The notes under the pieces are model-generated. The model was not told the origin of the DNA. It was given only the letters and a program-made list of their open reading frames with translations, and made no database searches. Both the position numbers and the translations under genes were made by a program. A DNA stretch of 64,000 bases from Deltaproteobacteria bacterium (GTDB taxonomy: Bacteria; Desulfobacterota_D; UBA1144; Nemesobacterales; UBA2774). Location: NCBI GenBank assembly GCA_040223695.1, contig JAVKFU010000017.1, forward strand, positions 62,001 to 126,000. The letters run 5' to 3'. Below, one piece after another: positions 1 to 64,000 of the stretch; position 1 is the stretch's first letter, and each line of letters opens with the position of its first letter.

Positions 1-831
1 GATTCCGTGCTTCATTCGTTCAGCACAATGTCAACCGGCGGCTTCTCACCGAAAAATCTCAGCATCGCCTCTTACAACAGCTCTCTTATAGATGTAATTA
101 TTACTGTTTTCATGTTTATCGCAGGCATAAACTTCGTCCTGCTCTACTGGCTTTTACACGGAAATTTCAGACGGCTGACACAAAACTCCGAATTCAAGTT
201 CTATCTTCTCCTCAACGTAACCGCGATCCTGGTAATCTCCCTTGAGCTCTGGCGGTCGGTTTATATGAGTTTCTTCGAGTCCCTCAGATATGTCGGTTTT
301 CAGGTCCTTTCCATAAGCACGACAACCGGATTCGCAACCGAGAATTTCGACCTATGGCCCTCATTCGCTAAATGGTTTCTTCTGCTCCTGATGTTTTTCG
401 GCGGGTGCGCCGGCTCCACGTCCGGCTCAATAAAAATTATCCGAATGATGGTTCTTGCCAAAAAGGGCTACAACGAGATGCATAAAATTATCTATCCGAG
501 AGCGGTCGTGCCTATCAGAATTGACAAAAAACCTGTCAGTGGAGACGTACTATCAAGTATTACGAGCTTCTTCCTGATATACCTTTTTATATTTTTAGTC
601 GGCACTCTTGTAGTAATGGCGGCCGAGGATCTCCCCATTATTACGGCAATTTCGGCTTGCGCTGCGACTCTTGGGAATGTAGGCCCGGGTCTTGGAGAGG
701 TCGGCCCGGCGGGGAATTACGCCAACCTTAGCAACGTTACCAAGGTTGTCTTTTCATTTCTCATGCTAACCGGAAGGCTCGAGCTGTTCACCGTGCTCGT
801 TCTTATAACGCCCGCGTTCTGGAGAAAGTAA
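1..831 (+). CDS. trkH: TrkH/KtrB-family potassium uptake channel subunit, 3' part
   Basis: The frame is open from base 1, so the gene starts before the window; about 276 C-terminal residues are seen. This family forms the membrane pore of Trk/Ktr potassium uptake and works with a cytoplasmic NAD-binding TrkA subunit, which is not in the window. Three pore-loop signatures are visible: STGGFSP right at the edge, STTTGFAT near 318-345, and TLGNVGPG near 670-693, separated by hydrophobic membrane segments. A glycine follows each filter Thr/Asn pair as expected. About 280 bases without a convincing gene follow before ribF. Confidence 0.9.
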   Translation, partial: DSVLHSFSTMSTGGFSPKNLSIASYNSSLIDVIITVFMFIAGINFVLLYWLLHGNFRRLTQNSEFKFYLLLNVTAILVISLELWRSVYMSFFESLRYVGFQVLSISTTTGFATENFDLWPSFAKWFLLLLMFFGGCAGSTSGSIKIIRMMVLAKKGYNEMHKIIYPRAVVPIRIDKKPVSGDVLSSITSFFLIYLFIFLVGTLVVMAAEDLPIITAISACAATLGNVGPGLGEVGPAGNYANLSNVTKVVFSFLMLTGRLELFTVLVLITPAFWRK

Positions 832-1113
832 GCGTCCGCTTAAATTACGATGCCTATTAATTCTGAATTTATTCGTCCGGACTAAAACTAATCACAAATT
901 ATCCGTGAATATTCCACTTTGAGTACGTTATGGTAATATTTTCCACATTTATAAATCGGCGAAATTTAAATAAATCTGCCGAGTTGAGCATTTCCCCCGC
1001 ACAAAAAGCTCAGAAAATGGAGATTACGGACTAAGAACCCTCTCACGCAAACCATTTACATAAAGCGTGTATTGATATGAAATGAATCAGTATCTTTTCC
1101 GATAATTAACGCT

Positions 1114-2034
1114 ATGAAAGTAATATTCGACCCTGAAGAGCCAATAGACGACCATACATCCGCTACCATAGGAAACTTCGACGGAGTCCATGTCGGGCAT
1201 AAGAAGATTATAAAATCGATAAAGGATATAGCGGGGAAAAAGGGCCTCAGCACCTGCGTTATAACATTCCATCCTCACCCTCAGAAGGTGCTTCAAAATA
1301 TCGACGTACCATTATTGGTTCCTATCAGGGAAAGACTCAAGCTGCTTGAAAAAGAAAGTGTGGACTACACCGCGTGTTACACATTCACCAAAGACGTCTC
1401 CAAAATACCGGCAAAAGATTTCATAACGGATATACTGGTCGGCAAGCTCAACGTAAAACATCTGATCGTAGGACCCGATTTTTCCTTCGGCAACAAAAGA
1501 GAGGGAAACGCCGAGCTTCTTCAGAAATTAGGAAAAGAGAACGGGTTCGAAACAGAGGTCATAGGACCCGTGCTGATAGACAATGAAATAGTGAGCAGCA
1601 CCGCTATCAGGAATCTCCTTTTGAACGGAGATACAAGAAAGGCGGCCAAGTTTTTGGGCTATGACTTCTACATCGAAGGTCAGGTAAAAGAAGGCGAAAA
1701 AAGGGGAAGGAAGATCGGCTTTCCAACAACCAATCTGGAAACGGATTGGGATATACTCCCCAAAACAGGCGTTTACGCGACACACGCGTTTATTGATAAT
1801 AAGAAATTCGACAGCATAACAAACGTAGGATTCAGGCCCACTTTCGGGGAAAATAAACTCCTTATCGAAACACACATTTTCAATTTCAATTCCGATATTT
1901 ACGGCAAACGCATCAAGGTCGAGTTCGTGGAGAGGATAAGAGACGAAGAGCGCTTTGAAAGCGTGGACGCGCTGGTGGCTCAAATAAAAAGAGATGTGGA
2001 AAGGGTAAAAGCGGCCCTGACGAAATCCGATTAA
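1114..2034 (+). CDS. ribF: Bifunctional riboflavin kinase / FAD synthetase
   Basis: This enzyme converts riboflavin to FMN and then FAD in the cytoplasm. At 306 residues it has normal family length. The N-terminal nucleotidyltransferase half shows GNFDGVHVGH (residues 22-31) and SSTAIRNLL. The C-terminal kinase half shows GRKIGFPTTNL and a later NVGFRPTFG. There is no strong Shine-Dalgarno sequence before the ATG, but the conserved fold starts a few residues later, so this start is sound. aroE follows 39 bases downstream and is probably cotranscribed. Confidence 0.96.
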   Translation: MKVIFDPEEPIDDHTSATIGNFDGVHVGHKKIIKSIKDIAGKKGLSTCVITFHPHPQKVLQNIDVPLLVPIRERLKLLEKESVDYTACYTFTKDVSKIPAKDFITDILVGKLNVKHLIVGPDFSFGNKREGNAELLQKLGKENGFETEVIGPVLIDNEIVSSTAIRNLLLNGDTRKAAKFLGYDFYIEGQVKEGEKRGRKIGFPTTNLETDWDILPKTGVYATHAFIDNKKFDSITNVGFRPTFGENKLLIETHIFNFNSDIYGKRIKVEFVERIRDEERFESVDALVAQIKRDVERVKAALTKSD

Positions 2035-2073
2035 CATATTACGTGTTAATATTAACGGCAGGAATCTCCAACA

Positions 2074-2922
2074 TTGAAAGTAAAAGCAACGACAAACGTA
2101 TACGGCATATTCGGTCACCCCGTACGACACAGCCTTTCTCCCGTAATGCACAATAGCGCATTCGAGGCGCTGGGACTAGATTGTGTTTATGCAGCTTTCG
2201 ACGTAAATCCTGAAGACATAGGACAGGCCGCGGAAGCAATAAGAGCCCTGGGAATAAAGGGGATAAACATAACGATTCCCCACAAGGAGAGCATCATTCC
2301 CTTTCTCGATGAAATTGCGCCCGACGCAAAACACACAGGCGCGGTAAACACCGTCATGAACAGCGACGGAAAGCTCTCTGGCTTCAACACCGACGTGGGC
2401 GGTTTTCTGAGAGCGGCCCGGGAAGACCTCGACTTTAAGCCCGATGGCTCGAATGTTCTGTTGCTTGGGGCGGGCGGCGCGGCGCGGGCCGTGATGTCCG
2501 CATTTTGCATGAACGGCGCCAAAAGGATATGTATCGCAAACAGAACGTTAGGAAAGGCGGAAAACCTGGGAGCGGTATTCCGGTCGCATTTTAAAAATGT
2601 AGAAATAGAAGCGGTAGCACTGAACGATGAGGAAAAAATAAAATCCCGCGTCTTCGATACGGACATAATAGTAAATTCGACATCCGCCGGGATGGAAGGG
2701 GCGGGCGCATTGGAACTGCCTCTGGAATCGCTCAAAGAAAGCGCCGTCGTATATGATCTCGTTTACAAACCCCCGGTGACCAAACTGGTAGAGGAAGCCC
2801 GAAAGAATGGACATAAGGCATCCGGAGGACTGAGTATGCTTCTTTATCAGGGAGCGGAGAGTTTCGAGATCTGGACCGGAATGGATGCGCCTGTGGACGT
2901 GATGAAAAAGGCAATTCTGTAA
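2074..2922 (+). CDS. aroE: Shikimate dehydrogenase (NADP+)
   Basis: It reduces 3-dehydroshikimate to shikimate in aromatic amino acid synthesis. The start is TTG with a GGAA-type ribosome site about 9 bases upstream. The N-terminal substrate domain shows GHPVRHSLSP, ITIPHKES with the catalytic lysine, and GFNTDVGG with the catalytic aspartate. The NADP-binding part shows GAGGAARAV and NRTLGKAE, and the C-terminal GGLSMLLYQG loop is present. The 282 residues match the usual size. It lies 39 bases after ribF, which suggests a two-gene operon. Confidence 0.96.
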   Translation: MKVKATTNVYGIFGHPVRHSLSPVMHNSAFEALGLDCVYAAFDVNPEDIGQAAEAIRALGIKGINITIPHKESIIPFLDEIAPDAKHTGAVNTVMNSDGKLSGFNTDVGGFLRAAREDLDFKPDGSNVLLLGAGGAARAVMSAFCMNGAKRICIANRTLGKAENLGAVFRSHFKNVEIEAVALNDEEKIKSRVFDTDIIVNSTSAGMEGAGALELPLESLKESAVVYDLVYKPPVTKLVEEARKNGHKASGGLSMLLYQGAESFEIWTGMDAPVDVMKKAIL

Positions 2923-3000
2923 ACCTCTCTAACAAACACATCAATTATCTCTCCACAATTTAAAACACGCCTCACCGATTTATCCGCGCCGGAATACCTA

Positions 3001-3030
3001 TTGGCAAACAGCAGGGCTTTGTGAGATAAT
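3001..3030 (+). promoter_or_regulatory. Predicted sigma-70-type promoter
   Basis: TTGGCA (3001-3006), an 18-base spacer and GATAAT (3025-3030) match the -35 and -10 consensus at five of six positions each. It lies about 40 bases upstream of the small gene at 3072. Prediction from sequence only. Confidence 0.5.
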
Positions 3031-3071
3031 GTAAACAGACTATTCACAGCTTTACTAAAATTGGAGGTGTC

Positions 3072-3329
3072 ATGAAGGTTACAAGCCCGGCAGGTGACTT
3101 TGAAATAAAGGTAAACGACTCGTCAGTCGAAGGGGATTTCGTTGTTTTAAGCGGCCAGATGGGCGTGTGGGATTCTAAAATTTACCTTACCCCTTCTGAC
3201 ATGTGGCAGTTTACGTCTATTTTTCTGCGCCCGTCCGTTCTTCTCTTTATACTGAAGATGCCCTTTAAATCATTATTCGGGTCCGGCGCCGGTAAAACGC
3301 AAGAGAGAAAGGATAAAAATCAGTCTTAA
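3072..3329 (+). CDS. Small protein of unknown function, 85 residues
   Basis: I do not recognise this gene. A TTGGAGG site sits 4-5 bases before the ATG and a promoter-like pair lies just upstream, so it is probably expressed. The first half alternates short polar and hydrophobic runs. Residues about 50-68 form a hydrophobic stretch (FLRPSVLLFILKMPFKSLF) that could lie on or in the membrane. The C-terminus is charged and rich in Lys, Gln and Ser. There is no signal peptide. A peripheral or single-pass membrane protein is possible. Confidence 0.6.
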   Translation: MKVTSPAGDFEIKVNDSSVEGDFVVLSGQMGVWDSKIYLTPSDMWQFTSIFLRPSVLLFILKMPFKSLFGSGAGKTQERKDKNQS

Positions 3330-3387
3330 ATCTCAGCCGGTCATAAGGCGTGACAGGAGGTGAGGCGATCGACAAATAAAAAAGGGC

Positions 3388-3416
3388 TTGAAACTTTAAC
3401 CGAGAATTCATAGAAT
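3388..3416 (+). promoter_or_regulatory. Predicted sigma-70-type promoter
   Basis: TTGAAA (3388-3393), a 17-base spacer and TAGAAT (3411-3416) form a near-consensus promoter. It would place the transcript start about 30 bases upstream of the gene at 3453. Confidence 0.55.
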
Positions 3417-3452
3417 TTTAATATATAAACCTTTTAAAGGAGGGTGACCAGG

Positions 3453-3941
3453 ATGATAGATAATTTCAATGATTATGATTCCGATATACCGGTTAACTAC
3501 CGGGGCTTTGATCTCTCCGATATTGATTATAGCGACCTGCCCGGACTCATGGAGAAAATAGATATTATTCATGAAGACATGAGCAGGATTAAGAGCCTTT
3601 CGAACAAGCTGATTACGATATACGAGTCCGCCGGCCCCGATGCGAAAAAGGAGCCCGAATCAACAAATACAGTCTATGAGAAATTTCTCGAGGAGGGCAT
3701 TAAAGAATACGGCGAGGATAGAGGCAAAGAGCTGATAGAATCGCTTCTGGGCGGCCCGCACGAACCGCCAAAGCTTCAGATTGCAAAGGCAAAAGCGCTC
3801 CTGATTTCCTACGAGAGAATTTTCGAGGATGATGAATCGGAACCCATACATCCGTCCCAATTCGAAGAGAGCGATATTTTCAAGACCATAAAAAAACTCA
3901 CCGGCAACAGGAACATGTTCCCGACCCTGAATTCCCAGTAA
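3453..3941 (+). CDS. Acidic protein of unknown function, 162 residues
   Basis: I do not recognise a family. The start chosen is the ATG at 3453, because the AAAGGAGG site at 3436-3443 lies 9 bases before it; a GTG at 3444 directly abuts that site and is unlikely. The protein is soluble, acidic and probably mostly helical. Near the N-terminus it has repeated Asp-Tyr/Asp-Ile pairs, then a likely coiled region around residues 35-60, and no signal peptide or membrane segment. Its own promoter lies 40 bases upstream, so it is probably a single-gene unit. The next gene is convergent. Confidence 0.65.
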   Translation: MIDNFNDYDSDIPVNYRGFDLSDIDYSDLPGLMEKIDIIHEDMSRIKSLSNKLITIYESAGPDAKKEPESTNTVYEKFLEEGIKEYGEDRGKELIESLLGGPHEPPKLQIAKAKALLISYERIFEDDESEPIHPSQFEESDIFKTIKKLTGNRNMFPTLNSQ

Positions 3942-4008
3942 CGGGGTCTTTTAAGGCAGAAAGGAGATTTATCAAGCCCGTGCAAATTCCCCCACCGGGA
4001 GAGTCTAA

Positions 4009-4980
4009 TTACCGTTTCAGCACTTCCGGATTTACAAGATGCACGGGAGCTTTGCCCCCCAGAGCCAGCTCCACGCTCCTGACAGCCATATCGATCATAC
4101 TCTCCCTCGTCTCCCGGGACGCGCTGCCGATATGCGGCAGCAGAACAGTGTTTTCAAGCCCGAGCAACTCGCTGTTCACCCGAGGCTCATTCTCGTACAC
4201 GTCGAGACCCGCCCCCCATATGAGCCCGTCCCGGAGGGCTGACGCAAGCTCGTCTTCTTTTATTATCGGCCCTCTGCCGACGTTTACTATAATCGAGGTG
4301 GCTTTCATTCTACGGAATTCCTCAAGTCCGAAACGCCCTCTCGTCTCTTCATTTAAAGGGGATGTAATAACAATGAAATCGGATTCTTCGAGCAGCCGGG
4401 GAAAATCCGCGTACACCGCCCCCGTCTCTCTCTCGGATTCTTCCTTTCTGCTCCTGCTGTGGTAGATAACGCTAATATTAAAACCCGAAGCCCTTCTCGC
4501 CACCGCCGTGCCTATACGCCCCATACCGAATATGCCGAGCGTCTTACCGTGTACGTTGCGCCCCATGAGGAGCGAAGGGTGCCAGCATTTGAACTCGCCC
4601 CCTCTGACATGGGCATCCCCCTCGACCACCCTTCTCGCCGCGGACATCAGCAGCGCCCATGCCAGGTCGGCTGTTGTTTCCGTAAGCACGTCCGGGGTGT
4701 TGGTGACCATTACTCTCTTTTTAGTCGCGTAATCCACATCTACGTTCTCATAGCCCACGCCGCAGTTGGAGACTATCTTCAGATCGGGGAGCATATCGAT
4801 AAATTCCTTATCGACCGCATCTGAAACGGTCGTTATTACGGCTGAGGAGCCCCGGGCGCCCTCGAGAAGCTCCTTTCTCGTTGGCAGGCACTCTCCCGAA
4901 AACTCGCTGACCTCGTACTTTTTTTTCAGCCGCTCAATCGAGCCTCCCGGATATCGAGCGCTTACATAGATTTTTTTCAT
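4009..4980 (-). CDS. D-isomer-specific 2-hydroxyacid dehydrogenase (glyoxylate/hydroxypyruvate reductase type)
   Basis: This NAD(P)-dependent cytoplasmic enzyme reduces 2-keto acids such as glyoxylate or hydroxypyruvate. The Rossmann motif LGIFGMGRIG is central. The catalytic trio is visible: Arg in NVGRGPII, Glu in DVYENEP and His in LLPHIGSAS. The 323 residues fit the glyoxylate reductase subgroup and there is no C-terminal ACT domain, which argues against serine-pathway SerA. A GGTGA site lies about 8 bases before the ATG. It lies 78 bases behind the nitroreductase-like gene on the same strand. The exact substrate cannot be told from sequence. Confidence 0.9.
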   Translation of the reverse strand: MKKIYVSARYPGGSIERLKKKYEVSEFSGECLPTRKELLEGARGSSAVITTVSDAVDKEFIDMLPDLKIVSNCGVGYENVDVDYATKKRVMVTNTPDVLTETTADLAWALLMSAARRVVEGDAHVRGGEFKCWHPSLLMGRNVHGKTLGIFGMGRIGTAVARRASGFNISVIYHSRSRKEESERETGAVYADFPRLLEESDFIVITSPLNEETRGRFGLEEFRRMKATSIIVNVGRGPIIKEDELASALRDGLIWGAGLDVYENEPRVNSELLGLENTVLLPHIGSASRETRESMIDMAVRSVELALGGKAPVHLVNPEVLKR

Positions 4981-4998
4981 TTATCAATTTCACCGGTT

Positions 4999-5018
4999 AT
5001 TGCGAGCGTTATCGCAAT
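4999..5018. repeat. Short perfect inverted repeat
   Basis: ATTGCGA (4999-5005) and TCGCAAT (5012-5018) are separated by six bases. The repeat sits in the 78-base gap between two minus-strand genes. No T-run follows on either strand, so it is not a clear terminator; it could be an operator or chance. Confidence 0.35.
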
Positions 5019-5058
5019 CGTCCCTTTCATCAACCTGATACCTGCGATTAAGTTAGTC

Positions 5059-6366
5059 TTATTTTTCAAACGGGTCGGGAATCTCCGGGTGCCACAGTTT
5101 GAAATGATTCTTGTGATTCTCGGTATAGGCCCCCGGCGGATAATACTCGTCATAGAAGTCCAGATCCAGGTGGTGAGCCTGTACCATAAACCTGAGGAAC
5201 ATCGGATCCGAAAACGCCGGGAATCGTCCGTAGGTATCGTATACGTAATTGCATATATCCTTTACGACCTGAATTTCCTCCCTGCTCGGCCTCTCGACTT
5301 CCTGGAGAATCCCCTCGGGATTTTTGTACGGCATTGTATGGGATTCCCAGTTGGTCCATTTCGCATCGTTAAAGGCCTCTACCGCCTCACCCATATCCTT
5401 ATAGTAAGGCGGGCAGAACGCCTCGAATAAACCGTCCTTGCCGACAGCCACCGGATTCGGATTGCCCGTCTCACCCTTTATCTCGGGTGTGGTGAACCTG
5501 AAACCCAGTCCCCTGTTGAAAGGGGTGCCGCCCAGCATGAACATGCTCGCGAATCCGCTAAAGAGCCATCCCCCGAGCCCAAGAGTCTGAAGGGTGAGCG
5601 CCATGTTCTGACCCATGAACGCCTGCTCGGCGATATACCCGTTCGCGAATCTTAGCTCGGCCTCTATGAGCGGCATCCTTTTACCCTCGTCGAGAAATCC
5701 CTTTTTAAGCCACTCGGCCGTTCCGGGCGGTCTCAGTCCGTGAAGCTCATCGACGAAGTTGAACCTGTGATCCGGCCTCATATAGAAGAAGTACAGGTTG
5801 ATTATGCACGCGGAAAGATCGGTCACGGGCATAAACAATGTAGTCCCCGGTTTGTTGACGTTCCAGAGGTTATGGGCTGCGATACCAGGGGGCTTGGAAG
5901 GAAGATCGGCCCGTTTGTCTTCAAGCGTTACCCTCGATTCCCTGAAGAGCTCGAGTATACGGTCCACCCTCTCCTCGCGGCTCAGCGCCTCTAGGCCCCT
6001 AAAATCATCGGGCTGCTTGTCGTGCAATTTAACCATGTAAGTGCCTTCGTCGTTGGTATAGAAAAGCTCGGTTCTGTGGACATCGCCCAGGGCGGGGATC
6101 GTCCTGCTTGTAAACTGCATTTCGAGATCGAGCCCCACGTGGGGCGGGAAATCCGACAGGTTTATGTTTTTTATGCCGAGCCCGTTCCAGACTATAATCG
6201 CCTCTTCAAGCTCCGTCAGAGGCACGGGCTCGTGCTTGGATTTATAAGAGAGCGGACCCCTCTCTATCTCCATTCCCATGCCGAACCGTCTCGACCTCCT
6301 CTGAAAAACAGCGTCCATGAATTTATAATCGACTGTAACGTCCAAGCCAGGCGGATATTTACCCAT
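5059..6366 (-). CDS. Nitroreductase-like protein of unknown function, 435 residues
   Basis: The family assignment is tentative. The N-terminus has an FQRRSRRFG stretch followed by a long segment ending in LTELEEAIIVWNGLG, which resembles the opening of FMN-dependent nitroreductases. The later segment FMGQNMALTLQTLGLGG resembles their conserved helix before the C-terminus. Length is about twice that of a simple nitroreductase, with extra Trp/Tyr/Pro-rich sequence at the C-terminus (DEYYPPGAYTENHKNHF). There is no signal peptide. GGGAG lies just before the ATG. It may be a redox enzyme acting on an unknown small molecule. Confidence 0.55.
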   Translation of the reverse strand: MGKYPPGLDVTVDYKFMDAVFQRRSRRFGMGMEIERGPLSYKSKHEPVPLTELEEAIIVWNGLGIKNINLSDFPPHVGLDLEMQFTSRTIPALGDVHRTELFYTNDEGTYMVKLHDKQPDDFRGLEALSREERVDRILELFRESRVTLEDKRADLPSKPPGIAAHNLWNVNKPGTTLFMPVTDLSACIINLYFFYMRPDHRFNFVDELHGLRPPGTAEWLKKGFLDEGKRMPLIEAELRFANGYIAEQAFMGQNMALTLQTLGLGGWLFSGFASMFMLGGTPFNRGLGFRFTTPEIKGETGNPNPVAVGKDGLFEAFCPPYYKDMGEAVEAFNDAKWTNWESHTMPYKNPEGILQEVERPSREEIQVVKDICNYVYDTYGRFPAFSDPMFLRFMVQAHHLDLDFYDEYYPPGAYTENHKNHFKLWHPEIPDPFEK

Positions 6367-6527
6367 CTTCTCCCGATCTCCTTCTGATTTTTGATGGTTA
6401 TTGTAGCAAATGTGGATGTTTAATCCAAATCAGAAGCGGGTCAGGTAAAAATTTCTCGCAACCCTACTATTCATTCATTATACTTTTTCCAGTGCTCGGT
6501 AAAGCAACAAGTGTCAAGTTTTCCAAA

Positions 6528-7265
6528 ATGTTAAAACCATTTATCCGACATCCGGTTTTTTATCTTAGCCTTTTGATGCTGGCAGTACTTTCAACCGGCT
6601 GTTATCCGGCGGGGTATTACCGCCCTCAAGAGCCGAAATTCAACCCGACGCCTACTATTCACACGAGCGAGGACGGGGTGAGGGTAACCGTTATCCCGTC
6701 ATACTGGACGGGCTCGCCGCGCAATCTCGAAAGCTACGTAACGCCTTTCTATATCGAGATTGAGAATTTTTCGGATAAAACGCTCAGCTTCACTTACGAA
6801 GATATCGTTCTATTCGACGAATTCAGGACGCAGAGCGCTCCTCTTGGGCCGGAGGCTGTCGCGGGAATTCTTGCTTCATCGGAAAAAGCTTACGCGTACC
6901 CCTCTTATCCCAGGGTATCGATCGGCATAGGAGGGGGATATTACGGTGGTTATTACCGCGGCGGACCATGGGGTTATTACGGACCGTATTACAGACCTTA
7001 CGGATTTTACTCCTACAGCCCTGTCTGGTACTCCCCGCCCGCCCCGTATTACTACTCCAGACCGGTCAGCACAAAGGATGTGGTAACCGAGGCGCTGAGG
7101 CCGGGCATAGTCTATCCGAGGGCGGCTGTGAAAGGCTATGTTTACTTCAAGCGGATTCCGGACGAGGTAAATCACGTAACTCTTGACGTCGCATACGGAA
7201 TCGAGAGAACAGAGGAGTACCGCACGCTTAGTTTTCCATTTTCCGTCGGGTGGGAAAGCTATTAA
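6528..7265 (+). CDS. Tyr/Gly-rich outer-membrane lipoprotein of unknown function
   Basis: From the ATG at 6528 the product opens with a basic n-region, a hydrophobic core and the lipobox LSTGC, so it should be lipid-anchored in the envelope. An upstream GTG at 6492 would add 12 residues; neither start has a clear ribosome site, and the shorter one gives a normal signal length. A mature segment with beta-strand character comes first, then residues about 140-190 are very rich in Tyr, Gly and Pro (for example GGYYGGYYRGG). A C-terminal beta-rich part follows. I do not recognise a family. Confidence 0.75.
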   Translation: MLKPFIRHPVFYLSLLMLAVLSTGCYPAGYYRPQEPKFNPTPTIHTSEDGVRVTVIPSYWTGSPRNLESYVTPFYIEIENFSDKTLSFTYEDIVLFDEFRTQSAPLGPEAVAGILASSEKAYAYPSYPRVSIGIGGGYYGGYYRGGPWGYYGPYYRPYGFYSYSPVWYSPPAPYYYSRPVSTKDVVTEALRPGIVYPRAAVKGYVYFKRIPDEVNHVTLDVAYGIERTEEYRTLSFPFSVGWESY

Positions 7266-7336
7266 TTAAATACGCCGTCTGCTGATTAGGGGAGGAGTTT
7301 GTCAATTTCTCGCGATAGAAATTGACCGTCCTTATA

Positions 7337-8425
7337 TTAATTTACTTTATCGGCGGATAATTCCTTTAGCCGCTCGTATAATTTCTTTTCCTCGGAAGAA
7401 GGCTTTTTGGGTATTTCGACCTGAATCCTTATATAAATATCCCCCCTCCTCCCGCTTCTGAAATTCGGAAGGCCCTCATTTGCAAGCCTCATGACCGTGC
7501 CGGGCTGTGTGCCGGCGGGTATTTTAAGTTCTACCTCTCCGACCAGAGTGGGAACATCGAGTTTCGTACCCAGGACAGCGTCCGCGACGTGTATCTTTTC
7601 CACCTTGTGCAAATGGTCGCCCCTCCGCTCAAACCGGGGGTCATCCTCGGTTCTGATTACGACTATCAGGTCCCCGGGAGGGCCGCCGGGCTCAGGGCTC
7701 AGATTCCCGTGTCCCGTTACGCGAAGCGCCATGCCTTCCTCGACTCCCTCCGGAATCTTGATTTTCATCTCACTTTCGCGTTCTACATTCCCCGTTCCTC
7801 TGCATTCCGGGCACGGGTCATCTATTATCACTCCCCTTCCGTGGCAGGACGGACAAACAGCCACCTGCTGAAACGTCATACCCTGCTGCTGGGTTGTATA
7901 AACCTTTTGTCCCGCGCCGCCGCATTCCTCGCAGCTTCTGGGCTCCGTGCCCTTTCTGGCCCTCGATCCGTCGCACTCGGGACAGGTAACCGACCTGCTA
8001 TACCTAACGGTTTCCTCCCCTCCGGTGAGAATCCTCTTTAAAGGCACGACTATCTCCACCTCTATATCCCTTCCCTTGGCCGGACCTCTCCTGCGCCCGA
8101 AACCGAATATCTCGTCGAATATGCTGCCGCCGAAACCGCCTCCTCCGAAAATATCCCCGAAATTTATACCGCTAAAGATGTCCTCGGCGGACATTCCGTC
8201 AAGCCCGGAAAAGCCTCCGCTGTCGTAGCGGGCTCTCTTTTCGGAGTCTGATAAAACCCCGTAGGCCTCGGAGAGCTCTTTGAACTTTTCTTCGGCTTCG
8301 GGCTCATTATTGTGGTCCGGGTGGTATTCCATCGCAAGACGGCGGTACGCCTTCTTTATTTCCTGAGGGCTCGCGCCTCTCTCCACCCCCAGCACTTCAT
8401 AATAGTCCCTTTTTCCGGTAGCCAT
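7337..8425 (-). CDS. dnaJ: Chaperone DnaJ (Hsp40, type I)
   Basis: DnaJ stimulates the ATPase of DnaK and hands it unfolded proteins. All type I parts are in order: J domain with YHPDHN (the HPD triad), a Gly/Phe-rich linker (FGGGGFGG), the zinc domain with four CxxCxGxG repeats ([32 protein letters not shown]; the first repeat ends SR instead of a second Gly), and two C-terminal beta domains. Length 362 is normal. A GGGGTGA site precedes the ATG by six bases. No dnaK or grpE is in the window. Confidence 0.96.
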
Positions 8426-8625
8426 AGTAAATCACCCCTTTTTAAATCTTAAGTCTTATATATAGATTAATTTCCGGTTTTCAAGTTTTTCAAGGAGACA
8501 AATACCTTTTTGAATTTTAAATACAAAACAACTCGGAATAAATTATTTTATACAATAAAACGGTCCATGCCTAAAATTAAGCCCATTTTCATCGGGGAAC
8601 GAAATACTGGGAAAAAAGAATAATT

Positions 8626-11358
8626 CTAAGAGGACAGCGCGTCTTTCAGATACCGCCCGGTATATGACTCCGAGGAATTCGCAATACTCTCAGGGGTCCC
8701 TTCCGCAATTATTCTGCCCCCGGCCTCCCCGCCTTCGGGTCCGAGGTCTATCACATGGTCAGCGGACTTGATTACATCGAGATTATGCTCCACCACAAGC
8801 ACGGTGTTACCGGCCAGTACAAGCTTGTTAATCACCGCGAGGAGCTTTTTCACATCCTCCGCATGAAGACCTACGGTCGGTTCGTCCAGGATATAAAGTA
8901 TATCCTTACCGCCTCTTCTCCCGAGCTCCCTCGCTATCTTTATCCTCTGCGCCTCTCCTCCCGAGAGCGTAGGGGCAGCCTGACCGAGTCTTATGTAACC
9001 GAGACCGACGTCCTGAAGTATTTTGAGCTTTCTCCCGAGGGCGGGGACCTCGAAAAAGAAGTTGATTGCCTCATTTACCGTAAGCGTCAGTATCTCGTCG
9101 ATGTTCCTGCCCTTGTACCTCACGGACAGGACTTCCTTTCTAAATCTCTTTCCGCCGCACTCCTCGCAGGTCACATGCACATCGGCCAGAAAATGCATCT
9201 CGATTTCCTGCACCCCCTCTCCCTCACATACCTCGCACCTGCCTCCGGGCACATTGAAGGAAAAATGAGAAGGCGTAAGGCCCGCAGCTTTCGCCTGATA
9301 GGTTCCGGCCATGGTCTTCCTTATCTCGTCGTAGGCCTTGATATAGGTGACCGGGTTGGACCTGGAGCTTTTCCCTATTGGGTTCTGGTCGAGCATGATT
9401 ACATCGGACAGATGCCCGGTGCCCTTGAGCTCGCTGAAAGCTCCCACCCTCTCGACGTCGCCTCTGAATTTACGGGCCAGGGCGGAATAGATAACATCGT
9501 TTACAAGCGAGCTCTTGCCCGAGCCCGAGACGCCGGTTACGCAGATAAAGGTCCCGAGCGGGATAGATACGGTGAGATTCTTAAGATTGTTCTCGCTTAC
9601 TCCGACAATAGTCAGCGTCTTGCCGCTTCCCCTCCTCCGCTTCCCCGGGGTATCGATCCTTGCGTCTCCGGTTATATATTTCCTGGTAAGTGAATCGGAA
9701 GAATTCCTCAGAAGTTTTTTGACCGGCCCCTGAAATATTATATCCCCTCCCCTCTCCCCCGCGAGCGGCCCGAGCTCGACTATATGGTCGGCTGATTTGA
9801 TCATGCCGAAGTCATGCTCTATCACCACGACCGTGTTATCGCGGCTCCTGAGCTCTTTTATAAGGGAAATAAGGCGGTCAACGTCCCTAGGATGAAGGCC
9901 GATCGAGGGCTCGTCCATGATGTACAGAGTCTCAGTCAGAGTAGAACCCAGCTGACAGGCGAGGTTTACCCTCTGGGCCTCGCCCCCGGAGAGTGTCCTT
10001 GAGAGCCGCGAGAGCGTGAGGTACTCAAGCCCTACCTTAATAAGAAACTCAACCCTTGAATTAATCTGTTTCAATATTTCATTTGCAACGTTCTTTTCGT
10101 AAGCGCTCAGGCGAAGTTTACGAAAAAAGTCCCCCACCTTTTCTACAGGCAGGTCCGTAAGCTCGGCTATGTTTCTACCACCGACCCTGACCCACAGCGC
10201 CTCTCTCACCAGCCTTGATCCCCCGCAGACATCGCAATTAAAAGCCGACCTGTATTTGCTCAGAAACACCCTTACATGCATCTTGTAGTTCTTACCCTCC
10301 AGATACCTGAAAACTCCCTTTACGCCCGGAAATCCGCCGTCGCCCTCGAATACGAGGCTCCTCTCCTTTTCGGTCAGATCCTGGTACGGTTTATCCGTAT
10401 ATATTCCCTTCTCTTCGGCAAAGGTAAGGAGTTTTTTCATATAGTGCCTGAGGGAAGGTTTCGTCAGGGGCTCGACCACCCCTTCTGAAAGACTTTTTTC
10501 AGGATTCGGGACAATCAGATCGGGGTCTATTCCCAGGATATTGCCGAACCCCTTGCAGGCGGGACACGCACCCTGAGGGCTGTTAAAGGAAAAGAGAAGA
10601 GGGCTCGGTTCGTTAAAACGTCTATGGCAGGAAGGGCATTCGATATCTTTTGAGTATCTTAGTATATCCCCTTCGATAATTCGTGCGTTCACATGCCTGC
10701 TTTCAGCCAGCGCGAGCTCAAGGGAATCCACAATTCTGGAAACTGACTTTTTGTTAAGAACGACCCTGTCTAAAACAATTTCGGTCCCTCTGGGCAGCGC
10801 GTCTATTTCCTCTACGTCTATTATCTTCTCACCGGACAGTATTCTCGTAAATCCGTTTGAAAGAAGCTCTGCCGGAGTCAGGTTCTGATTTCCGGGGGGG
10901 AAGGTGATCAGGGCTCTCTTACCGGCATGATACTTTATTAGCTCATCCGCGATGTCTCCGGGAGATCTGCGTTTTACCTCCGCGTCACAATCAGGGCAAT
11001 ACGTTTTACCGATTTTGGCGTACAGAAGCCTCAGATAATCATATACCTCCGTGGTCGTTCCCACTGTGGAGCGGGAATTCCTGACTGTATTTCTGCTCTC
11101 GATGGCGACTGCGGGCGGGAGTCCCGAAATGTCATCCATATCGGGACGGTCTACGCGCTCCAGAAACTGCCTTGCGTAAGTAGAAAGGCACTCTATATAT
11201 CTCCTGAGACCTTCCGCATAGAGGGTGTCCAGAGCGAGCGAGGATTTACCCGAACCGCTCAAGCCCGTTATGACGGTAAATTTATGCCACGGAATAGAGA
11301 CGTTTATGTTTTTGAGGTTGTTCTCTCTGGCCCCGAGAATTTTAATCTCGCCTTTCAT
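8626..11358 (-). CDS. uvrA: Excinuclease ABC subunit A (divergent UvrA)
   Basis: UvrA is the damage-sensing ATPase dimer of nucleotide excision repair. The protein has two ABC modules: Walker A GLSGSGKSS at residues 32-40 with signature LSGGEAQR, and a second GVSGSGKSS with its own LSGGEAQR. Zinc cysteines are present (CPDC, CPSCH, CPACKGFG, CDVCGGSRL, CEVCEGEG, CEECGGKRF). The UvrB-binding region seems to be kept, unlike UvrA2. At 910 residues it is slightly short of the usual 940, and the insertion domain before CDVCGGSRL reads RYLEGKNYKMHVRVFLSKYR instead of the common IPNLERRY-type sequence. AGGAG precedes the ATG closely. Confidence 0.93.
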   Translation of the reverse strand: MKGEIKILGARENNLKNINVSIPWHKFTVITGLSGSGKSSLALDTLYAEGLRRYIECLSTYARQFLERVDRPDMDDISGLPPAVAIESRNTVRNSRSTVGTTTEVYDYLRLLYAKIGKTYCPDCDAEVKRRSPGDIADELIKYHAGKRALITFPPGNQNLTPAELLSNGFTRILSGEKIIDVEEIDALPRGTEIVLDRVVLNKKSVSRIVDSLELALAESRHVNARIIEGDILRYSKDIECPSCHRRFNEPSPLLFSFNSPQGACPACKGFGNILGIDPDLIVPNPEKSLSEGVVEPLTKPSLRHYMKKLLTFAEEKGIYTDKPYQDLTEKERSLVFEGDGGFPGVKGVFRYLEGKNYKMHVRVFLSKYRSAFNCDVCGGSRLVREALWVRVGGRNIAELTDLPVEKVGDFFRKLRLSAYEKNVANEILKQINSRVEFLIKVGLEYLTLSRLSRTLSGGEAQRVNLACQLGSTLTETLYIMDEPSIGLHPRDVDRLISLIKELRSRDNTVVVIEHDFGMIKSADHIVELGPLAGERGGDIIFQGPVKKLLRNSSDSLTRKYITGDARIDTPGKRRRGSGKTLTIVGVSENNLKNLTVSIPLGTFICVTGVSGSGKSSLVNDVIYSALARKFRGDVERVGAFSELKGTGHLSDVIMLDQNPIGKSSRSNPVTYIKAYDEIRKTMAGTYQAKAAGLTPSHFSFNVPGGRCEVCEGEGVQEIEMHFLADVHVTCEECGGKRFRKEVLSVRYKGRNIDEILTLTVNEAINFFFEVPALGRKLKILQDVGLGYIRLGQAAPTLSGGEAQRIKIARELGRRGGKDILYILDEPTVGLHAEDVKKLLAVINKLVLAGNTVLVVEHNLDVIKSADHVIDLGPEGGEAGGRIIAEGTPESIANSSESYTGRYLKDALSS

Positions 11359-11452
11359 AGCTCCTACCTTTTATAAAGCCTGTTAATGGAAATATATGAA
11401 CTGTTCCCGCGGAGGCAATACGGTATTCAGACCCTGTAAAAACCCGCAGCAT

Positions 11453-12148
11453 TCAATCGATGAGATTTATTATTTCAGCCAAATCAGCCACTTCCGTTGC
11501 TTCATTCTCGTTTAACCTTTCTATTTTTCTTTGATTAAACCAGATTACATCGAGCCCCGCGTCCGTGCCCCCAAGGACGTCGGTTCCGTACATATCGCCC
11601 ACGTGCACGGCCTCTTCGGGCGAAATGCCGAATTTTTCCAGAGCGAATTTGAATATGCCGGGGTCGGGTTTAACGAGCCCTAAATTTGTAGAATCGAAGA
11701 CGTGATCGAAATATTCCCTGATCCCCACCTCCTCGCACTTCTCCTCGGTCCTGCCGTCATTGTTCGATATGACAGCCAGCCTGTAACCCCTCCCCCTGAG
11801 ATCATCCAGGATTTCCGGCACTCCGGGGAGCGCGGCCCTCGTAAACTCAATTTCGCTCATCGCCGATCTTACCCTCTGACGAAACTTCTCTATTCCGTCC
11901 GGAGGCAACAGTGAGTTATATATGATAGGGAAAAACCATTCCCTGTATTTTTCAGGACTGATGCCCCCCATGGATTTATGCTTTAAATAGAGCTCATAAT
12001 CCGCTTTCAAAAACTCAATCTCAAATTCCCTGTCGGAAATATCCAGACCCGCCTCTCTCATCGCCATAGCAATCCTGAATATGTAAGGCGGGTCAGTCGA
12101 CGCCAATGTATCGCCGAAATCCAGAAATACCGCTTTTTTGGAAGGCAT
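11453..12148 (-). CDS. HAD-superfamily hydrolase (phosphatase-like)
   Basis: The start is the ATG at 12148 because AAGGAG lies 7-8 bases before it; a longer frame to 12199 lacks such a site. Motif I is LDFGDTL, where the usual second Asp is Gly, a variant known in several HAD subgroups. Motif II is VISNND, motif III the Lys in LVKPDPG, and motif IV is GDMYGTDVLGG. The helical cap lies between motifs I and II, as in subfamily IA. The substrate is unknown; phosphoglycolate or a nucleotide are typical for this group. Confidence 0.85.
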   Translation of the reverse strand: MPSKKAVFLDFGDTLASTDPPYIFRIAMAMREAGLDISDREFEIEFLKADYELYLKHKSMGGISPEKYREWFFPIIYNSLLPPDGIEKFRQRVRSAMSEIEFTRAALPGVPEILDDLRGRGYRLAVISNNDGRTEEKCEEVGIREYFDHVFDSTNLGLVKPDPGIFKFALEKFGISPEEAVHVGDMYGTDVLGGTDAGLDVIWFNQRKIERLNENEATEVADLAEIINLID

Positions 12149-12371
12149 TTTATCGCTCCTTATACGAAATGAGTCCTTCCGTGAACCCAATTCGAGCATA
12201 TGAAAAAAGATAGCATAAATGTCAATTTAAGCCATCGGATACCTTTACGGGACAAAAACGCCGCCATATTAGACAAATACGCATATACCCATGAGATTTC
12301 AGATTTACTCGTTTCGATGAATAAACTCCTTTGCATTGAATAAATGCAGGTGTTAGAATATTATCCCTGAT

Positions 12372-13814
12372 ATGAGACCTTTTTTAGCCCTGATTCCAGC
12401 CCTGATCCTGTTTACATTTTCCTATCAAGCCGCATTATCGGTAAACTCCACACACCAGGCGTACACCTCACGAATCGAAACACTCCTCCCGAAAGAGGCC
12501 AGGAATAACGGCAAGCTCGGAGTAGTGGTCAAATCGCTTACCTCTGGGGAGACCATTTTTAAACACAACGCCCAGAATCTGTTCATCCCGGCCTCCAACG
12601 AAAAAATCATCACTTCCGTAGCCGCTCTTTCCCTTCTTAAGAGAGATTACAGATTCAAAACTGATTTTTATTCAGGGGGCGGGATATCTGACGGCGTACT
12701 GCACGGCGGACTATACGTGAAGGGTTACGGAGACCCCACACTGGCAGGACCGCACCTGGGCTACATAGTCTATCAGCTCAAAAAAAGAGGGGTCAAAGAG
12801 GTAAAAGACGGAATAACGGTCGACGATTCATTCTTCGGCAATGTCAGACGAGCGCAGGGGTGGAAGGCCGAGTGGGCCGATGATTTTTACAGTCCTCCCA
12901 TAAGCGCGCTCTCATTCAACTATAATATTATAGAGATCAAGGTTTATTCCTCAAAAACGGGGCAGAAACCCGCCGTCAAAATAGAACCCCCGGGTTCCGG
13001 GATCAGTGTGGTAAATAATTCTGTCACCAGTACGAAAAAGGGCGCTCTCACCACCTCCTGGCAGAATGACCGGACAATAGTGCTTGGCGGAAGAATCAGG
13101 CCCAAGGCGACCGTCATACTGAAAATTCCGGTTAAAAACCCCGCGCTTCTTACCGGAAATGTATTAAAAAACGCCATTGAAGAGGCAGGCATCAAGGTCT
13201 CGGGCCCTGTTGTCGCAGGGGGTGTGCCCAGATGGGCAACAGTATTTTATACCCACTATTCTGACCCCCTATCTTCAATCATTACCGAGTACAATAAAAA
13301 CAGCGTCAATATAATCGGCGAAAATTTAATAAAAGCGCTCGGAGCGGAATTCAAAGGAGCCCCGGGTACCTGGGAAAACGGTTCTTTGGTTATTTCCCAG
13401 TTTCTCAATGAAATCGGCATAAAAGACGGCTTCAGAATCGTTGACGGCTCGGGCCTTTCGCTCATGAATCGTGTATCGCCCGAGACCCTGACCGATGTTC
13501 TCAGTTACGCATACCGCACTCGGCTTATATCGACCGACTTCATAGACTCTCTTCCCATAGCCGGCGTGGACGGCACGCTTAAAAAGAGGTTCAGACAATC
13601 CGATGTTCAAGGAAGGGTTATCGCAAAGACCGGCTACCTTAACAACGTGAGGGCGCTGTCCGGATATGTTTTTACGAAAAATGGCGATGTTCTTGTTTTC
13701 TCGATACTGGACAACGGACTCGGGTGGAAAACGAAGGAGTATCAAAACAATCTGTTGAGTGAACTCGTCGGGTGCTGTGTTGCCGGAATGGGCAACAACA
13801 CAAATCTAAATTAA
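12372..13814 (+). CDS. dacB: D-alanyl-D-alanine carboxypeptidase/endopeptidase (PBP4, peptidase S13)
   Basis: A periplasmic enzyme that trims or cleaves peptidoglycan peptides. The N-terminus is a signal peptide or anchor (residues 1-22). The three penicillin-binding motifs are visible: SNEK (SxxK, Ser75-Lys78), SVN in EYNKNSVNIIGENL, and KTG in AKTGYLNNVRALSGY. The 480 residues and the insert between motifs one and two agree with the S13 family. No clear ribosome site is seen. A long imperfect hairpin follows the stop codon. Confidence 0.94.
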   Translation: MRPFLALIPALILFTFSYQAALSVNSTHQAYTSRIETLLPKEARNNGKLGVVVKSLTSGETIFKHNAQNLFIPASNEKIITSVAALSLLKRDYRFKTDFYSGGGISDGVLHGGLYVKGYGDPTLAGPHLGYIVYQLKKRGVKEVKDGITVDDSFFGNVRRAQGWKAEWADDFYSPPISALSFNYNIIEIKVYSSKTGQKPAVKIEPPGSGISVVNNSVTSTKKGALTTSWQNDRTIVLGGRIRPKATVILKIPVKNPALLTGNVLKNAIEEAGIKVSGPVVAGGVPRWATVFYTHYSDPLSSIITEYNKNSVNIIGENLIKALGAEFKGAPGTWENGSLVISQFLNEIGIKDGFRIVDGSGLSLMNRVSPETLTDVLSYAYRTRLISTDFIDSLPIAGVDGTLKKRFRQSDVQGRVIAKTGYLNNVRALSGYVFTKNGDVLVFSILDNGLGWKTKEYQNNLLSELVGCCVAGMGNNTNLN

Positions 13815-13862
13815 TACATGCCTGGTAAACCGAAATTGATTTTTAATGAAAAGAAAGTAAAG

Positions 13863-13975
13863 TGTAAGATTGAGAAATGGATACGTCCCGTAATCCTGTG
13901 ATTATTTAAACCGGGACGTCATTACACATTTTTGCGGCACGCGAAGTGGTTTCCGAGAAACCGGGATACACCGCA
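13863..13975 (+). other. Structured intergenic region: nested hairpin plus second hairpin
   Basis: The 289-base gap between dacB and gspC folds well on paper. GTGTAA (13863-13868) can pair with TTACAC (13922-13927). Inside it ACGTCCCG (13883-13890) pairs with CGGGACGT (13912-13919), and TAATC with GATTA around a CTGT loop. ATTTTT follows, so this half may end dacB transcription. A second unit pairs TGCGG (13933-13937) with CCGCA (13971-13975) around GGTTTC-CGA-GAAACC (13948-13962). I matched it to no known riboswitch. Confidence 0.4.
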
Positions 13976-14046
13976 CGATGCAGCACAGGGAGATGGCTCT
14001 TAATTATTTACATTCTCGGCGGTTTTTCCACACATAGATATTTTGC

Positions 14047-14075
14047 TTGACAGATAAAGTAAAAAACTTTATTTT
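14047..14075 (+). promoter_or_regulatory. Predicted promoter of the type II secretion operon
   Basis: TTGACA (14047-14052) is a perfect -35; after a 17-base spacer TATTTT (14070-14075) is a weak -10. It ends 28 bases before the gspC start codon, so the leader would be short. Confidence 0.5.
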
Positions 14076-14103
14076 TTTAGGTAAATTTAACTATTCTACT
14101 TAA

Positions 14104-15045
14104 ATGTTCGTTACGATTCTAAAAAAGTATATCTGGGTTGTGAATCTGTTACTGCTCACGGGGCTTGCCTACCTGGCCGCACTCACCGTAAATCAAAAAC
14201 TCGAGGGTATGGTTACTTCATCGGGAGCGATAGCGTCACAGCGACTCGCGCCTCCGGAAGATACAGACGCGAGAGTATCCAATGTTCGTCATCCTTTAAC
14301 TTACTATAATGTAATTCTAAAAAGAAACGTTTTCGGCATTTCCGGCTTATCCGAAGACTCGACACACGGAGGAAAAGGCGAGTCATTGCCGGATACGACT
14401 CTCGATGTAGTGCTTCTCGGAACGATAATCAACTCCGACGGCTCATCCAAGGCGATTATCAAGAATCCCGCCAACAATAAAGTAAACGGCTACAGCGGCG
14501 GAGAAGAAATCCATATAATAGAAGCCGAGAAAGTGACGCTGGTAGAGGTAATGAATTGCAGCGCGGTGATCCAGCGTCAAAAAAACGGCCGTGAGACTAT
14601 TAAGTGCAGGAATCTGGGAGAGGAAGTGTCAAAATCGGTCAAGACACCTACGAGCAGAAGAGCGGCGCGATCGAGAAATCCGGCGGGCAAAAGGAATACC
14701 CGGGAGGCTGAGGATTCGGAGGGTATAAATAAAATAGGCGAGAGTGAATACGAGATAAGCAGAGAGCTTCTGGAGGATTTACTGAGTGATCCTACGAACA
14801 TAGTTCAGCAGGCCAGAGTAATTCCTCAGAGTGACGGTCTTAGATTCTTCGGCATCAGGTCTAACAGTATATTCTGGAAGATCGGCATAAAGAACGGCGA
14901 TACGCTGCACAGAATAAATAACGTCGAACTCAACGATGTAGAAAGAGCGCTTGGGGTATTCGAGGAGCTCAGAGCACAATCTTATTTCACAATAGATTTC
15001 ACGAGGGCTGGTAAAGAGTACTCATATGAGTACACTGTTAAATAA
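14104..15045 (+). CDS. gspC: Type II secretion system protein GspC
   Basis: GspC links the inner-membrane platform to the outer-membrane secretin. Residues about 7-29 form the single membrane anchor. The HR domain follows (RNVFGISG and VVLLGTI, residues about 75-150), then a basic, Arg/Ser-rich linker (TSRRAARSRNPAGKRNTRE), and a C-terminal PDZ-like domain (from about residue 225; GIKNGDTLHRINN). The 313 residues fit the family. No strong ribosome site precedes the ATG. It is the first gene of the gspC-K operon; gspD starts 113 bases later. Confidence 0.92.
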   Translation: MFVTILKKYIWVVNLLLLTGLAYLAALTVNQKLEGMVTSSGAIASQRLAPPEDTDARVSNVRHPLTYYNVILKRNVFGISGLSEDSTHGGKGESLPDTTLDVVLLGTIINSDGSSKAIIKNPANNKVNGYSGGEEIHIIEAEKVTLVEVMNCSAVIQRQKNGRETIKCRNLGEEVSKSVKTPTSRRAARSRNPAGKRNTREAEDSEGINKIGESEYEISRELLEDLLSDPTNIVQQARVIPQSDGLRFFGIRSNSIFWKIGIKNGDTLHRINNVELNDVERALGVFEELRAQSYFTIDFTRAGKEYSYEYTVK

Positions 15046-15158
15046 ACCGACATGCGGGCATTACGGGTTATTATCGACTTGCCGATTCGTCCTGGACATG
15101 AGCTTCCTATTCCAAATGAGGCTATCAGTGGCGTGCTTAACATAGTGAGGATTACACA

Positions 15159-17852
15159 ATGAAAGGATTGCTGATCAATGTTCTGATTCTCGGTTTTTTA
15201 CTGACACTCTACGTATACGTTAATACCGACCACGAACAAACGGTTATCAGGGAAAATTCCGCCGAAACAATGGAACTCGAGCGGGAATCCGGAATTAATA
15301 CCTCGAAGAGCGATGATATAAGCTACAAAATACAGGCAGGGGACACGCTGTCGCAGATCGGCGAGAAATTTCAGATATCCGTGAGTGATATAAAAGAATT
15401 AAACGGTTTGACCGGGGACCAGATTGTTGTCGGAGATTATATAGACATACCCCGGAAGGATACGCAAGACCCCGAAGACGGCCGGGACTACGGTTCTTAT
15501 GATGACTTTGAGAATTCGACTATAATGACTCAATCACTCGAGGAATATGAAACGCAAGCGCAAAACGGCGGCGACTCCGAACAGAGCAGAGAGGAACGCA
15601 AGGCGGAGATTGAAAGAAGGCGGCAGGAACTGCTATTACAAAGACAGCAAAAAAGACAGAAGATCAGAAACGGACGCACACAACCAATACAATCTCTCGA
15701 GGAAGCTACTGAGCCGGAAGAATCCGAACCCGTTACCGGGGACACCAAGCCTGAAATAGTCATAACCGATGGTGAAATAGTAAACCTTCAGGCTGAAATG
15801 GATGTTCAGGACCTGATCCAGACAATAAGCGAAATAACAGGCCAGAACTTCGTACTCGATGAAACTGTCAAGGGAAAGAAGATAACAGTGATAGCGCCCG
15901 GCGGATTCAAAAAAGAAAACGCAATGAGACTTTTCGAGACCATCCTGAGCTTAAACGGGTTCTCGGTGGTAAAGAAGAACGGCACAAATATTGTAGTCCC
16001 GAAAAGAGATATTAAAATCAGCAGTATTCCAACCGAGGTCGGAACCGATTACGCGGAATCCTCCGACAGATACATAACCAGGCTCATACAGCTCCAGAAC
16101 GTGAACGCAAGCGAAGTCGCGAATATTCTGAAACCGCTAATATCCCGTGAGGGGGACATAGTGGTTTATCCGGCCATGAATATGCTCATCGTCATAGAAA
16201 CGGTGGATAATCTGAACCGTGTGCTCAAGATAATCGAAAATCTCGATGTCGAAACCGAAATAGAATTTATAAAAATACATAACGCGGATGCCGCCGAAGT
16301 AGCGGCCAAACTAGTAGAGATATTCGGGGGCACGGCTTCATCCGGCTCGAGCGCGCAGCCTCGGACAAACCAGCAAACGCAAAGACAGCAATCAACATCA
16401 CGCACCAGGCGTAATCTTCCCGGAAGCTCCGAGAGACAGACGCAGGCCGCGATCAGCTCTCAAACAACCGGCCAATCCGCGGCAGTGGGATTCAAGGTGA
16501 TAACGGACGAAAGGACAAATTCTCTCATTATCATCGCTTACCCCGATGACATGGCGAAGATTAAGGCCGTAATTGAAATACTGGATGTCGAGACAGACGA
16601 GCCGGAAGAGGGAATTTTTGTAATTCGCGTGCTCAACGCCGACGCTGAACAGCTCGTCTCCGTCCTGGCCAGTCTTTTCGGAGGCACAGGGGGGGGCGGC
16701 TCTCTGGTATCATCGGGAAGAGCGCAGACAACCTCGGGAGTCGGGGCGGGGTCCTCCCCGTTCGGAGGAACTAGCACTACGGGAACATCATCCGCCCTAT
16801 CACGTCAGGCAATACAGAGGGGAGCCGTTTCGGGATCGAGTGTTGTGGCGGAAACCGACGAGATCCGGGTTACAGCGGACCCGGCTACAAACTCTGTAAT
16901 CATTATAGGATCCAAGAGAGATTATGAAACTATAAAAAAAGTTATCGAAGAGCTGGACGTTCGAAGAAAACAGGTATTCGTGGAAGCCGCGATACTGGAA
17001 GTGAGCCTCGATAAACTCAGATCATTCGGCACCAATCTGAGCATAGGGTTTACGGTCAATGACGATACTCTGGGATTCGGGGGGACTGTGCTGCCGGGCG
17101 TACCGAGCCTGCTCGGGGTTGCGGCGGACCCGGAGGCATCCGTCAACCTGCTTGGAAGTCTCTCAGGTCTTTTCCTGGGCGTTGTCGGGGAGGAAGTAGA
17201 CCCCGACGGTTCGGGCCCGATTCCGCCTATCCCTTCATTCAGCGCGCTGTTCCAGGCACTGACCTCGCTTACCGACGTGAATGTCCTCTCCACACCCAGC
17301 ATTATTACGACAGACAACGAACCGGCTGAAATTATCGTGGCCGATGTCATACCGTTCCCCACGGGGAGCACTGTCGGGGACAGCGGCGTAACCGTGCAGA
17401 CAATTCAGAGAGAGCCCGTGGGTATAAGACTTTCGATCACCCCTCAGATAAGCGAAGGGGATTTTCTGAACCTGAATATACTGACCGAGGTGTCGGCGAT
17501 CAGAGATACACCGGTACAGGGATTAAATACCGCCCAGTTTGGTATCGCAACTACGACCAGAACGGCGGATTCATCCGTGGTTGTTAAAAACGGGCAGACA
17601 ATCGTAATAGGAGGCTTGGTTCAGGATAGAGAGAGCGTCCTTCAAAACAGGGTGCCGGTTCTGGGAAGGATCCCGGTCCTGGGCAACTTGTTCAAATTCA
17701 AGCAGCGACAAAGCACCAAGATTAACCTGATGATTCTGCTTACCCCCAGAATTGTTGAAAACGAGCTGGATATGCAGCGCATACTTGAAGAAAGGCAAAG
17801 GCGGAATATGCTTCTACAGGAGAGGGGATTTAACAGAGAGGAAGATAACTGA
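15159..17852 (+). CDS. gspD: Type II secretion secretin GspD with an N-terminal LysM domain
   Basis: This forms the outer-membrane exit pore. From the N-terminus: a hydrophobic segment (4-21) without a clear signal-peptidase site; a LysM domain (54-99; IQAGDTLSQIGEKFQIS, LNGL, IVVGDYIDIP), a fold that binds peptidoglycan; an acidic then basic Gln/Arg-rich linker (about 105-200); N0 (about 205-285), N1 (about 310-380), N2 and N3 domains with Ser/Gly/Gln-rich inserts; and the secretin domain (about 640-870; VPVLGRIPVLGNLFK). A usual GspD has 650-700 residues; the 897 here reflect the LysM, linker and inserts. GAGG lies 8 bases before the ATG. Confidence 0.94.
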   Translation: MKGLLINVLILGFLLTLYVYVNTDHEQTVIRENSAETMELERESGINTSKSDDISYKIQAGDTLSQIGEKFQISVSDIKELNGLTGDQIVVGDYIDIPRKDTQDPEDGRDYGSYDDFENSTIMTQSLEEYETQAQNGGDSEQSREERKAEIERRRQELLLQRQQKRQKIRNGRTQPIQSLEEATEPEESEPVTGDTKPEIVITDGEIVNLQAEMDVQDLIQTISEITGQNFVLDETVKGKKITVIAPGGFKKENAMRLFETILSLNGFSVVKKNGTNIVVPKRDIKISSIPTEVGTDYAESSDRYITRLIQLQNVNASEVANILKPLISREGDIVVYPAMNMLIVIETVDNLNRVLKIIENLDVETEIEFIKIHNADAAEVAAKLVEIFGGTASSGSSAQPRTNQQTQRQQSTSRTRRNLPGSSERQTQAAISSQTTGQSAAVGFKVITDERTNSLIIIAYPDDMAKIKAVIEILDVETDEPEEGIFVIRVLNADAEQLVSVLASLFGGTGGGGSLVSSGRAQTTSGVGAGSSPFGGTSTTGTSSALSRQAIQRGAVSGSSVVAETDEIRVTADPATNSVIIIGSKRDYETIKKVIEELDVRRKQVFVEAAILEVSLDKLRSFGTNLSIGFTVNDDTLGFGGTVLPGVPSLLGVAADPEASVNLLGSLSGLFLGVVGEEVDPDGSGPIPPIPSFSALFQALTSLTDVNVLSTPSIITTDNEPAEIIVADVIPFPTGSTVGDSGVTVQTIQREPVGIRLSITPQISEGDFLNLNILTEVSAIRDTPVQGLNTAQFGIATTTRTADSSVVVKNGQTIVIGGLVQDRESVLQNRVPVLGRIPVLGNLFKFKQRQSTKINLMILLTPRIVENELDMQRILEERQRRNMLLQERGFNREEDN

Positions 17853-17867
17853 TATTTCCGTACAGTC

Positions 17868-19556
17868 ATGAAGAGCATACAAGAAATAATAAGCGAAAGG
17901 AATCCCGAGGCAGTCCTCAAGATAGAGCAAATTTTAGCCAAAAACGGAGAGAGTCTTGAAGAAGCCCTTATAAAATCCAACATTCTGGATGAAGAGGAAA
18001 CGCTGGAAGTCCTGTCGGAGTTTTACGAGTTCCCTTACACGCTTACGATTCCGGAAAAAGACATCGATTCCGAGCTGATAAAAATCCTTCCAATAAGCTT
18101 CGCGAAAAAATTCAGGATAATACCTTTTCAGAAGAAAGACGGCAGGGTCACAATAATTTTTGCCCCTCCCCTGGATCTGTATGCCCTTGATGAGATGAAA
18201 TCGCTTTTTGAATGTGAACTGGACCCCGTTGTGGCTCTGAATCACGTCGTTCTCGACAGCATCAACCGTGTCTATGAGCGCGGTAAAGAAGTTGAGGAGG
18301 GAATAGAAGACGACTCAGCGGGCATCTCGGAATATGACATACAGGAACCGAAGGACCTCCTCGAAGCCGAGGATGAAGCCCCTATTATCAGATTCGTCAA
18401 TTCGCTTATGTTTCAAGCGGTAAAGGAAAAAGCAAGCGATATTCACCTTGAGTGTTTTGAGAAGGAATTGTCGGTGAGATACAGAAAGGACGGAATACTT
18501 CACGAAATCACATCCGTACCTAAAAAGCTTCAGGCATCCATAATTTCCAGGGTAAAAATTATGGCAGAGCTGGATATTGCCGAGAAGAGAAAGCCTCAGG
18601 ACGGAAGAATACGCGTAAAAGTAGCCGGAAGGGACGTCGATGTGCGTATTTCAACAGTCCCGACCATATGGGGGGAAAGCGTTGTCATGAGGCTTCTGGA
18701 CAGGTCGTCGGTGCTGCTCAGCCTGGAGGACCTCGGGCTCAAAGGCAAAAAACTGGAGACCATTGAAAGGCTCATTCACCGTCCTCATGGAATAATACTC
18801 GTAACAGGGCCTACCGGTAGCGGTAAAACCACGAGCCTCTACGCCAGTCTTGAGAGAATCAATTCGCCGGACAAAAAAATCATTACGGTTGAAGACCCGG
18901 TTGAGTATCAGATTCAGGGTATAAATCAGATTCAGGTCAACCCTAAAGTAAACCTTACTTTCGCAAACGGTCTCAGGTCAATCCTCCGTCAGGACCCCGA
19001 CGTTATTCTCGTGGGTGAGATTAGAGATAAAGAAACCGCCGATATCGCGATTCATGCCTCCCTGACAGGACACCTGGTTTTTTCCACGCTTCACACTAAT
19101 GACTCCGCAAGCGCAATAACCAGGTTGATAGATATGGAAATCGAGCCTTTCCTCGTCGCCTCGTCCCTAATGGCTGTAATAGCGCAGAGACTTCTACGTT
19201 TTTTATGCAGTCACTGCAAAGAACCCTATGAACCCCATGACGATGAACTCTTAAAGATCGGAATAAAACGTGACCACCTGAAGGACGGCATATTGTTCCG
19301 CGCCACCGGATGCGAGAAGTGTTTTGATATGGGGTACAGCGGAAGAACCGCAATTTTCGAAATCCTCCTGATAGACGATGATATCAGAAACCTGACATTG
19401 GGCCATGTCGATTCAACCAAAATCAAGAGAAAGGCGATGGAGCACGGAATGACAACGCTGAGATCGGACGGTGCAGAGAAGATACTCCAGGGGTTAACCT
19501 CGATCGATGAAGTGATGCGCGTAACCGAAGAGGAGAGTACCGTTGATCCGACTTAA
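17868..19556 (+). CDS. gspE: Type II secretion ATPase GspE
   Basis: A cytoplasmic hexameric ATPase that powers pseudopilus assembly. The N-terminal GspE_N/MshEN domain covers residues about 10-140. The nucleotide site shows Walker A GPTGSGKTTS (about 314), the Asp box VEDPVEYQI (about 341) and the Walker B region ILVGEIRDKETADIA (about 378). The zinc motif CSHC (about 446) with GCEKC (about 481) is complete. It starts 15 bases after gspD. In known systems its N-terminal domain docks on GspL, which is not encoded nearby. Confidence 0.97.
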   Translation: MKSIQEIISERNPEAVLKIEQILAKNGESLEEALIKSNILDEEETLEVLSEFYEFPYTLTIPEKDIDSELIKILPISFAKKFRIIPFQKKDGRVTIIFAPPLDLYALDEMKSLFECELDPVVALNHVVLDSINRVYERGKEVEEGIEDDSAGISEYDIQEPKDLLEAEDEAPIIRFVNSLMFQAVKEKASDIHLECFEKELSVRYRKDGILHEITSVPKKLQASIISRVKIMAELDIAEKRKPQDGRIRVKVAGRDVDVRISTVPTIWGESVVMRLLDRSSVLLSLEDLGLKGKKLETIERLIHRPHGIILVTGPTGSGKTTSLYASLERINSPDKKIITVEDPVEYQIQGINQIQVNPKVNLTFANGLRSILRQDPDVILVGEIRDKETADIAIHASLTGHLVFSTLHTNDSASAITRLIDMEIEPFLVASSLMAVIAQRLLRFLCSHCKEPYEPHDDELLKIGIKRDHLKDGILFRATGCEKCFDMGYSGRTAIFEILLIDDDIRNLTLGHVDSTKIKRKAMEHGMTTLRSDGAEKILQGLTSIDEVMRVTEEESTVDPT

Positions 19557-19600
19557 CGGGTCATGCGCCGGATTAGAGCTTGCCGAATTTTTATTAAGAA

Positions 19601-20806
19601 ATGCCTGTATATAAATATAAAGCTATCGACGAGACAGGAAAGACCGTTCAGGGTATCGTAGATGCGGAATCCCCGAAGGGCGCAACCGACAAACTCAAAC
19701 GCCAGGGCGTTTTTCTATCGTCTCTAAATGAAGTTAAGGAGGGCAAGTCCAGAATATTTATTCCGTTTAGAGGAATAAATATCGCGGAACTTGCGGTCAC
19801 TACAAGGCAATTCTCCACTTTAATTTCCGCGGGCTTGCCCCTGGAGGCCTCTCTCGCAGCGCTCTCGGAGCAAACCGAGGATGCGAGACTCAGCCAGGTT
19901 CTTACCCAGGTCAAGGATAGGGTGAGCGAAGGAAGCTCTCTCGCAAACGCTTTGAACGAGCACAGAAATATATTCTCCGATCTGTACATAAATATCGTCA
20001 GAGCCGGCGAGGCGAGCGGAACGCTCGACATCGTGCTGCTACGGCTCGCCGATTTTCTCGAAAAGCAGGCCGCCCTTACCTCACGGGTAAGGAGCGCGCT
20101 CATCTATCCGATATTCATGTTTTTCATCGGCGGCGGCGTACTGTTTTTCACCATGACTTATGTCATACCGCGTATAGCAAAGATTTTTGAGGACAGCGAG
20201 AAAGCACTGCCTCTCATGACCGTTATACTTATAAATATAAGCGGATTCTTCAGCAACAATATACTGCTGCTGTTGCTGATTATTCCGATTATCGCATTCG
20301 CCGCTTACAGATTCAACGGGACCGAACGGGGGAAGATGTTATTCGACCGCCTGTCATTGAAGCTGCCGGTTTTCGGCAAAATAAACTCTATGGTAGTAGT
20401 ATCGAGGTTTACGCGGACCCTGGGAACCCTGCTTGCAAGCGGTATCCCCCTTCTGGACGCGCTTAAGATAGGGGAGGCCGTTATGGGAAACCAGGTCTAC
20501 GGCAAAGCCCTTGAAGAGGTCAGAATAAATGTAAGAGAGGGAAGCAGCCTGGCTCAACCCCTCCGGCAGAGCGGTGTATTTCCCCCTCTTGTAACAAGGA
20601 TGATCGCGGTCGGTGAACAGACAGGCGAGATGGAACAGATGCTTACAAAGGTAGCGGATATTTACGATCAGCAGGTAGAGACCATGGTGTCTACACTCAC
20701 ATCCCTTCTCGAACCGGTTATGATAGTAATAATCGGCGCCGTCATGGGGTTCATAGTGTTCGCGGTTCTGCTGCCGATATTCAATTTGACACAAACTATA
20801 GGCTAA
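19601..20806 (+). CDS. gspF: Type II secretion inner-membrane protein GspF
   Basis: The polytopic platform protein of the secretion machine. It has two repeated cytoplasmic T2SSF domains, the first near residues 65-190 (TRQFSTLISAGLPLEASL) and the second near 270-395 (TRTLGTLLASGIPLLDALK). Three hydrophobic segments lie around 165-190, 220-240 and 370-395. The opening MPVYKYKAIDETGK is typical. The 401 residues are of normal length. Confidence 0.96.
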   Translation: MPVYKYKAIDETGKTVQGIVDAESPKGATDKLKRQGVFLSSLNEVKEGKSRIFIPFRGINIAELAVTTRQFSTLISAGLPLEASLAALSEQTEDARLSQVLTQVKDRVSEGSSLANALNEHRNIFSDLYINIVRAGEASGTLDIVLLRLADFLEKQAALTSRVRSALIYPIFMFFIGGGVLFFTMTYVIPRIAKIFEDSEKALPLMTVILINISGFFSNNILLLLLIIPIIAFAAYRFNGTERGKMLFDRLSLKLPVFGKINSMVVVSRFTRTLGTLLASGIPLLDALKIGEAVMGNQVYGKALEEVRINVREGSSLAQPLRQSGVFPPLVTRMIAVGEQTGEMEQMLTKVADIYDQQVETMVSTLTSLLEPVMIVIIGAVMGFIVFAVLLPIFNLTQTIG

Positions 20807-20821
20807 AAGGAGGTATAAGAA

Positions 20822-21250
20822 ATGAGAGCTCAAGGTGGTTTTACGCTAATTGAGATAATGGTTGTACTTCTGATCATCGCGGGGCTTGCGTACATCGTAG
20901 GGACCAATGTTATCGGGAGATTCGGAGAGGCCAAAAAAGAGGAGACAAAAATTCAGATCAAAAATCTGGAGTCCGCCCTGAAGCTGTTTAAGCTAGATAA
21001 CGGTTTTTATCCGGAAACACAGCAGGGTATTAGTGCGCTGATTCAGCCGCCGACTGTGGGCAGAGAGCCCTGCTGCTATGCCAGGGACGGATACCTGGAG
21101 GGCAACCAGGTCCCGCTCGACGGCTGGAAAAACGAATACATTTATATAGGCCCTGACCAGACAGGCGACGGCACCTACGAAATAATCTCCATCGGAGAGG
21201 ACGCGGTTCAACAAACGGAGGACGATATTTCGAGCCGCAATATACAATGA
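20822..21250 (+). CDS. gspG: Major pseudopilin GspG
   Basis: The main subunit of the pseudopilus. The prepilin leader is six residues (MRAQGG), followed by FTLIEIMVV with the conserved Glu5 of the mature protein. Then come a long hydrophobic helix and a short C-terminal globular domain with YPETQQGISALIQPP and an Asp-rich end that may bind calcium (PDQTGDGTYEI). AAAGGAGG lies just upstream. Its stop overlaps the gspH start (ATGA). Confidence 0.97.
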   Translation: MRAQGGFTLIEIMVVLLIIAGLAYIVGTNVIGRFGEAKKEETKIQIKNLESALKLFKLDNGFYPETQQGISALIQPPTVGREPCCYARDGYLEGNQVPLDGWKNEYIYIGPDQTGDGTYEIISIGEDAVQQTEDDISSRNIQ

Positions 21251-21762
21251 GCCGCAGGAACGGTTTTACGCTTATCGAGCTTCTGGTTGTGATTATTCTC
21301 ATCGGCGCTCTGGTTTATATTGCCGTTCCCAAAATCAAGAGCGGTACGGAGATAAATATAAAGAGCGCGTCCCGGAACCTGAGCGGCACGATAAGGTATT
21401 TATACAACGAGGCGGCTTTTAAGAAAAACATATACAGGCTTGTGTTTGACGTCGAAAACGATGAATACTGGATAGAGTATTTGAACCAGAATGAGTACGT
21501 GCAGTCCGCCGATCCGTATCTCAGAAGAAGAAAGCTTCCGAGCGGTGTTCATTTCAGAGACGTAATTACGGAGCGGACTCTCGGCAAGAGTTCGCTCGAC
21601 GATTCAAAGGAATTCATACTGTTTCTGCCCACGGGCTTTGTAGAGCCCGCTGTTATTCATCTCGCAACCGACAATGAGGACTATTACACACTTGAGACAA
21701 AACCCTATACGGGCGGAACGAGGGTATATAACGAGTATGTAGAGCTTCTCAGGAGTAATTAA
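21247..21762 (+). CDS. gspH: Minor pseudopilin GspH
   Basis: Leader MSRRNG is followed by [10 protein letters not shown] with Glu5, then one hydrophobic helix and a beta-rich domain of about 130 residues. The start overlaps the gspG stop by four bases (ATGA), so the two are translationally coupled. The order after gspG and before gspI supports the H assignment. The 171 residues fit the family. Confidence 0.92.
21751..21755 (+). promoter_or_regulatory. Ribosome binding site deciding the gspI start
   Basis: AGGAG lies within the last codons of gspH. It is 8 bases before a CTG at 21764 and only 2 bases before an ATT at 21758. It favours CTG as the initiation codon of gspI. Confidence 0.5.
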
Positions 21763-21763
21763 A

Positions 21764-22189
21764 CTGTATTCAAGTACGAATAACCGATTATCTACAAAAT
21801 CAGGCCGCCGGGATAAAGCTGCCGGCTGTCGCACGGGATTCACGCTGCTCGAAGTTATTATCGCCGTTGCGATAATAGGCTCAACCCTGGCGATACTTCT
21901 GGGGGCCGTTAACAAAAATCTCATACTGGCTTCCCGGTCTAAAAACCTTTCCGCGGCGTCCTTCCTCGCACAGAGAAAAATGGGAGAGATAGAGAGCGAG
22001 GGGTTCCCGGAAATCGGCAACAGGGAAGGGGTATTTGAGCAAGACCCCGATTTTAAATGGTATACGTCTGTGCAGCCCTATAATATAGAGCAGCTCGGCA
22101 CGGATATAAGAATAGTAATTTTAACTATTACCTGGAATGAGGGGAACAATGAATTTACTGTCGCAACGGCTATCTCAGACTACAAATAA
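21764..22189 (+). CDS. gspI: Minor pseudopilin GspI, non-ATG/GTG/TTG start
   Basis: The reading frame is open from 21743 to the stop at 22187-22189. It encodes a basic leader ([11 protein letters not shown]) followed by [14 protein letters not shown], the prepilin cleavage site with Glu5, then a short domain ending [20 protein letters not shown]. No ATG, GTG or TTG occurs before this motif; the only internal ATG, at 21980, lies after the transmembrane helix. The best start is CTG 21764, one base after the gspH stop and 8 bases after AGGAG; ATT 21758 is the alternative. From CTG the product is 141 residues. Automated callers will truncate or miss it. Confidence 0.85.
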
Positions 22190-22820
22190 AGGCTTTACGC
22201 TTATCGAAGTGCTGATCGCGATATTTATCGCTTCAATAGTGCTTACGGTGCTTTATTCCTCTTTCTTTCAGATAATCAAGGCTAAGGAGAATATCGAGGA
22301 ACAGCTGGAGCTATACCATGAGGCGAGAGTCGTTATGTCGAAACTTACAAAAGACCTGGTTACGGCGTTCCCGAGAGGGCTCGTTAACTCCGACACAACA
22401 AACATTGCTGCGCCCTTCTTTTACGCAACAAAAGAGGGCGGGCAAAGCGAATTGAGCTTTACATCCCTGGCGAGAACCCCGACTCAGGGTTCACGGGAAT
22501 CCGATCAGACGCAAATCAGTTATTTTACGGAACCGATCCCTGATACAGACCTCTACGCGCTCATCAGAAGGGATAATCCTACGATTGAAAACGAGAACGG
22601 AGGTACTCAATATCCGATATCGGAGCGCATAGTGGCGCTTAATCTTTCATATTTGTTTACCAGCACGGAGGGAGACGGCGCTCAGGAATTTACGGCTGAA
22701 TGGAACTCGAACGAAACTCTGGAAATTCCAAGCGCGGTTAATGTGGAGATAGTCATGCGAACCCCGAGGGGGGAAGATCTGGAATTCAGCACACTGGTAA
22801 TAATACCGGTTGTTAATTAA
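22149..22820 (+). CDS. gspJ: Minor pseudopilin GspJ
   Basis: Leader [15 protein letters not shown] is followed by [11 protein letters not shown] with Glu5, one hydrophobic helix and a beta-rich domain. ATG 22149 has GAGGGG just upstream; an in-frame ATG at 22137 has none. The start lies 41 bases inside gspI in another frame, a coupled overlap common between gspI and gspJ. With GspI and GspK it should form the tip of the pseudopilus. Confidence 0.92.
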
Positions 22821-22845
22821 TATTATCAACTTTGAGAGCAAAGTA

Positions 22846-23970
22846 ATGAACCCGAGCAAGATTATGGGAAAAAGTAATTCAACGAGCATAAATAAGCGAG
22901 ATTCCGAAAAGGGTATAGTTCTTGTAATAGTTATCATCATCTTAGCAATTCTGATGATACTTGTTACTGATCTTATATATTTCACACAAATAGACACCGA
23001 GATCTCCGCTAATACGAAAGACGAGATAAAAGCGCGCTATATTGCGAAGTCTGGAATTCATGTCGCAGCAGGGACACTAAAGGCAAGGCCGCTTGAAGAG
23101 CTATCGGAAATAACGGCGGCTTTTTCCGGTCAGAACGAGAACTCGGAGGGCTCCTGGGCAATCAGTGTCCCCTATTTCCCGGTAGGTGACGGAAGCGTAT
23201 CCGTTACTGTCGTCGATGAGAGAGCAAAGATCAACCTTAACTCCCTGGTTAACCCGTCCACAAACCAGGTCGACCAGCAGGTGCTTACCGAGTTAAAAGA
23301 GCTTTTCCGATTCCTTGAGGTAGACGGCGCTAAATCCGACAGATTTACCTCCAGCCTTATTAACTGGACGGACGCTCCCATTGAGGGGGCCCCGAATGAC
23401 CAGGACTCATCCGGCGCGAACGGTGATTTTTACTCCAGCCTCGAAGATCCTTACAGAATAAAAGACGGCCCGCTCGACACTATTCATGAGATACGCATGA
23501 TCGACGGGATGGACGATGAATTTTTTAATCAGATCAAAGATTACGTTACCGTATATCCGGGTGATAAAAAAATAAATTTCAGCACCGCTCCGAAGGTGGT
23601 ATTGATGGCAGCGATAAAAGGCTCTGCCGTTTCGGCGATAGGGGGAGAGGAAAACCCGTCGGAAAATGAAGTTGACGATGACGTGGCGGAGCAGATAGCT
23701 GATGAAATAATCGCCGCCAGGGAGGACGAGCCGGTTATAGACCAGCGAAAAGCCAGGGAGCTGGCCACGAACATAGACCCGACCGCCCAAATAAGCGCCG
23801 GTCTCGTCGGTGTTGCTCTCGGCAGCGGTGAAAGCGAAGTTTTCTCGGTAACGGCCATAGGCAGCCTGGGAGAAGAAAACCCGACAAAGAGAATAATAGA
23901 AGCGGTACTGAAGAAAGAAAGACAAAACAGGGAAGAGGTTGTAGATATACTGACATGGAAAGAGCTCTAG
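22846..23970 (+). CDS. gspK: Minor pseudopilin GspK
   Basis: A leader ending SEKG precedes the hydrophobic helix IVLVIVIIILAILMI. The Glu5 of other pseudopilins is missing, as is normal for GspK. The large C-terminal domain (about 300 residues) contains the helix-hairpin-like repeats typical of T2SSK (DTIHEIRMIDGMDDEFF, KARELATNID). The start is uncertain: ATG 22846 gives a 23-residue leader, while a TTG at 22810 would overlap gspJ. The stop is 16 bases inside the following ATPase gene. Confidence 0.9.
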   Translation: MNPSKIMGKSNSTSINKRDSEKGIVLVIVIIILAILMILVTDLIYFTQIDTEISANTKDEIKARYIAKSGIHVAAGTLKARPLEELSEITAAFSGQNENSEGSWAISVPYFPVGDGSVSVTVVDERAKINLNSLVNPSTNQVDQQVLTELKELFRFLEVDGAKSDRFTSSLINWTDAPIEGAPNDQDSSGANGDFYSSLEDPYRIKDGPLDTIHEIRMIDGMDDEFFNQIKDYVTVYPGDKKINFSTAPKVVLMAAIKGSAVSAIGGEENPSENEVDDDVAEQIADEIIAAREDEPVIDQRKARELATNIDPTAQISAGLVGVALGSGESEVFSVTAIGSLGEENPTKRIIEAVLKKERQNREEVVDILTWKEL

Positions 23971-25106
23971 AAAAATTAAATCAAATACGGAATGATTTGA
24001 AGGCAAGCTACTATGAAAGGGACGAGGTCATAGACGGATCTCTCTGCGCGCTGCTTACAGGGCATCATCTGCTCCTGATAGGTCCCCCGGGCACGGCCAA
24101 ATCACAGCTGGCAAATGAAATATGCCGCAGAATCGGCGGAGCACGTTATTTCCAGTGGCTTCTTACCAAATTCACCACTCCCGAGGAGCTGTTCGGGGCG
24201 GTTAGTCTGAAAGGGCTTGAAAACGATGAATACAGAAGGGTGATATCGGGCAAGCTGCCCGAAGCGCACATCGCTTTTCTGGACGAGGTGTTTAAAGCAA
24301 GCTCATCCATTCTGAATACCCTGCTCACTATCATGAATGAAAGGATTTATTATAACGGGACTGAAATATTGAATATACCGCTTATTTCATTGTTCGGCGC
24401 CAGCAATGAGCTCCCGTCGGAAGAGGACGAGCTCGAGGCCCTCTATGACCGCTTTCTCCTAAGATACGTGGTCGATTACATAAAAGAGGATTTCAGATTC
24501 CTGAAAATGCTGAATACGGAATCGAGAGTCAGCGAGGATATGGCAATAACACCTCAAGAACTCGACTACCTTAAGGTGGAGGCGAATAAAGTCAGCGTTC
24601 CATCGAATATATTGAAGCTTATATCACGCATAAGGAAAGAGCTAGGGAAGAAAGGCGTAACCCCGTCCGACAGGAGATACAAGCAGTCAATATCGCTGCT
24701 CAAGGCCAGGGCCTACCTCGAAGGAAGAAATGAAATCTCCGAGGATGAGCTCCGTTTTCTGGAAAATGTGCTCTGGAGGGAGCCCGGGGAAAAACCCGAA
24801 GTTCAGTCCGTAATCCATCAAGCACTTCACGGATACAGGGACAGGCTCAGGGAGCTTCTCATACAGGCGAAAGAGCTCGACTCATACTCAAAGCGAGACT
24901 GGGAAAACGAAGAGATGCTTATAAAAGCCAACATAGAATCCCAGACAAAATTAAAGCAGATAGTCTCGAAGCTCGAAGACCTGGTAGAAGAATGCAGGGA
25001 AAGGGGAAAACCCGCCGATGAAATTTATAAAGCGAAAGAAGAGATTGAGGGTATTCAGAGGGAAATTCTCGACAGGCTGGTGTCGGGGAAGGAGGAAATG
25101 GCGTAG
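23955..25106 (+). CDS. MoxR/RavA-type AAA+ ATPase
   Basis: An AAA+ ATPase of the MoxR group, which usually acts as a chaperone for complex assembly together with a von Willebrand A protein. Walker A is GPPGTAKS (residues 42-49), Walker B AFLDEVFK (about 105-112), followed by a sensor region GASNELPSEEDELEALYDRF with a likely arginine finger. A helical lid follows and the last 100 residues look like a coiled coil. The sequence is closest in style to RavA. It overlaps gspK by 16 bases, so it is translated with the secretion operon. No ViaA-like or VWA gene is nearby; gspL and gspM would be expected here. Confidence 0.88.
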   Translation: MERALEKLNQIRNDLKASYYERDEVIDGSLCALLTGHHLLLIGPPGTAKSQLANEICRRIGGARYFQWLLTKFTTPEELFGAVSLKGLENDEYRRVISGKLPEAHIAFLDEVFKASSSILNTLLTIMNERIYYNGTEILNIPLISLFGASNELPSEEDELEALYDRFLLRYVVDYIKEDFRFLKMLNTESRVSEDMAITPQELDYLKVEANKVSVPSNILKLISRIRKELGKKGVTPSDRRYKQSISLLKARAYLEGRNEISEDELRFLENVLWREPGEKPEVQSVIHQALHGYRDRLRELLIQAKELDSYSKRDWENEEMLIKANIESQTKLKQIVSKLEDLVEECRERGKPADEIYKAKEEIEGIQREILDRLVSGKEEMA

Positions 25107-25182
25107 CAGGCATTGTGATATTTCACCGGCTATTACGGATACGGGCAATATTCATCTTTTCCACGCCTACAATTAATAAACT

Positions 25183-26202
25183 TCATCCGCCTATTCTCAA
25201 TAGAACCTTGCCGTAACTCTTTCGGGATTCAACATATTCATGCGCGGCCGCCGCCTGATCGAATGGAAACACCTTGCCGATTACAGGCTTTATATCGTGT
25301 TCCGTGACGAACTTTTCCAGCTCGGAATAAATCAGCTCCATCCGCCCGGGCTCCCGGTCCAGCAGATGCCCCAGGTGGAAAGACATTACGGCATGAGACC
25401 CCCGAGCGAGCTCGCCCACCCCTACTCTGGGAATATCCCTCCATGTTTTTATCCAGGACAGGGGATTCCGCCTGTTTAGATCCAAGCTTGCAAACCCCGT
25501 TACAACAACTCGGCCAAAGGGAGTCAAAACCTGCATGCTTCTTTTAAAGACATTACCCCCGACCACCTCAAGCACCGCGTCCACTCCCCCGCTTACGCCT
25601 AGAAGCTCTTTAAAACAGTCAGGATTACGATAATTAAAAGACTCCGCCGCTCCAAGGGATTTGATCAAGTCTAGCTTTTCCCGCGAACCGGCCATACCGT
25701 AGACCTCGCACCCTGCCCGGGACGCGAGCTGAGCCGCGGCGGTCCCGACTCCGCCTGCAGCCGCTGTAACGAGCACCTTTTCCCCCGGGCGAATCTTAGC
25801 CATTTTGAAAAGCGCAACCCAGGCAGTCATATAATTAACGAGGAAGGAAGCTCCATCCTCCATACCAAAACCGGGGGCAAGGGGCACCGCGCTTTCTTCA
25901 GGCACAGCTATTTTCTCCGCATATGCTCCGTGCTTGGCACCGACCATTACACTCCGGCCTACACGTGAAGGATCTACCCCTTCTCCGACCTGCTCGACAA
26001 TTCCCGAGCACTCCATACCCAATATGTAGGGAAGCTTCGGAGCCCATCCGTAGAGTCCTTTACGAGAAAGAATCTCGGCGTAATTAAGGCCCGCGTAAGC
26101 TGTTTTTACGAGCACCTCCCCCCTGCCCGGCACCGGCTCTTTCACCACAGCGGGAGCAAGCACCTCGGGACCGCCGTGTTTTTCAAGCAGAATAGCTCTC
26201 AT
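25183..26202 (-). CDS. Zinc-independent medium-chain dehydrogenase / quinone oxidoreductase
   Basis: A soluble NADPH-dependent oxidoreductase of the MDR superfamily. The start is ATG 26202 with AAGGGG seven bases upstream; a TTG at 26208 is too near that site. The N-terminal GroES-like domain (MRAILLEKHGGPEVL) lacks the Cys/His zinc ligands of alcohol dehydrogenases. The Rossmann motif is AAAGGVGTAAAQLA around residue 150. The sequence is similar in style to the QOR/VAT-1 subgroup. Its substrate may be a quinone or an enone. It converges with the secretion operon. Confidence 0.88.
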   Translation of the reverse strand: MRAILLEKHGGPEVLAPAVVKEPVPGRGEVLVKTAYAGLNYAEILSRKGLYGWAPKLPYILGMECSGIVEQVGEGVDPSRVGRSVMVGAKHGAYAEKIAVPEESAVPLAPGFGMEDGASFLVNYMTAWVALFKMAKIRPGEKVLVTAAAGGVGTAAAQLASRAGCEVYGMAGSREKLDLIKSLGAAESFNYRNPDCFKELLGVSGGVDAVLEVVGGNVFKRSMQVLTPFGRVVVTGFASLDLNRRNPLSWIKTWRDIPRVGVGELARGSHAVMSFHLGHLLDREPGRMELIYSELEKFVTEHDIKPVIGKVFPFDQAAAAHEYVESRKSYGKVLLRIGG

Positions 26203-26308
26203 CAGCAAACCCCTTTTTGGAATTGAAAATTCAAATAATGTAGCTTATTATGATTGTTCGAGATTGCAACGGAACAGTGCTGATAATAATTAAAAAGGCG
26301 GTGAGTAT

Positions 26309-26581
26309 ATGAAACGATTTCTGATAATTCCGGCGGTCATTGCTGGTCTGCTCTCATGCGGAAACCCCTATGAGATTCAAACCCTCCAGGAGCAATCCGT
26401 AACCCAGATTCCGTGCCCTCCGGACAGGATCGAAATCATCGAGCATGTAATTCACCAGGACGGGAGCGCCTCGTGGACGGCTCTCTGCCAGGGGAGAACG
26501 TACAGCTGCCGGAGGGCGGCGGGAGAGGCATCAAATCCCGAGGTCAGCTGCTCGGAGATGGAATCACAGATGCCGGAGTAA
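26309..26581 (+). CDS. Small Cys-containing lipoprotein, 90 residues
   Basis: I do not recognise a family. A short signal with lipobox LLSC ends at residue 17, so the protein should be lipid-anchored. The mature part is about 74 residues and has four further cysteines (IPCPPD, ALCQGR, YSCRR, VSCSE), which could form two disulfides in the periplasm. A GGCGGTGAG site precedes the ATG. It stands alone between a divergent and a convergent gene. Confidence 0.7.
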   Translation: MKRFLIIPAVIAGLLSCGNPYEIQTLQEQSVTQIPCPPDRIEIIEHVIHQDGSASWTALCQGRTYSCRRAAGEASNPEVSCSEMESQMPE

Positions 26582-26649
26582 CCGAACGGACTTTCAAGGC
26601 AGAAAGGGTAAAATCCGAATCGGGCATATTGAGATAAGTACAGCCGATC

Positions 26650-27135
26650 TCACGAGTGCTCCTCCTCGGCGGCGCGTCTTTCCGCGCTTCTTTTCTTGAT
26701 ATTTTCACCGAGCTTCCAGTATTTCTCGTCCTCTTCCGTGAGGAGCTTGAGCGCGGGGACCGGCCTCGGCTCGCCGTTTGCATCGACTGCGACAAATACG
26801 AGATATCCCCGGCACGTGAAATCCTTTCCGGGACTGAACTTGCCGACCCTGAAAACGTCCACTTTTACCACCATTGATGTACGCGCCGAGTAGATCACTT
26901 TAGCCTTGAGCTCCACGATGTCGCCCGTTTTTATCGGCTTCTTGAAATCCACGGCCTCGATAGATGCCGTCACAGCATCCTCATTCGCAAACTGCATTGC
27001 CGCAAGCGCCCCTGTCATATCCATGAGCTCAAGAACCCTTCCCCCGAATATCGTACCGTAATGGTTGGTATGGGTCGGGAATACGAGCTCTGTATTTATT
27101 ACTTCCACCGCCTCTTTTATCGACTCTTTTTCCAA
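26650..27135 (-). CDS. Acyl-CoA thioesterase, hotdog fold (YciA/ACOT type)
   Basis: This hydrolyses acyl-CoA to free acid and CoA. The family signature is visible near the N-terminus: HTNHYGTIFGGRVLELMD with the conserved Asn, His, Gly-Gly and an acidic residue. The hotdog helix and the strand VDFKKPIKTGDIVEL follow. The 161 residues equal one hotdog domain. The C-terminal tail is charged and may be disordered. Chain length preference cannot be read from sequence. Confidence 0.88.
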   Translation of the reverse strand: MEKESIKEAVEVINTELVFPTHTNHYGTIFGGRVLELMDMTGALAAMQFANEDAVTASIEAVDFKKPIKTGDIVELKAKVIYSARTSMVVKVDVFRVGKFSPGKDFTCRGYLVFVAVDANGEPRPVPALKLLTEEDEKYWKLGENIKKRSAERRAAEEEHS

Positions 27136-27275
27136 TTTTCATCCTCCCGCTCAATATCTCGCAAATTGTTCTGTAAGGTTATGAAAATATACCAGAGAAG
27201 CTTTCGCCTTTTTCAAGCCGGATTTCTCCTATTATTTTTTCCACTAAGCTTTTTTATTTTTTTCTTTTGTCAGTT

Positions 27276-27938
27276 TCACATCTCCCCGTAAACGATAAAA
27301 TGCCTGTCGCTTACCCTCTCCACTTCGAGATGGCTCAAATCTGCACCGGTCAATTGCTCCTTTATTTCATCTGTTTCAAATGCCGAGAGAAGAGAGTTAT
27401 AAAAGTCCCTTTTCAAAATCTCGGGCTCACTTGAAGAATACAGCTCGACGAGCGACTTCGCCTCATTCACATCCTGAGGCCTGAGAAGGTCCATCACGAA
27501 TATATAAGTTCCTTCGGAAGAGAGACGCTTTATCATCTCCCAGAAGACTTCAGGCACTTTGAGATGATGAAGGAGACTGTTGCTTATGATAAGGTCGTAC
27601 TCTCGTTCGCCCCAGAAATCCTGAATCATGCTTTGGAAAAATCGAACTCTCTCATCCGGACCGGGGCTCTCACCGAGCCTCTTTTTCGCGAAATCGATCA
27701 TCGCCCCGGAGCCGTCAACCGCGTCTATTACAGCTCCTGGTAACGCCCCCGCGATCCTGAATGTTATATCCCCCGCGCCGCATCCCGCGTCGAGGACGGA
27801 TTTTCTTTGATCCGGGGAAGGACAGCATCTGTGCAGCAGCTTTATGAAATTGGAGTGAGGCTCCTCGAAGTCGGCCCTGCCGTAAGCTAAAACCTGTTCG
27901 GGATCAATCATTAATTCAGGTTCCGGTGTCCTTTTCAT
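27276..27938 (-). CDS. Class I SAM-dependent methyltransferase
   Basis: Motif I VLDAGCGAGDITFRIA (about residue 48) binds S-adenosylmethionine, followed by the acidic motif DAVDGSGAMIDFA and the later DLIISNSLLHHL. The topology agrees with a methyltransferase_11/25-type domain. No substrate-specific part is recognisable. The 220 residues are soluble. It is read on the minus strand, with a small plus-strand gene diverging from its start. Confidence 0.88.
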   Translation of the reverse strand: MKRTPEPELMIDPEQVLAYGRADFEEPHSNFIKLLHRCCPSPDQRKSVLDAGCGAGDITFRIAGALPGAVIDAVDGSGAMIDFAKKRLGESPGPDERVRFFQSMIQDFWGEREYDLIISNSLLHHLKVPEVFWEMIKRLSSEGTYIFVMDLLRPQDVNEAKSLVELYSSSEPEILKRDFYNSLLSAFETDEIKEQLTGADLSHLEVERVSDRHFIVYGEM

Positions 27939-28011
27939 TTGACTTTATTCCGGGGGCTTTTCTTTTTTCAATTCTTATTCATTATTATTACTCAAAAAGC
28001 GGAGCAAAAAA

Positions 28012-28236
28012 ATGAGCGAAAATTCAAAATCTTCAAAAATCATTGAGCTTATGCAGCTGGGGTTCAATGTTTCACTGGATGCGGCGGAATATCAGGACGA
28101 AATGGACACGATCCTGGAGACAGCCAGGATGTTTAACTCCACTCTCGTCCTGAGAAATTTTCCCGAATCGATGCTGAGCGAAAAATTTCTAAAAAAATTA
28201 AAAAGCCACTCCAATAAGATTATAATTGAAGTCTAG
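28012..28236 (+). CDS. Small soluble protein of unknown function, 74 residues
   Basis: I do not recognise this gene. The ATG follows GGAG by seven to eight bases (cggagcaaaaaaATG). The product is probably alpha/beta: one helix near residues 6-16, another near 22-40, a strand (STLVLRNF) and a basic C-terminus ending in a hydrophobic strand (NKIIIEV). There is no signal peptide. It diverges from the methyltransferase and converges with the PP-loop gene. Confidence 0.6.
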   Translation: MSENSKSSKIIELMQLGFNVSLDAAEYQDEMDTILETARMFNSTLVLRNFPESMLSEKFLKKLKSHSNKIIIEV

Positions 28237-28355
28237 AGCAGCGGATAAATAGATATAATCCGAGGCGAGTAGATCTCGCGTTAATTTCACGAAACAACCT
28301 CTAAACTCTATCCACCCGCGTGTAGTATTGAGATTAGTAATTCTAAGAGACTAAA

Positions 28356-29024
28356 TTAAAGCGGAATAAGGTCGCAATAATAAAATCTGCTGTCCCTGAA
28401 AACAATATCTCCTTTACTAAAGTCAATTCTTTCATTAAAGACGGGTCCGTCATACACGAAGGTGTGGAATTCCCCGTTTTCACCGCACGGATCTACGCCC
28501 TCTGGCAGGTCGGATAAAAAATCATAATCGTAATCTCTTCCGGCGAAACTCCCGTCAAGCGCTTCAGAATCAACGCAAATAGCAACGGCTTTAAAGCCCG
28601 AATCTATAAACCTCCGAGCGAGTTTTCGCGTATCCTTTTTCCAGATCGGGAACAGGCACTTAATACCAATACCGCCCAGTTGTTTTTCGCGGTATTCCCT
28701 TATGTCTTGAAGAAATATATCTCCGTATATTACCGTTTCCACGCCGAGTCCCCTGTATTTCAATAATACGCTCTTGAAAGCTGCCTCGTATTCGTTATTA
28801 TCGGCATTTTTAGAAATAAGTACTTTTTCAAGCGGATACCCGAGCGACGTTACCTGCCTATCTAGTAAATCGCATCTGAGCCCGTGCATGCTTACCCTCC
28901 CGTAATCGGAAGTGACGGTTGTGATCAATGCGGCAATCTCGTATTCCCCGCCGCTCTTGGCATATTCGAGAGACAGGGCGCTGTCTTTACCCCCGCTCCA
29001 CGAGAAAAGGGCTTTTTTCTTCAT
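28356..29024 (-). CDS. PP-loop ATP pyrophosphatase, Dph6-like
   Basis: The N-terminus carries the adenylating PP-loop FSWSGGKDSAL (residues about 7-17). Further on come HGLRCDLLDRQ and GDIFLQDIREYREKQ, characteristic of the diphthine-ammonia ligase family, and DPCGENGEFHTFVYDGPVF near the C-terminus. In eukaryotes and archaea Dph6 amidates diphthine on EF2; bacteria lack diphthamide, so the bacterial job is unknown. The 222 residues equal the archaeal enzyme in size and have no extra RidA-like domains. Confidence 0.88.
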   Translation of the reverse strand: MKKKALFSWSGGKDSALSLEYAKSGGEYEIAALITTVTSDYGRVSMHGLRCDLLDRQVTSLGYPLEKVLISKNADNNEYEAAFKSVLLKYRGLGVETVIYGDIFLQDIREYREKQLGGIGIKCLFPIWKKDTRKLARRFIDSGFKAVAICVDSEALDGSFAGRDYDYDFLSDLPEGVDPCGENGEFHTFVYDGPVFNERIDFSKGDIVFRDSRFYYCDLIPL

Positions 29025-29144
29025 CGGAATATTTATATTACCGGTTTCTCGAAGAAATGTGATTCGCCCCGCTTAAGTTTTTATAGATATGAAAATTAAA
29101 ATATGTTACTTTTTGAAACTACAATCAGCCTGAGGGATAGATAA

Positions 29145-30002
29145 ATGCGATGGAGAATGGGCCGCAGAAGCTCAAACGTGGAGGACAGGAGGGGAGCGAG
29201 AATATCGAGAAGGACCGCTGGCGGCGGAATCGGGCTGCTCGTCATCGTAGTAATCGCAATCCTGCTCGGAGCTGACCCGGGCAAACTTCTTAATGAAGTC
29301 ACATATACTGGAAGCGAACCAACCTCTCATTACGAACAGACGACATCCTCTGAGGGAGACGGGCAGCTGGCCGACTTTGTATCGGTTGTTCTTGCTGATA
29401 CCGAGGACACCTGGAATGAATTATTCAGAAACTACGACGGCGGGTACCGGGAACCTACTCTCGTACTTTTCTCAGGCGCGGTCGATTCCGCCTGCGGCTT
29501 CGCTCAATCCGCTATAGGCCCGTTTTACTGTCCCCGCGATGAAAAAGTCTACATAGACCTCAGTTTTTACAGAGACCTTAAATATGAACTGAATGCGCCG
29601 GGGACTTCGCTCAGGCCTATGTCATCGCCCACGAAGTAGGACATCACGTTCAAAACCTGCCTCGGAATAAGCAACCAGGTATATAACGCACGTCGCGGGT
29701 TGAGCGAAGCGGATTCAAACAGGCTGTCGGTAATGCAGGAACTGCAGGCAGATTGTTTTGCCGGTATCTGGGCGCATAAGGCCGACAGAACCAGAAATAT
29801 ACTCGAGCAGGGCGATATAGAAGAGGGTTTAAATGCCGCAAGCGCCATTGGAGATGACCGGCTGCAAAAACAATCGAGGGGATATATCGCTCCCGATTCA
29901 TTCACACACGGAAGTTCCGAGCAAAGGGTCAGGTGGTTTAAAAAAGGACTGACAACAGGTGACGTTAATTCCTGCAATACATTTGAGGCAGAAAGTTTGT
30001 AA
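29145..30002 (+). pseudogene. Neutral zinc metallopeptidase (YpfJ family) with two compensating frameshifts
   Basis: Residues 1-150 read normally from ATG 29145 (GAGGG site 8 bases upstream): basic N-terminus RWRMGRRSSN, one membrane anchor, and FYCPRDEKVYIDLSFY. The frame then breaks. GGGG at 29600-29603 seems to lack one G, the catalytic stretch [18 protein letters not shown] is in another frame (29606-29659), and one extra C at 29660 restores the first frame ([21 protein letters not shown]) to the stop at 30002. A TAG at 29637-29639 interrupts the first frame. Either assembly errors in short homopolymers or a recent inactivation; the downstream glutamate part ELQADCFAGIWA is intact. Confidence 0.85.
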
Positions 30003-30036
30003 TCGTCAAATTGGACAGGAAAAGTTAAATGGTTTC

Positions 30037-31278
30037 CTAAGTCTTTTGAGTGTCGATATCGTCCCTTCCGTCCTCAAAACGGTCAATTACCGCGGCGCCT
30101 ATGCAATCCCCCCAGACGTTTATAGTGGTCCTGAACCTGTCAAGCAGCCAGTCTATCGCCAGAATAAGCCCTATTCCCTCCATAGGAAGACCGACCGCCT
30201 TTAATACAAGTACCATTGTTACAAGCCCCGCCTCCGGTATACCCGCAGCGCCTATGGCGGCAAGCGTGGCGGTAAAAAATATAATCACCATCTGTGCCAT
30301 TCCAAGCTCGATCCCGTAGCTCTGAGCTATAAATATCACGGCGACGGCCTCATAAAGCGCGGTGCCGTCCATATTGATTGTGGCTCCGAGAGGCAAAACG
30401 AATCTGCCCACCTTCGGGCTTACCTTCGCCTCCTCTATCACTCCCTCCATCGTCAGGGGCAGAGTAGCCGAAGACGAGGCGGTAGAGAACGCCGTGAGCA
30501 GCGCCTTTCCAAGATGGGAGAGGTATTCGAGGGGATTTCTTCCGGCCAATAATAAAAGTATAAGAGGCAGTACAATAAAACCGTGAACGGCAAGGCCAAG
30601 CACGACACTGAGCACGTATTTACCGAGCTCCATCGCAAGGGTTATGACTTCGCTACCCCCTCCGGCCAAGCCGATTCGCTCCGCTATCAGACTGAATATG
30701 CCCACGGGTGTGAATATCATTATCCAGTGCACTATCTTCATCACCGCCTTATCGAGCAGGGTGAATATATCGAGAATAAGCTTGCTCTCCTTTCCGAGGC
30801 TGGCGAACGCCGCGCCGAAGAGAATGGACGCTATGATGAGGGGCAGTATTTCGAACTCCTCGGCCGCGTCGAAAAGATTCGGGGATATGAATTTCAATAC
30901 AATAATATCGATGAGACTCATATCCTCCTTCCCTTTTAGAACTTCAGGCATCTGGCCGGAAACAATCGCGCTTCCCTCGCCCGGATGTATCAAATTCACA
31001 ATCACGATGCCGATGAACACTGCAATCGCGGTCGTGAACAAATAATAAACAAGGGTCTTTAAGCCCAATGACCCCAGATTTCCCACTTTTATTATGCTGA
31101 GAGTAATCGAGATAACTATCAGAGGGAGCACTATCATCTTCAACGCGTTCAGGAACAACTCCCCGAGAAAACCGAGCTTGACAGCCGTCTCCGGCAAAAA
31201 TGAGCCGACGATTCCGCCCAGAACCACGCCTATCAGAATTCCTACAATCAGATAATGTCCTCCGAAAAGCTTTTTCAT
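30037..31278 (-). CDS. Dicarboxylate/amino acid:cation symporter (DAACS family)
   Basis: An inner-membrane sodium- or proton-coupled importer for glutamate, aspartate or C4-dicarboxylates. Family motifs are clear: serine-rich hairpin FSTASSSATLPLTME, unwound helix NMDGTALYEA, second hairpin region AAIGAAGIPEAG and the substrate-binding helix DRFRTTINVWGD. Eight membrane helices are expected in the 413 residues. GltP and DctA are close relatives and cannot be told apart here. Confidence 0.93.
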   Translation of the reverse strand: MKKLFGGHYLIVGILIGVVLGGIVGSFLPETAVKLGFLGELFLNALKMIVLPLIVISITLSIIKVGNLGSLGLKTLVYYLFTTAIAVFIGIVIVNLIHPGEGSAIVSGQMPEVLKGKEDMSLIDIIVLKFISPNLFDAAEEFEILPLIIASILFGAAFASLGKESKLILDIFTLLDKAVMKIVHWIMIFTPVGIFSLIAERIGLAGGGSEVITLAMELGKYVLSVVLGLAVHGFIVLPLILLLLAGRNPLEYLSHLGKALLTAFSTASSSATLPLTMEGVIEEAKVSPKVGRFVLPLGATINMDGTALYEAVAVIFIAQSYGIELGMAQMVIIFFTATLAAIGAAGIPEAGLVTMVLVLKAVGLPMEGIGLILAIDWLLDRFRTTINVWGDCIGAAVIDRFEDGRDDIDTQKT

Positions 31279-31575
31279 CTTTTACCCCGGATCTATTATT
31301 TTCAGCTCGGCTTCAATCCAACCTACGACAGTGTTAAACAAGAAGTTTTGTATTCTTACCGAAAAAAGCCCAATTGAAAACACCCGCCATGAGTTAGTGC
31401 TTAGAGGAAACCAGACATGATTGACACATCCAATCCGAAATACTAGCCCGAATCCGCCGGAAGAACTCTACACAGCGGTCGTCATCAACGATCAATTGAT
31501 GTGCTATCCTTTTTAGTAAGTTAATAACTTGCACCGGTCTTATGCTCTCTCCGGTAAAGAAAAAGGAGAATAGAA

Positions 31576-32418
31576 ATGCCTCCAATGCTACACAGCCATA
31601 TTCGAGTGAAACGCAATGGAAAAAATTACCTCCTTATTACGGTTCTAACCCTTGTGTCATTTCTATTTAATCCGTTCCCGGCGCTACCGATGAGCGTTCC
31701 TCCACTGAGTAAAAAGGAAGAAGGCTCCTTTGTCACTTTCTATAAAGAAGGGGGCAAAAGATGGGAAGCCAAGTGGGAAATGGAAGAATTCGAAGAGAAC
31801 GGAGTAAGGATGATAAGGATTACTATGAATGCAGAGGGTCTGACGAGCCCCTTCACGAGGGATATGAAATGGGAGTCCGTGTCCGTGTGGAGAGCAGACG
31901 GCAGCTTCACACCGCTTAAAGCCGAGACGGAGATCAGAGATATGGAGGGAAATCCGGTCATGACAGAAGAAAAAACAATTGACACTCAGAACGGGACTGC
32001 GACATTTACACGTAAAGATTACGAGGGAGACGGTTCTCTTGAGAAACAATTCGGAGTTTCACCCGATTTATTGATAGTCGAAGGACTGGTAGTCGCCCTT
32101 CGTTCCCTCCCCTTTAAATCAGGCGGGACCATCAAGACACAATTCCTGACAAACGAGCCTGAATTGTACAACGTTGAATTCAAGCAAAGCGGGATTGAAA
32201 AAGTCAAAACCCATGAAGGCGAAATCGAATGTTTTAAGGTCGAACTCGTGCCGAAACTGGGCATTCTCAATGCGTTTAAGGTATTTTTTCCGAAAACATA
32301 TTTTTGGTTTACCATTGCGCCCCCTCACAGGTGGGTGAAGTATCAGGGATTTGAAAACGGTCGCGACACACCCGAAGTCGTGATGGAAGTTAAGAGCTTC
32401 AAAGAAATCGGCCGATAA
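31576..32418 (+). CDS. Exported protein of unknown function, 280 residues
   Basis: AAGGAG lies seven bases before the ATG, so the start is firm. Residues 18-40 are hydrophobic and end near LPMSVP, a probable signal peptide or anchor with a basic n-region (RVKRNGKN). The mature part is rich in beta strands with many charged residues. The C-terminal half (GEIECFKVELVP, FPKTYFWFTIAPPHRWVKYQG) looks like the DUF3108-type beta-barrel-like fold seen in periplasmic proteins. That link is tentative. It stands alone with 297 gene-free bases upstream. Confidence 0.7.
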   Translation: MPPMLHSHIRVKRNGKNYLLITVLTLVSFLFNPFPALPMSVPPLSKKEEGSFVTFYKEGGKRWEAKWEMEEFEENGVRMIRITMNAEGLTSPFTRDMKWESVSVWRADGSFTPLKAETEIRDMEGNPVMTEEKTIDTQNGTATFTRKDYEGDGSLEKQFGVSPDLLIVEGLVVALRSLPFKSGGTIKTQFLTNEPELYNVEFKQSGIEKVKTHEGEIECFKVELVPKLGILNAFKVFFPKTYFWFTIAPPHRWVKYQGFENGRDTPEVVMEVKSFKEIGR

Positions 32419-32709
32419 GGTTGAATAAGCTTAAAGGAAACCGGCGAAATAAAACCATGGTAAAATATTAATCCTCCAAAAATGAACCTGTGCCGCGATA
32501 AAATCTTCCCTCTTTTTTTCATTAGAAACTATAATCCCTGTCTGAATCGAAAATTTAAAATATCGCGAAAATCGAGATCTTGTCGTATATCTCTTTTTTT
32601 CAGGGAGATTTTAGCAGTTGCCTTTATCAATCATCACCGGATATAATTGAATGTAGGAACATTGAGAACCTTCTGGCAAAAGATAATGAATCCTCAAGGA
32701 GACAGGATA

Positions 32710-33108
32710 ATGAAAAAACAGAAACTACTGATTGTACTGTTGCTCGCTGCAAGTCCGTTCATACTGACCGGATGTCTCGCGGCGGCGGCGGTAGGAGGAG
32801 CCGCGGCGGCAGGCGCGGGTACGGTCGCTTATATAAAAGGGGAGCTAAAAGCAACGGAGGAAGCCTCTCTCGAAAAAACATGGGAAGCGACAGTCGGAGC
32901 AGTCGATGAGCTGGAGTTCCTAGTTATAAACAAGATTAAAGATGCTGTCTCAGCGGAGCTTGAAGCCAAAACGGCAGACAATAAAACGGTTAAGATAGAG
33001 CTGAAGAGGGTTTCCGATAACCTGACCGATATATCAATCAGAGTAGGGACTTTCGGTGACGAATCACTTTCACGCTTCATACTAAGCAAGATAGAAGCAA
33101 GGCTGTAA
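32710..33108 (+). CDS. DUF3568-type small lipoprotein
   Basis: The start is ATG 32710 because AAGGAG lies eight bases upstream; the frame extends to 32647 without a site. Signal and lipobox LTGC are followed by an Ala/Gly-rich segment (AAAAVGGAAAAGAGT) and then YIKGELKATEEASLEKTW, the hallmark of DUF3568 proteins. These are small envelope lipoproteins of unknown job. The C-terminal part is alpha/beta with an ISIRVGTFGD strand. Mature length is about 112 residues. Confidence 0.82.
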   Translation: MKKQKLLIVLLLAASPFILTGCLAAAAVGGAAAAGAGTVAYIKGELKATEEASLEKTWEATVGAVDELEFLVINKIKDAVSAELEAKTADNKTVKIELKRVSDNLTDISIRVGTFGDESLSRFILSKIEARL

Positions 33109-33160
33109 TTCATAACCGTTGCTATTATCCGGTTTTAAAATTTCGTCTTGAAAAACAGGA

Positions 33161-33194
33161 GTCCCGGGGCATTCCAGTAAAAAGGTCCCGGGAC
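33161..33194. repeat. Inverted repeat after the lipoprotein gene
   Basis: GTCCCGGG (33161-33168) and CCCGGGAC (33187-33194) can form an 8-bp GC stem with an 18-base loop. It lies 50 bases after the DUF3568 gene. A transcription terminator is possible, but no clean T-run follows. Confidence 0.4.
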
Positions 33195-33253
33195 ACTCTT
33201 AAGCAAACAGCAGGAAATCGGAATTTAACTCAAAAACCTTACTCCGTAATTGA

Positions 33254-33583
33254 ATGATTACTAAAGAGGCAGCGGAGCAATTCGCGAAAGAATGGATCGA
33301 GTCGTGGAACAGGCATGATATTGACTCTATCCTATCTCATTACGCAGCCGACGTAGAGTTTAGCTCCCCGTTTGTAGTCAAACTCATTGGTGAAACCTCG
33401 GGTACCATAGAGGGAAAGGAGGAGCTAAGGAGCTATTTCAAAAAGGGCCTCGAGGCTTATCCGGATCTACAATTCTGGCTTCTCAAAGTACTCGCAGGTG
33501 TAAAGAGCGTTACGCTTTACTCCAGGAGCGTAAGGGGAATGCTCGCCGCGGAGATCATGGTCTTCGACGGGCCAGTCACTTAA
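33254..33583 (+). CDS. SnoaL-like / NTF2-fold protein, short C-terminus
   Basis: The opening EAAEQFAKEWIESWNRHDIDSILSHYA is typical of SnoaL-like NTF2 proteins: a helix followed by the Trp-Asn-Arg-His-Asp turn. The later GVKSVTLYSRSVRGMLAAE is also family-like. These proteins are small dimers that act as isomerases, hydrolases or ligand binders. The product stops after VFDGPVT at 109 residues, where relatives usually have another strand, so the end may be truncated. No ribosome site is clear. Confidence 0.72.
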   Translation: MITKEAAEQFAKEWIESWNRHDIDSILSHYAADVEFSSPFVVKLIGETSGTIEGKEELRSYFKKGLEAYPDLQFWLLKVLAGVKSVTLYSRSVRGMLAAEIMVFDGPVT

Positions 33584-33594
33584 CAAGTTTCCGA

Positions 33595-33618
33595 ATAATC
33601 AACCTTTTGGTTGATTAT
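33595..33618. terminator. Perfect 10-bp hairpin between convergent genes
   Basis: ATAATCAACC (33595-33604), loop TTTT, GGTTGATTAT (33609-33618). It sits between the ends of the NTF2-like gene and the DUF924 gene and could stop transcription from both sides. There is no long T-run, so termination is inferred from position. Confidence 0.45.
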
Positions 33619-33623
33619 AGCGC

Positions 33624-34247
33624 TCAAAAAGAAGAACCGGGTTTCGTTAGAAATTCTCTTTCCTCATCAGTGGACCCTCTGCCCAGTATTTCATTCCTGT
33701 GCGGGTATCTTCCGAATCTCTCGATAATTTCACAGTGTCTCTCGGCATATTTCCTGTTCCCGGAGAGCATCTCAGCGAGTTTCGGAGGAGAATTAAACGA
33801 CATTTCAAGATCCCCGAATAACCGGAGAGACTTTCTCTGCATACCCGGATCCTCCGAGTGCATAAACGGCATATAGAAGAAAGTCCTTTCAACGGGGTGC
33901 AACTCCTTATCAAAACCCTTTTCGATCCCTTCGAGCGCGATACCCAGCGCCCGCTTGTCCTGCGAGAAGGCCCCGGGAGTGCCCCTGTAAATATTCCGTG
34001 AGAACTGATCGAGCAGGATTATTAACGCCAATGCGCCTTTTGGGGTGTTTTCCCAGCCTCTTAATTTCCCGTTTTTGGCCCTGACAAGGTCGGATTCGAA
34101 GTTGGACCTGATATATTCATCTGTCTCTTCATCCTTTGTCCACCACATCTTGCGCAATTCACCAGTCGGGACCTCGCCCTCTTTTAATTCGCCAAACCAG
34201 AATTTCAGTATCAGTTCCTGTCTTTGCCCGCGCGTTTCAATACCCAT
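33624..34247 (-). CDS. DUF924 family protein
   Basis: A helical, soluble protein of the DUF924 family, whose function is unknown. The family signature is strong: ILKFWFGE near the start, then MWW and the later LDQFSRNIYRGTPGAFSQD, and FFYMPFMHSED. The ATG at 34247 puts the conserved region near residue 12, as usual; the frame can be extended to 34313 without a ribosome site. It converges with the NTF2-like gene. Confidence 0.85.
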   Translation of the reverse strand: MGIETRGQRQELILKFWFGELKEGEVPTGELRKMWWTKDEETDEYIRSNFESDLVRAKNGKLRGWENTPKGALALIILLDQFSRNIYRGTPGAFSQDKRALGIALEGIEKGFDKELHPVERTFFYMPFMHSEDPGMQRKSLRLFGDLEMSFNSPPKLAEMLSGNRKYAERHCEIIERFGRYPHRNEILGRGSTDEEREFLTKPGSSF

Positions 34248-34577
34248 AGCCTCTATCAGTATAACAAAATAATTTTGCCATATTTTACTTAAGCCGAGCA
34301 GGAATCCCATCAACGGTCAAATTTACTCATGCCTACTTGCAAAAAAATTAAAAAGATGCTATTATGAGCAAACCTTTTACTTAGCCCGCAAGAAAGACCG
34401 AGTATAATCCGATTTAATATTCAGAATACAATTGAGCTTTATTCAATTCATGCTTTAAGAATCTCTTTCAACTATCCTTGTATCAACATTTTTTCAATCG
34501 CAAAAAATTCTTTTATTGATAAGCCTCTGAATTCATTCGATTTTATTTTTTCTTTAGATTTATAAAAAAATACCCTA

Positions 34578-34606
34578 TTGACAACCACAATATATTGTGG
34601 TTCAAT
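34578..34606 (+). promoter_or_regulatory. Predicted nrdJ promoter
   Basis: TTGACA (34578-34583) is a perfect -35 box. After 17 bases TTCAAT (34601-34606) matches four of six positions of the -10. The 17-base spacer is filled by the palindrome at 34583-34602. The nrdJ start lies about 48 bases after the -10, with AGGAGG at 34641-34646. Confidence 0.55.
34583..34602. promoter_or_regulatory. NrdR-box-like operator
   Basis: AACCACAATATATTGTGGTT is a perfect 20-bp palindrome. Its core CACAATATATTGTG resembles the NrdR box that controls ribonucleotide reductase genes in many bacteria. It fills the space between the -35 and -10 of the nrdJ promoter, where bound repressor would block RNA polymerase. 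Usually two boxes occur about three helical turns apart; I find only this one. nrdR itself is not in the window. Confidence 0.65.
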
Positions 34607-34653
34607 CGATTCATAACACAACATGTAATAAAAATTAATAGGAGGATGGCTAG

Positions 34654-37143
34654 ATGGCTTCTGATAAACTCAATCCCACTCAGATAAACGGAAACGGACA
34701 TGGAAATAATTTGGCAGGAAACGAAACCTTGAAACCCCAAACTGAAGAAACCATTTCTGAAAACACAGAACAGCAGAACGAAACAGTTCCCCAAGTAGAA
34801 GGCGTTATGGATCTTCCCCAAAAGACAATAGATGCGTTCGGCGGCGACGAGCTTCGCGCGAGGGTTTTCTACGAAAAATACGCTCTTCGCGACAAAACGG
34901 GGAAAATCGTGGAGCTGATACCCGAAGACATGTGGCACCGCGTGGCAAGGGAAATAGCCTCTCCTGAAAAAACAAAAGAGCTAAAGAAGGAATGGGAAGA
35001 CAATTTCTTCTGGCTGCTTTCGAGTTTTAAATTCATACCCGGCGGAAGAATTCTCTTCGGCGCGGGACAAAACAGAAGGGCTACGCTGCTCAACTGTTAT
35101 TATATGCCGATAAAAGAGGACTCCATCGAAGGAATATTCGAGTGGTGCAAAGAGGCTGCCAGGACATACTCGTTCGGAGGCGGCGTGGGCACCGATATAT
35201 CCATACTGAGACCCAAGGGGGCTCCCGTCAATAATTCGGCCATTTACTCAACGGGCGCGGTATCGTTCATGGATCTCCTTTCCACAACGACCGGGACCAT
35301 TGGCCAGGCCGGGAGGAGGGGCGCTCTGATGATAACCCTTAACGTCAACCACCCGGACATCATAGATTTCATCGACGTGAAAAACGATGAAGAGAGATCG
35401 AAAGTCAAATTTGCAAATATTTCAATAAAGATAACGGATGAATTCATGCAGGCTGTCGAAGAAGATACAGATTTCGAGCTCAGGTTCGATAACGAAAAGG
35501 TAAAATTCTCCAAGACCATACGCGCAAGAGATCTATGGGAAAAGCTCGTAAAATCGGCCTGGTCTTCCGCCGAACCCGGCGTTATATTCTGGGACGCCGT
35601 AAAGAGATACTCCCCCACCGAGTATAACGGTATGGAGGTAAACGGCGTAAATCCGTGCAGCGAGCAGGCGCTTGAAGACTACGGGAACTGCTGCCTCGGA
35701 AACATCAACCTGTCGCCTTTCGTAAAGGATCCCTTCACGGATGAAGCGTCTATTGACTGGGAAAACCTCGAAAGGGCTTTCAAATACTCCGTCCGCTTCC
35801 TCGACAACGTGCTCGATTACAACAAAAACAAACACCCTCTCGGATTTCAGACAAAAGCCTCCATGCATTCGAGGCGCATTGGAGTGGGTTTCACGGGTTT
35901 TGGCGACATGCTGTCAAAACTAAACATAAAATACGACACGGATGAAGGCGTAGAATTCGCGGACAAGATGTTTGAACATATAAAAAACACCGTTTATGAA
36001 GCGAGCTCCGACCTTGCGGTAGAAAAAGGGACTTTCCCCGCTTATAACAGGGACAAGCACCTTTCCCGTCCTTTCCTGAACACGATTGATGAGCGTGTGC
36101 TAGGCAAGATTAGCGAGCAGGGCGTGAGAAACGCGTGCATACTCACGGTACCGCCTGTCGGCAGCGGCTCCGTACTCGCAGGAACCACTAGCGGTGTTGA
36201 GCCCATGTTCGCGCGCTCATACTTCAGACGCTCCAAATCCCTTTCCAAGGGTGAATTCAAGGTATACCACCCGCTCGTCGGCGAATATATAAGCATGTAC
36301 GGCATTAATAATGAGAATGAGCTGCCTTCGACATTCGTGACATCTCACGAGATAAAGCCCGAAATGAGGGTTCGCATGCAGGCTGCGATTCAGAAACATA
36401 TTGATTCATGTATTTCGAGCACCGTAAACCTGCCCGCTGACATAACGCTCGACGAAGTGGAGAAAATCTACTTCCTCGCGTGGAAGCTCGGCTGCAAGGG
36501 CATAACGGTTTACAGAGAAGGCTCGAGAGAGGGCATTCTGATCACTGAGGATCAGGCCCAAGAAACCAAAGACGCAAAAAAGCTTCCGACCCAGACCCAG
36601 GACGAGGGGATGAAAAAAACCCATCACCCCAACCCCATCTCATCCCTTCGTCCTACCCAAATGCCGGAGATAAAACCGATAAAGAGGCCTCCGTTTCTGG
36701 AGGGGTTTACAGAGGTTATAAAGACGGGATACGGAAACCTATACGTAACTATCAACACCTATGAGGGCAGGCCGTTTGAGGTCTTCGTTCAGATAGGAAA
36801 GTCGGGGTACTCTACGATGGCCGATGCGGAGGCTACGGGGAGACTCGTGTCGCTCGCGCTCAGGTCAGGCATAAGCGTAAAGGACGTAGTCGAGCAGCTC
36901 GAGGGCATAGGGGGCTCGTCTCCCGTGTTCTCCGAAGGCAAGCTCGTGATGTCCATACCGGACGCGATAGCCACAGTGTTGAAAAAACACTTCGTATCTA
37001 CGAACGAGACAGAGACGGAAACGGCGACAAAACGCGCGATGGATCTGAATCTTGAACGCTGTCCTGATTGCGGAGACCGTGCCCTTGCGTTCGAGCAGGG
37101 CTGTATGACCTGCAGGAGCTGCGGTTATTCCAAATGCGACTAA
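34654..37143 (+). CDS. nrdJ: Adenosylcobalamin-dependent ribonucleotide reductase (class II)
   Basis: Reduces ribonucleotides to deoxyribonucleotides using a B12-derived radical, independent of oxygen. The first 50 residues are polar and rich in Asn, Gln and Glu, probably disordered. The catalytic barrel follows: FIPGGRILFGAGQ, NCYYMPIKEDS, GGGVGTDISILRP, NPCSEQALEDYGNCC (cysteine region about 334) and the tip motif LTVPPVGSGSVL. A TSCPD-like domain (FTEVIKTGYGNLYVTI, GGSSPVFSEGK) and a C-terminal cysteine cluster (CPDCGDRA, CMTCRSCGYSKC) end the protein; the latter may re-reduce the active site. AGGAGG lies eight bases before the ATG. A strong terminator follows. Confidence 0.96.
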   Translation: MASDKLNPTQINGNGHGNNLAGNETLKPQTEETISENTEQQNETVPQVEGVMDLPQKTIDAFGGDELRARVFYEKYALRDKTGKIVELIPEDMWHRVAREIASPEKTKELKKEWEDNFFWLLSSFKFIPGGRILFGAGQNRRATLLNCYYMPIKEDSIEGIFEWCKEAARTYSFGGGVGTDISILRPKGAPVNNSAIYSTGAVSFMDLLSTTTGTIGQAGRRGALMITLNVNHPDIIDFIDVKNDEERSKVKFANISIKITDEFMQAVEEDTDFELRFDNEKVKFSKTIRARDLWEKLVKSAWSSAEPGVIFWDAVKRYSPTEYNGMEVNGVNPCSEQALEDYGNCCLGNINLSPFVKDPFTDEASIDWENLERAFKYSVRFLDNVLDYNKNKHPLGFQTKASMHSRRIGVGFTGFGDMLSKLNIKYDTDEGVEFADKMFEHIKNTVYEASSDLAVEKGTFPAYNRDKHLSRPFLNTIDERVLGKISEQGVRNACILTVPPVGSGSVLAGTTSGVEPMFARSYFRRSKSLSKGEFKVYHPLVGEYISMYGINNENELPSTFVTSHEIKPEMRVRMQAAIQKHIDSCISSTVNLPADITLDEVEKIYFLAWKLGCKGITVYREGSREGILITEDQAQETKDAKKLPTQTQDEGMKKTHHPNPISSLRPTQMPEIKPIKRPPFLEGFTEVIKTGYGNLYVTINTYEGRPFEVFVQIGKSGYSTMADAEATGRLVSLALRSGISVKDVVEQLEGIGGSSPVFSEGKLVMSIPDAIATVLKKHFVSTNETETETATKRAMDLNLERCPDCGDRALAFEQGCMTCRSCGYSKCD

Positions 37144-37187
37144 TGAAAATCATAAAAGCTCTATAAAAAGAGGATGATGGCATAAGG

Positions 37188-37222
37188 AAAGCCCAATCTC
37201 TCATGCGGAGGTTGGGCTTTTT
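37188..37222 (+). terminator. Rho-independent terminator of nrdJ
   Basis: AAAGCCCAATCTC (37188-37200) pairs with GAGGTTGGGCTTT (37208-37220) with one G-U pair, loop TCATGCG, followed by a run of T. It is the clearest terminator in the window and isolates nrdJ from the next gene. Confidence 0.88.
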
Positions 37223-37283
37223 GTCAGTTTAGGATATTTTTATAGTTAAGCACTCAAAAGCAGAGGGGCAAGGACCACAGACA

Positions 37284-37604
37284 ATGAGTAAGAATAAAAA
37301 GGGAAGCATTCTGGCCGGGTTATTCTGGATGCTGCTCATATCCATTCTTCTTTTCTGGTTGCCCTCGCTCGGGCCTTTGATTGCGGGAATAGTCGGCGGG
37401 AAAAAGGCGGGGGGCGTCGGTAACGCAATAATCGCAGCGCTGCTGCCGGCGATCTTGCTGGGCGTACTATTGTTCGTATTCACCTCGGCCCTTACAGGCG
37501 CTCCGCTTATAGGATTCGTGGCGGCGGCGGGGGGCTTTGTACTTGTCGTATCGAACGTCGTGCCTCTACTCATCGGAGCCGTAATAGGCGGAATACTGGA
37601 TTAA
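37284..37604 (+). CDS. Small Gly/Ala-rich membrane protein, 106 residues
   Basis: I do not recognise a family with certainty; it resembles DUF5518-type small membrane proteins. AAGGA lies nine bases before the ATG. A short basic N-terminus (MSKNKKG) is followed by three or four hydrophobic helices: residues about 8-27, 29-36 with GPLIAGIVGGKKAGG, 45-68 and 72-105. Many Gly residues in the helices suggest tight packing or oligomers. It converges with the sigma factor gene. Confidence 0.65.
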   Translation: MSKNKKGSILAGLFWMLLISILLFWLPSLGPLIAGIVGGKKAGGVGNAIIAALLPAILLGVLLFVFTSALTGAPLIGFVAAAGGFVLVVSNVVPLLIGAVIGGILD

Positions 37605-37672
37605 GTGTTCACAATTTTAATTTACAACAAAATCCCGCAAGTCTAAGCGCCGGAAAAAACGCTTCTCAATCG

Positions 37673-37690
37673 GTGAAAATTTATTTTCAC
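37673..37690. terminator. Perfect AT-rich inverted repeat between convergent genes
   Basis: GTGAAAAT (37673-37680), TT, ATTTTCAC (37683-37690). It lies between the ends of the small membrane protein and sigma factor genes. A weak two-sided terminator is possible. Confidence 0.3.
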
Positions 37691-37808
37691 ACATTAGCCT
37701 CCACGGAGCGAGGCAAGTATTTGGCTATTCAGCTATAATTCGAATTTTGGATTCCCACAGAAGAAAAACAGATACACGGTTTATAGCAGTCCGGGGTGAG
37801 GAAATTAC

Positions 37809-38990
37809 CTATTTTAAAAAACTCGCCAAATGATCTTTTATATCAGAGTTGGCAAGTTTTCCCAAAGCAGCTTTTTCAATCTGCCTTATTCTTTCCCGGG
37901 TCAGGTTGAATCTCTTTCCTATCTCGTCGAGCGTGTATGTGCTCTGCTGGTCTATTCCGAACCTGAGCCTCAGTATCTCCTCTTCTCTCGGGTTCAATAG
38001 TGTAAGAGCCTCTCTCAGCTTGTCCGTCAGGTCGGATTTGGCGACAAGGGAGTCCGGAATAACGGTTTCATTATCCGCGATCGAATCGAGGAGCGTTGTT
38101 TTCTCCCCGTCCAGAATAGGGGTATCCAGACTGATCGCGTCCTTTGTTGATCTCAAAATGCGCTTGACCACCTCCACAGATATCCCCGATTTACGGGCTA
38201 TCTCCTTCGGGGTCGGTTTCCTGCCCAGTTGCTTCGCGAGCACAGCATTGACCTTATATACCCTGTTTGCCTGTTCCAGGAGATAAACCGGTACCTTGAT
38301 CGTTCTCGTCTGTCCCTGGAGCGCCCTTAAAATTGCCTGATGTATCCACCAGGATGCGTAGGTCGAAAATTTAAAACCCTTTCTGTGATCGAATCTCTCA
38401 ACGGCGCGCATGAGCCCCATATTGCCTTCCTGAATAAGGTCTGAAAGCGGAAGTCCCCTTCCCATATACTTTCTTGAAATCGTTATAACCAGCCTCAGGT
38501 TAGCCTTTACAAATCTCTGCTTGAGCCGTTTGGCATTTTCAGAATAGACTCTGACAAAAGCATTCAGGCTCTTTATTCGCTTCTCTATATTGTTACCGTT
38601 CAGTTTCCGGCCGTTTTTATGCCCGTTTCGCCTGACTGGACCAATTTTTCCGTCACTCAGCTTAGTTATAACTCCTGCCAGCTCTCTCGTCCGGGACTCG
38701 CATTTTTTAATCTTCGCCGAAATTTCTACTTCTTCCTGCGCAGTGAAAAGCGGCTCGACAGACATATCCTTGAAATAAACATAAAGAAGCCTGAGCTGCT
38801 CATCCGGGGTATCATCCGATTTCGACTTTGTCTTGACGGTTCGCGGACTGTATTCACGTTCAACGCCATTTTCCTGATTATAGCTGTCTTTGAACTTTAA
38901 GGATTTAACGTCATCGTCATCCTCTCTAACGAAATCTCCGTATTCACTCACGGATACAGTATCTTCGAACTCATTATATTTTGTCTCCAT
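37809..38990 (-). CDS. RNA polymerase sigma factor, sigma-70 family (group 2, RpoS/RpoD-like)
   Basis: Directs RNA polymerase to promoters. Region 1.2 is seen near residue 65 (YFKDMSVEPLFTAQEEVE). Regions 2.1-2.4 are near-consensus (ANLRLVITISRKYMGRGLPL, DLIQEGNMGLMRAVERFD, STYASWWIHQAILRAL), region 3 follows, and region 4 carries the helix-turn-helix (TLDEIGKRFNLTRERIRQIE). There is no large region 1.1; the first 60 residues are acidic and poorly ordered. A basic Gly/Asn-rich insert (RRNGHKNGRKLNG) lies between regions 1.2 and 2. The primary factor probably lies elsewhere, so this may be a stress or stationary-phase factor. AAGGA lies seven bases before the ATG. Confidence 0.9.
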   Translation of the reverse strand: METKYNEFEDTVSVSEYGDFVREDDDDVKSLKFKDSYNQENGVEREYSPRTVKTKSKSDDTPDEQLRLLYVYFKDMSVEPLFTAQEEVEISAKIKKCESRTRELAGVITKLSDGKIGPVRRNGHKNGRKLNGNNIEKRIKSLNAFVRVYSENAKRLKQRFVKANLRLVITISRKYMGRGLPLSDLIQEGNMGLMRAVERFDHRKGFKFSTYASWWIHQAILRALQGQTRTIKVPVYLLEQANRVYKVNAVLAKQLGRKPTPKEIARKSGISVEVVKRILRSTKDAISLDTPILDGEKTTLLDSIADNETVIPDSLVAKSDLTDKLREALTLLNPREEEILRLRFGIDQQSTYTLDEIGKRFNLTRERIRQIEKAALGKLANSDIKDHLASFLK

Positions 38991-39260
38991 ATCGCATTCC
39001 TTCTAAAGGAGAATCAGTCGTCAAAAAAATAGTCAAGACAACGCTTGATTCGATTTATTCTAGTTAATTTTTGGAACATTCGAGGGAGGGAAATTATACT
39101 ACCTCCTAAAATAAACCCTAAACAGCGTAGAGCAGTACTTTTATACAATCGTGCGCCTTACTACTTCTCAATTTTATAAAATAAACAATGTTCCGAAGAT
39201 CTTAACTGATCTACCTTCCGGTTACCGCCAATTCTATCAAATTCTCGATGTTAATTCAAC

Positions 39261-39872
39261 TTATTTCGCAGAAGAATAATTAGCAGCTACCTGCTCCCAG
39301 TTTACGACGTTCCACCATGCTGAAATATAATCGGGTCTTCTGTTCTGATAATTCAGATAATAAGCGTGTTCCCAAACATCCAGTCCGAGCACGGGGATCA
39401 GGCCTTCCGACAGAGGGCTGTCCTGATTCGGAGTCGATGTGACAATAAGTTTGCCGCCTCCGTCCACCGACAGCCAGGCCCAGCCGCTTCCGAACCGTCC
39501 CGCAGCCGCAGCCGAGAACTGCTCCTTGAAGGACTCAAAACCGTCGAAACTGGAATTTATAGCCTCGGCGATATCGCCCGCAGGCTCTCCTCCTCCGTTC
39601 GGTCCCATTACGGGCCAGAACAGACTGTGGTTGGCATGGCCGCCTCCGTTATTCCTGACAGCCGTTCTAATATCTTCCGGTACGGAATTTAAATCTTTAA
39701 GCAAATCTTCAACGCTTTTCCCTTGCAGTTCCGGGTGCTTTTCGAGAGCCGCATTCAGCTTGTCCACATAGCCCTGATGGTGTTTTGTATAATGAATTTC
39801 CATAGTGCGGGCATCTATGTGAGGCTCTAGAGCATTATAATCATAAGGAAGTTTCGGTAATTCGTGTGGCAT
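39261..39872 (-). CDS. sodA: Superoxide dismutase, Fe/Mn family
   Basis: Converts superoxide to peroxide and oxygen in the cytoplasm. The start is ATG 39872 ([19 protein letters not shown]) with GGAGGAG five bases upstream; a frame to 39902 adds ten residues without support. Metal ligands are visible: His in ALEPHID, His in NHSLFW, and Asp and His in [20 protein letters not shown]. The segment TPNQDSPL favours the manganese type, though cambialistic use cannot be excluded. Length 203 is normal. It diverges from the rrf2-suf operon. Confidence 0.94.
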
Positions 39873-40192
39873 AGTTGCTCCTCCCATTTTAAAATTTTTC
39901 AAATGGAGAACCGGTTGAACGGGTATTTCGCATTCAAAAATTGAATAAATTTCACTAAATCAAGAAGTTTTATTAATTTATAGATTGTAACCTAAAAACT
40001 GTGTTGTGTCAAAGTCTTACCTTTGATTCCAGGATAACATAAAGAATAAAGCGCGAAGCTCGTCTATACTGTCTCCGGATCATGTACATTTCCGTGATTG
40101 ACAGCTCATATTTTAGCTGGTAATTTTTATAAGTCAGCTATTTGCATATCCTGGAGTCATAAAGTCCATAATATATTGGGACGTTAAGAGCC
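39873..40192. other. Divergent regulatory region between sodA and rrf2-suf
   Basis: 320 AT-rich bases without a gene. A perfect TTGACA lies at 40098-40103, though no good -10 is spaced from it. CAGCT and AGCTG form short inverted pairs around 40102-40119 and again with CAGCT at 40136-40140. Nearer the rrf2 start, TGGAGTCATAAAGTCCA (about 40154-40170) is a rough dyad that could bind the Rrf2 regulator itself. All are predictions. Confidence 0.35.
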
Positions 40193-40621
40193 ATGCAGGT
40201 AACAAAAACATTAGACTACGCAGTCAGATCCTTAACATATATGGGGAACGAACCTGTAGTCAAACATAGCATGAAAGAGATTTCAGAGCAGCAGCATATA
40301 CCTGTAAACTACCTGGCCAAAATAATGCGCAGGCTCGTAAAAAAAGGACTGGTAAGGTCGATGGTTGGACCTGACGGAGGCTACACGCTCAGGAGACCTC
40401 CCGGGGAGATAAGCCTGAGGGAAATATACGAGGCTATCGAAGGCGAGATAAGGATGGTAGATTGTATGGACAAAGATTCTATATGCTTTCTGCACGAAAC
40501 ATGCCCTCAGCTGCCCGTTTGGGACAGGATTCAGCTATCCATGATCAAGATACTTGAAGAGACGACTCTCGAAGATATGCTGAGCGAAGGAAAACTGGCA
40601 CGGGTTTCAAAGGCTAATTAA
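40193..40621 (+). CDS. Rrf2-family Fe-S-sensing transcription regulator
   Basis: A winged-helix dimer of the IscR/SufR type, probable regulator of the following suf genes. The helix-turn-helix is near residues 27-60 ([20 protein letters not shown]) with the wing [10 protein letters not shown]. Three cysteines at 91, 98 and 104 ([15 protein letters not shown]) match the spacing of [2Fe-2S]-binding Rrf2 proteins such as IscR (92, 98, 104). It starts the operon and lies 10 bases before sufB, so autoregulation is likely. Confidence 0.92.
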
Positions 40622-40631
40622 GGAGGCTTTT

Positions 40632-42068
40632 ATGAGTATTGATCTTGAAAAACTGGCGGAACAGGAATACAAATACGGCTTCTTCACCAATATCGAGCAG
40701 GAAATTGCGCCGAAAGGATTGAATGAAGATACTATAAGGCTTATTTCGAGCAAAAAGAAAGAGCCGGAATGGCTCCTCGAATGGAGACTTAAAGCCTACG
40801 AAAACTGGCTAACAATGAAAGAGCCGAAGTGGCCTCATGTCACCTATCCTCCTATCGATTATCAGAATATTAGCTATTACGCCGCCCCGAAACAAAAAGA
40901 CAGGCCCAAGAGTCTGGATGACATAGATCCGGAAATAAAAGAAGCATACGACAAGCTCGGCATTCCCCTTGACGAGCAAAAGATGCTGGCCGGGGTGGCC
41001 GTAGATGCTGTATTCGACAGCGTATCGGTTATCACTACTTTCAAGGAAAAGCTGGCGGAATCCGGGGTAATCTTCTGCTCAATATCGGAAGCGGTTCAGG
41101 AGCATCCCGAGCTGGTAAAAAAATATCTCGGTTTTGTGGTTCCGCACAATGATAACTTCTTCGCGGCTTTAAACTCGGCGGTCTTTACGGACGGATCATT
41201 CGTATATATACCGAAGGGAGTCCGGTGCCCGATGGAGCTATCAACCTATTTCAGAATTAATGCCGAAAGTACGGGACAGTTTGAAAGGACCCTCATAATC
41301 GCCGAGGAAGGGAGCTACGTAAGCTACCTCGAAGGATGCACGGCGCCCAAGAGAGACGAGAATCAGCTTCACGCGGCTGTCGTAGAGCTAATCGCTCATA
41401 AAGACGCTACAATCAAATACTCCACTATTCAGAACTGGTACCCGGGCAACGCGGAGGGCGAGGGCGGAATTTATAATTTCGTGACCAAGCGCGGAAGGTG
41501 TCTTGGAAGAAACTCCCACATTTCATGGACGCAGGTAGAGACAGGCTCCGCGATAACCTGGAAATATCCGAGCTGCATACTCGAGGGAGACAATTCGGTC
41601 GGCGAGTTTTATTCGGTGGCGCTCACCAACAGGCGACAGCAGGCGGACACGGGCACGAAGATGATTCATATCGGAAAAAACACCAAAAGCACTATAATAT
41701 CCAAGGGAATATCTGCAGGGCACGGACAAAATACGTACAGGGGTCTTGTACAAATCGGCAAAGACGCCTCAGGATCCAGAAATTATACACAGTGCGATTC
41801 CATGCTGATCGGGGACAAGTGCGGGGCGCACACTTTTCCATATATAGAGGTAAAAAATTCAACCGCTCAGATGGAGCATGAGGCATCCACATCAAAAATC
41901 GGCGAAGACCAGATTTTCTACTGCCAGCAGCGCGGGCTGTCGGCTGAGGACGCTGTTTCCCTTATAGTGAACGGTTTTTGCAAGGAAGTATTCAGGGAGC
42001 TGCCGTTTGAGTTCGCGGTGGAGGCTGAAAAGCTGCTGAGCATTAGCCTTGAGGGAAGCGTCGGATAA
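40632..42068 (+). CDS. sufB: Fe-S cluster assembly scaffold protein SufB
   Basis: SufB with SufC and SufD forms the scaffold on which Fe-S clusters are built. AGGAGG lies just before the ATG. Typical stretches are [50 protein letters not shown] and [21 protein letters not shown] (central beta-helix), then [21 protein letters not shown] near the end with the likely cluster-site Cys and Glu. The 478 residues are normal. It is followed by sufC at 55 bases. Confidence 0.97.
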
Positions 42069-42123
42069 TATTTGCCGCCCGGATTTTCTCAACAAAAAGA
42101 TACACTAGCCAAGGAGACTGGAC

Positions 42124-42888
42124 ATGCTGGAAATTAAGAATCTGCATGTAAACGTTGCGGATCAGGAAATCATTAAAGGACTGGATTTGAAAGTAAATGC
42201 TGGCGAGATGCATTCGATAATGGGTCCGAACGGGTCCGGAAAAAGCACCCTGGCACAGGTGCTCGCCGGCCGCGAGTCGTACGAAGTAACGGAAGGTGAA
42301 ATCACATTTGAAGGTAAGGATCTCCTGGAGCTCGCCCCTGAGGAAAGGGCAGGCGAGGGTATATTCATGGCGTTTCAGTACCCTGTGGAGATTCCAGGGG
42401 TGGCTAATACCTACCTGCTCAGGGAGGCGCTCAACTCGATAAGGAAATACCGCGGACAGGAGCCCTTGAAGCACGTGGAATTCGGAAAATTCGCGAAGGA
42501 AAAAATGGAAATGATGGGCATGGGGGATAACCTGCTCAAACGTGCCGTAAACGAGGGATTCTCGGGGGGAGAAAAGAAAAAGAATGAAATCTTCCAGATG
42601 CAGATACTTGAGCCGAGGCTCGCGATTCTGGATGAGACGGACTCGGGTCTGGATATCGACGCCCTCAAGGTAGTGGCCGACGGGGTGAATTCACTGAGAA
42701 ATCCTGAACGAGCTTTCATCGTGATAACACACTATCAGAGATTGCTTGACTACATAGTTCCCGACTTTGTACATGTACTTGTTGACGGAAAGATAGCCAA
42801 GTCCGGCGGAAAGGAACTCGCGCTTGAGCTTGAGGACAAAGGATATGGCTGGGTTGAAGAGGAAGCCAGGACAGCTGTTAATAACTAA
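42124..42888 (+). CDS. sufC: Fe-S assembly ATPase SufC
   Basis: A soluble ABC-type ATPase that drives the SufBCD scaffold. Walker A GPNGSGKST is at about residues 36-44, the signature FSGGEKKKNEI near 143, and Walker B AILDETDSGLDIDAL near 165. The atypical signature with KKK after SGGE is characteristic of SufC. GGAG precedes the ATG by eight bases. The 254 residues are normal. Confidence 0.97.
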   Translation: MLEIKNLHVNVADQEIIKGLDLKVNAGEMHSIMGPNGSGKSTLAQVLAGRESYEVTEGEITFEGKDLLELAPEERAGEGIFMAFQYPVEIPGVANTYLLREALNSIRKYRGQEPLKHVEFGKFAKEKMEMMGMGDNLLKRAVNEGFSGGEKKKNEIFQMQILEPRLAILDETDSGLDIDALKVVADGVNSLRNPERAFIVITHYQRLLDYIVPDFVHVLVDGKIAKSGGKELALELEDKGYGWVEEEARTAVNN

Positions 42889-42902
42889 GGAGAATTACGC
42901 AT

Positions 42903-44249
42903 ATGAGCGTTACGTTAAGTACCGGCGGGAACGACGGTTTTTTAAAAGTATTTTCAGACTTTAAGGAACACGCATCCGGAAAGGGCATAGGATGGCTCGA
43001 CTCAATTCGTGAAAAGGGTATTGCAAAATTCTCCGAGCTCGGTTTCCCGACCCCTGATAACGAGGACTGGCGCTTTACGAATGTAACACCGATCGCGAGA
43101 ACGAATTTCGGCATTGAAATGAACGGCCGTCCCAAAGTTTCCAAGCAAACGGTCAACCGGTTTATCTTTCCGGATTTAACATGCAGTCTCCTGGTTTTCA
43201 TAGACGGGCGCTACTCTCAGGAATTGTCTTCGATTTCAGAACTGCCCGAGGGAATAAAAGTTCTCAGTCTCTCTGAGGCTTTTGACCGGGAAGAAGAACT
43301 ATTACAACAAAGTCTTTCGGCTTACGCGGATTTCGAGAACGAGGCTTTTACGGCTCTCAACGCCGCTTTTATGGAGGACGGCGGGTTTATTTATCTTCCC
43401 GATAAAACGGTCCTCAAAAACCCTGTACACTTGCTTTTCATTACGACTGAAAAGGAAAAACCGGCAATAACAAATGTACGAAATCTGATTATCGTCGGCG
43501 ACAACTCGGAGGCAAATATCGTTGAGCACTATGTTTCGCTCAATGACAGCGTATACCTCTCCAATGTTGTCACTGAGCTCGTTCTTGGAGAAAACAGCAC
43601 CGTGGGCCATTACCTGTTAGAACAGGAGAGCAAAAAGGCATTTAACATATCTACCCTGAGAGTACAGCAGGCGCGCAGCTCCAATCTAAGATCGCACTCC
43701 GTACTTCTCGGAGGGGCGCTTGTGCGGAACAATGTTCACCCCGTCCTTGCTGGAGAGGCGTGCGATTCACTCATTAACGGCCTATTCATGCCGACGGGAA
43801 GACAGCATATGGATAACTATATGGTAGTCGAACACGCAAGCCCGCACTGCGACAGCAGGCAGTTTTATAACGGAGTTCTTGACGGAAGGTCGAGAGGCGT
43901 CTTTCACGGGCGGATAATTGTTCACAAGGACGCGCAGAAAACGGATGCCAAACAGACGAACAGGAATCTTCTCCTTTCAGACAATGCGCAGATCGACACC
44001 AAGCCGCAGCTCGAAATTTACGCGGACGACGTTAAATGCACCCACGGAGCCACTATAGGACAGATGGACGAGAACGCAGTCTTCTACCTCCGGTCCCGCG
44101 GTATTCCCGACGAGACGGCAAGGGATATATTAATGAGCGCATTCACAAGCGCGACTCTTGAGAGCATCAAAATAGAGCAGATTCGAAGTTATTGCGAAAA
44201 ACTAGTAGCCGACTGGTTCGTCCAGAGAAAACTGTCAAAGAAAGCTTGA
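42903..44249 (+). CDS. sufD: Fe-S assembly protein SufD
   Basis: Partner of SufB in the scaffold, also a beta-helix protein. Visible hallmarks are FTNVTPIARTNF near the start, the central YLPDKTVLKNPVHLLF, and near the end YADDVKCTHGATIGQMDENAVFYLRSRGI with the conserved Cys and His. The 448 residues are normal. TAAGGAG lies before the ATG, 14 bases after sufC. Confidence 0.96.
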   Translation: MSVTLSTGGNDGFLKVFSDFKEHASGKGIGWLDSIREKGIAKFSELGFPTPDNEDWRFTNVTPIARTNFGIEMNGRPKVSKQTVNRFIFPDLTCSLLVFIDGRYSQELSSISELPEGIKVLSLSEAFDREEELLQQSLSAYADFENEAFTALNAAFMEDGGFIYLPDKTVLKNPVHLLFITTEKEKPAITNVRNLIIVGDNSEANIVEHYVSLNDSVYLSNVVTELVLGENSTVGHYLLEQESKKAFNISTLRVQQARSSNLRSHSVLLGGALVRNNVHPVLAGEACDSLINGLFMPTGRQHMDNYMVVEHASPHCDSRQFYNGVLDGRSRGVFHGRIIVHKDAQKTDAKQTNRNLLLSDNAQIDTKPQLEIYADDVKCTHGATIGQMDENAVFYLRSRGIPDETARDILMSAFTSATLESIKIEQIRSYCEKLVADWFVQRKLSKKA

Positions 44250-44292
44250 ACCTGATTGTATAACTAACTTTAAATATAAAACGACTAATCCA

Positions 44293-44607
44293 ATGTCCGA
44301 TTTCGAGAAAATAGCTAAAGTATCCGAGGTGCCTCCGGGGGAAGTCAAATCTTTTGTGGTAGGGAACGAAATGGTCGCTGTGTGTAACGTAGACGGTAAA
44401 TTTTACGCGTTCAGGGATGAATGCACACATCAGGCGCTGCCCCTTTCGGACGGCATTCTTGAAGGCAATAAAATCACCTGTATTTATCACGGGGCCGAAT
44501 TCGATGTCGAAACAGGCGAAGCCCTATGCCTCCCTGCTACTGACGACGTCGAGACTTACCCAGTGAAAATAGAAGGTGAAGATTTACTTATACTGATTGA
44601 AGACTAA
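44293..44607 (+). CDS. Rieske-type [2Fe-2S] ferredoxin
   Basis: A small soluble electron carrier. The two Rieske motifs are complete: CTHQALPL (C-x-H) and CIYHGAEFD (C-x2-H), spaced about 17 residues apart. It lacks a membrane anchor, so it resembles dioxygenase ferredoxins or NirD-like proteins rather than the cytochrome bc1 protein. It follows sufD by 43 bases on the same strand and is probably part of the suf operon. It may supply electrons to Fe-S assembly or be a client of it; which one cannot be told. Confidence 0.93.
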   Translation: MSDFEKIAKVSEVPPGEVKSFVVGNEMVAVCNVDGKFYAFRDECTHQALPLSDGILEGNKITCIYHGAEFDVETGEALCLPATDDVETYPVKIEGEDLLILIED

Positions 44608-44839
44608 ATGAATACCTTCCTGATTTAATACCATAAGTAGTACTGGCTAAGAGTCTAAATCCACCATCAAGCCTTTCATATCTTATTAAGAATTAACATT
44701 TCATCACCAAATAGTACGGCGAATACAAAATCCATAAAACAGTCCTAGACATATTTTTAGTTACGTCAAATTGTGCTAATATAAAATCATCGTTGTACTT
44801 TGTACAGACGCTTTACTTGATATACATTAGTGCTTATCT

Positions 44840-44856
44840 CAAGTATTAAGTACTTG
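44840..44856. promoter_or_regulatory. Inverted repeat, possible operator
   Basis: CAAGTA (44840-44845), TTAAG, TACTTG (44851-44856). It lies about 75 bases before the cytochrome start codon, a usual place for a regulator site. Confidence 0.35.
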
Positions 44857-44894
44857 GAAAAAATCTAAATTTTCTGCGTTTCATTAGATCTGCG

Positions 44895-44915
44895 TGTCAT
44901 TAATTTGTCATTAAT
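44895..44915 (+). repeat. Tandem direct repeat TGTCATTAAT x2, 11-base period
   Basis: TGTCATTAAT occurs at 44895-44904 and again at 44906-44915, one base apart. The 11-base period puts both copies on the same face of the helix. The second ends two bases before the AAGGAGG ribosome site of the cytochrome gene, so a protein bound here could block transcription or translation. Confidence 0.45.
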
Positions 44916-44931
44916 CCAAGGAGGAAGACAC

Positions 44932-47900
44932 TTGGAATTTGAAAATATTATCTTTTACCCTCTAATTTTTATATTCCTCATATCAATCGGGTGTGATAAC
45001 TCCGGCTCAGGCGGCGCACCGGACACGGGCCCCTTACCCCCGAATCCGAACGAATGGGTCTGCCCGGGCTCTGTAATAAACCTGAGCCAGCAGGAAATCG
45101 ACGCCTGGTGCGAAGTCAACATGGATAGAGGAGAGCCGGCACCCCCTGCTTTCAGAAACCCGCCACCGCTTTCTGATTTAGCAATGAAAAATATATTTGA
45201 CGAACAGTTCAGAGAATTTGTTCGAGAAAGGCGGTACGCAAATGAGCTAGATTGGAACCGTGATTTAAACTGGAGAGTGACCGGACCATACCTGGGAGCA
45301 ATCGGCTTTGGTTCATTCTTTGGCGTTCATTCCTCGGCAGTACGTATTTTTTACTCACCCGAAGTAGTACAATGGCTATGCGGCGGACGAGTGGGAGAAA
45401 TCCCCGACGGCGCTATGATAATTAAAGAACAGCACCCGATCAATGAATCACTGGGTATCGTCACAGATGAGCGGGGTTGTATGGAAATACCCGTAAATGT
45501 TAACCCCACAAACTGGACCACTTACATAAAAAACAGCAGCGCTTCTTTTGACGGCTGGTACCAGGGCAGCTTCAGGTCCGGATTTGTTTCTATACCCGCC
45601 CCCGAATGGCAGTTAGGCAATCCCCCAATACTGGACGCATCAGCAGTAACCAGTCCCGCTTTCTTTGCCAATACAGGAAATCCGCCTTTTGAACGCGACC
45701 CCAACTGGTACCCGACGGGTTATTTATTTCTTAACGATGAACAGATCCAGGGCGACAATAAGTTTCCGGACACTATTTGGGCCTATAACCAATACGGAAA
45801 CTTCTGCATTAACTGCCACGCTTCAGCCACGAGCGAGTCCACTTTCTCAAGCCTTGATAATATAATTACGCCGGGCACCCAATTTCTACAATTCAGCCCT
45901 GATCTTTTTACTACTATAGGAATGAACTTTGAAGGAGATCTCCATTTACCTCAAAGGGTTGCTCTCGAGTTTTTACAGTCTGAGAACATTGCGAGCCCCG
46001 GAATTCCATTTACCGATCCGCTTTCAGAACCGACTCCCGAATTCATAGAATTTTACGATCAGATTGAACCTGTCTCCTTTGAAAGGGCGTGGGAAGTGAG
46101 ACTACCGGCCGAGACATACGACCATCAGGTGTCTACGGCTGAGGGGCCTGACCAATTTCTTACCTCGGACCAGTGCATTGGATGCCACGACGCAACTTTC
46201 ACCAACTTGTTTTTGCCCAATATGATATTTGAAGAATTCGATGAAGAAACTGCCACCGACAAACTATACAACCTCTCTCCTTATGCTGAATGGAAGGCCT
46301 CGCCTTTGGGGCAGGCGGGGCGTGACCCGATCTTCTTCGCCCAGGTCGAGGGTGAAACTAATTTCTTCTCGGAGGTGGGACTCGCTGGGCTTCCCGATCC
46401 AACAATTTGTTTTCAGACCACCTGTCTTCACTGCCACGGAGTGATGGGGCAGCGCCAGTTTCAGATCGACACCGAGGGTCAGGACGACGAGGGCTGTGCC
46501 TCTCTATTCGGAATTCCGCCCCCGCCGGAAGTCCCCATTGGAAAGCCTCTTAGCGCAGAAGCGGTTACTGAGTGGCCTGGTGCGGAAAACAACTCTCTTC
46601 AGAGGTACGGAGCTCTGGCGCGGGACGGTATTTCATGCACCGTCTGTCATCATATAGTGAGCGAAGGGTTCGGCGAAGAGGACATTTACACAGGAAACTT
46701 CATAACCGGACCCCCTGATGAAATCTACGGACCATATGATCAGGTTGTCGTAAAACCCATGCAGAATTCGCTCGGCATAGACCCACAGTTCGGAGCCCAG
46801 ACGCTTGACTCTGACTTATGCGGCACTTGCCACAACATACTTCTTCCCGTTGTTACAAACGAGGGTGAGCTTTTGACTTTCAGCTACGAACAGACAACCC
46901 ATCTTGAGTGGCTTAACAGCGTTTACGCGCCCGGGCGCTCGGAATTCCAATCCTGCCAGGACTGCCATATGCCGACAACATTCCACGGAAAGAATCTGGA
47001 ATTTAGAATTGCAAATATTGAATCGGATAACCTTCCGCCCGTTCAAAACAGGCTTCCCGACGATGAAATTCAACTGAGAGAGCGTAACCGCTATGCCCGC
47101 CACACCCTCCACGGACTCAATGTTTTCCTGAACGAGATGTTTCAGGAGTTCCCTTTAATACTGGGAATAAGACAAATCGATTTTATGAGCGGTCTAGCAA
47201 CGGAACTGCCTCTTATAACTGCACGCGAATCATTCTTGGATATGGCAAGGAACCAAACTGCATCAATCGAAGTTAAATCTTTAGAGATATCACCTCAAGG
47301 ACAGCTTAACGCTTTAGTCAGGGTTGAAAATAAGGCAGGTCACTACTTACCTTCTGGCGTATCATTCAGAAGAGTTTTTATCGAGTTTCTGGTACAGGAT
47401 AGAGATAACAATATTTTATGGGCCTCAGGCCGGACAAACAGTTTGGGAGTTATAATTGAAGGCGTGGACGGGCCTCCGCTTCCAAGTGAGCTTGTGCTTG
47501 AAAACCCTCAGGCTTTCCAACCCCATTACCAGCAAATAACGAGTGAAGACCAGGTGCAAATCTACCAGGAGCTTGTTGCCGACTCAGACGGCAACATAAC
47601 CACAAGCTTTGTAAGGAGAGTATTCGACTTAAAAAATAACAGGCTAAGACCCGAGGGTTTCGATCCCGAGTTTTTCTTCTCGAACTCCTCACCATTTATC
47701 CGCGAGCTGGCCGAAATACCGGGTGACGCGAAGTTCGACCCATTCTATACGGACCCCTCACTCACGGGAGCCGACGAGATTGAATACCTAGTAATGTTAC
47801 CGCCAGAAATACTGGCCCTGGCAGATAACGTTAAGGTCACTCTCTACAACCAATCGATACCGCCGTTCTACCTGCAGCAGAGGTTCGCCGCCGCCAATGT

Positions 47901-48045
47901 AGGGGTGGCTGAGAGTGAGAATATCGAACGCCTGTACTACATAACCAGCCACTTAAACACATCTGAAGCCGGGGCAGAGAACGGGGATGCTTTCATCAAG
48001 GACTGGAAGTTAATGCTCGCAACCGATACAGCCGCCTTCGAATAA
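44932..48045 (+). CDS. Hexahaem c-type cytochrome lipoprotein
   Basis: The TTG at 44932 follows AAGGAGG by seven bases and is the likely start, giving 1037 residues. A signal with lipobox LISIGC ends near residue 18, so the protein is lipid-anchored in the envelope. A Pro/Gly linker follows. Six haem sites are seen: CINCH (292), CIGCH (415), CLHCH (498), CTVCH (569), CGTCH (630) and CQDCH (675). The last 350 residues lack haem motifs and are beta-rich with GHYLPSGVSFRR, a stretch found in large multihaem cytochromes. It may carry electrons across or outside the outer membrane. No partner porin or cytochrome is adjacent. Confidence 0.88.
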   Translation: MEFENIIFYPLIFIFLISIGCDNSGSGGAPDTGPLPPNPNEWVCPGSVINLSQQEIDAWCEVNMDRGEPAPPAFRNPPPLSDLAMKNIFDEQFREFVRERRYANELDWNRDLNWRVTGPYLGAIGFGSFFGVHSSAVRIFYSPEVVQWLCGGRVGEIPDGAMIIKEQHPINESLGIVTDERGCMEIPVNVNPTNWTTYIKNSSASFDGWYQGSFRSGFVSIPAPEWQLGNPPILDASAVTSPAFFANTGNPPFERDPNWYPTGYLFLNDEQIQGDNKFPDTIWAYNQYGNFCINCHASATSESTFSSLDNIITPGTQFLQFSPDLFTTIGMNFEGDLHLPQRVALEFLQSENIASPGIPFTDPLSEPTPEFIEFYDQIEPVSFERAWEVRLPAETYDHQVSTAEGPDQFLTSDQCIGCHDATFTNLFLPNMIFEEFDEETATDKLYNLSPYAEWKASPLGQAGRDPIFFAQVEGETNFFSEVGLAGLPDPTICFQTTCLHCHGVMGQRQFQIDTEGQDDEGCASLFGIPPPPEVPIGKPLSAEAVTEWPGAENNSLQRYGALARDGISCTVCHHIVSEGFGEEDIYTGNFITGPPDEIYGPYDQVVVKPMQNSLGIDPQFGAQTLDSDLCGTCHNILLPVVTNEGELLTFSYEQTTHLEWLNSVYAPGRSEFQSCQDCHMPTTFHGKNLEFRIANIESDNLPPVQNRLPDDEIQLRERNRYARHTLHGLNVFLNEMFQEFPLILGIRQIDFMSGLATELPLITARESFLDMARNQTASIEVKSLEISPQGQLNALVRVENKAGHYLPSGVSFRRVFIEFLVQDRDNNILWASGRTNSLGVIIEGVDGPPLPSELVLENPQAFQPHYQQITSEDQVQIYQELVADSDGNITTSFVRRVFDLKNNRLRPEGFDPEFFFSNSSPFIRELAEIPGDAKFDPFYTDPSLTGADEIEYLVMLPPEILALADNVKVTLYNQSIPPFYLQQRFAAANVGVAESENIERLYYITSHLNTSEAGAENGDAFIKDWKLMLATDTAAFE

Positions 48046-48120
48046 TCTTGTGATTACACACCGGGGCGTATAACGTGAGCTTGCTATTGCGTCATGTCAA
48101 AAAAACCAGGCCGTACTTCG

Positions 48121-48477
48121 ATGCAGATCAAACTAAAACGCGTTTATAATAAAGCCGAAGAAAGCGACGGCGTGCGTATACTTGTCGAGCGGCTCTGGCC
48201 GAGAGGATTGTCAAAGAAAGATGCGCAAGTCGATTTGTGGCTGAAAGATGTGGCCCCTTCTGGAGAGCTTCGTAAATGGTTCGGCCACGATCCGTCCAAG
48301 TGGGATGAATTCAGAAAACTTTACTTCGCCGAATTGGAAAGCAAAAGCGAAGCACTTGGCGAACTGACCAATGTTTTGAGAAAGGGGGACGTCACATTCG
48401 TTTACGCCTCGAAGGAGGAGAATTACAACAATTCGGTTGCGCTCAAAGAATATCTGGAAAAACGCTACAACAATTAA
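48121..48477 (+). CDS. DUF488 family protein (YeaO-like)
   Basis: The family opening [30 protein letters not shown] is near-perfect, followed by [22 protein letters not shown] and YFAELESK. Function is unknown; the fold resembles nucleotide or RNA-related enzymes. ATG 48121 gives the typical 118 residues, whereas an upstream ATG at 48094 adds nine; neither has a good ribosome site. It stands alone between the cytochrome gene and ilvD. Confidence 0.88.
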
Positions 48478-48568
48478 TCCGGCTGACTTACAGCAAGGTT
48501 AATCCCGTTTTGAATGATCTCGTCGTATTCCGAAAACTTATCTATCAATCAGGAAAGAACGCCGGTAA

Positions 48569-50281
48569 TTAAGACTCTTTATCCGTAACCGCGCCTTCAG
48601 AAGCAGAGGAAACAAGCCTCGCGTACTTGGCTAGCACACCTCGCTTTTCCTTCTGTGCCGGTCTTTTCCATCTTGCGAGCCTCTTTTTAATCTCGCTCTT
48701 CGAAACCTCGAGATTTATCTCTTTCTTCCCGGCATCGATCCTTATAACATCGCCGTTCTTTACAACGGCGATAACACCTCCGTCATAAGCCTCGGGTGTT
48801 ATATGACCCACGACGAATCCATGCGTGCCCCCCGAGAATCGTCCGTCCGTTATGAGAGCCACATCATTTCCCAGCCCCTTTCCCATAACCGCGGATGTCG
48901 GAGAGAGCATCTCCCTCATTCCGGGCCCGCCTCTGGGGCCTTCGTAGCGGATTACTATAACGTGCCCCTTTTTCACCCTTCCGCCGAGAATTGCTTTCAG
49001 GGCCTGTTCCTCGGAGTTAAATACAATGGCCTTTCCGATAAAGGAATGACCTTCTTTGCCTGAGATCTTCGCCACAGCTCCATCAGGCGCGAGGCTGCCT
49101 CTCAAAATCACAATATGACTTTCCTTTTTAATCGGCCTGTCAATCGGATATACGATTTCCTGACCTTTCGGGTATGAACCCGCGTTTTTCAGATTCTCCT
49201 TTACCGTCTTCCCGGTAACAGTCATGCAGTCTCCATGCAGCAGCCCGGCGTCAAGCAGAATTTTCATAAGCGGAGTAAGTCCACCGATTCTCGAGAAATC
49301 GGCCATCATGTATTTACCGCTCGGCTTTAGGTCGGCGAGGACAGGCACCTTTTTGCCGATACGGTTAAAGTCGTCGATCGTGAGCTTCACATTAGCGGCA
49401 TGCGCTATCGCAAGAAGGTGCAGAACCGCGTTGGTAGACCCGCCAAGCGTGATAACAACCGTAATGGCATTCTCAAATGCCTTCTTAGTCATAATATCGC
49501 TCGGGCGTATATTGTTCTTGATAAGGTTGACTACAGCCGCTCCCGCATCAAGGCAGTCCTTATTCTTCTCAGCAGATACGGCGGCCTGGGCAGAGCTGTT
49601 GGGAAGGCTCATACCGAGCGCCTCGATAGCTGACGCCATAGTATTCGCAGTATACATACCGCCGCACGATCCGGGGCCCGGTATTGCGCTGGATTCGATT
49701 TTTTTCAATTGCGTGTCCGAAATATCCTTGTTAGCGTGAGCACCGACCGCTTCAAATACAGATACTATGTCTACCGGCTTACCGTTATAATTCCCCGGCA
49801 TTATAGTGCCGCCGTAAACAAACACCGAAGGGCGGTTTAGACGGGACATTGCCATCAGACATCCGGGCATGTTCTTATCGCAGCCCCCTATCGCGACAAA
49901 GCCGTCAAAGCCCTCGGCGGCGGCGACAGTTTCTATCGAATCTGCAATCACTTCTCGCGAAACCAGGGAATATCTCATTCCGGGCGTACCCATGGAAATG
50001 CCGTCCGAAACAGTGATTGTGTTGAATATGATGGATTTACCTCCCGCCTTGTCGGCGCCGCGCCCGGCTTCAAGCGCAAGCTTGTCAATGTGCATGTTGC
50101 ACGGCGTGACCATACTCCACGTGGAAGCGATGCCAACGACGGGCTTTTTGAAATCCCTGTCCTTGAACCCCACAGCCCTCAACATCGAGCGGTTTGGGGC
50201 CCTGTCGTCTCCCTCCACAACCAGTGAAGAAAATTTCCGCATTTGATCTGATTTAACGTCTGATTTTGATTTCTTTTTCAC
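48569..50281 (-). CDS. ilvD: Dihydroxy-acid dehydratase
   Basis: Fe-S enzyme in valine, leucine and isoleucine synthesis that removes water from dihydroxy acids. Cluster cysteines are in the expected places: [18 protein letters not shown] and [24 protein letters not shown] and the C-terminal [15 protein letters not shown] (active-site Ser) are intact. The start is GTG with AAGGGGG seven bases upstream. Length 570 is normal. It would depend on the Suf pathway encoded in the same window. Confidence 0.96.
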
Positions 50282-50468
50282 CGGAATTCCCCCTTCTAAG
50301 CTATTATGAAGATTAAATTATTATCAATGCAATCGTTTTTTTGTCAATTTTTTTCGGTAACTAGTGGAAAAAAGTAGTTGTCAGAACCCCCGCCGCTGCG
50401 CTATCATCTTAATTATCAGGGTTTTTAAACGCACACCGGCGTTAAATCTCATACAGGGAGGCAATATG

Positions 50469-50921
50469 ATGAACGCGTTCATAATCACAATGCTTGCGGG
50501 AATAATCGCCACAGCGGGGATGAGTATCCTCCTGTGGGCTATAACACGTACGGGTATCGCCGACGCGGCGATGATAAGGGCGATAGGAAGTATTTTCACC
50601 AAATCATACGCGGAATCATTCGGGCCCGGGCTTACCGTTCACTTCATAGTGGGAATAATTATCGCGTTCTTTTATGTCGCACTTATAAGTCTATTTGAAC
50701 CAACCTCACTGGCAGGAGCAATAGCTCTCGGGGGAATGGTCGGTGTATTTCATGGCGTGGCTTTCGGTTTTATTCTGGTAATAGCGGTAGCGGAGCACCA
50801 CCCTCTCGAGCAATTCAGGGAGGCCGGTTTCGAGGTCGCAATCGCTCATTTTTTAGGACATGTTGTTTACGGAATCTTAATCGGACTGGTCGTGGGCCTC
50901 TCGGGAGTGAGGTTGTTCTAA
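50469..50921 (+). CDS. Four-helix membrane protein of unknown function, 150 residues
   Basis: I do not recognise a family. AGGGAGG lies seven bases before ATG 50469 (another ATG at 50466 is closer). Four hydrophobic segments are seen: residues about 3-22, 50-72, 78-104 and 125-148. Conserved-looking features are a His-rich turn (VAEHHPLEQF) after helix three and a His in each of AHFLGH and GVFHGVAFG. An inner-membrane place is likely. Confidence 0.7.
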   Translation: MNAFIITMLAGIIATAGMSILLWAITRTGIADAAMIRAIGSIFTKSYAESFGPGLTVHFIVGIIIAFFYVALISLFEPTSLAGAIALGGMVGVFHGVAFGFILVIAVAEHHPLEQFREAGFEVAIAHFLGHVVYGILIGLVVGLSGVRLF

Positions 50922-51030
50922 TCAATTTAAATTTTAAGAATGATGACAATACAAGGCGGTGAACAAAACTCTATTCACGATGCTCTACATAAAAAAAGAT
51001 TTCCAGACGGAAAAGAGATGAAAATCAAAA

Positions 51031-51606
51031 TTATTTTTCGACAGTTATCTCGACTCTTCTGTTCTTTTGCCTGCCTTCGGGGTTGTCGCTCCCGTCGGAA
51101 TCGGAGTTGGGGGCTACGGGTTCAGATTCTCCCCGCCCCTCAGTGGTGACTCTGGCTTCATCAACTTCCCCGAATTTCACAAGCCAGCTCTTCACGGAAT
51201 CCGCGCGCTTCTGAGAAAGCTCCTGATTATACGAATCGGAGCCTTTTGAATCGGTATGGCCTTCTACAATAACCTTGGAATCTCCATATCGGTTTATCAC
51301 CTCGGCCACATTTCCAAGAGTAGGCTCGGCCTCCTCGCGGATATCCCACTTGTCGAAATCAAACAGAATATCGCCCGAAAGCTCAATTGTTATCTCCGTA
51401 TCGGTCTCGGTGATTTCAAGGTCCTGTGTTTCTCCCTTGATATCCTCCGTCCGGAACTCCAGATCAACACTCTCGAAAACAAGGTCGAGCGGCTCACTCC
51501 TAAGCTCTATTTGCGCCTGCGAATAATCGGAAGCACATATAAAAATCATACAGACTGAGAGTGAGACAATCGCTGCCGTATTTATTAAACGAAATAATCG
51601 GAGCAT
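51031..51606 (-). CDS. OmpA-family peptidoglycan-binding protein
   Basis: A signal peptide (residues 1-32, ending SQAQ) precedes an acidic beta segment and the OmpA C-terminal domain (about 75-191). The domain shows ILFDFDKWDIREEA, VIVEGHTDSKGSDSYN, LSQKRADSVKSWL with the Asp and Arg that hold diaminopimelate, and GRGESEPVAPN ending in RQKNRRVEITV. There is no outer-membrane barrel, so it is periplasmic or tethered. It lies 11 bases behind a secreted protein gene on the same strand and is probably cotranscribed. Confidence 0.92.
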   Translation of the reverse strand: MLRLFRLINTAAIVSLSVCMIFICASDYSQAQIELRSEPLDLVFESVDLEFRTEDIKGETQDLEITETDTEITIELSGDILFDFDKWDIREEAEPTLGNVAEVINRYGDSKVIVEGHTDSKGSDSYNQELSQKRADSVKSWLVKFGEVDEARVTTEGRGESEPVAPNSDSDGSDNPEGRQKNRRVEITVEK

Positions 51607-51617
51607 ATGAATCCCGC

Positions 51618-52154
51618 TTATTGAGCTATCGCGACATCTTCGAATGGCGGAGCCCCGGGCAGATATACGGTAATCTTATCAACTCCTTCCGGCGGGGCGG
51701 GGAACTTCGCCCAGGCGCTCTTGGACTCACCCGGAGCGAGAACAAAATACTTAAGCTTTGTTCCAAGAGGCTTCCCTTCGGAGTCTTTTACTATCAAATA
51801 TTTTTTGTTGTTAGACGCATCAACATAATAAACATGTTCTATTACGTCATCGTGACTGTACTGTCCGGCTCGTGAAATATCTATTTCTTCAGACCCGTTA
51901 TTCGTATATTTGAATTTTACTGTCACGGTATCCCCCGAAGCGCGTTTGACCCCCTTTAATTCCACGCTTACATCGCCCCATTCCGTATCCTCAACGATTG
52001 CCTCGGCGCCTCCGTTATCAAACTTTTCTTTTGAATCGGCGGATGAATCCTCCTGCGCGCTCACTTGAGCCGTGTAACCGACACAAAAAACAAGACTTAA
52101 AGCAAGAGTTAAAAAACAGCCCGTCAATGTTAAATTTGATTTGACTAATCTCAT
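51618..52154 (-). CDS. Secreted protein with immunoglobulin-like fold, unknown function
   Basis: An N-terminal signal peptide ends near QVSAQE (residue 34). The acidic linker is followed by about 130 residues of alternating beta strands (VSVELKGVKRASGDTVTVKFKYTN, KLKYFVLAPGESKSAWAKF), which suggests a DUF4352-like beta-sandwich. The end PGAPPFEDVAIAQ is Pro-rich. AGGAGG lies upstream. It is the first gene of a pair with the OmpA-like protein, so the two products may act together at the cell wall. Confidence 0.75.
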   Translation of the reverse strand: MRLVKSNLTLTGCFLTLALSLVFCVGYTAQVSAQEDSSADSKEKFDNGGAEAIVEDTEWGDVSVELKGVKRASGDTVTVKFKYTNNGSEEIDISRAGQYSHDDVIEHVYYVDASNNKKYLIVKDSEGKPLGTKLKYFVLAPGESKSAWAKFPAPPEGVDKITVYLPGAPPFEDVAIAQ

Positions 52155-52318
52155 CGCTTACCTCCTCCTACTTCTATACATCAAATTAATAATTAGACAT
52201 GAGCCAAGCAGGTTCTATCCGGCTTCTTTTAATTCTAATACGTTTAATATTACAGCTTTTTTGAATTTTTGTGTAGAATTTTGTGTTATTTGAATGCGGT
52301 TAATTACGGGACAGGGAC

Positions 52319-53485
52319 CTACAACCCGGGCACCAGCCGGTCAATAGACTTAAACAGTATTAATATTTCTTCTTCGGTGTTATAGAAGTGCGGCGCCACC
52401 CTTAAAGCCCCGCCCCTGTAGTTGACAATAATATTCGAGGCCCATAATTTTTCCCTCAATTCCGCGGGGTCAAAACCCCCGGAGAACGAGACTATGCCCC
52501 CTCTTTCCTGACGGTTACGGGGAGTTCTTAGACGAAATCCCCTCTTTAGAGCCTCATCCATTATCACATCACCGAGCTCATGTACCTTCTCGCCTATCCG
52601 GTCAATGCCTATTTCAAACAAAAGGTCGAGGGAAGCGCCTAAAGCGAATATGCCCATAACGTTAAATGATCCCTCTTCGAACCTTAGAGCGCTGTCTTTC
52701 AGAGTAAGGTCTATCTTTTCAAAGTTATTATCCTCCTTAACGCTCTTCCACCCGATCAGATTAGGGCTCAAATTTCCTGCGAGCTCCTTTCTGCAATAGA
52801 AGATTCCAGTCCCCTCGGGCGCGAGGAGCCACTTGTGCCCGTCCGCCGCCAGAAAATCCACATTGTATTTTTCCACATCCATAGGGACTACTCCGAGGCT
52901 CTGAATAGCGTCGACAAAGAAGAGTATGCCGTTGTGCCTGCATAGAGCGCCTAGCTTACAGAGATCAATCATGAAACCGTTTACGGACTGCACGGAACTC
53001 ATTGTGATAAGCTTTGTCCGCGAATCTATCAGCTTCTCAATATCCTCGAGTAATATCCGGTCCTTGTTAAAGGGAATGAGCTTGACTTGAACCCCCTTTT
53101 TTTCCAAGGCAAGCCACGGGTATATATTGGAAGGGAATTCTCTCTCGAAAACAAGCACATTATCCCCCTCCCTCCAGTCAAGTCCTCCTGCAACTATTGA
53201 AATCCCGTGTGATGTGTTTTTAACGAATGCTATTTCTTCCGTATCGGCGCCCACGAGTCTTGCGCAACCGGACCTTACTTCTTCTACTCTATCCATCCAG
53301 GAATCATAATTAATTATCGCTTTACCGGCAGCTTCCGTGAGGAATCGCTCGACCTCTTTTTTCACCCTAAGCGACACAGGCACTACTCCCGCATGGTCCA
53401 GGTAAACGCTCTGCTCGGTAATCGGGAATTCCCGTCTGTAAAATTCCGGAGACTGTCCTTGATTATTCTTTTTGTTATTGCTCAT
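52319..53485 (-). CDS. Class V aminotransferase-like PLP enzyme
   Basis: A soluble PLP enzyme. Motifs include YLDHAGVVPVS near the start, NTSHGISIVAGG, the central VDAIQSLGVVP and the PLP-lysine motif ADGHKWLLAPEGTG. The C-terminus has NYRGGALRVAPHFYN instead of the RSGxHC loop with the active cysteine of SufS. It is thus closer to isopenicillin-N epimerase-like enzymes than to a cysteine desulfurase. The reaction is unknown. The 388 residues are normal. Confidence 0.88.
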   Translation of the reverse strand: MSNNKKNNQGQSPEFYRREFPITEQSVYLDHAGVVPVSLRVKKEVERFLTEAAGKAIINYDSWMDRVEEVRSGCARLVGADTEEIAFVKNTSHGISIVAGGLDWREGDNVLVFEREFPSNIYPWLALEKKGVQVKLIPFNKDRILLEDIEKLIDSRTKLITMSSVQSVNGFMIDLCKLGALCRHNGILFFVDAIQSLGVVPMDVEKYNVDFLAADGHKWLLAPEGTGIFYCRKELAGNLSPNLIGWKSVKEDNNFEKIDLTLKDSALRFEEGSFNVMGIFALGASLDLLFEIGIDRIGEKVHELGDVIMDEALKRGFRLRTPRNRQERGGIVSFSGGFDPAELREKLWASNIIVNYRGGALRVAPHFYNTEEEILILFKSIDRLVPGL

Positions 53486-53543
53486 CGAGGCATAAAACTA
53501 ACGCAAACCGGTCGCGCTATCAAATTGCCGCACAAAATACAAT

Positions 53544-53572
53544 TTGACAAAATAAAAAAAAAGTGAGATATT
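53544..53572 (+). promoter_or_regulatory. Predicted cspA promoter
   Basis: TTGACA (53544-53549), 17-base A-rich spacer, GATATT (53567-53572). The leader is about 30 bases long and AT-rich, with AGGAGG at 53593-53598, 11 bases before the start codon. Confidence 0.55.
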
Positions 53573-53609
53573 TGGTTTTGAAGTATATTTTCAGGAGGAA
53601 AGCTTTTTT

Positions 53610-53828
53610 ATGCAGGGTAAAGTGAAGTGGTTTAATAGCTCAAAAGGCTACGGATTTATTCAGTCCGATGAAGTTGGTAAAGATATATTTGTACACTACA
53701 GCGTCATTGAGGGCGATGGATATAAAAGCCTTACTGAAGGCGAAACCGTAGAATTCGACATTACAGAGGGGCCAAAAGGACCTCAGGCAACAAAAGTTGT
53801 CAAGGTGAGCTCGGAACAGGCTTCTTAG
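53610..53828 (+). CDS. cspA: Cold-shock protein (CspA family)
   Basis: A single OB-fold domain that binds single-stranded RNA or DNA. RNP1 KGYGFIQSD and RNP2 DIFVHYS are both present, and WFN follows the usual VKW opening. The 72 residues equal the family size. The 5' leader is too short for the long cold-sensing leader of E. coli cspA. It stands as a single gene. Confidence 0.96.
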
Positions 53829-53984
53829 ATTTAATTATATTAGAATGGCAATAAGCTCTCTTTCTAGGAAGATTCCAAATATATTGCTGATCAGTATAGT
53901 TGTACTCGTCTAAGTTCGCGGGACTACATAGGAGCGTTATATTAACTTGACACCCATTGGTAATACCCGCAATATTTTATTAGA

Positions 53985-54743
53985 GTGTCCACTAGAAGAG
54001 AATTCCTCAGAAACATCCTGGCCTTGAGTGTAGGAGCTATTTCAGCTCCGCTTCTGGGACTTTATGAAGGATCGAAGTTCCGTTTCACCCAGATATCATA
54101 TTCCGGCGATTGGGACCCGAGACCCAGAGCGTATAAAAGGCTCATGAGCGCAATTGAGCTAAGAACGAGCGTGACGGCTTCCTACGACAGGAAAGTCGTC
54201 AACTTAAACGAGGCCGATCTATTTAATTACCCCTTTCTCTATATTGCGGGGGATGAGAGCTTCGAGCCTTTCACGGACGAGGAAAGGAGGAGGCTAAGAA
54301 AGTTTTTGAAGCTCGGGGGAACTCTTGTGATCGACGATGTTTCAGGATTAGACGCGTCGCCGTTTGACTCGCAGATAAGGAATGAGCTTGCAAGCATAAT
54401 CCCCGAAATACCACTCGCCCGGCTTCCACAGGACCACGTGGTTTTCAAATCCTTTTATCTCCTCTACTCCGCAAGCGGCAGAAAAATCGTGAGTCCTTAT
54501 CTCGAAGGCATAACTTTCAGCGACGAGGATAGAACCGCGGTGTTCTATTCGAGAAACGACCTGGGAGGAGCGTGGTCGGAGGACGAATTCGGAAAGTGGG
54601 AGTATGAATGTATTCCGGGCGGGGAATCCCAAAGGGAGCTTGCGTTCAGACTCGGAATCAATATGGTTCTTTACGCGCTTACGGGAAATTACAAAAAGGA
54701 TCAGATACACATTCCGTTTATTAAACGCAGACAGCTCCTATAG
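53985..54743 (+). CDS. DUF4159 protein with twin-arginine signal
   Basis: The product begins with STRREFLRN and a hydrophobic stretch ending GAISAP, a twin-arginine export signal. The mature part is a DUF4159 domain: FLYIAGDESFEPFTDEERRRLRKFL, GGTLVIDDVSG and GINMVLYALTGNYK, a flavodoxin-like fold with a strand-loop DD motif. The start is GTG at 53985. DUF4159 genes often lie next to MoxR ATPase and VWA genes; here it stands alone, 29 kb from the MoxR-type gene at 23955. Confidence 0.85.
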   Translation: MSTRREFLRNILALSVGAISAPLLGLYEGSKFRFTQISYSGDWDPRPRAYKRLMSAIELRTSVTASYDRKVVNLNEADLFNYPFLYIAGDESFEPFTDEERRRLRKFLKLGGTLVIDDVSGLDASPFDSQIRNELASIIPEIPLARLPQDHVVFKSFYLLYSASGRKIVSPYLEGITFSDEDRTAVFYSRNDLGGAWSEDEFGKWEYECIPGGESQRELAFRLGINMVLYALTGNYKKDQIHIPFIKRRQLL

Positions 54744-54868
54744 TAAGGAGCCCGTTCATCTTCTCAAATAACATCCGGCCCCGGAGAATTTTTACCTGCT
54801 CGACACCGGCTTTCATTATCGATGGGATACTCCGAATAGAACCGGGCAAAGCTCTATTATAATAAAAC

Positions 54869-55159
54869 ATGGAAGAAAACGGATACTGCCCGCTTTGCAA
54901 CCGTCCGCTCCCCGAGAAACCAAGCAGACACCATCTTGTACCGCGAACTTTTCGAGGAAAGAAAACGGTGTTCCTTCACAGAATATGCCACAGGCAAATA
55001 CACGCCAATTTTACTGAAAGAGAATTGCTAAATTACTACAATACAATAGACCGAATTCTGGAAAACGAAAATATAAAAAAGTTCGTTTCGTGGGTTAAGA
55101 ACAAGCCTCCCGGATTCCACGTTAGGACAAGACGGTCATCCGGAAGAAAATCCAAATAA
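54869..55159 (+). CDS. HNH-type small nuclease-like protein
   Basis: A 96-residue protein with the zinc and metal motifs of HNH nucleases: CPLCNRPL, SRHHLVPRTF with the His pair, and HRICHRQIHANFTE. The basic C-terminus (RTRRSSGRKSK) could bind DNA. No ribosome site is clear. Nothing around it suggests a restriction or toxin system. It could be a solitary housekeeping HNH protein. Confidence 0.8.
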   Translation: MEENGYCPLCNRPLPEKPSRHHLVPRTFRGKKTVFLHRICHRQIHANFTERELLNYYNTIDRILENENIKKFVSWVKNKPPGFHVRTRRSSGRKSK

Positions 55160-55282
55160 TCAAACCTGCAAATCTATCGTTTCGTAAACACTAATTAACC
55201 CGCCGTACTCAAAATACAGGTAGCAGCAGGGAGCGTTGAAAAAGCACTCGGACTCATCACCCGGAATGAGGCCCGGTCAGAC

Positions 55283-56068
55283 CTACTTTGCAAACATTTT
55301 GATCACGGCAAACACCGCTCCCTGAGAATCTTTCAGGACCGCAATACGCCCTATGTCCGGGATATCCATTGGGGAGCTTAAAACCTCCCCACCCAGGGAT
55401 GAAGTCTTATCCGCCGATTCGTCACAGTCATTTACAGCAAAATAAACAAGCCAGTAAGGGTTCATCTCCCCCAGCTGCTTATCCATTTCCATCATACCGC
55501 CGGCAGGCCTTTCGCCGTTCATAAAAACGGTATAGTTAATACCGCCCATATCCTGCTCACTCGCCGTCCAGCCGAAGAGCGCGGCATAGAACTCCCCCGA
55601 TTTCTTCAAATCGTTAGTGAGAAGCTCATTCCAGCATAATGCTCCGTGTTCGTTAACCAGACGCGCCCCTATATGATTCATAGGCTGCCAGAGAGAGAGC
55701 ACGGCCCCGGCGGGATCTATCAGCGCGGCCATTCGGCCTGCGTCAAACACGTCCATAGGCCCCACTATAACCTGACCGCCGGATGTCTCGGCTTTTTTTG
55801 CCGCCTCGTCAACATCCCTTACGGAAACATAACTCGCCCAGTGTGTCGGCACGTCACCGGTTTCCTGCTCAGGCCACATCTGATACATGGCCCCTACCTC
55901 TTTCCCTCCGATTGAGGCCATAGAGTAAACCTGCTCGTCCCCGATCGGAACGTCGGTAATACTCCATCCGAAAAGATTCGAGTAAAATTCCTTTGCCTTT
56001 TCCGAGTCTGAGGCCACGAGCTCGGGCCAGCAGAATGTCGAAGGCTCATATTCTTTCATTTCACTCAT
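55283..56068 (-). CDS. Two-domain VOC (glyoxalase/bleomycin-resistance-like) protein
   Basis: Two VOC domains in tandem are seen: residues about 8-130 (FCWPELVASDSEKAKEFYSN...GWSITDVP) and about 137-258 (CWNELLTNDLKKSGEFYAALFGW). Both contain the Glu/Tyr/Phe pattern and strands of the fold. The nearest style is CFP-30B-like proteins. A dioxygenase or stress role is possible; metal ligands cannot be fixed by eye. It diverges from the EamA gene across a 402-base gap. Confidence 0.88.
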   Translation of the reverse strand: MSEMKEYEPSTFCWPELVASDSEKAKEFYSNLFGWSITDVPIGDEQVYSMASIGGKEVGAMYQMWPEQETGDVPTHWASYVSVRDVDEAAKKAETSGGQVIVGPMDVFDAGRMAALIDPAGAVLSLWQPMNHIGARLVNEHGALCWNELLTNDLKKSGEFYAALFGWTASEQDMGGINYTVFMNGERPAGGMMEMDKQLGEMNPYWLVYFAVNDCDESADKTSSLGGEVLSSPMDIPDIGRIAVLKDSQGAVFAVIKMFAK

Positions 56069-56470
56069 TTCATATTCCTCCGTCTCAGATCTAAATTATA
56101 AATACTCTTAATTTCTAAACACAGCATAACCCGGAAAAACCATTATATCGCAAAAAAATAATCCTTATCACATAAAAGACCGGGAATGATCTTCTGATCA
56201 TCCCCGGTAGCCAGGAAGGACCCGAGGTGCTAGGGAGGGTTATGGCCCGAATAAAAGGTGGCATTTTTATTACAACACCGGGGCGTTAAGAAGATATTCA
56301 GAAAAGGTTAAGGTTATGTTAATGTTTGGGAACAGTGACGGGGCTCTGAAAACCGCATTCCGGGTATAAGTTTATAAAGAAATAATAATGCGGGGCGATT
56401 GAATCCGTGATTCGACACAAACTTAGTTATATTTCAAATGTAACTATCCGATAAAAGAGGGAGAAGAGAA
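56069..56470. other. Gene-free divergent region with a strong hairpin
   Basis: 402 bases between VOC and EamA genes. No gene is seen. The hairpin at 56179-56208 and a weaker AATAAAA/TTTTATT pair near 56255 are the only structure I find. I see no start-stop frame with a ribosome site. An unannotated small RNA is possible. Confidence 0.4.
56179..56208. repeat. 13-bp hairpin in the divergent gap
   Basis: ACCGGGAATGATC (56179-56191) pairs with GATCATCCCCGGT (56196-56208) with one A-C mismatch and a TTCT loop. Neither side carries a T-run. It may be an RNA element or an operator. Confidence 0.45.
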
Positions 56471-56887
56471 ATGATCGAAAGATGGTATTTGTTTACACTT
56501 CTGGCAGTCCTGTGCTTCGGATTGGGAAGTTTCTTCGGAAAGCTGGCCTCGATGAGAGACATACCCTACCGGGTGTATTTCTTCGAAGGCGTCGGCACGC
56601 TTAGCATTTTTACTGCTTTTGTTCTCTATAACAGAAATACGATATTCACTAATTTTTCGCTCAATTTTCCGGGCCTGTTGATGGGACTCACCTGGGGTAT
56701 AGGGACCGTGCTCTTTATTGTCGCTCTCAAGTACGCAAAACTGTCCGTTATGGTCCCGCTTTCGGCGGTTTATCCCGCCCTTACGATCGTGCTCGCGTTC
56801 ATATTTCTTGGGGAGCGCCTTGGGCCGCGGGAGATTGCCGGAGTCGGGTTTGCGCTCGTTTCAGCCGCGCTCCTTGCAAAAACCTAA
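56471..56887 (+). CDS. EamA-family membrane protein, single domain
   Basis: A short member of the drug/metabolite transporter superfamily. Five membrane helices fill the 138 residues (about 5-24, 33-52, 66-87, 93-111, 117-136). The family motif VMVPLSAVYPALTIVLAFIFLGE is clear. Full DMT exporters have two such repeats, so this one would act as a dimer (EmrE-like). GGGAG lies seven bases before the ATG. It converges with cysE. Confidence 0.85.
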   Translation: MIERWYLFTLLAVLCFGLGSFFGKLASMRDIPYRVYFFEGVGTLSIFTAFVLYNRNTIFTNFSLNFPGLLMGLTWGIGTVLFIVALKYAKLSVMVPLSAVYPALTIVLAFIFLGERLGPREIAGVGFALVSAALLAKT

Positions 56888-56920
56888 ATGAGTATTCAGG
56901 AATCTTACACGGGCCACGTA

Positions 56921-57598
56921 TCATTTAACAACATGGTAGGGCTTATTCTCTCTATCGTTCCTTTCCAACTCTTCTTCAAGTAACTTGATACGCGTCTCAA
57001 GCTCAATTATTCGCTCTAAAAGAGGTTCGACAGGGTCGGGGAGCATGTTATGTTCGAGTCCCGAATAAATGGGAAATTCATCCCCGGATACAATATTCCC
57101 GGGAATACCCACGACTGTGGAGTCGGGCGGCACATCTTTTATAACCGCTGAGTTAGCCCCTATCTTGCTGTTTTGCCCGATAGTAAGAGGGCCCAGGATT
57201 TTTGCTCCGGCGCCGATAGTGACATTATCTTTTACAGTAGGATGCCGCTTCCTCCTGGTAAAATCCGTACCCCCCAGGGTAACGCCGTGATAAATAGTCA
57301 CATTCTCCCCTATTTCGGATGTCTCTCCTATGACCACTCCCATACCGTGATCAATAAAAAAACTATTGCCGATCCGTGCTGCGGGATGTATTTCGATCCC
57401 TGTAAAAAAGCGCGAGATATGGGACAGCAGCCTCGCGGGGAATTTAATATTTTTCTTCCACAGGAAGTGAGAAATGCGGTGAAGTACGATCGCCTGAAAA
57501 CCGGGCGAGACAAAGATGACCTCGAGTGAGTTTCTCGCCGCGGGATCCCTTTCAAACACTGCCCTGAAGTCTGATTTTATATCGCTTAAAATTCCCAT
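56921..57598 (-). CDS. cysE: Serine O-acetyltransferase
   Basis: First step of cysteine synthesis: acetyl-CoA plus serine to O-acetylserine. The N-terminal helical part (residues 1-60) has the pattern seen in short CysE ([14 protein letters not shown]). The left-handed beta-helix follows with repeated hexapeptides: [35 protein letters not shown] and [12 protein letters not shown], ending GIPGNIV. The catalytic His and Asp are in the IDHG and YHGVTLGG regions. The coil at the C-terminus ([19 protein letters not shown]) looks like a trimer helix. The 225 residues are in the shorter group. Confidence 0.95.
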
Positions 57599-57663
57599 TT
57601 CCGATTCCGCGACGCTATCGTGAATTCCGCCTTAAAAGCGGGTGCAGCCACAAAATACATTAC

Positions 57664-58320
57664 CTAAATCAGGTCCGGCTTATTGGTAACTATACCCTTT
57701 ATACCGATGCCCCTCAGCTGCCGTGCTTTCCCGGCCTCATCTACCGTCCATGTAAAGAGATGAAGCCCGTTTCTGCGGGCCCTGTCGGCCATACCTTTAG
57801 TAACGAACCAATGGAATGGGGCTGCTGCATCGGCCCCGCACCTTTGTGCAAGCCTTACGGGGTTAGGTGAAGCGAATAATATCAATCCCGTTCTTAAGCG
57901 GGGCTCAAGCTTCTTCACCATCCTCAAGCGTACTGATTTAAAGGAAACGATCAAAACATCCTCTATTAATCCGAAGTCCCTGACCAGGTTAACTACTTTT
58001 CCCTCTAATCCGTTTTCTTTAAGCTCGATTACAAAGCTCGTCTTTCCCCTTCCAAGCTCTAGCGCTTCTTCCAGAGTGGGAATCTTCTCACCCATCCCCG
58101 CATCAAGCTCCCTTAGTTCGGCCAGCGATTTTTGGCCGACAAGTCCCGCGCCGTTAGTAGTCCTGTCCACCCTGGCGTCATGGATAACCACGAGGCTCCC
58201 GTCTACCGATTGCCTGACATCGAACTCTATCATATCGGATTTTAACTCGACCGCTCTCTTGAACGAACGGAGTGTATTTTCAGGTTCATAAGCGCTCGCT
58301 CCCCGGTGGGCTATTTTCAT
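57664..58320 (-). CDS. Glycerophosphodiester phosphodiesterase (GDPD family)
   Basis: Cleaves glycerophosphodiesters to glycerol-3-phosphate and an alcohol. The start is ATG 58320, ten bases after GGAGGG. The first motif AHRGASAYEPENTLRSF, then the metal-binding MIEFDVRQSVDGSLVVIHDARVDRTTNG, cover the catalytic His, Glu, Asp and His. The TIM barrel ends with LFTWTVDE. There is no signal peptide, so it is a cytoplasmic enzyme. The 218 residues are normal. Confidence 0.92.
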   Translation of the reverse strand: MKIAHRGASAYEPENTLRSFKRAVELKSDMIEFDVRQSVDGSLVVIHDARVDRTTNGAGLVGQKSLAELRELDAGMGEKIPTLEEALELGRGKTSFVIELKENGLEGKVVNLVRDFGLIEDVLIVSFKSVRLRMVKKLEPRLRTGLILFASPNPVRLAQRCGADAAAPFHWFVTKGMADRARRNGLHLFTWTVDEAGKARQLRGIGIKGIVTNKPDLI

Positions 58321-58414
58321 AAAAGTCGATCCCTCCGATAATGTCATGCAATTAATATACACATTCTTACAAGACCTTTGCTATCTTTGACAAAAATAGT
58401 AGAATGCTATCAAA

Positions 58415-59299
58415 ATGGTATCCCTCTTTAAAGATATTATTTATATCCTGAGGCCTCAGCAGTGGGTGAAAAATTTTTTAGTGCTCGCTCCTCCTTTTTT
58501 CGGCGGGGTTCTTTTTACAAGCACTGAAATGTTTTTAAAGATGCTTCTCGCATTTATAGCTTTTTCCCTTGCATCTTCAACCGCATATATAACGAACGAC
58601 ATATCGGACATCGAATCCGACCGCATGCACCCCAAGAAAAAACTGAGAGCCGTCGCGGCCGGGAGAATTGGAGTTCCGGGGGCTATTCTAGTCGCCGTAA
58701 TTACACTAATCTTATCTATAGGGGCTTCACTCGCCATTGGCAAGATTTTTACTTTGATAACAGTGATATATCTTGCACTAAATTTCCTGTACTCATATTA
58801 CCTCGAAAAAATAGTGATTATAGATGTCTTCACAATCGGGATAGGATTTGTGCTCAGGATAGAGGCGGGGGGCGTAGCATCAGGGATAGAAGTCTCAAAC
58901 TGGCTCCTTCTCACGACATTTCTCCTATCGCTTCTGCTGGCTTTCGGGAAAAGACGTTATGAGCTTGTTATGTTCAGGAAAAACCCGAATCCCTTCAGGG
59001 AGGTCCTCTCTAAATACAGGGAAAACTTTCTGGACACCACGCTTGGTATATTCGCTACGGCAGCCATAGTCACATATTCCATATACACGGTCGAATTGGA
59101 CTCCAAGGTATTCCTTGCCACTGTTCCGTTCGCATGCTACGGAGTTCTGCGTTATATGTATCTGGTTCAAACGGATACAAGCGGAGATCCGACCGAATCC
59201 TTCCTAAAAGACCTGCCGCTTTTCTTGTGCGTCCTATTGTGGTTCCTGATTACTGCCGCCATTATCTATCTCGGCAATTTCACGGGCTTCACCGAGTAA
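58415..59299 (+). CDS. UbiA-family prenyltransferase (decaprenyl-phosphate phosphoribosyltransferase type)
   Basis: A membrane enzyme of the UbiA superfamily. The opening LRPQQWVKNFLVLAPPFF and the first Asp motif NDISDIESD (residues 61-69) with HPKKKLRAVAAG closely follow the decaprenyl-phosphate 5-phosphoribosyltransferase group, which makes an early precursor of arabinose donors. About nine membrane helices are expected. The second motif lies in GKRRYELVMF. Its last 66 bases overlap the end of the convergent TPR gene. The exact substrate is inferred. Confidence 0.85.
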   Translation: MVSLFKDIIYILRPQQWVKNFLVLAPPFFGGVLFTSTEMFLKMLLAFIAFSLASSTAYITNDISDIESDRMHPKKKLRAVAAGRIGVPGAILVAVITLILSIGASLAIGKIFTLITVIYLALNFLYSYYLEKIVIIDVFTIGIGFVLRIEAGGVASGIEVSNWLLLTTFLLSLLLAFGKRRYELVMFRKNPNPFREVLSKYRENFLDTTLGIFATAAIVTYSIYTVELDSKVFLATVPFACYGVLRYMYLVQTDTSGDPTESFLKDLPLFLCVLLWFLITAAIIYLGNFTGFTE

Positions 59300-61039
59300 A
59301 TGTTCGGGAAGACCGCTTTTAATTGCGGCTCGGGCCTCTTCGGCGGCTTTTTTCTTTTCACCTCTCCTTAAATAAATCTTTGCAAGAAGAAGGTTAGCTT
59401 TACCGTAGGAATAATAGTAGCCGAGGGCTTTTCTCAAATGTAATTCAGCCTCCCTGAAACTTTCGGCAGAGTTCGCGAGCTCGCCTTTTATGTAGTAGAT
59501 GAGCCCGAGATGGTAATACGTTCTCCCGTAGTGCGGATCGTATTCACGAGCTTTAACGAACCACTTTTCCGCCTCCCGGTATTCCTCCCTCTCCAGATAG
59601 ACCAAACCCAGATTGTTGGCGGTAACGGCTTTCCCCCTCGGGCTGTCATTCATTTCCTCGGACAGTGCGATTTGAAATTCCCATACTGCCTCATCGTCCC
59701 TCCCCCAATTGGAAAGCGCCAGTCCGTAGTTTGCATGGGGAAGAGGATGGCCGGGAGACTTCAGAGAGGTGTCTCGCCAGAGCTCAAGATCGTTTTTCCA
59801 AACCCCCTGCCTCTGATACGCAAAAACGGCGTATATTATTATAAGCACGAGACCCGCGCCCCGGGCAACCTTTCTCAGCCGAGCCACTTTTCCGGCTCTC
59901 ACTATCCAGTAACCCAGAAGCAGACAAAACCCGGCGGAGGGAATGTACAGGTAACGCTCCGCCGCCGGGGTCGAAGCAATCGAGAAAACGGCTACCAGTA
60001 CAGAGGGGCCGAGCGTAATCAATACCCATAATATACCGAACACGGTCATATTCTCTTTTTTTCTTATCGATACGACGCTGATTATAAATAAAGCGATCAA
60101 AAGTACGGCGGAAGATATAAAATAGGCTATCTCCCTCGGAACCCTGGTTATAAACGCGTTAAAATCAAACGGGAAAATAAGCTTATTAAGGTAAATCAGA
60201 TACGAGTTAAAGAATACTTTCACAAACTCAATATATCCGGGGAGCTGCGAAATATTCTGATTAGCTGTCGCCGCCTTTTTCGCGCCTTCATCCAGAATTT
60301 CCTCAGACATCCCGGGTATGTACACAAATGCCCGGCCCCTTAAATACAGGTAAACAACGATGATGCCTGTATAAACTGCGTATTTAATCAGATTGCCTCT
60401 TTTGAAAAGCCTTTTATTGAGCAGATCCAGAACCAATACAAGCAACGGAAAAACTACTGCGACCTCTTTAGAGAAAAGCGCAAGAGAGAAGCTCAGGCCA
60501 GCCACTACCAAAAACACCTGCTTTCTCCAAGAAAGTATATGAGAGATGACCGAAAGAAAGAGGAATAGGGCGCAGAGAACATCCGTCCTGCCCGCCACCC
60601 ACGAAACGGATTCTACATGCATGGGATGGAGGGCGAAAAGAAGCGCCGACAGAAAAGCCGCGCCTTCTTTTCTATCGAACCCCGCCTCTTTTAATATTAG
60701 AAGGACCATGAAATAGAACAGAATTACCGAAACCGAATGAAAAACTATATTTGCCAGGTGGAACCCGAATGGGGATAGACCCCAGAGCTCCTTGTCAATC
60801 ACGACCGACGTATAAAACGCCGGCCTGTAGTACCGGGCCTCTTTATTTTTATTGCTTTCGGGAACAATAGCGCGGATTATGGACGGGGCATCGAATGTCA
60901 CGTTGCCCTTGGTTATTACCTCGACATCGTCCCACACAAAGTCGTTTTGAAGAGATGGGGAAAATAGCGTAAAAGATACCAGAAACAAAAAAATAGCGGA
61001 GAGCAGTCTGCTTCCGATTAATTTAGATATTAATTCCAT
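59234..61039 (-). CDS. Membrane O-glycosyltransferase-like protein with TPR repeats (TMTC-like)
   Basis: The N-terminal 390 residues hold about ten membrane helices with NDFVWDDVEVI (the Asp pair of GT-C glycosyltransferases), RYYRPAFYTSV and HPMHVESVSWVAGRTDVL, and a later PAAERYLYIPSAGFCLLLGY. The last 200 residues have tetratricopeptide repeats (HANYGLALSNWGRDDEAVWE, NLGLVYLEREEYREAEKWF, YYHLGLIYYIKGELANSAESF). This layout is that of TMTC-like or bacterial O-mannosyltransferase-like proteins. The sugar donor would be a lipid-linked sugar. The 3' end overlaps the UbiA gene by 66 bases. Confidence 0.88.
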   Translation of the reverse strand: MELISKLIGSRLLSAIFLFLVSFTLFSPSLQNDFVWDDVEVITKGNVTFDAPSIIRAIVPESNKNKEARYYRPAFYTSVVIDKELWGLSPFGFHLANIVFHSVSVILFYFMVLLILKEAGFDRKEGAAFLSALLFALHPMHVESVSWVAGRTDVLCALFLFLSVISHILSWRKQVFLVVAGLSFSLALFSKEVAVVFPLLVLVLDLLNKRLFKRGNLIKYAVYTGIIVVYLYLRGRAFVYIPGMSEEILDEGAKKAATANQNISQLPGYIEFVKVFFNSYLIYLNKLIFPFDFNAFITRVPREIAYFISSAVLLIALFIISVVSIRKKENMTVFGILWVLITLGPSVLVAVFSIASTPAAERYLYIPSAGFCLLLGYWIVRAGKVARLRKVARGAGLVLIIIYAVFAYQRQGVWKNDLELWRDTSLKSPGHPLPHANYGLALSNWGRDDEAVWEFQIALSEEMNDSPRGKAVTANNLGLVYLEREEYREAEKWFVKAREYDPHYGRTYYHLGLIYYIKGELANSAESFREAELHLRKALGYYYSYGKANLLLAKIYLRRGEKKKAAEEARAAIKSGLPEHLLGEAREIAEIDNGGSNQEPQ

Positions 61040-61145
61040 GGGTTAGCTAATTATATCACCCGGACAACTAATTTTTCATTGGCGGTTTTCTTGCAAATAT
61101 GACCGGCTACCCTAAGGATTAAGCGCGCGATAACCGTGCCGGCAA

Positions 61146-61925
61146 TTAACGGAATAAATCGTCTTCCGGAGGCCTGATAATTTCCCTTGCTCCGCCCTCT
61201 CCCTTTTCATAACCGAGCCCTCTCACGATAACGACAGGTATGGAATCGACTTTTTCCATCACGAGGCCGGCGGCTGAGGCCACTTCATCCGCAACGGCCA
61301 TTACGGTTGCATTCATGACCAAACCCTTCGGATCCTTCTCCCCCCTGTAATCCTTGAGCGCCTTGATGCCGGAGCAGCCTATAGCTATATCGACGAGCCC
61401 GTCGCGCCACGGTCTCCCCACCGTATCGGTTATAATGACAGCCGCCTCAACCCCAAGCTCCGCTTTGATTCCCTCCGCAAGCTTCCCGGCCGATTCATCG
61501 GAATCGACGGGTAAAAGCGTTACACTCTCCCCGCCGGAGACGTTTGAAGCATCGACCCCGGCATTTGCCGAAATAACCCCTCCCCGCGTCTCCACGATCA
61601 GCCTCCCTTTTTCGGGCTTCCTCTGATCCATTTTGATAATTTTCGTCGTCTCGCTCAGTATCACCTCTACAAGACGCGGGTCCTTGCTCACTTCTCTCGA
61701 TAGTGTTCGGGCAAACGGTGAAGGTTCTACGTCGTTTAAATTAACGATTCGATTTTCCGCTTTAGAGACTATCTTCTGAGCAACTACAACTATATCGCCG
61801 TCCTCGAGTGAAAACCCCTGCTCGGAGACCGAACGGGAAATGATTTTTACAAGGTCGTCTCCGGGCTTAATTTCAGGTATGCCCTTTACCGGTATGATGG
61901 AAACGGACTCTGCGGCATGCGTCAT
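61146..61925 (-). CDS. cofE: Coenzyme F420:L-glutamate ligase
   Basis: Adds glutamates to F420-0 with GTP. The family layout is visible: PVKGIPEIKPGDDLVKII near the start, DIVVVAQKIVSKAEN, the central SANAGVDASNV and ITDTVGRPWRDGLVDIAIGCSG, and VADEVASAAGLVMEK. The 259 residues equal the archaeal CofE; the FMN-reductase-like FbiB extension of actinobacteria is absent. No cofC, cofD or cofG/H is in the window. F420 production in this organism is thus suggested but not shown. Confidence 0.93.
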   Translation of the reverse strand: MTHAAESVSIIPVKGIPEIKPGDDLVKIISRSVSEQGFSLEDGDIVVVAQKIVSKAENRIVNLNDVEPSPFARTLSREVSKDPRLVEVILSETTKIIKMDQRKPEKGRLIVETRGGVISANAGVDASNVSGGESVTLLPVDSDESAGKLAEGIKAELGVEAAVIITDTVGRPWRDGLVDIAIGCSGIKALKDYRGEKDPKGLVMNATVMAVADEVASAAGLVMEKVDSIPVVIVRGLGYEKGEGGAREIIRPPEDDLFR

Positions 61926-62152
61926 AGTATTAGCAGTCCCATTATAGAAATATTTAAGGAAAAATAATAGTCCAGAGGGCGGCTAATGCAAGGATTGATC
62001 TCAATTCTTGAAATATTTGAATGGATTGACCGTAGCGAAAGCACAGTTATTTATCCGCTTAATACGCGCATCCAGCCAGTAATGATTATGTACTTGACCC
62101 CGTATTTGTTCTATCCTTACACGCAGAGCCGAATAAAGAGGTATTGGATTCG

Positions 62153-62584
62153 ATGAAAGCGCTTAGAATGATGGATGCCATAAAAAGACTTGTAAGTCTG
62201 GCAGATAAAGAAGCCTACTACCGCAGAAACGATCTTCAGATGAGATTCGCCTCCGAGGATTCTGTCTATGTTATAGGAACTAGGGAAGACGGGGCGGTTT
62301 ATCTCTCGGTTTATTTCGGCTTTGAAATGGATTTTAAATTCTATTTTGAAAAAGACGGCACGCTCCTCACGGAGGAAGGCAGCACGCCGAATCTGCTTGA
62401 GTACTCGGGACTGGAGCAGGTGCTCAATCTCATCAACAATGCCGGGGATGCGCTTCTGGCGTTCGGAATGGAGGCGATAGAATCGGGCGATTACGAGTTC
62501 AACACAATGGAACAGGTAAGAGAAGAATTCGACAAAATACAGAGGGGGGACAGGAAAAAAAATGAAGATCCGGAAACACATTGA
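62153..62584 (+). CDS. Soluble protein of unknown function, 143 residues
   Basis: I do not recognise a family. AGAGG lies 11 bases before ATG 62153; a TTG at 62144 is too close to it. The product is alpha/beta: a helix (MKALRMMDAIKRLVSLAD), strands (VYVIGTREDGAVYLSVYFGF, DFKFYFEKDGTLL), then helices (GLEQVLNLINNAGDALLAFG and EQVREEFDKIQRG). There is no signal peptide. It stands alone. Confidence 0.62.
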   Translation: MKALRMMDAIKRLVSLADKEAYYRRNDLQMRFASEDSVYVIGTREDGAVYLSVYFGFEMDFKFYFEKDGTLLTEEGSTPNLLEYSGLEQVLNLINNAGDALLAFGMEAIESGDYEFNTMEQVREEFDKIQRGDRKKNEDPETH

Positions 62585-62735
62585 CAGTGGAGAAGAGATA
62601 GTACCGCTCTCAGCCGGCGGCTCCTAGAAATCAGGTTGGCGCTATTCATATTTACGAATTAAAAAAATTCTTTCATCCCGACCGATAAATCGGTTAATAT
62701 TTCAGAGTACTCAAAATATAAGGAGGGCAATGAAA

Positions 62736-63377
62736 ATGAGCAAATACAATATAAGAACGTTTCTTTTTTCAGTTTTTTTGGTGACTTTTTGTCTGGGGAT
62801 TACAGCCGTGAACGTGATCGCGCAAGACGAAACAGAACAGCCCGAAGCGGAAGCAATGGACAAAATGCATCAAGAGATGATGGCGAAGTGGAAGGAGTAC
62901 GCCACTCCTGGAGAGAATCACAAAGCACTCGATCCAATGGCAGGCGAGTGGGAATATACGGCGAAATGGTGGAACACCCCCGATTCCGAGCCCGAGGTGT
63001 CAAACGGGACAAGCGAAGCAAAATGGATCATGGGTGATAGGTACCTTAAACAAAAGGTAGAAGGCACTTCAATGGGTCAGGAGTTCAAGGGTATGGGATT
63101 ACTAGGATATGACAACGCCTCTAAAGAATACGAAAGCGTATGGATTGATAATATGGGGACCGGAATAATGACTGGTTCAGGCACCTACGATCCTGCCGCC
63201 AGGACATTTGAATACAAGGGAACCTACTCCTGTCCTATGGAAGACGGCAAAGATAAATCATACCGCTCCGTGACGAAAATCATGAGCGATGATAAATACA
63301 CCTTTGAAATGTATATGCCGGGCCCCGAAGGTGAAGAATACCGCGCTCTTGAAATCGTATATACCAGAAAGAAATAA
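62736..63377 (+). CDS. Exported DUF1579 protein
   Basis: A signal peptide (residues 1-30, ending NVIAQD) leads to a Met/Glu-rich linker and a DUF1579 beta-barrel-like domain: LDPMAGEWEYTAKWW, SNGTSEAKWIMGDRYLKQKV, GMGLLGYDNASKEYESVWID and SGTYDPAARTFEYKGTY. AGGAGG lies nine bases before ATG 62736 and three before ATG 62730, so the second is preferred. The function of this family is unknown. Confidence 0.88.
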   Translation: MSKYNIRTFLFSVFLVTFCLGITAVNVIAQDETEQPEAEAMDKMHQEMMAKWKEYATPGENHKALDPMAGEWEYTAKWWNTPDSEPEVSNGTSEAKWIMGDRYLKQKVEGTSMGQEFKGMGLLGYDNASKEYESVWIDNMGTGIMTGSGTYDPAARTFEYKGTYSCPMEDGKDKSYRSVTKIMSDDKYTFEMYMPGPEGEEYRALEIVYTRKK

Positions 63378-63392
63378 ATAGAATATCGCAAG

Positions 63393-64000
63393 CTAAGGCT
63401 TTTTCTGGTACTTATTCCATAAGAAGGGGGCAACAAGCTGGTTGAGGAACGCCCTCGGCATATATTCCTTTATACCTATCGTGCCCACATGGCGGTCCCT
63501 GGGATAGTAATACGTACCGAAAAGCATATCGAAAATCATCAGGTTCTCGCCATAGTTATTATTTCCCTCTTCTATTTTTCTCGAGTGATGCCACCTGTGG
63601 AGATTAGGCGTGTTGAATACGTAGTTTAAAAGTCCTCCGTGCAGGTGCACGTTGCAATGGGTGAGTAAACCTATAAAAGCGGTTATCGAGCTGAAATAAA
63701 TAAAAATATCGCCCGGCACTCCAAGTATAAAAAGAAGCGGTATGCTGAACAGCAAGCTACAGAAGGTGTCAACGAAATGGAACCTTCCCGTATTGAAGAA
63801 CCATAGTTTCTCGACACTGTGGTGAACCGAATGAAAACGCCAGAGGAAATTCCACGTATGAGCCAGACGGTGCGCCCAGTAAAGACCGAATTCACTCACT
63901 ACAAGCGCTATCAGCACCTGGAGTGCGGTGGGAAGACCGGAAGGCCATATGGACTGAGCGGGTTTATCACCCATTGTCTCCATGATACCGCTGATTAACA
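63393..64000 (-). CDS. Sterol desaturase / fatty acid hydroxylase family enzyme, 5' cut by window end
   Basis: A di-iron membrane enzyme. The four His clusters are visible: HRLAH, HSVHH, a further His-rich stretch (THCNVHLHGG) and HRWHH. An ATG at 63983 lies in frame, but the frame stays open to the window edge (LISGI before it), so the true start is probably outside. Family members have 250-330 residues and only about 200 are seen. The substrate may be a fatty acid, sterol or carotenoid. Confidence 0.87.
   Translation of the reverse strand, partial: LISGIMETMGDKPAQSIWPSGLPTALQVLIALVVSEFGLYWAHRLAHTWNFLWRFHSVHHSVEKLWFFNTGRFHFVDTFCSLLFSIPLLFILGVPGDIFIYFSSITAFIGLLTHCNVHLHGGLLNYVFNTPNLHRWHHSRKIEEGNNNYGENLMIFDMLFGTYYYPRDRHVGTIGIKEYMPRAFLNQLVAPFLWNKYQKKP

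Follow-up and report, generated by a model that had tools for sequence, protein, structure and literature searches.

A RavA-type MoxR ATPase gene behind gspK in the split type II secretion system of Candidatus Dadabacteria

The window analysed here (64,000 nucleotides; contig JAVKFU010000017.1, positions 62,001 to 126,000, forward strand) contains gspC-K, the major share of a Candidatus Dadabacteria type II secretion system (T2SS) that would be split yet complete. In the reading to which we give a probability of roughly 0.8, the T2SS is split but complete, the gene of a RavA-type MoxR ATPase was captured once behind gspK in the ancestor of four families, its VWA partner is encoded elsewhere, and the ATPase forms a ring that remodels a membrane complex and is made with the T2SS; the claim that the T2SS itself is the client is left out of this figure. 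The window's own genome (G000) and its relatives were assigned to families f1–f8 within the Dadabacteria class. Fifty-eight genomes of the class, 25 of them from f1–f4, were searched for the ATPase and for a ViaA-like protein (P0004), and genome-wide statements rest on profile searches.

The gsp operon and a second locus behind dnaA

Downstream of gspC-D-E-F-G-H-I-J-K lay an AAA+ gene for a 383-aa protein; the whole run (14104–25106) is on the plus strand. The original prediction had described this order and placed the AAA+ start 16 bases within gspK, and the coordinates agree (gspK 22846-23970, AAA+ ORF 23955-25106, same strand). Since the next gene is that of a convergent oxidoreductase, the ATPase gene is the last of the run. 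Features were assigned as follows:

14104..15045, +, gspC (PF11356 T2SSC, 35 bits, over cut-off; NCBIfam GspC_delta NF041515, 186 bits, over cut-off)
15159..17852, +, gspD, secretin with N-terminal LysM domain (Secretin, three Secretin_N, GspD N0 and LysM, all over cut-off)
17868..19556, +, gspE, ATPase with MshEN N-terminal domain (T2SSE, 482 bits; MshEN, 51 bits)
19601..20806, +, gspF (T2SSF, 222 bits, two stretches)
20822..21250, +, gspG, major pseudopilin (T2SSG, 97 bits, and N_methyl)
21247..21762, +, gspH (prepilin N_methyl motif and position; orthologues of relatives 54-80% identical and in the same place)
21764..22189, +, gspI (prepilin motif in the translation)
22137..22820, +, gspJ (prepilin N_methyl motif; conserved in relatives)
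22846..23970, +, gspK, last pseudopilin gene (T2SSK_1st, 65 bits; NF037980 GspK, 126 of 130 bits)
23955..23970, +, gspK/ATPase overlap ATGGAAAGAGCTCTAG (16 bases; same length in 21/21 genomes)
23955..25106, +, RavA-type MoxR AAA+ ATPase, 383 aa, ATG at 23955 (bpMoxR, AAA_5, AAA_lid_8)

No ATG, GTG or TTG was seen ahead of the prepilin motif of gspI (window positions 21740-21770), and a non-standard CTG start at 21764, 8 bases after an AGGAG (21751-21755), is likely. The LysM domain at the N-terminus of GspD was present in the tested members of f1, f4 and f7 (in f7 as two stretches) and absent from two f6 members; it might tether the secretin to peptidoglycan with no need for GspAB.

No gspL- or gspM-like ORF was found within the gspC-K–ATPase operon, and the earlier statement that the two genes are missing stood for the operon. 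It fell for the genome. A profile built from seven GspLs detected a single full-length GspL at G000:C19:150619-152109 (758 bits), and a GspM profile detected GspM at G000:C19:150012-150605 (278 bits), with gspN next to it. The locus order, on the minus strand, was dnaA-dnaN-comF-gspL-gspM-gspN (L134). Operon gspC-K and gspL, gspM and gspN at G000:C19 complete the T2SS core set of the genome, as one alternative of the original prediction, that L and M lie elsewhere, had allowed.

Relatives carry dnaA, dnaN and a comF-like phosphoribosyltransferase gene, followed by genes for proteins of about 500, 200 and 300 aa. In close relatives the ~300-aa protein is a T2SS GspN (TIGR04411, 121 bits, cut-off 50); in relatives the ~500-aa protein matched GspL_C, PilN, PilM_2 and TIGR01709 GspL, below or near cut-off, and the ~200-aa protein matched PilO and T2SSM. 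GspL and GspM each had one transmembrane segment at the expected place (332-360 and 32-57, respectively). Binataceae and relatives were used as a control: the protein encoded directly 3' of gspK matched the Dadabacteria GspL profile in 6/6 genomes, which supports the identity of the dnaA-linked protein as GspL. By sequence, the dnaA-linked L, M and N resemble ordinary T2SS subunits whose genes lie away from gspC-K. The order dnaA-dnaN-(comF)-gspLMN was conserved in the T2SS-bearing families f1-f4 and f6 (L134; L091-L096, L103, L135, L136) and is therefore probably ancestral to those families. A bifunctional-nuclease-like gene and pheA come after this block in several genomes.

Sharing of PilM from the separate PilMNOPQ operon was our first idea, dropped once a PilM_2 search returned the ~500-aa proteins of relatives that are GspL. 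In its full form, this idea has the type IV pilus PilM-PilN-PilO (G000:C9:82215) standing in for GspL and GspM in the T2SS, with some other task for the dnaA-linked set. The genome does have PilMNOPQ, PilM is distantly related to GspL, and Pfam T2SSL (PF05134) matched only this PilM in the own genome. Against it, the dnaA-linked set includes a T2SS GspN over cut-off as well as the GspL_C and TIGR01709 matches, its GspL profile finds the gspK-linked GspL of Binataceae, and the set is absent from f5 and f8, where profile searches found no GspK, GspL or ATPase orthologue either. We regard such sharing as very improbable.

The ATPase had also been proposed to take the place of GspL and GspM. As a matter of gene position this was half right, for the ATPase gene holds the slot after gspK in which Binataceae have gspL. 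As a matter of function it failed: profile searches found GspL in 25/25 f1–f4 genomes and in f6, GspL and GspM accompanied the ATPase in all 21 genomes that bear it, and f6 genomes had GspK (detected in all but one), GspL and GspM but no ATPase. The ATPase itself had no transmembrane segment, no actin-like or ferredoxin-like domain and no match to GspL, PilM, PilN or PilO. Because gspLMN lies on another contig behind dnaA-dnaN-comF, an arrangement shared by f6, which has a T2SS but not the ATPase, the ATPase is no substitute for GspL/M, and we give that reading practically no credence.

Genome G021 (L098), the sole f7 member with GspK, had gspC–K and lacked the ATPase. Neither GspL nor GspM was found in this one genome by profiles that worked in all other T2SS-bearing families, which may reflect an assembly gap or a real loss. 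Since f6 and f7 have gspC-K without the ATPase, the latter is dispensable for T2SSs in general.

A T2SS has been mentioned for some marine Dadabacteria clades (PMC8115339). The lsp genes of Legionella are, like the gsp genes of Dadabacteria, split over several chromosomal loci (PMC6617341). Dadabacteria differ in having gspLMN behind dnaA-dnaN, and the part of the source considered here mentions no MoxR-type gene at the lsp loci (PMC6617341). The conserved dnaA-dnaN-comF-gspLMN arrangement is an addition to the known split T2SSs.

The ATPase and a ViaA-like candidate partner

The ATPase matched the Pfam models bpMoxR (197 bits), AAA_5 (101 bits) and AAA_lid_8 (72 bits), and its best NCBIfam match was RavA (NF010054, 234 bits; equivalog cut-off 681). 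It was 38% identical to E. coli RavA over residues 6–294, and RavA was the best match in a PDB sequence search (2.4e-59). A confident AlphaFold model (pLDDT 89.5, pTM 0.83) gave an AAA core with a three-helix tail, for which RavA was again the best PDB fold (3.8e-24). The domains comprised the AAA core (about 7-188), the lid (219-287) and the tail (277-380; helices 277-312, 319-349 and 355-380). The motifs GPPGTAKS and FLDEV were present, and the catalytic residues G43, G46, K49, S50, D110, E111, N151, R166, R240 and R241 were invariant in 38 sequences; judged on these residues, the active site is intact. A RavA-type MoxR AAA+ core (Walker A, Walker B, sensor 1 and arginines) was thus accompanied by AAA_lid_8 and a helical C-terminal module.

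The protein is not an E. coli RavA equivalog: its score of 234 bits lies below 681, and Pfam LARA_dom and ATPase_RavA_C gave no match in the ATPase, with RavA run as a control. By analogy it may work like RavA all the same. In E. coli RavA, the LARA domain binds LdcI and phosphatidylglycerol and is not required for ViaA binding (PMC9489729). The two proteins share the AAA core, AAA_lid_8 and a helical tail thereafter; the Dadabacteria ATPase differs in having no LARA, hence no LdcI- and phosphatidylglycerol-binding part, and in having its gene in a gsp operon. A different T2SS ATPase, GspA, is membrane-anchored and has a peptidoglycan-binding region. GspA (ExeA), of the secretin-assembly factor GspAB, is an accessory ATPase of some T2SSs (PMC10128026). 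The present ATPase resembles it in being associated with a T2SS; unlike GspA, it has no membrane span and matches RavA/MoxR models rather than a GspA model.

A VWA partner had been expected from the MoxR assignment. Several VWA proteins are encoded in the own genome, and three of the genes (L137, L151, L153) were rejected as partner candidates, each sitting beside a MoxR-type ATPase of its own. The expectation was borne out by P0004 (G000:C15:620366–621898, minus strand), the product of an orphan VWA gene unlinked to the ATPase gene, which co-occurs with the ATPase. Its best family was ViaA (NF008230, 84 bits; equivalog cut-off 500), blastp against E. coli ViaA gave an E value of 2e-20, and the DxSxS (MIDAS) motif was present in 19/20 loci scanned. 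Having a C-terminal VWA domain with MIDAS, P0004 is by sequence ViaA-like rather than ViaA; its C-terminal sequence lacks the arginine-rich helix reported for ViaA.

Strong P0004 orthologues within the class were confined to f1, f2 and f4, a range close to that of the ATPase. Among the 58 genomes, the ATPase was accompanied by P0004 in 17 and unaccompanied in 4, P0004 occurred alone in 3, and the remaining 34 had neither protein. P0004 was undetected in 5/25 f1-f4 genomes, four of them with the ATPase and the fifth (G008) lacking the ATPase as well, its contig ending inside gspK. Most of these five are incomplete assemblies, but G009 and G010 were estimated to be 96% and 92% complete. On the analogy with E. 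coli RavA-ViaA, P0004 is a candidate cognate partner of the ATPase, and binding is predicted. The likeness lies in a VWA partner with ViaA as its best family; the difference is that ATPase and VWA genes, as a rule neighbours in MoxR/VWA pairs, are unlinked in the Dadabacteria genome.

Conservation and origin of the gspK–ATPase linkage

Within the class, orthologues of the ATPase (60–100% identity) were found only in f1–f4, in 21/25 genomes. In all 20 of the other genomes that bear it, gspK lay directly 5' of the ATPase gene with an overlap of exactly 16 bases. The linked proteins diverge among relatives to about 51% (GspK) and 60% (ATPase) identity, and identical length at such divergence argues that the overlap is not due to chance. 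The gspK-moxR linkage, which the original prediction had proposed to trace in relatives, was therefore conserved and invariant in f1-f4; so of the two observations that only together would have refuted that prediction, a normal gspLM pair elsewhere was found and an absence of conserved linkage was not.

The own GspK ends in ..TWKEL*, and a similar tail occurs in relatives without the ATPase: GspK of f6 and f7 ends in S-W-(K/R/I)-E-R with no ATPase gene after it. The ATPase start codon therefore probably arose within an older GspK motif, and the constancy of the overlap owes something to the constraint on GspK itself. Taken alone as proof of selection for coupling, the 16-bp overlap is weakened by this conservation of the tail. 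No canonical ribosome-binding site was evident ahead of the ATPase start. In f6 (L097, L099, L100, L102) an apparent leucine tRNA gene, read by eye, lies a few bases past the gspK stop.

In a tree of five T2SS genes, a branch with SH-aLRT 100 separated the f1–f4 rows that bear the ATPase from those of f6 and f7, and the gsp-linked ATPases formed one clade (SH-aLRT 100). With a single group in each tree, one capture event is enough, and all instances of the linkage together weigh as a single evolutionary event. Two distant genomes (L024, L025) with ATPase matches at 36–37% had no gsp neighbours.

Outside Dadabacteria, 64 ATPase loci were read (Binatota, Myxococcota and others), and gsp genes lay beside the ATPase in none of them (0/64). 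By a strict criterion, at least 24 of the 64 loci had a P0004 homologue encoded next to the ATPase on its downstream side; about ten further loci with such a homologue escaped the criterion through gaps, frame choice or contig ends. Linked or not, a homologue of P0004 was present in 10/10 ATPase-bearing non-Dadabacteria genomes tested. In Binataceae and relatives (L214, L220, L222, L231, L251), an orphan ATPase gene lies closely upstream of a conserved RecO-like gene (recO read by eye), and the six tested genomes with this recO-linked orphan have a P0004 homologue elsewhere. The recO linkage is another conserved re-linking of a RavA-type ATPase; with the VWA gene elsewhere, it indicates that splitting and re-linking to an unrelated gene occur in this ATPase family.

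Proposed role of the ATPase

We propose that the platform split is the older feature, the inner-membrane genes gspL-gspM-gspN probably lying behind dnaA-dnaN(-comF) already in the ancestor of f1-f4 and f6. Later, in a single event in the f1-f4 ancestor, the ATPase half of a RavA/ViaA-type MoxR/VWA pair would have become established as the last gene of the gsp operon, where its coding sequence begins within the conserved WKE motif at the C-terminus of GspK; the gene of the ViaA-like partner is at a separate chromosomal site. Most likely the ATPase assembles into a hexameric ring to which the VWA protein docks, and ATP use would drive remodelling or quality control of an inner-membrane protein complex, its putative client. 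This scheme of ring, VWA engagement and membrane remodelling is proposed by analogy with RavA-ViaA and NorQ-NorD (PMC9489729, PMC10585395, PMC9976466). In NorQ/NorD (PMC9976466), too, a MoxR-class ring ATPase and a VWA protein act together on a membrane complex, and the same mechanism is proposed here; NorQ/NorD serves nitric oxide reductase and is by sequence not the closest subfamily to the ATPase. The position of the ATPase gene suggests co-production with the T2SS, probably in step through co-transcription and overlapping translation. We therefore take the ATPase for a probable accessory membrane chaperone whose production accompanies that of the secretion machinery.

Co-production leaves the client to be weighed. 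At about even odds, the ATPase is functionally unconnected with secretion, and the pair serves membranes or respiratory complexes in general, like E. coli RavA-ViaA with its action on Frd, Nuo and membrane lipids (PMC10585395, PMC3893208, PMC9489729); its place behind gspK would then be a historical accident, made costly to undo by the overlap. The Binataceae orphan upstream of recO, with its VWA partner elsewhere, makes linkage alone a weak proof of T2SS function, the ATPase never adjoins gsp genes outside Dadabacteria, and f6 and f7 have a T2SS without it. Chance neighbours usually separate, however, and this linkage is unbroken over four families, with the ATPase diverged to 60% identity and the overlap constant.

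That unbroken linkage, exclusive to gspK in f1-f4, is an argument for the pair as a dedicated T2SS factor that assembles, disassembles or checks the inner-membrane platform or the pseudopilus, as NorQ/NorD and RavA/ViaA are reported to do for membrane complexes (PMC9976466, PMC9489729). GspK was present in 9/10 non-Dadabacteria genomes with an ATPase–VWA pair, a weak argument because GspK is widespread among the other sampled lineages. Against a dedicated factor, the T2SSs of f6, f7 and most bacteria manage without the ATPase, and gsp linkage is lacking outside Dadabacteria. We entertain this reading, which is close to the role in building or regulating the platform raised by the original prediction, tentatively, and that the T2SS, through its platform, is the client of the ATPase pair is possible with the odds somewhat against it. 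The narrower proposal, that the RavA/ViaA-type pair of Dadabacteria is a dedicated assembly or quality-control chaperone of the T2SS inner-membrane platform, we consider unlikely. No literature tying MoxR/RavA to a T2SS was found in a search with subscription papers largely outside its scope, and Dadabacteria combined with RavA returned sponge-microbiome studies, judged by title.

For the study of secretion systems, the split found here means that the view from a single operon, in which L and M seem absent, may lead astray where the platform block is encoded elsewhere. A dedicated platform chaperone, if real, would be the first link of a MoxR system to a secretion machine, as far as we found. 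The clients of RavA/ViaA-type chaperones are still debated, and an ATPase gene locked to one membrane machine, its overlap constant and its origin single, offers a specific, testable client candidate.
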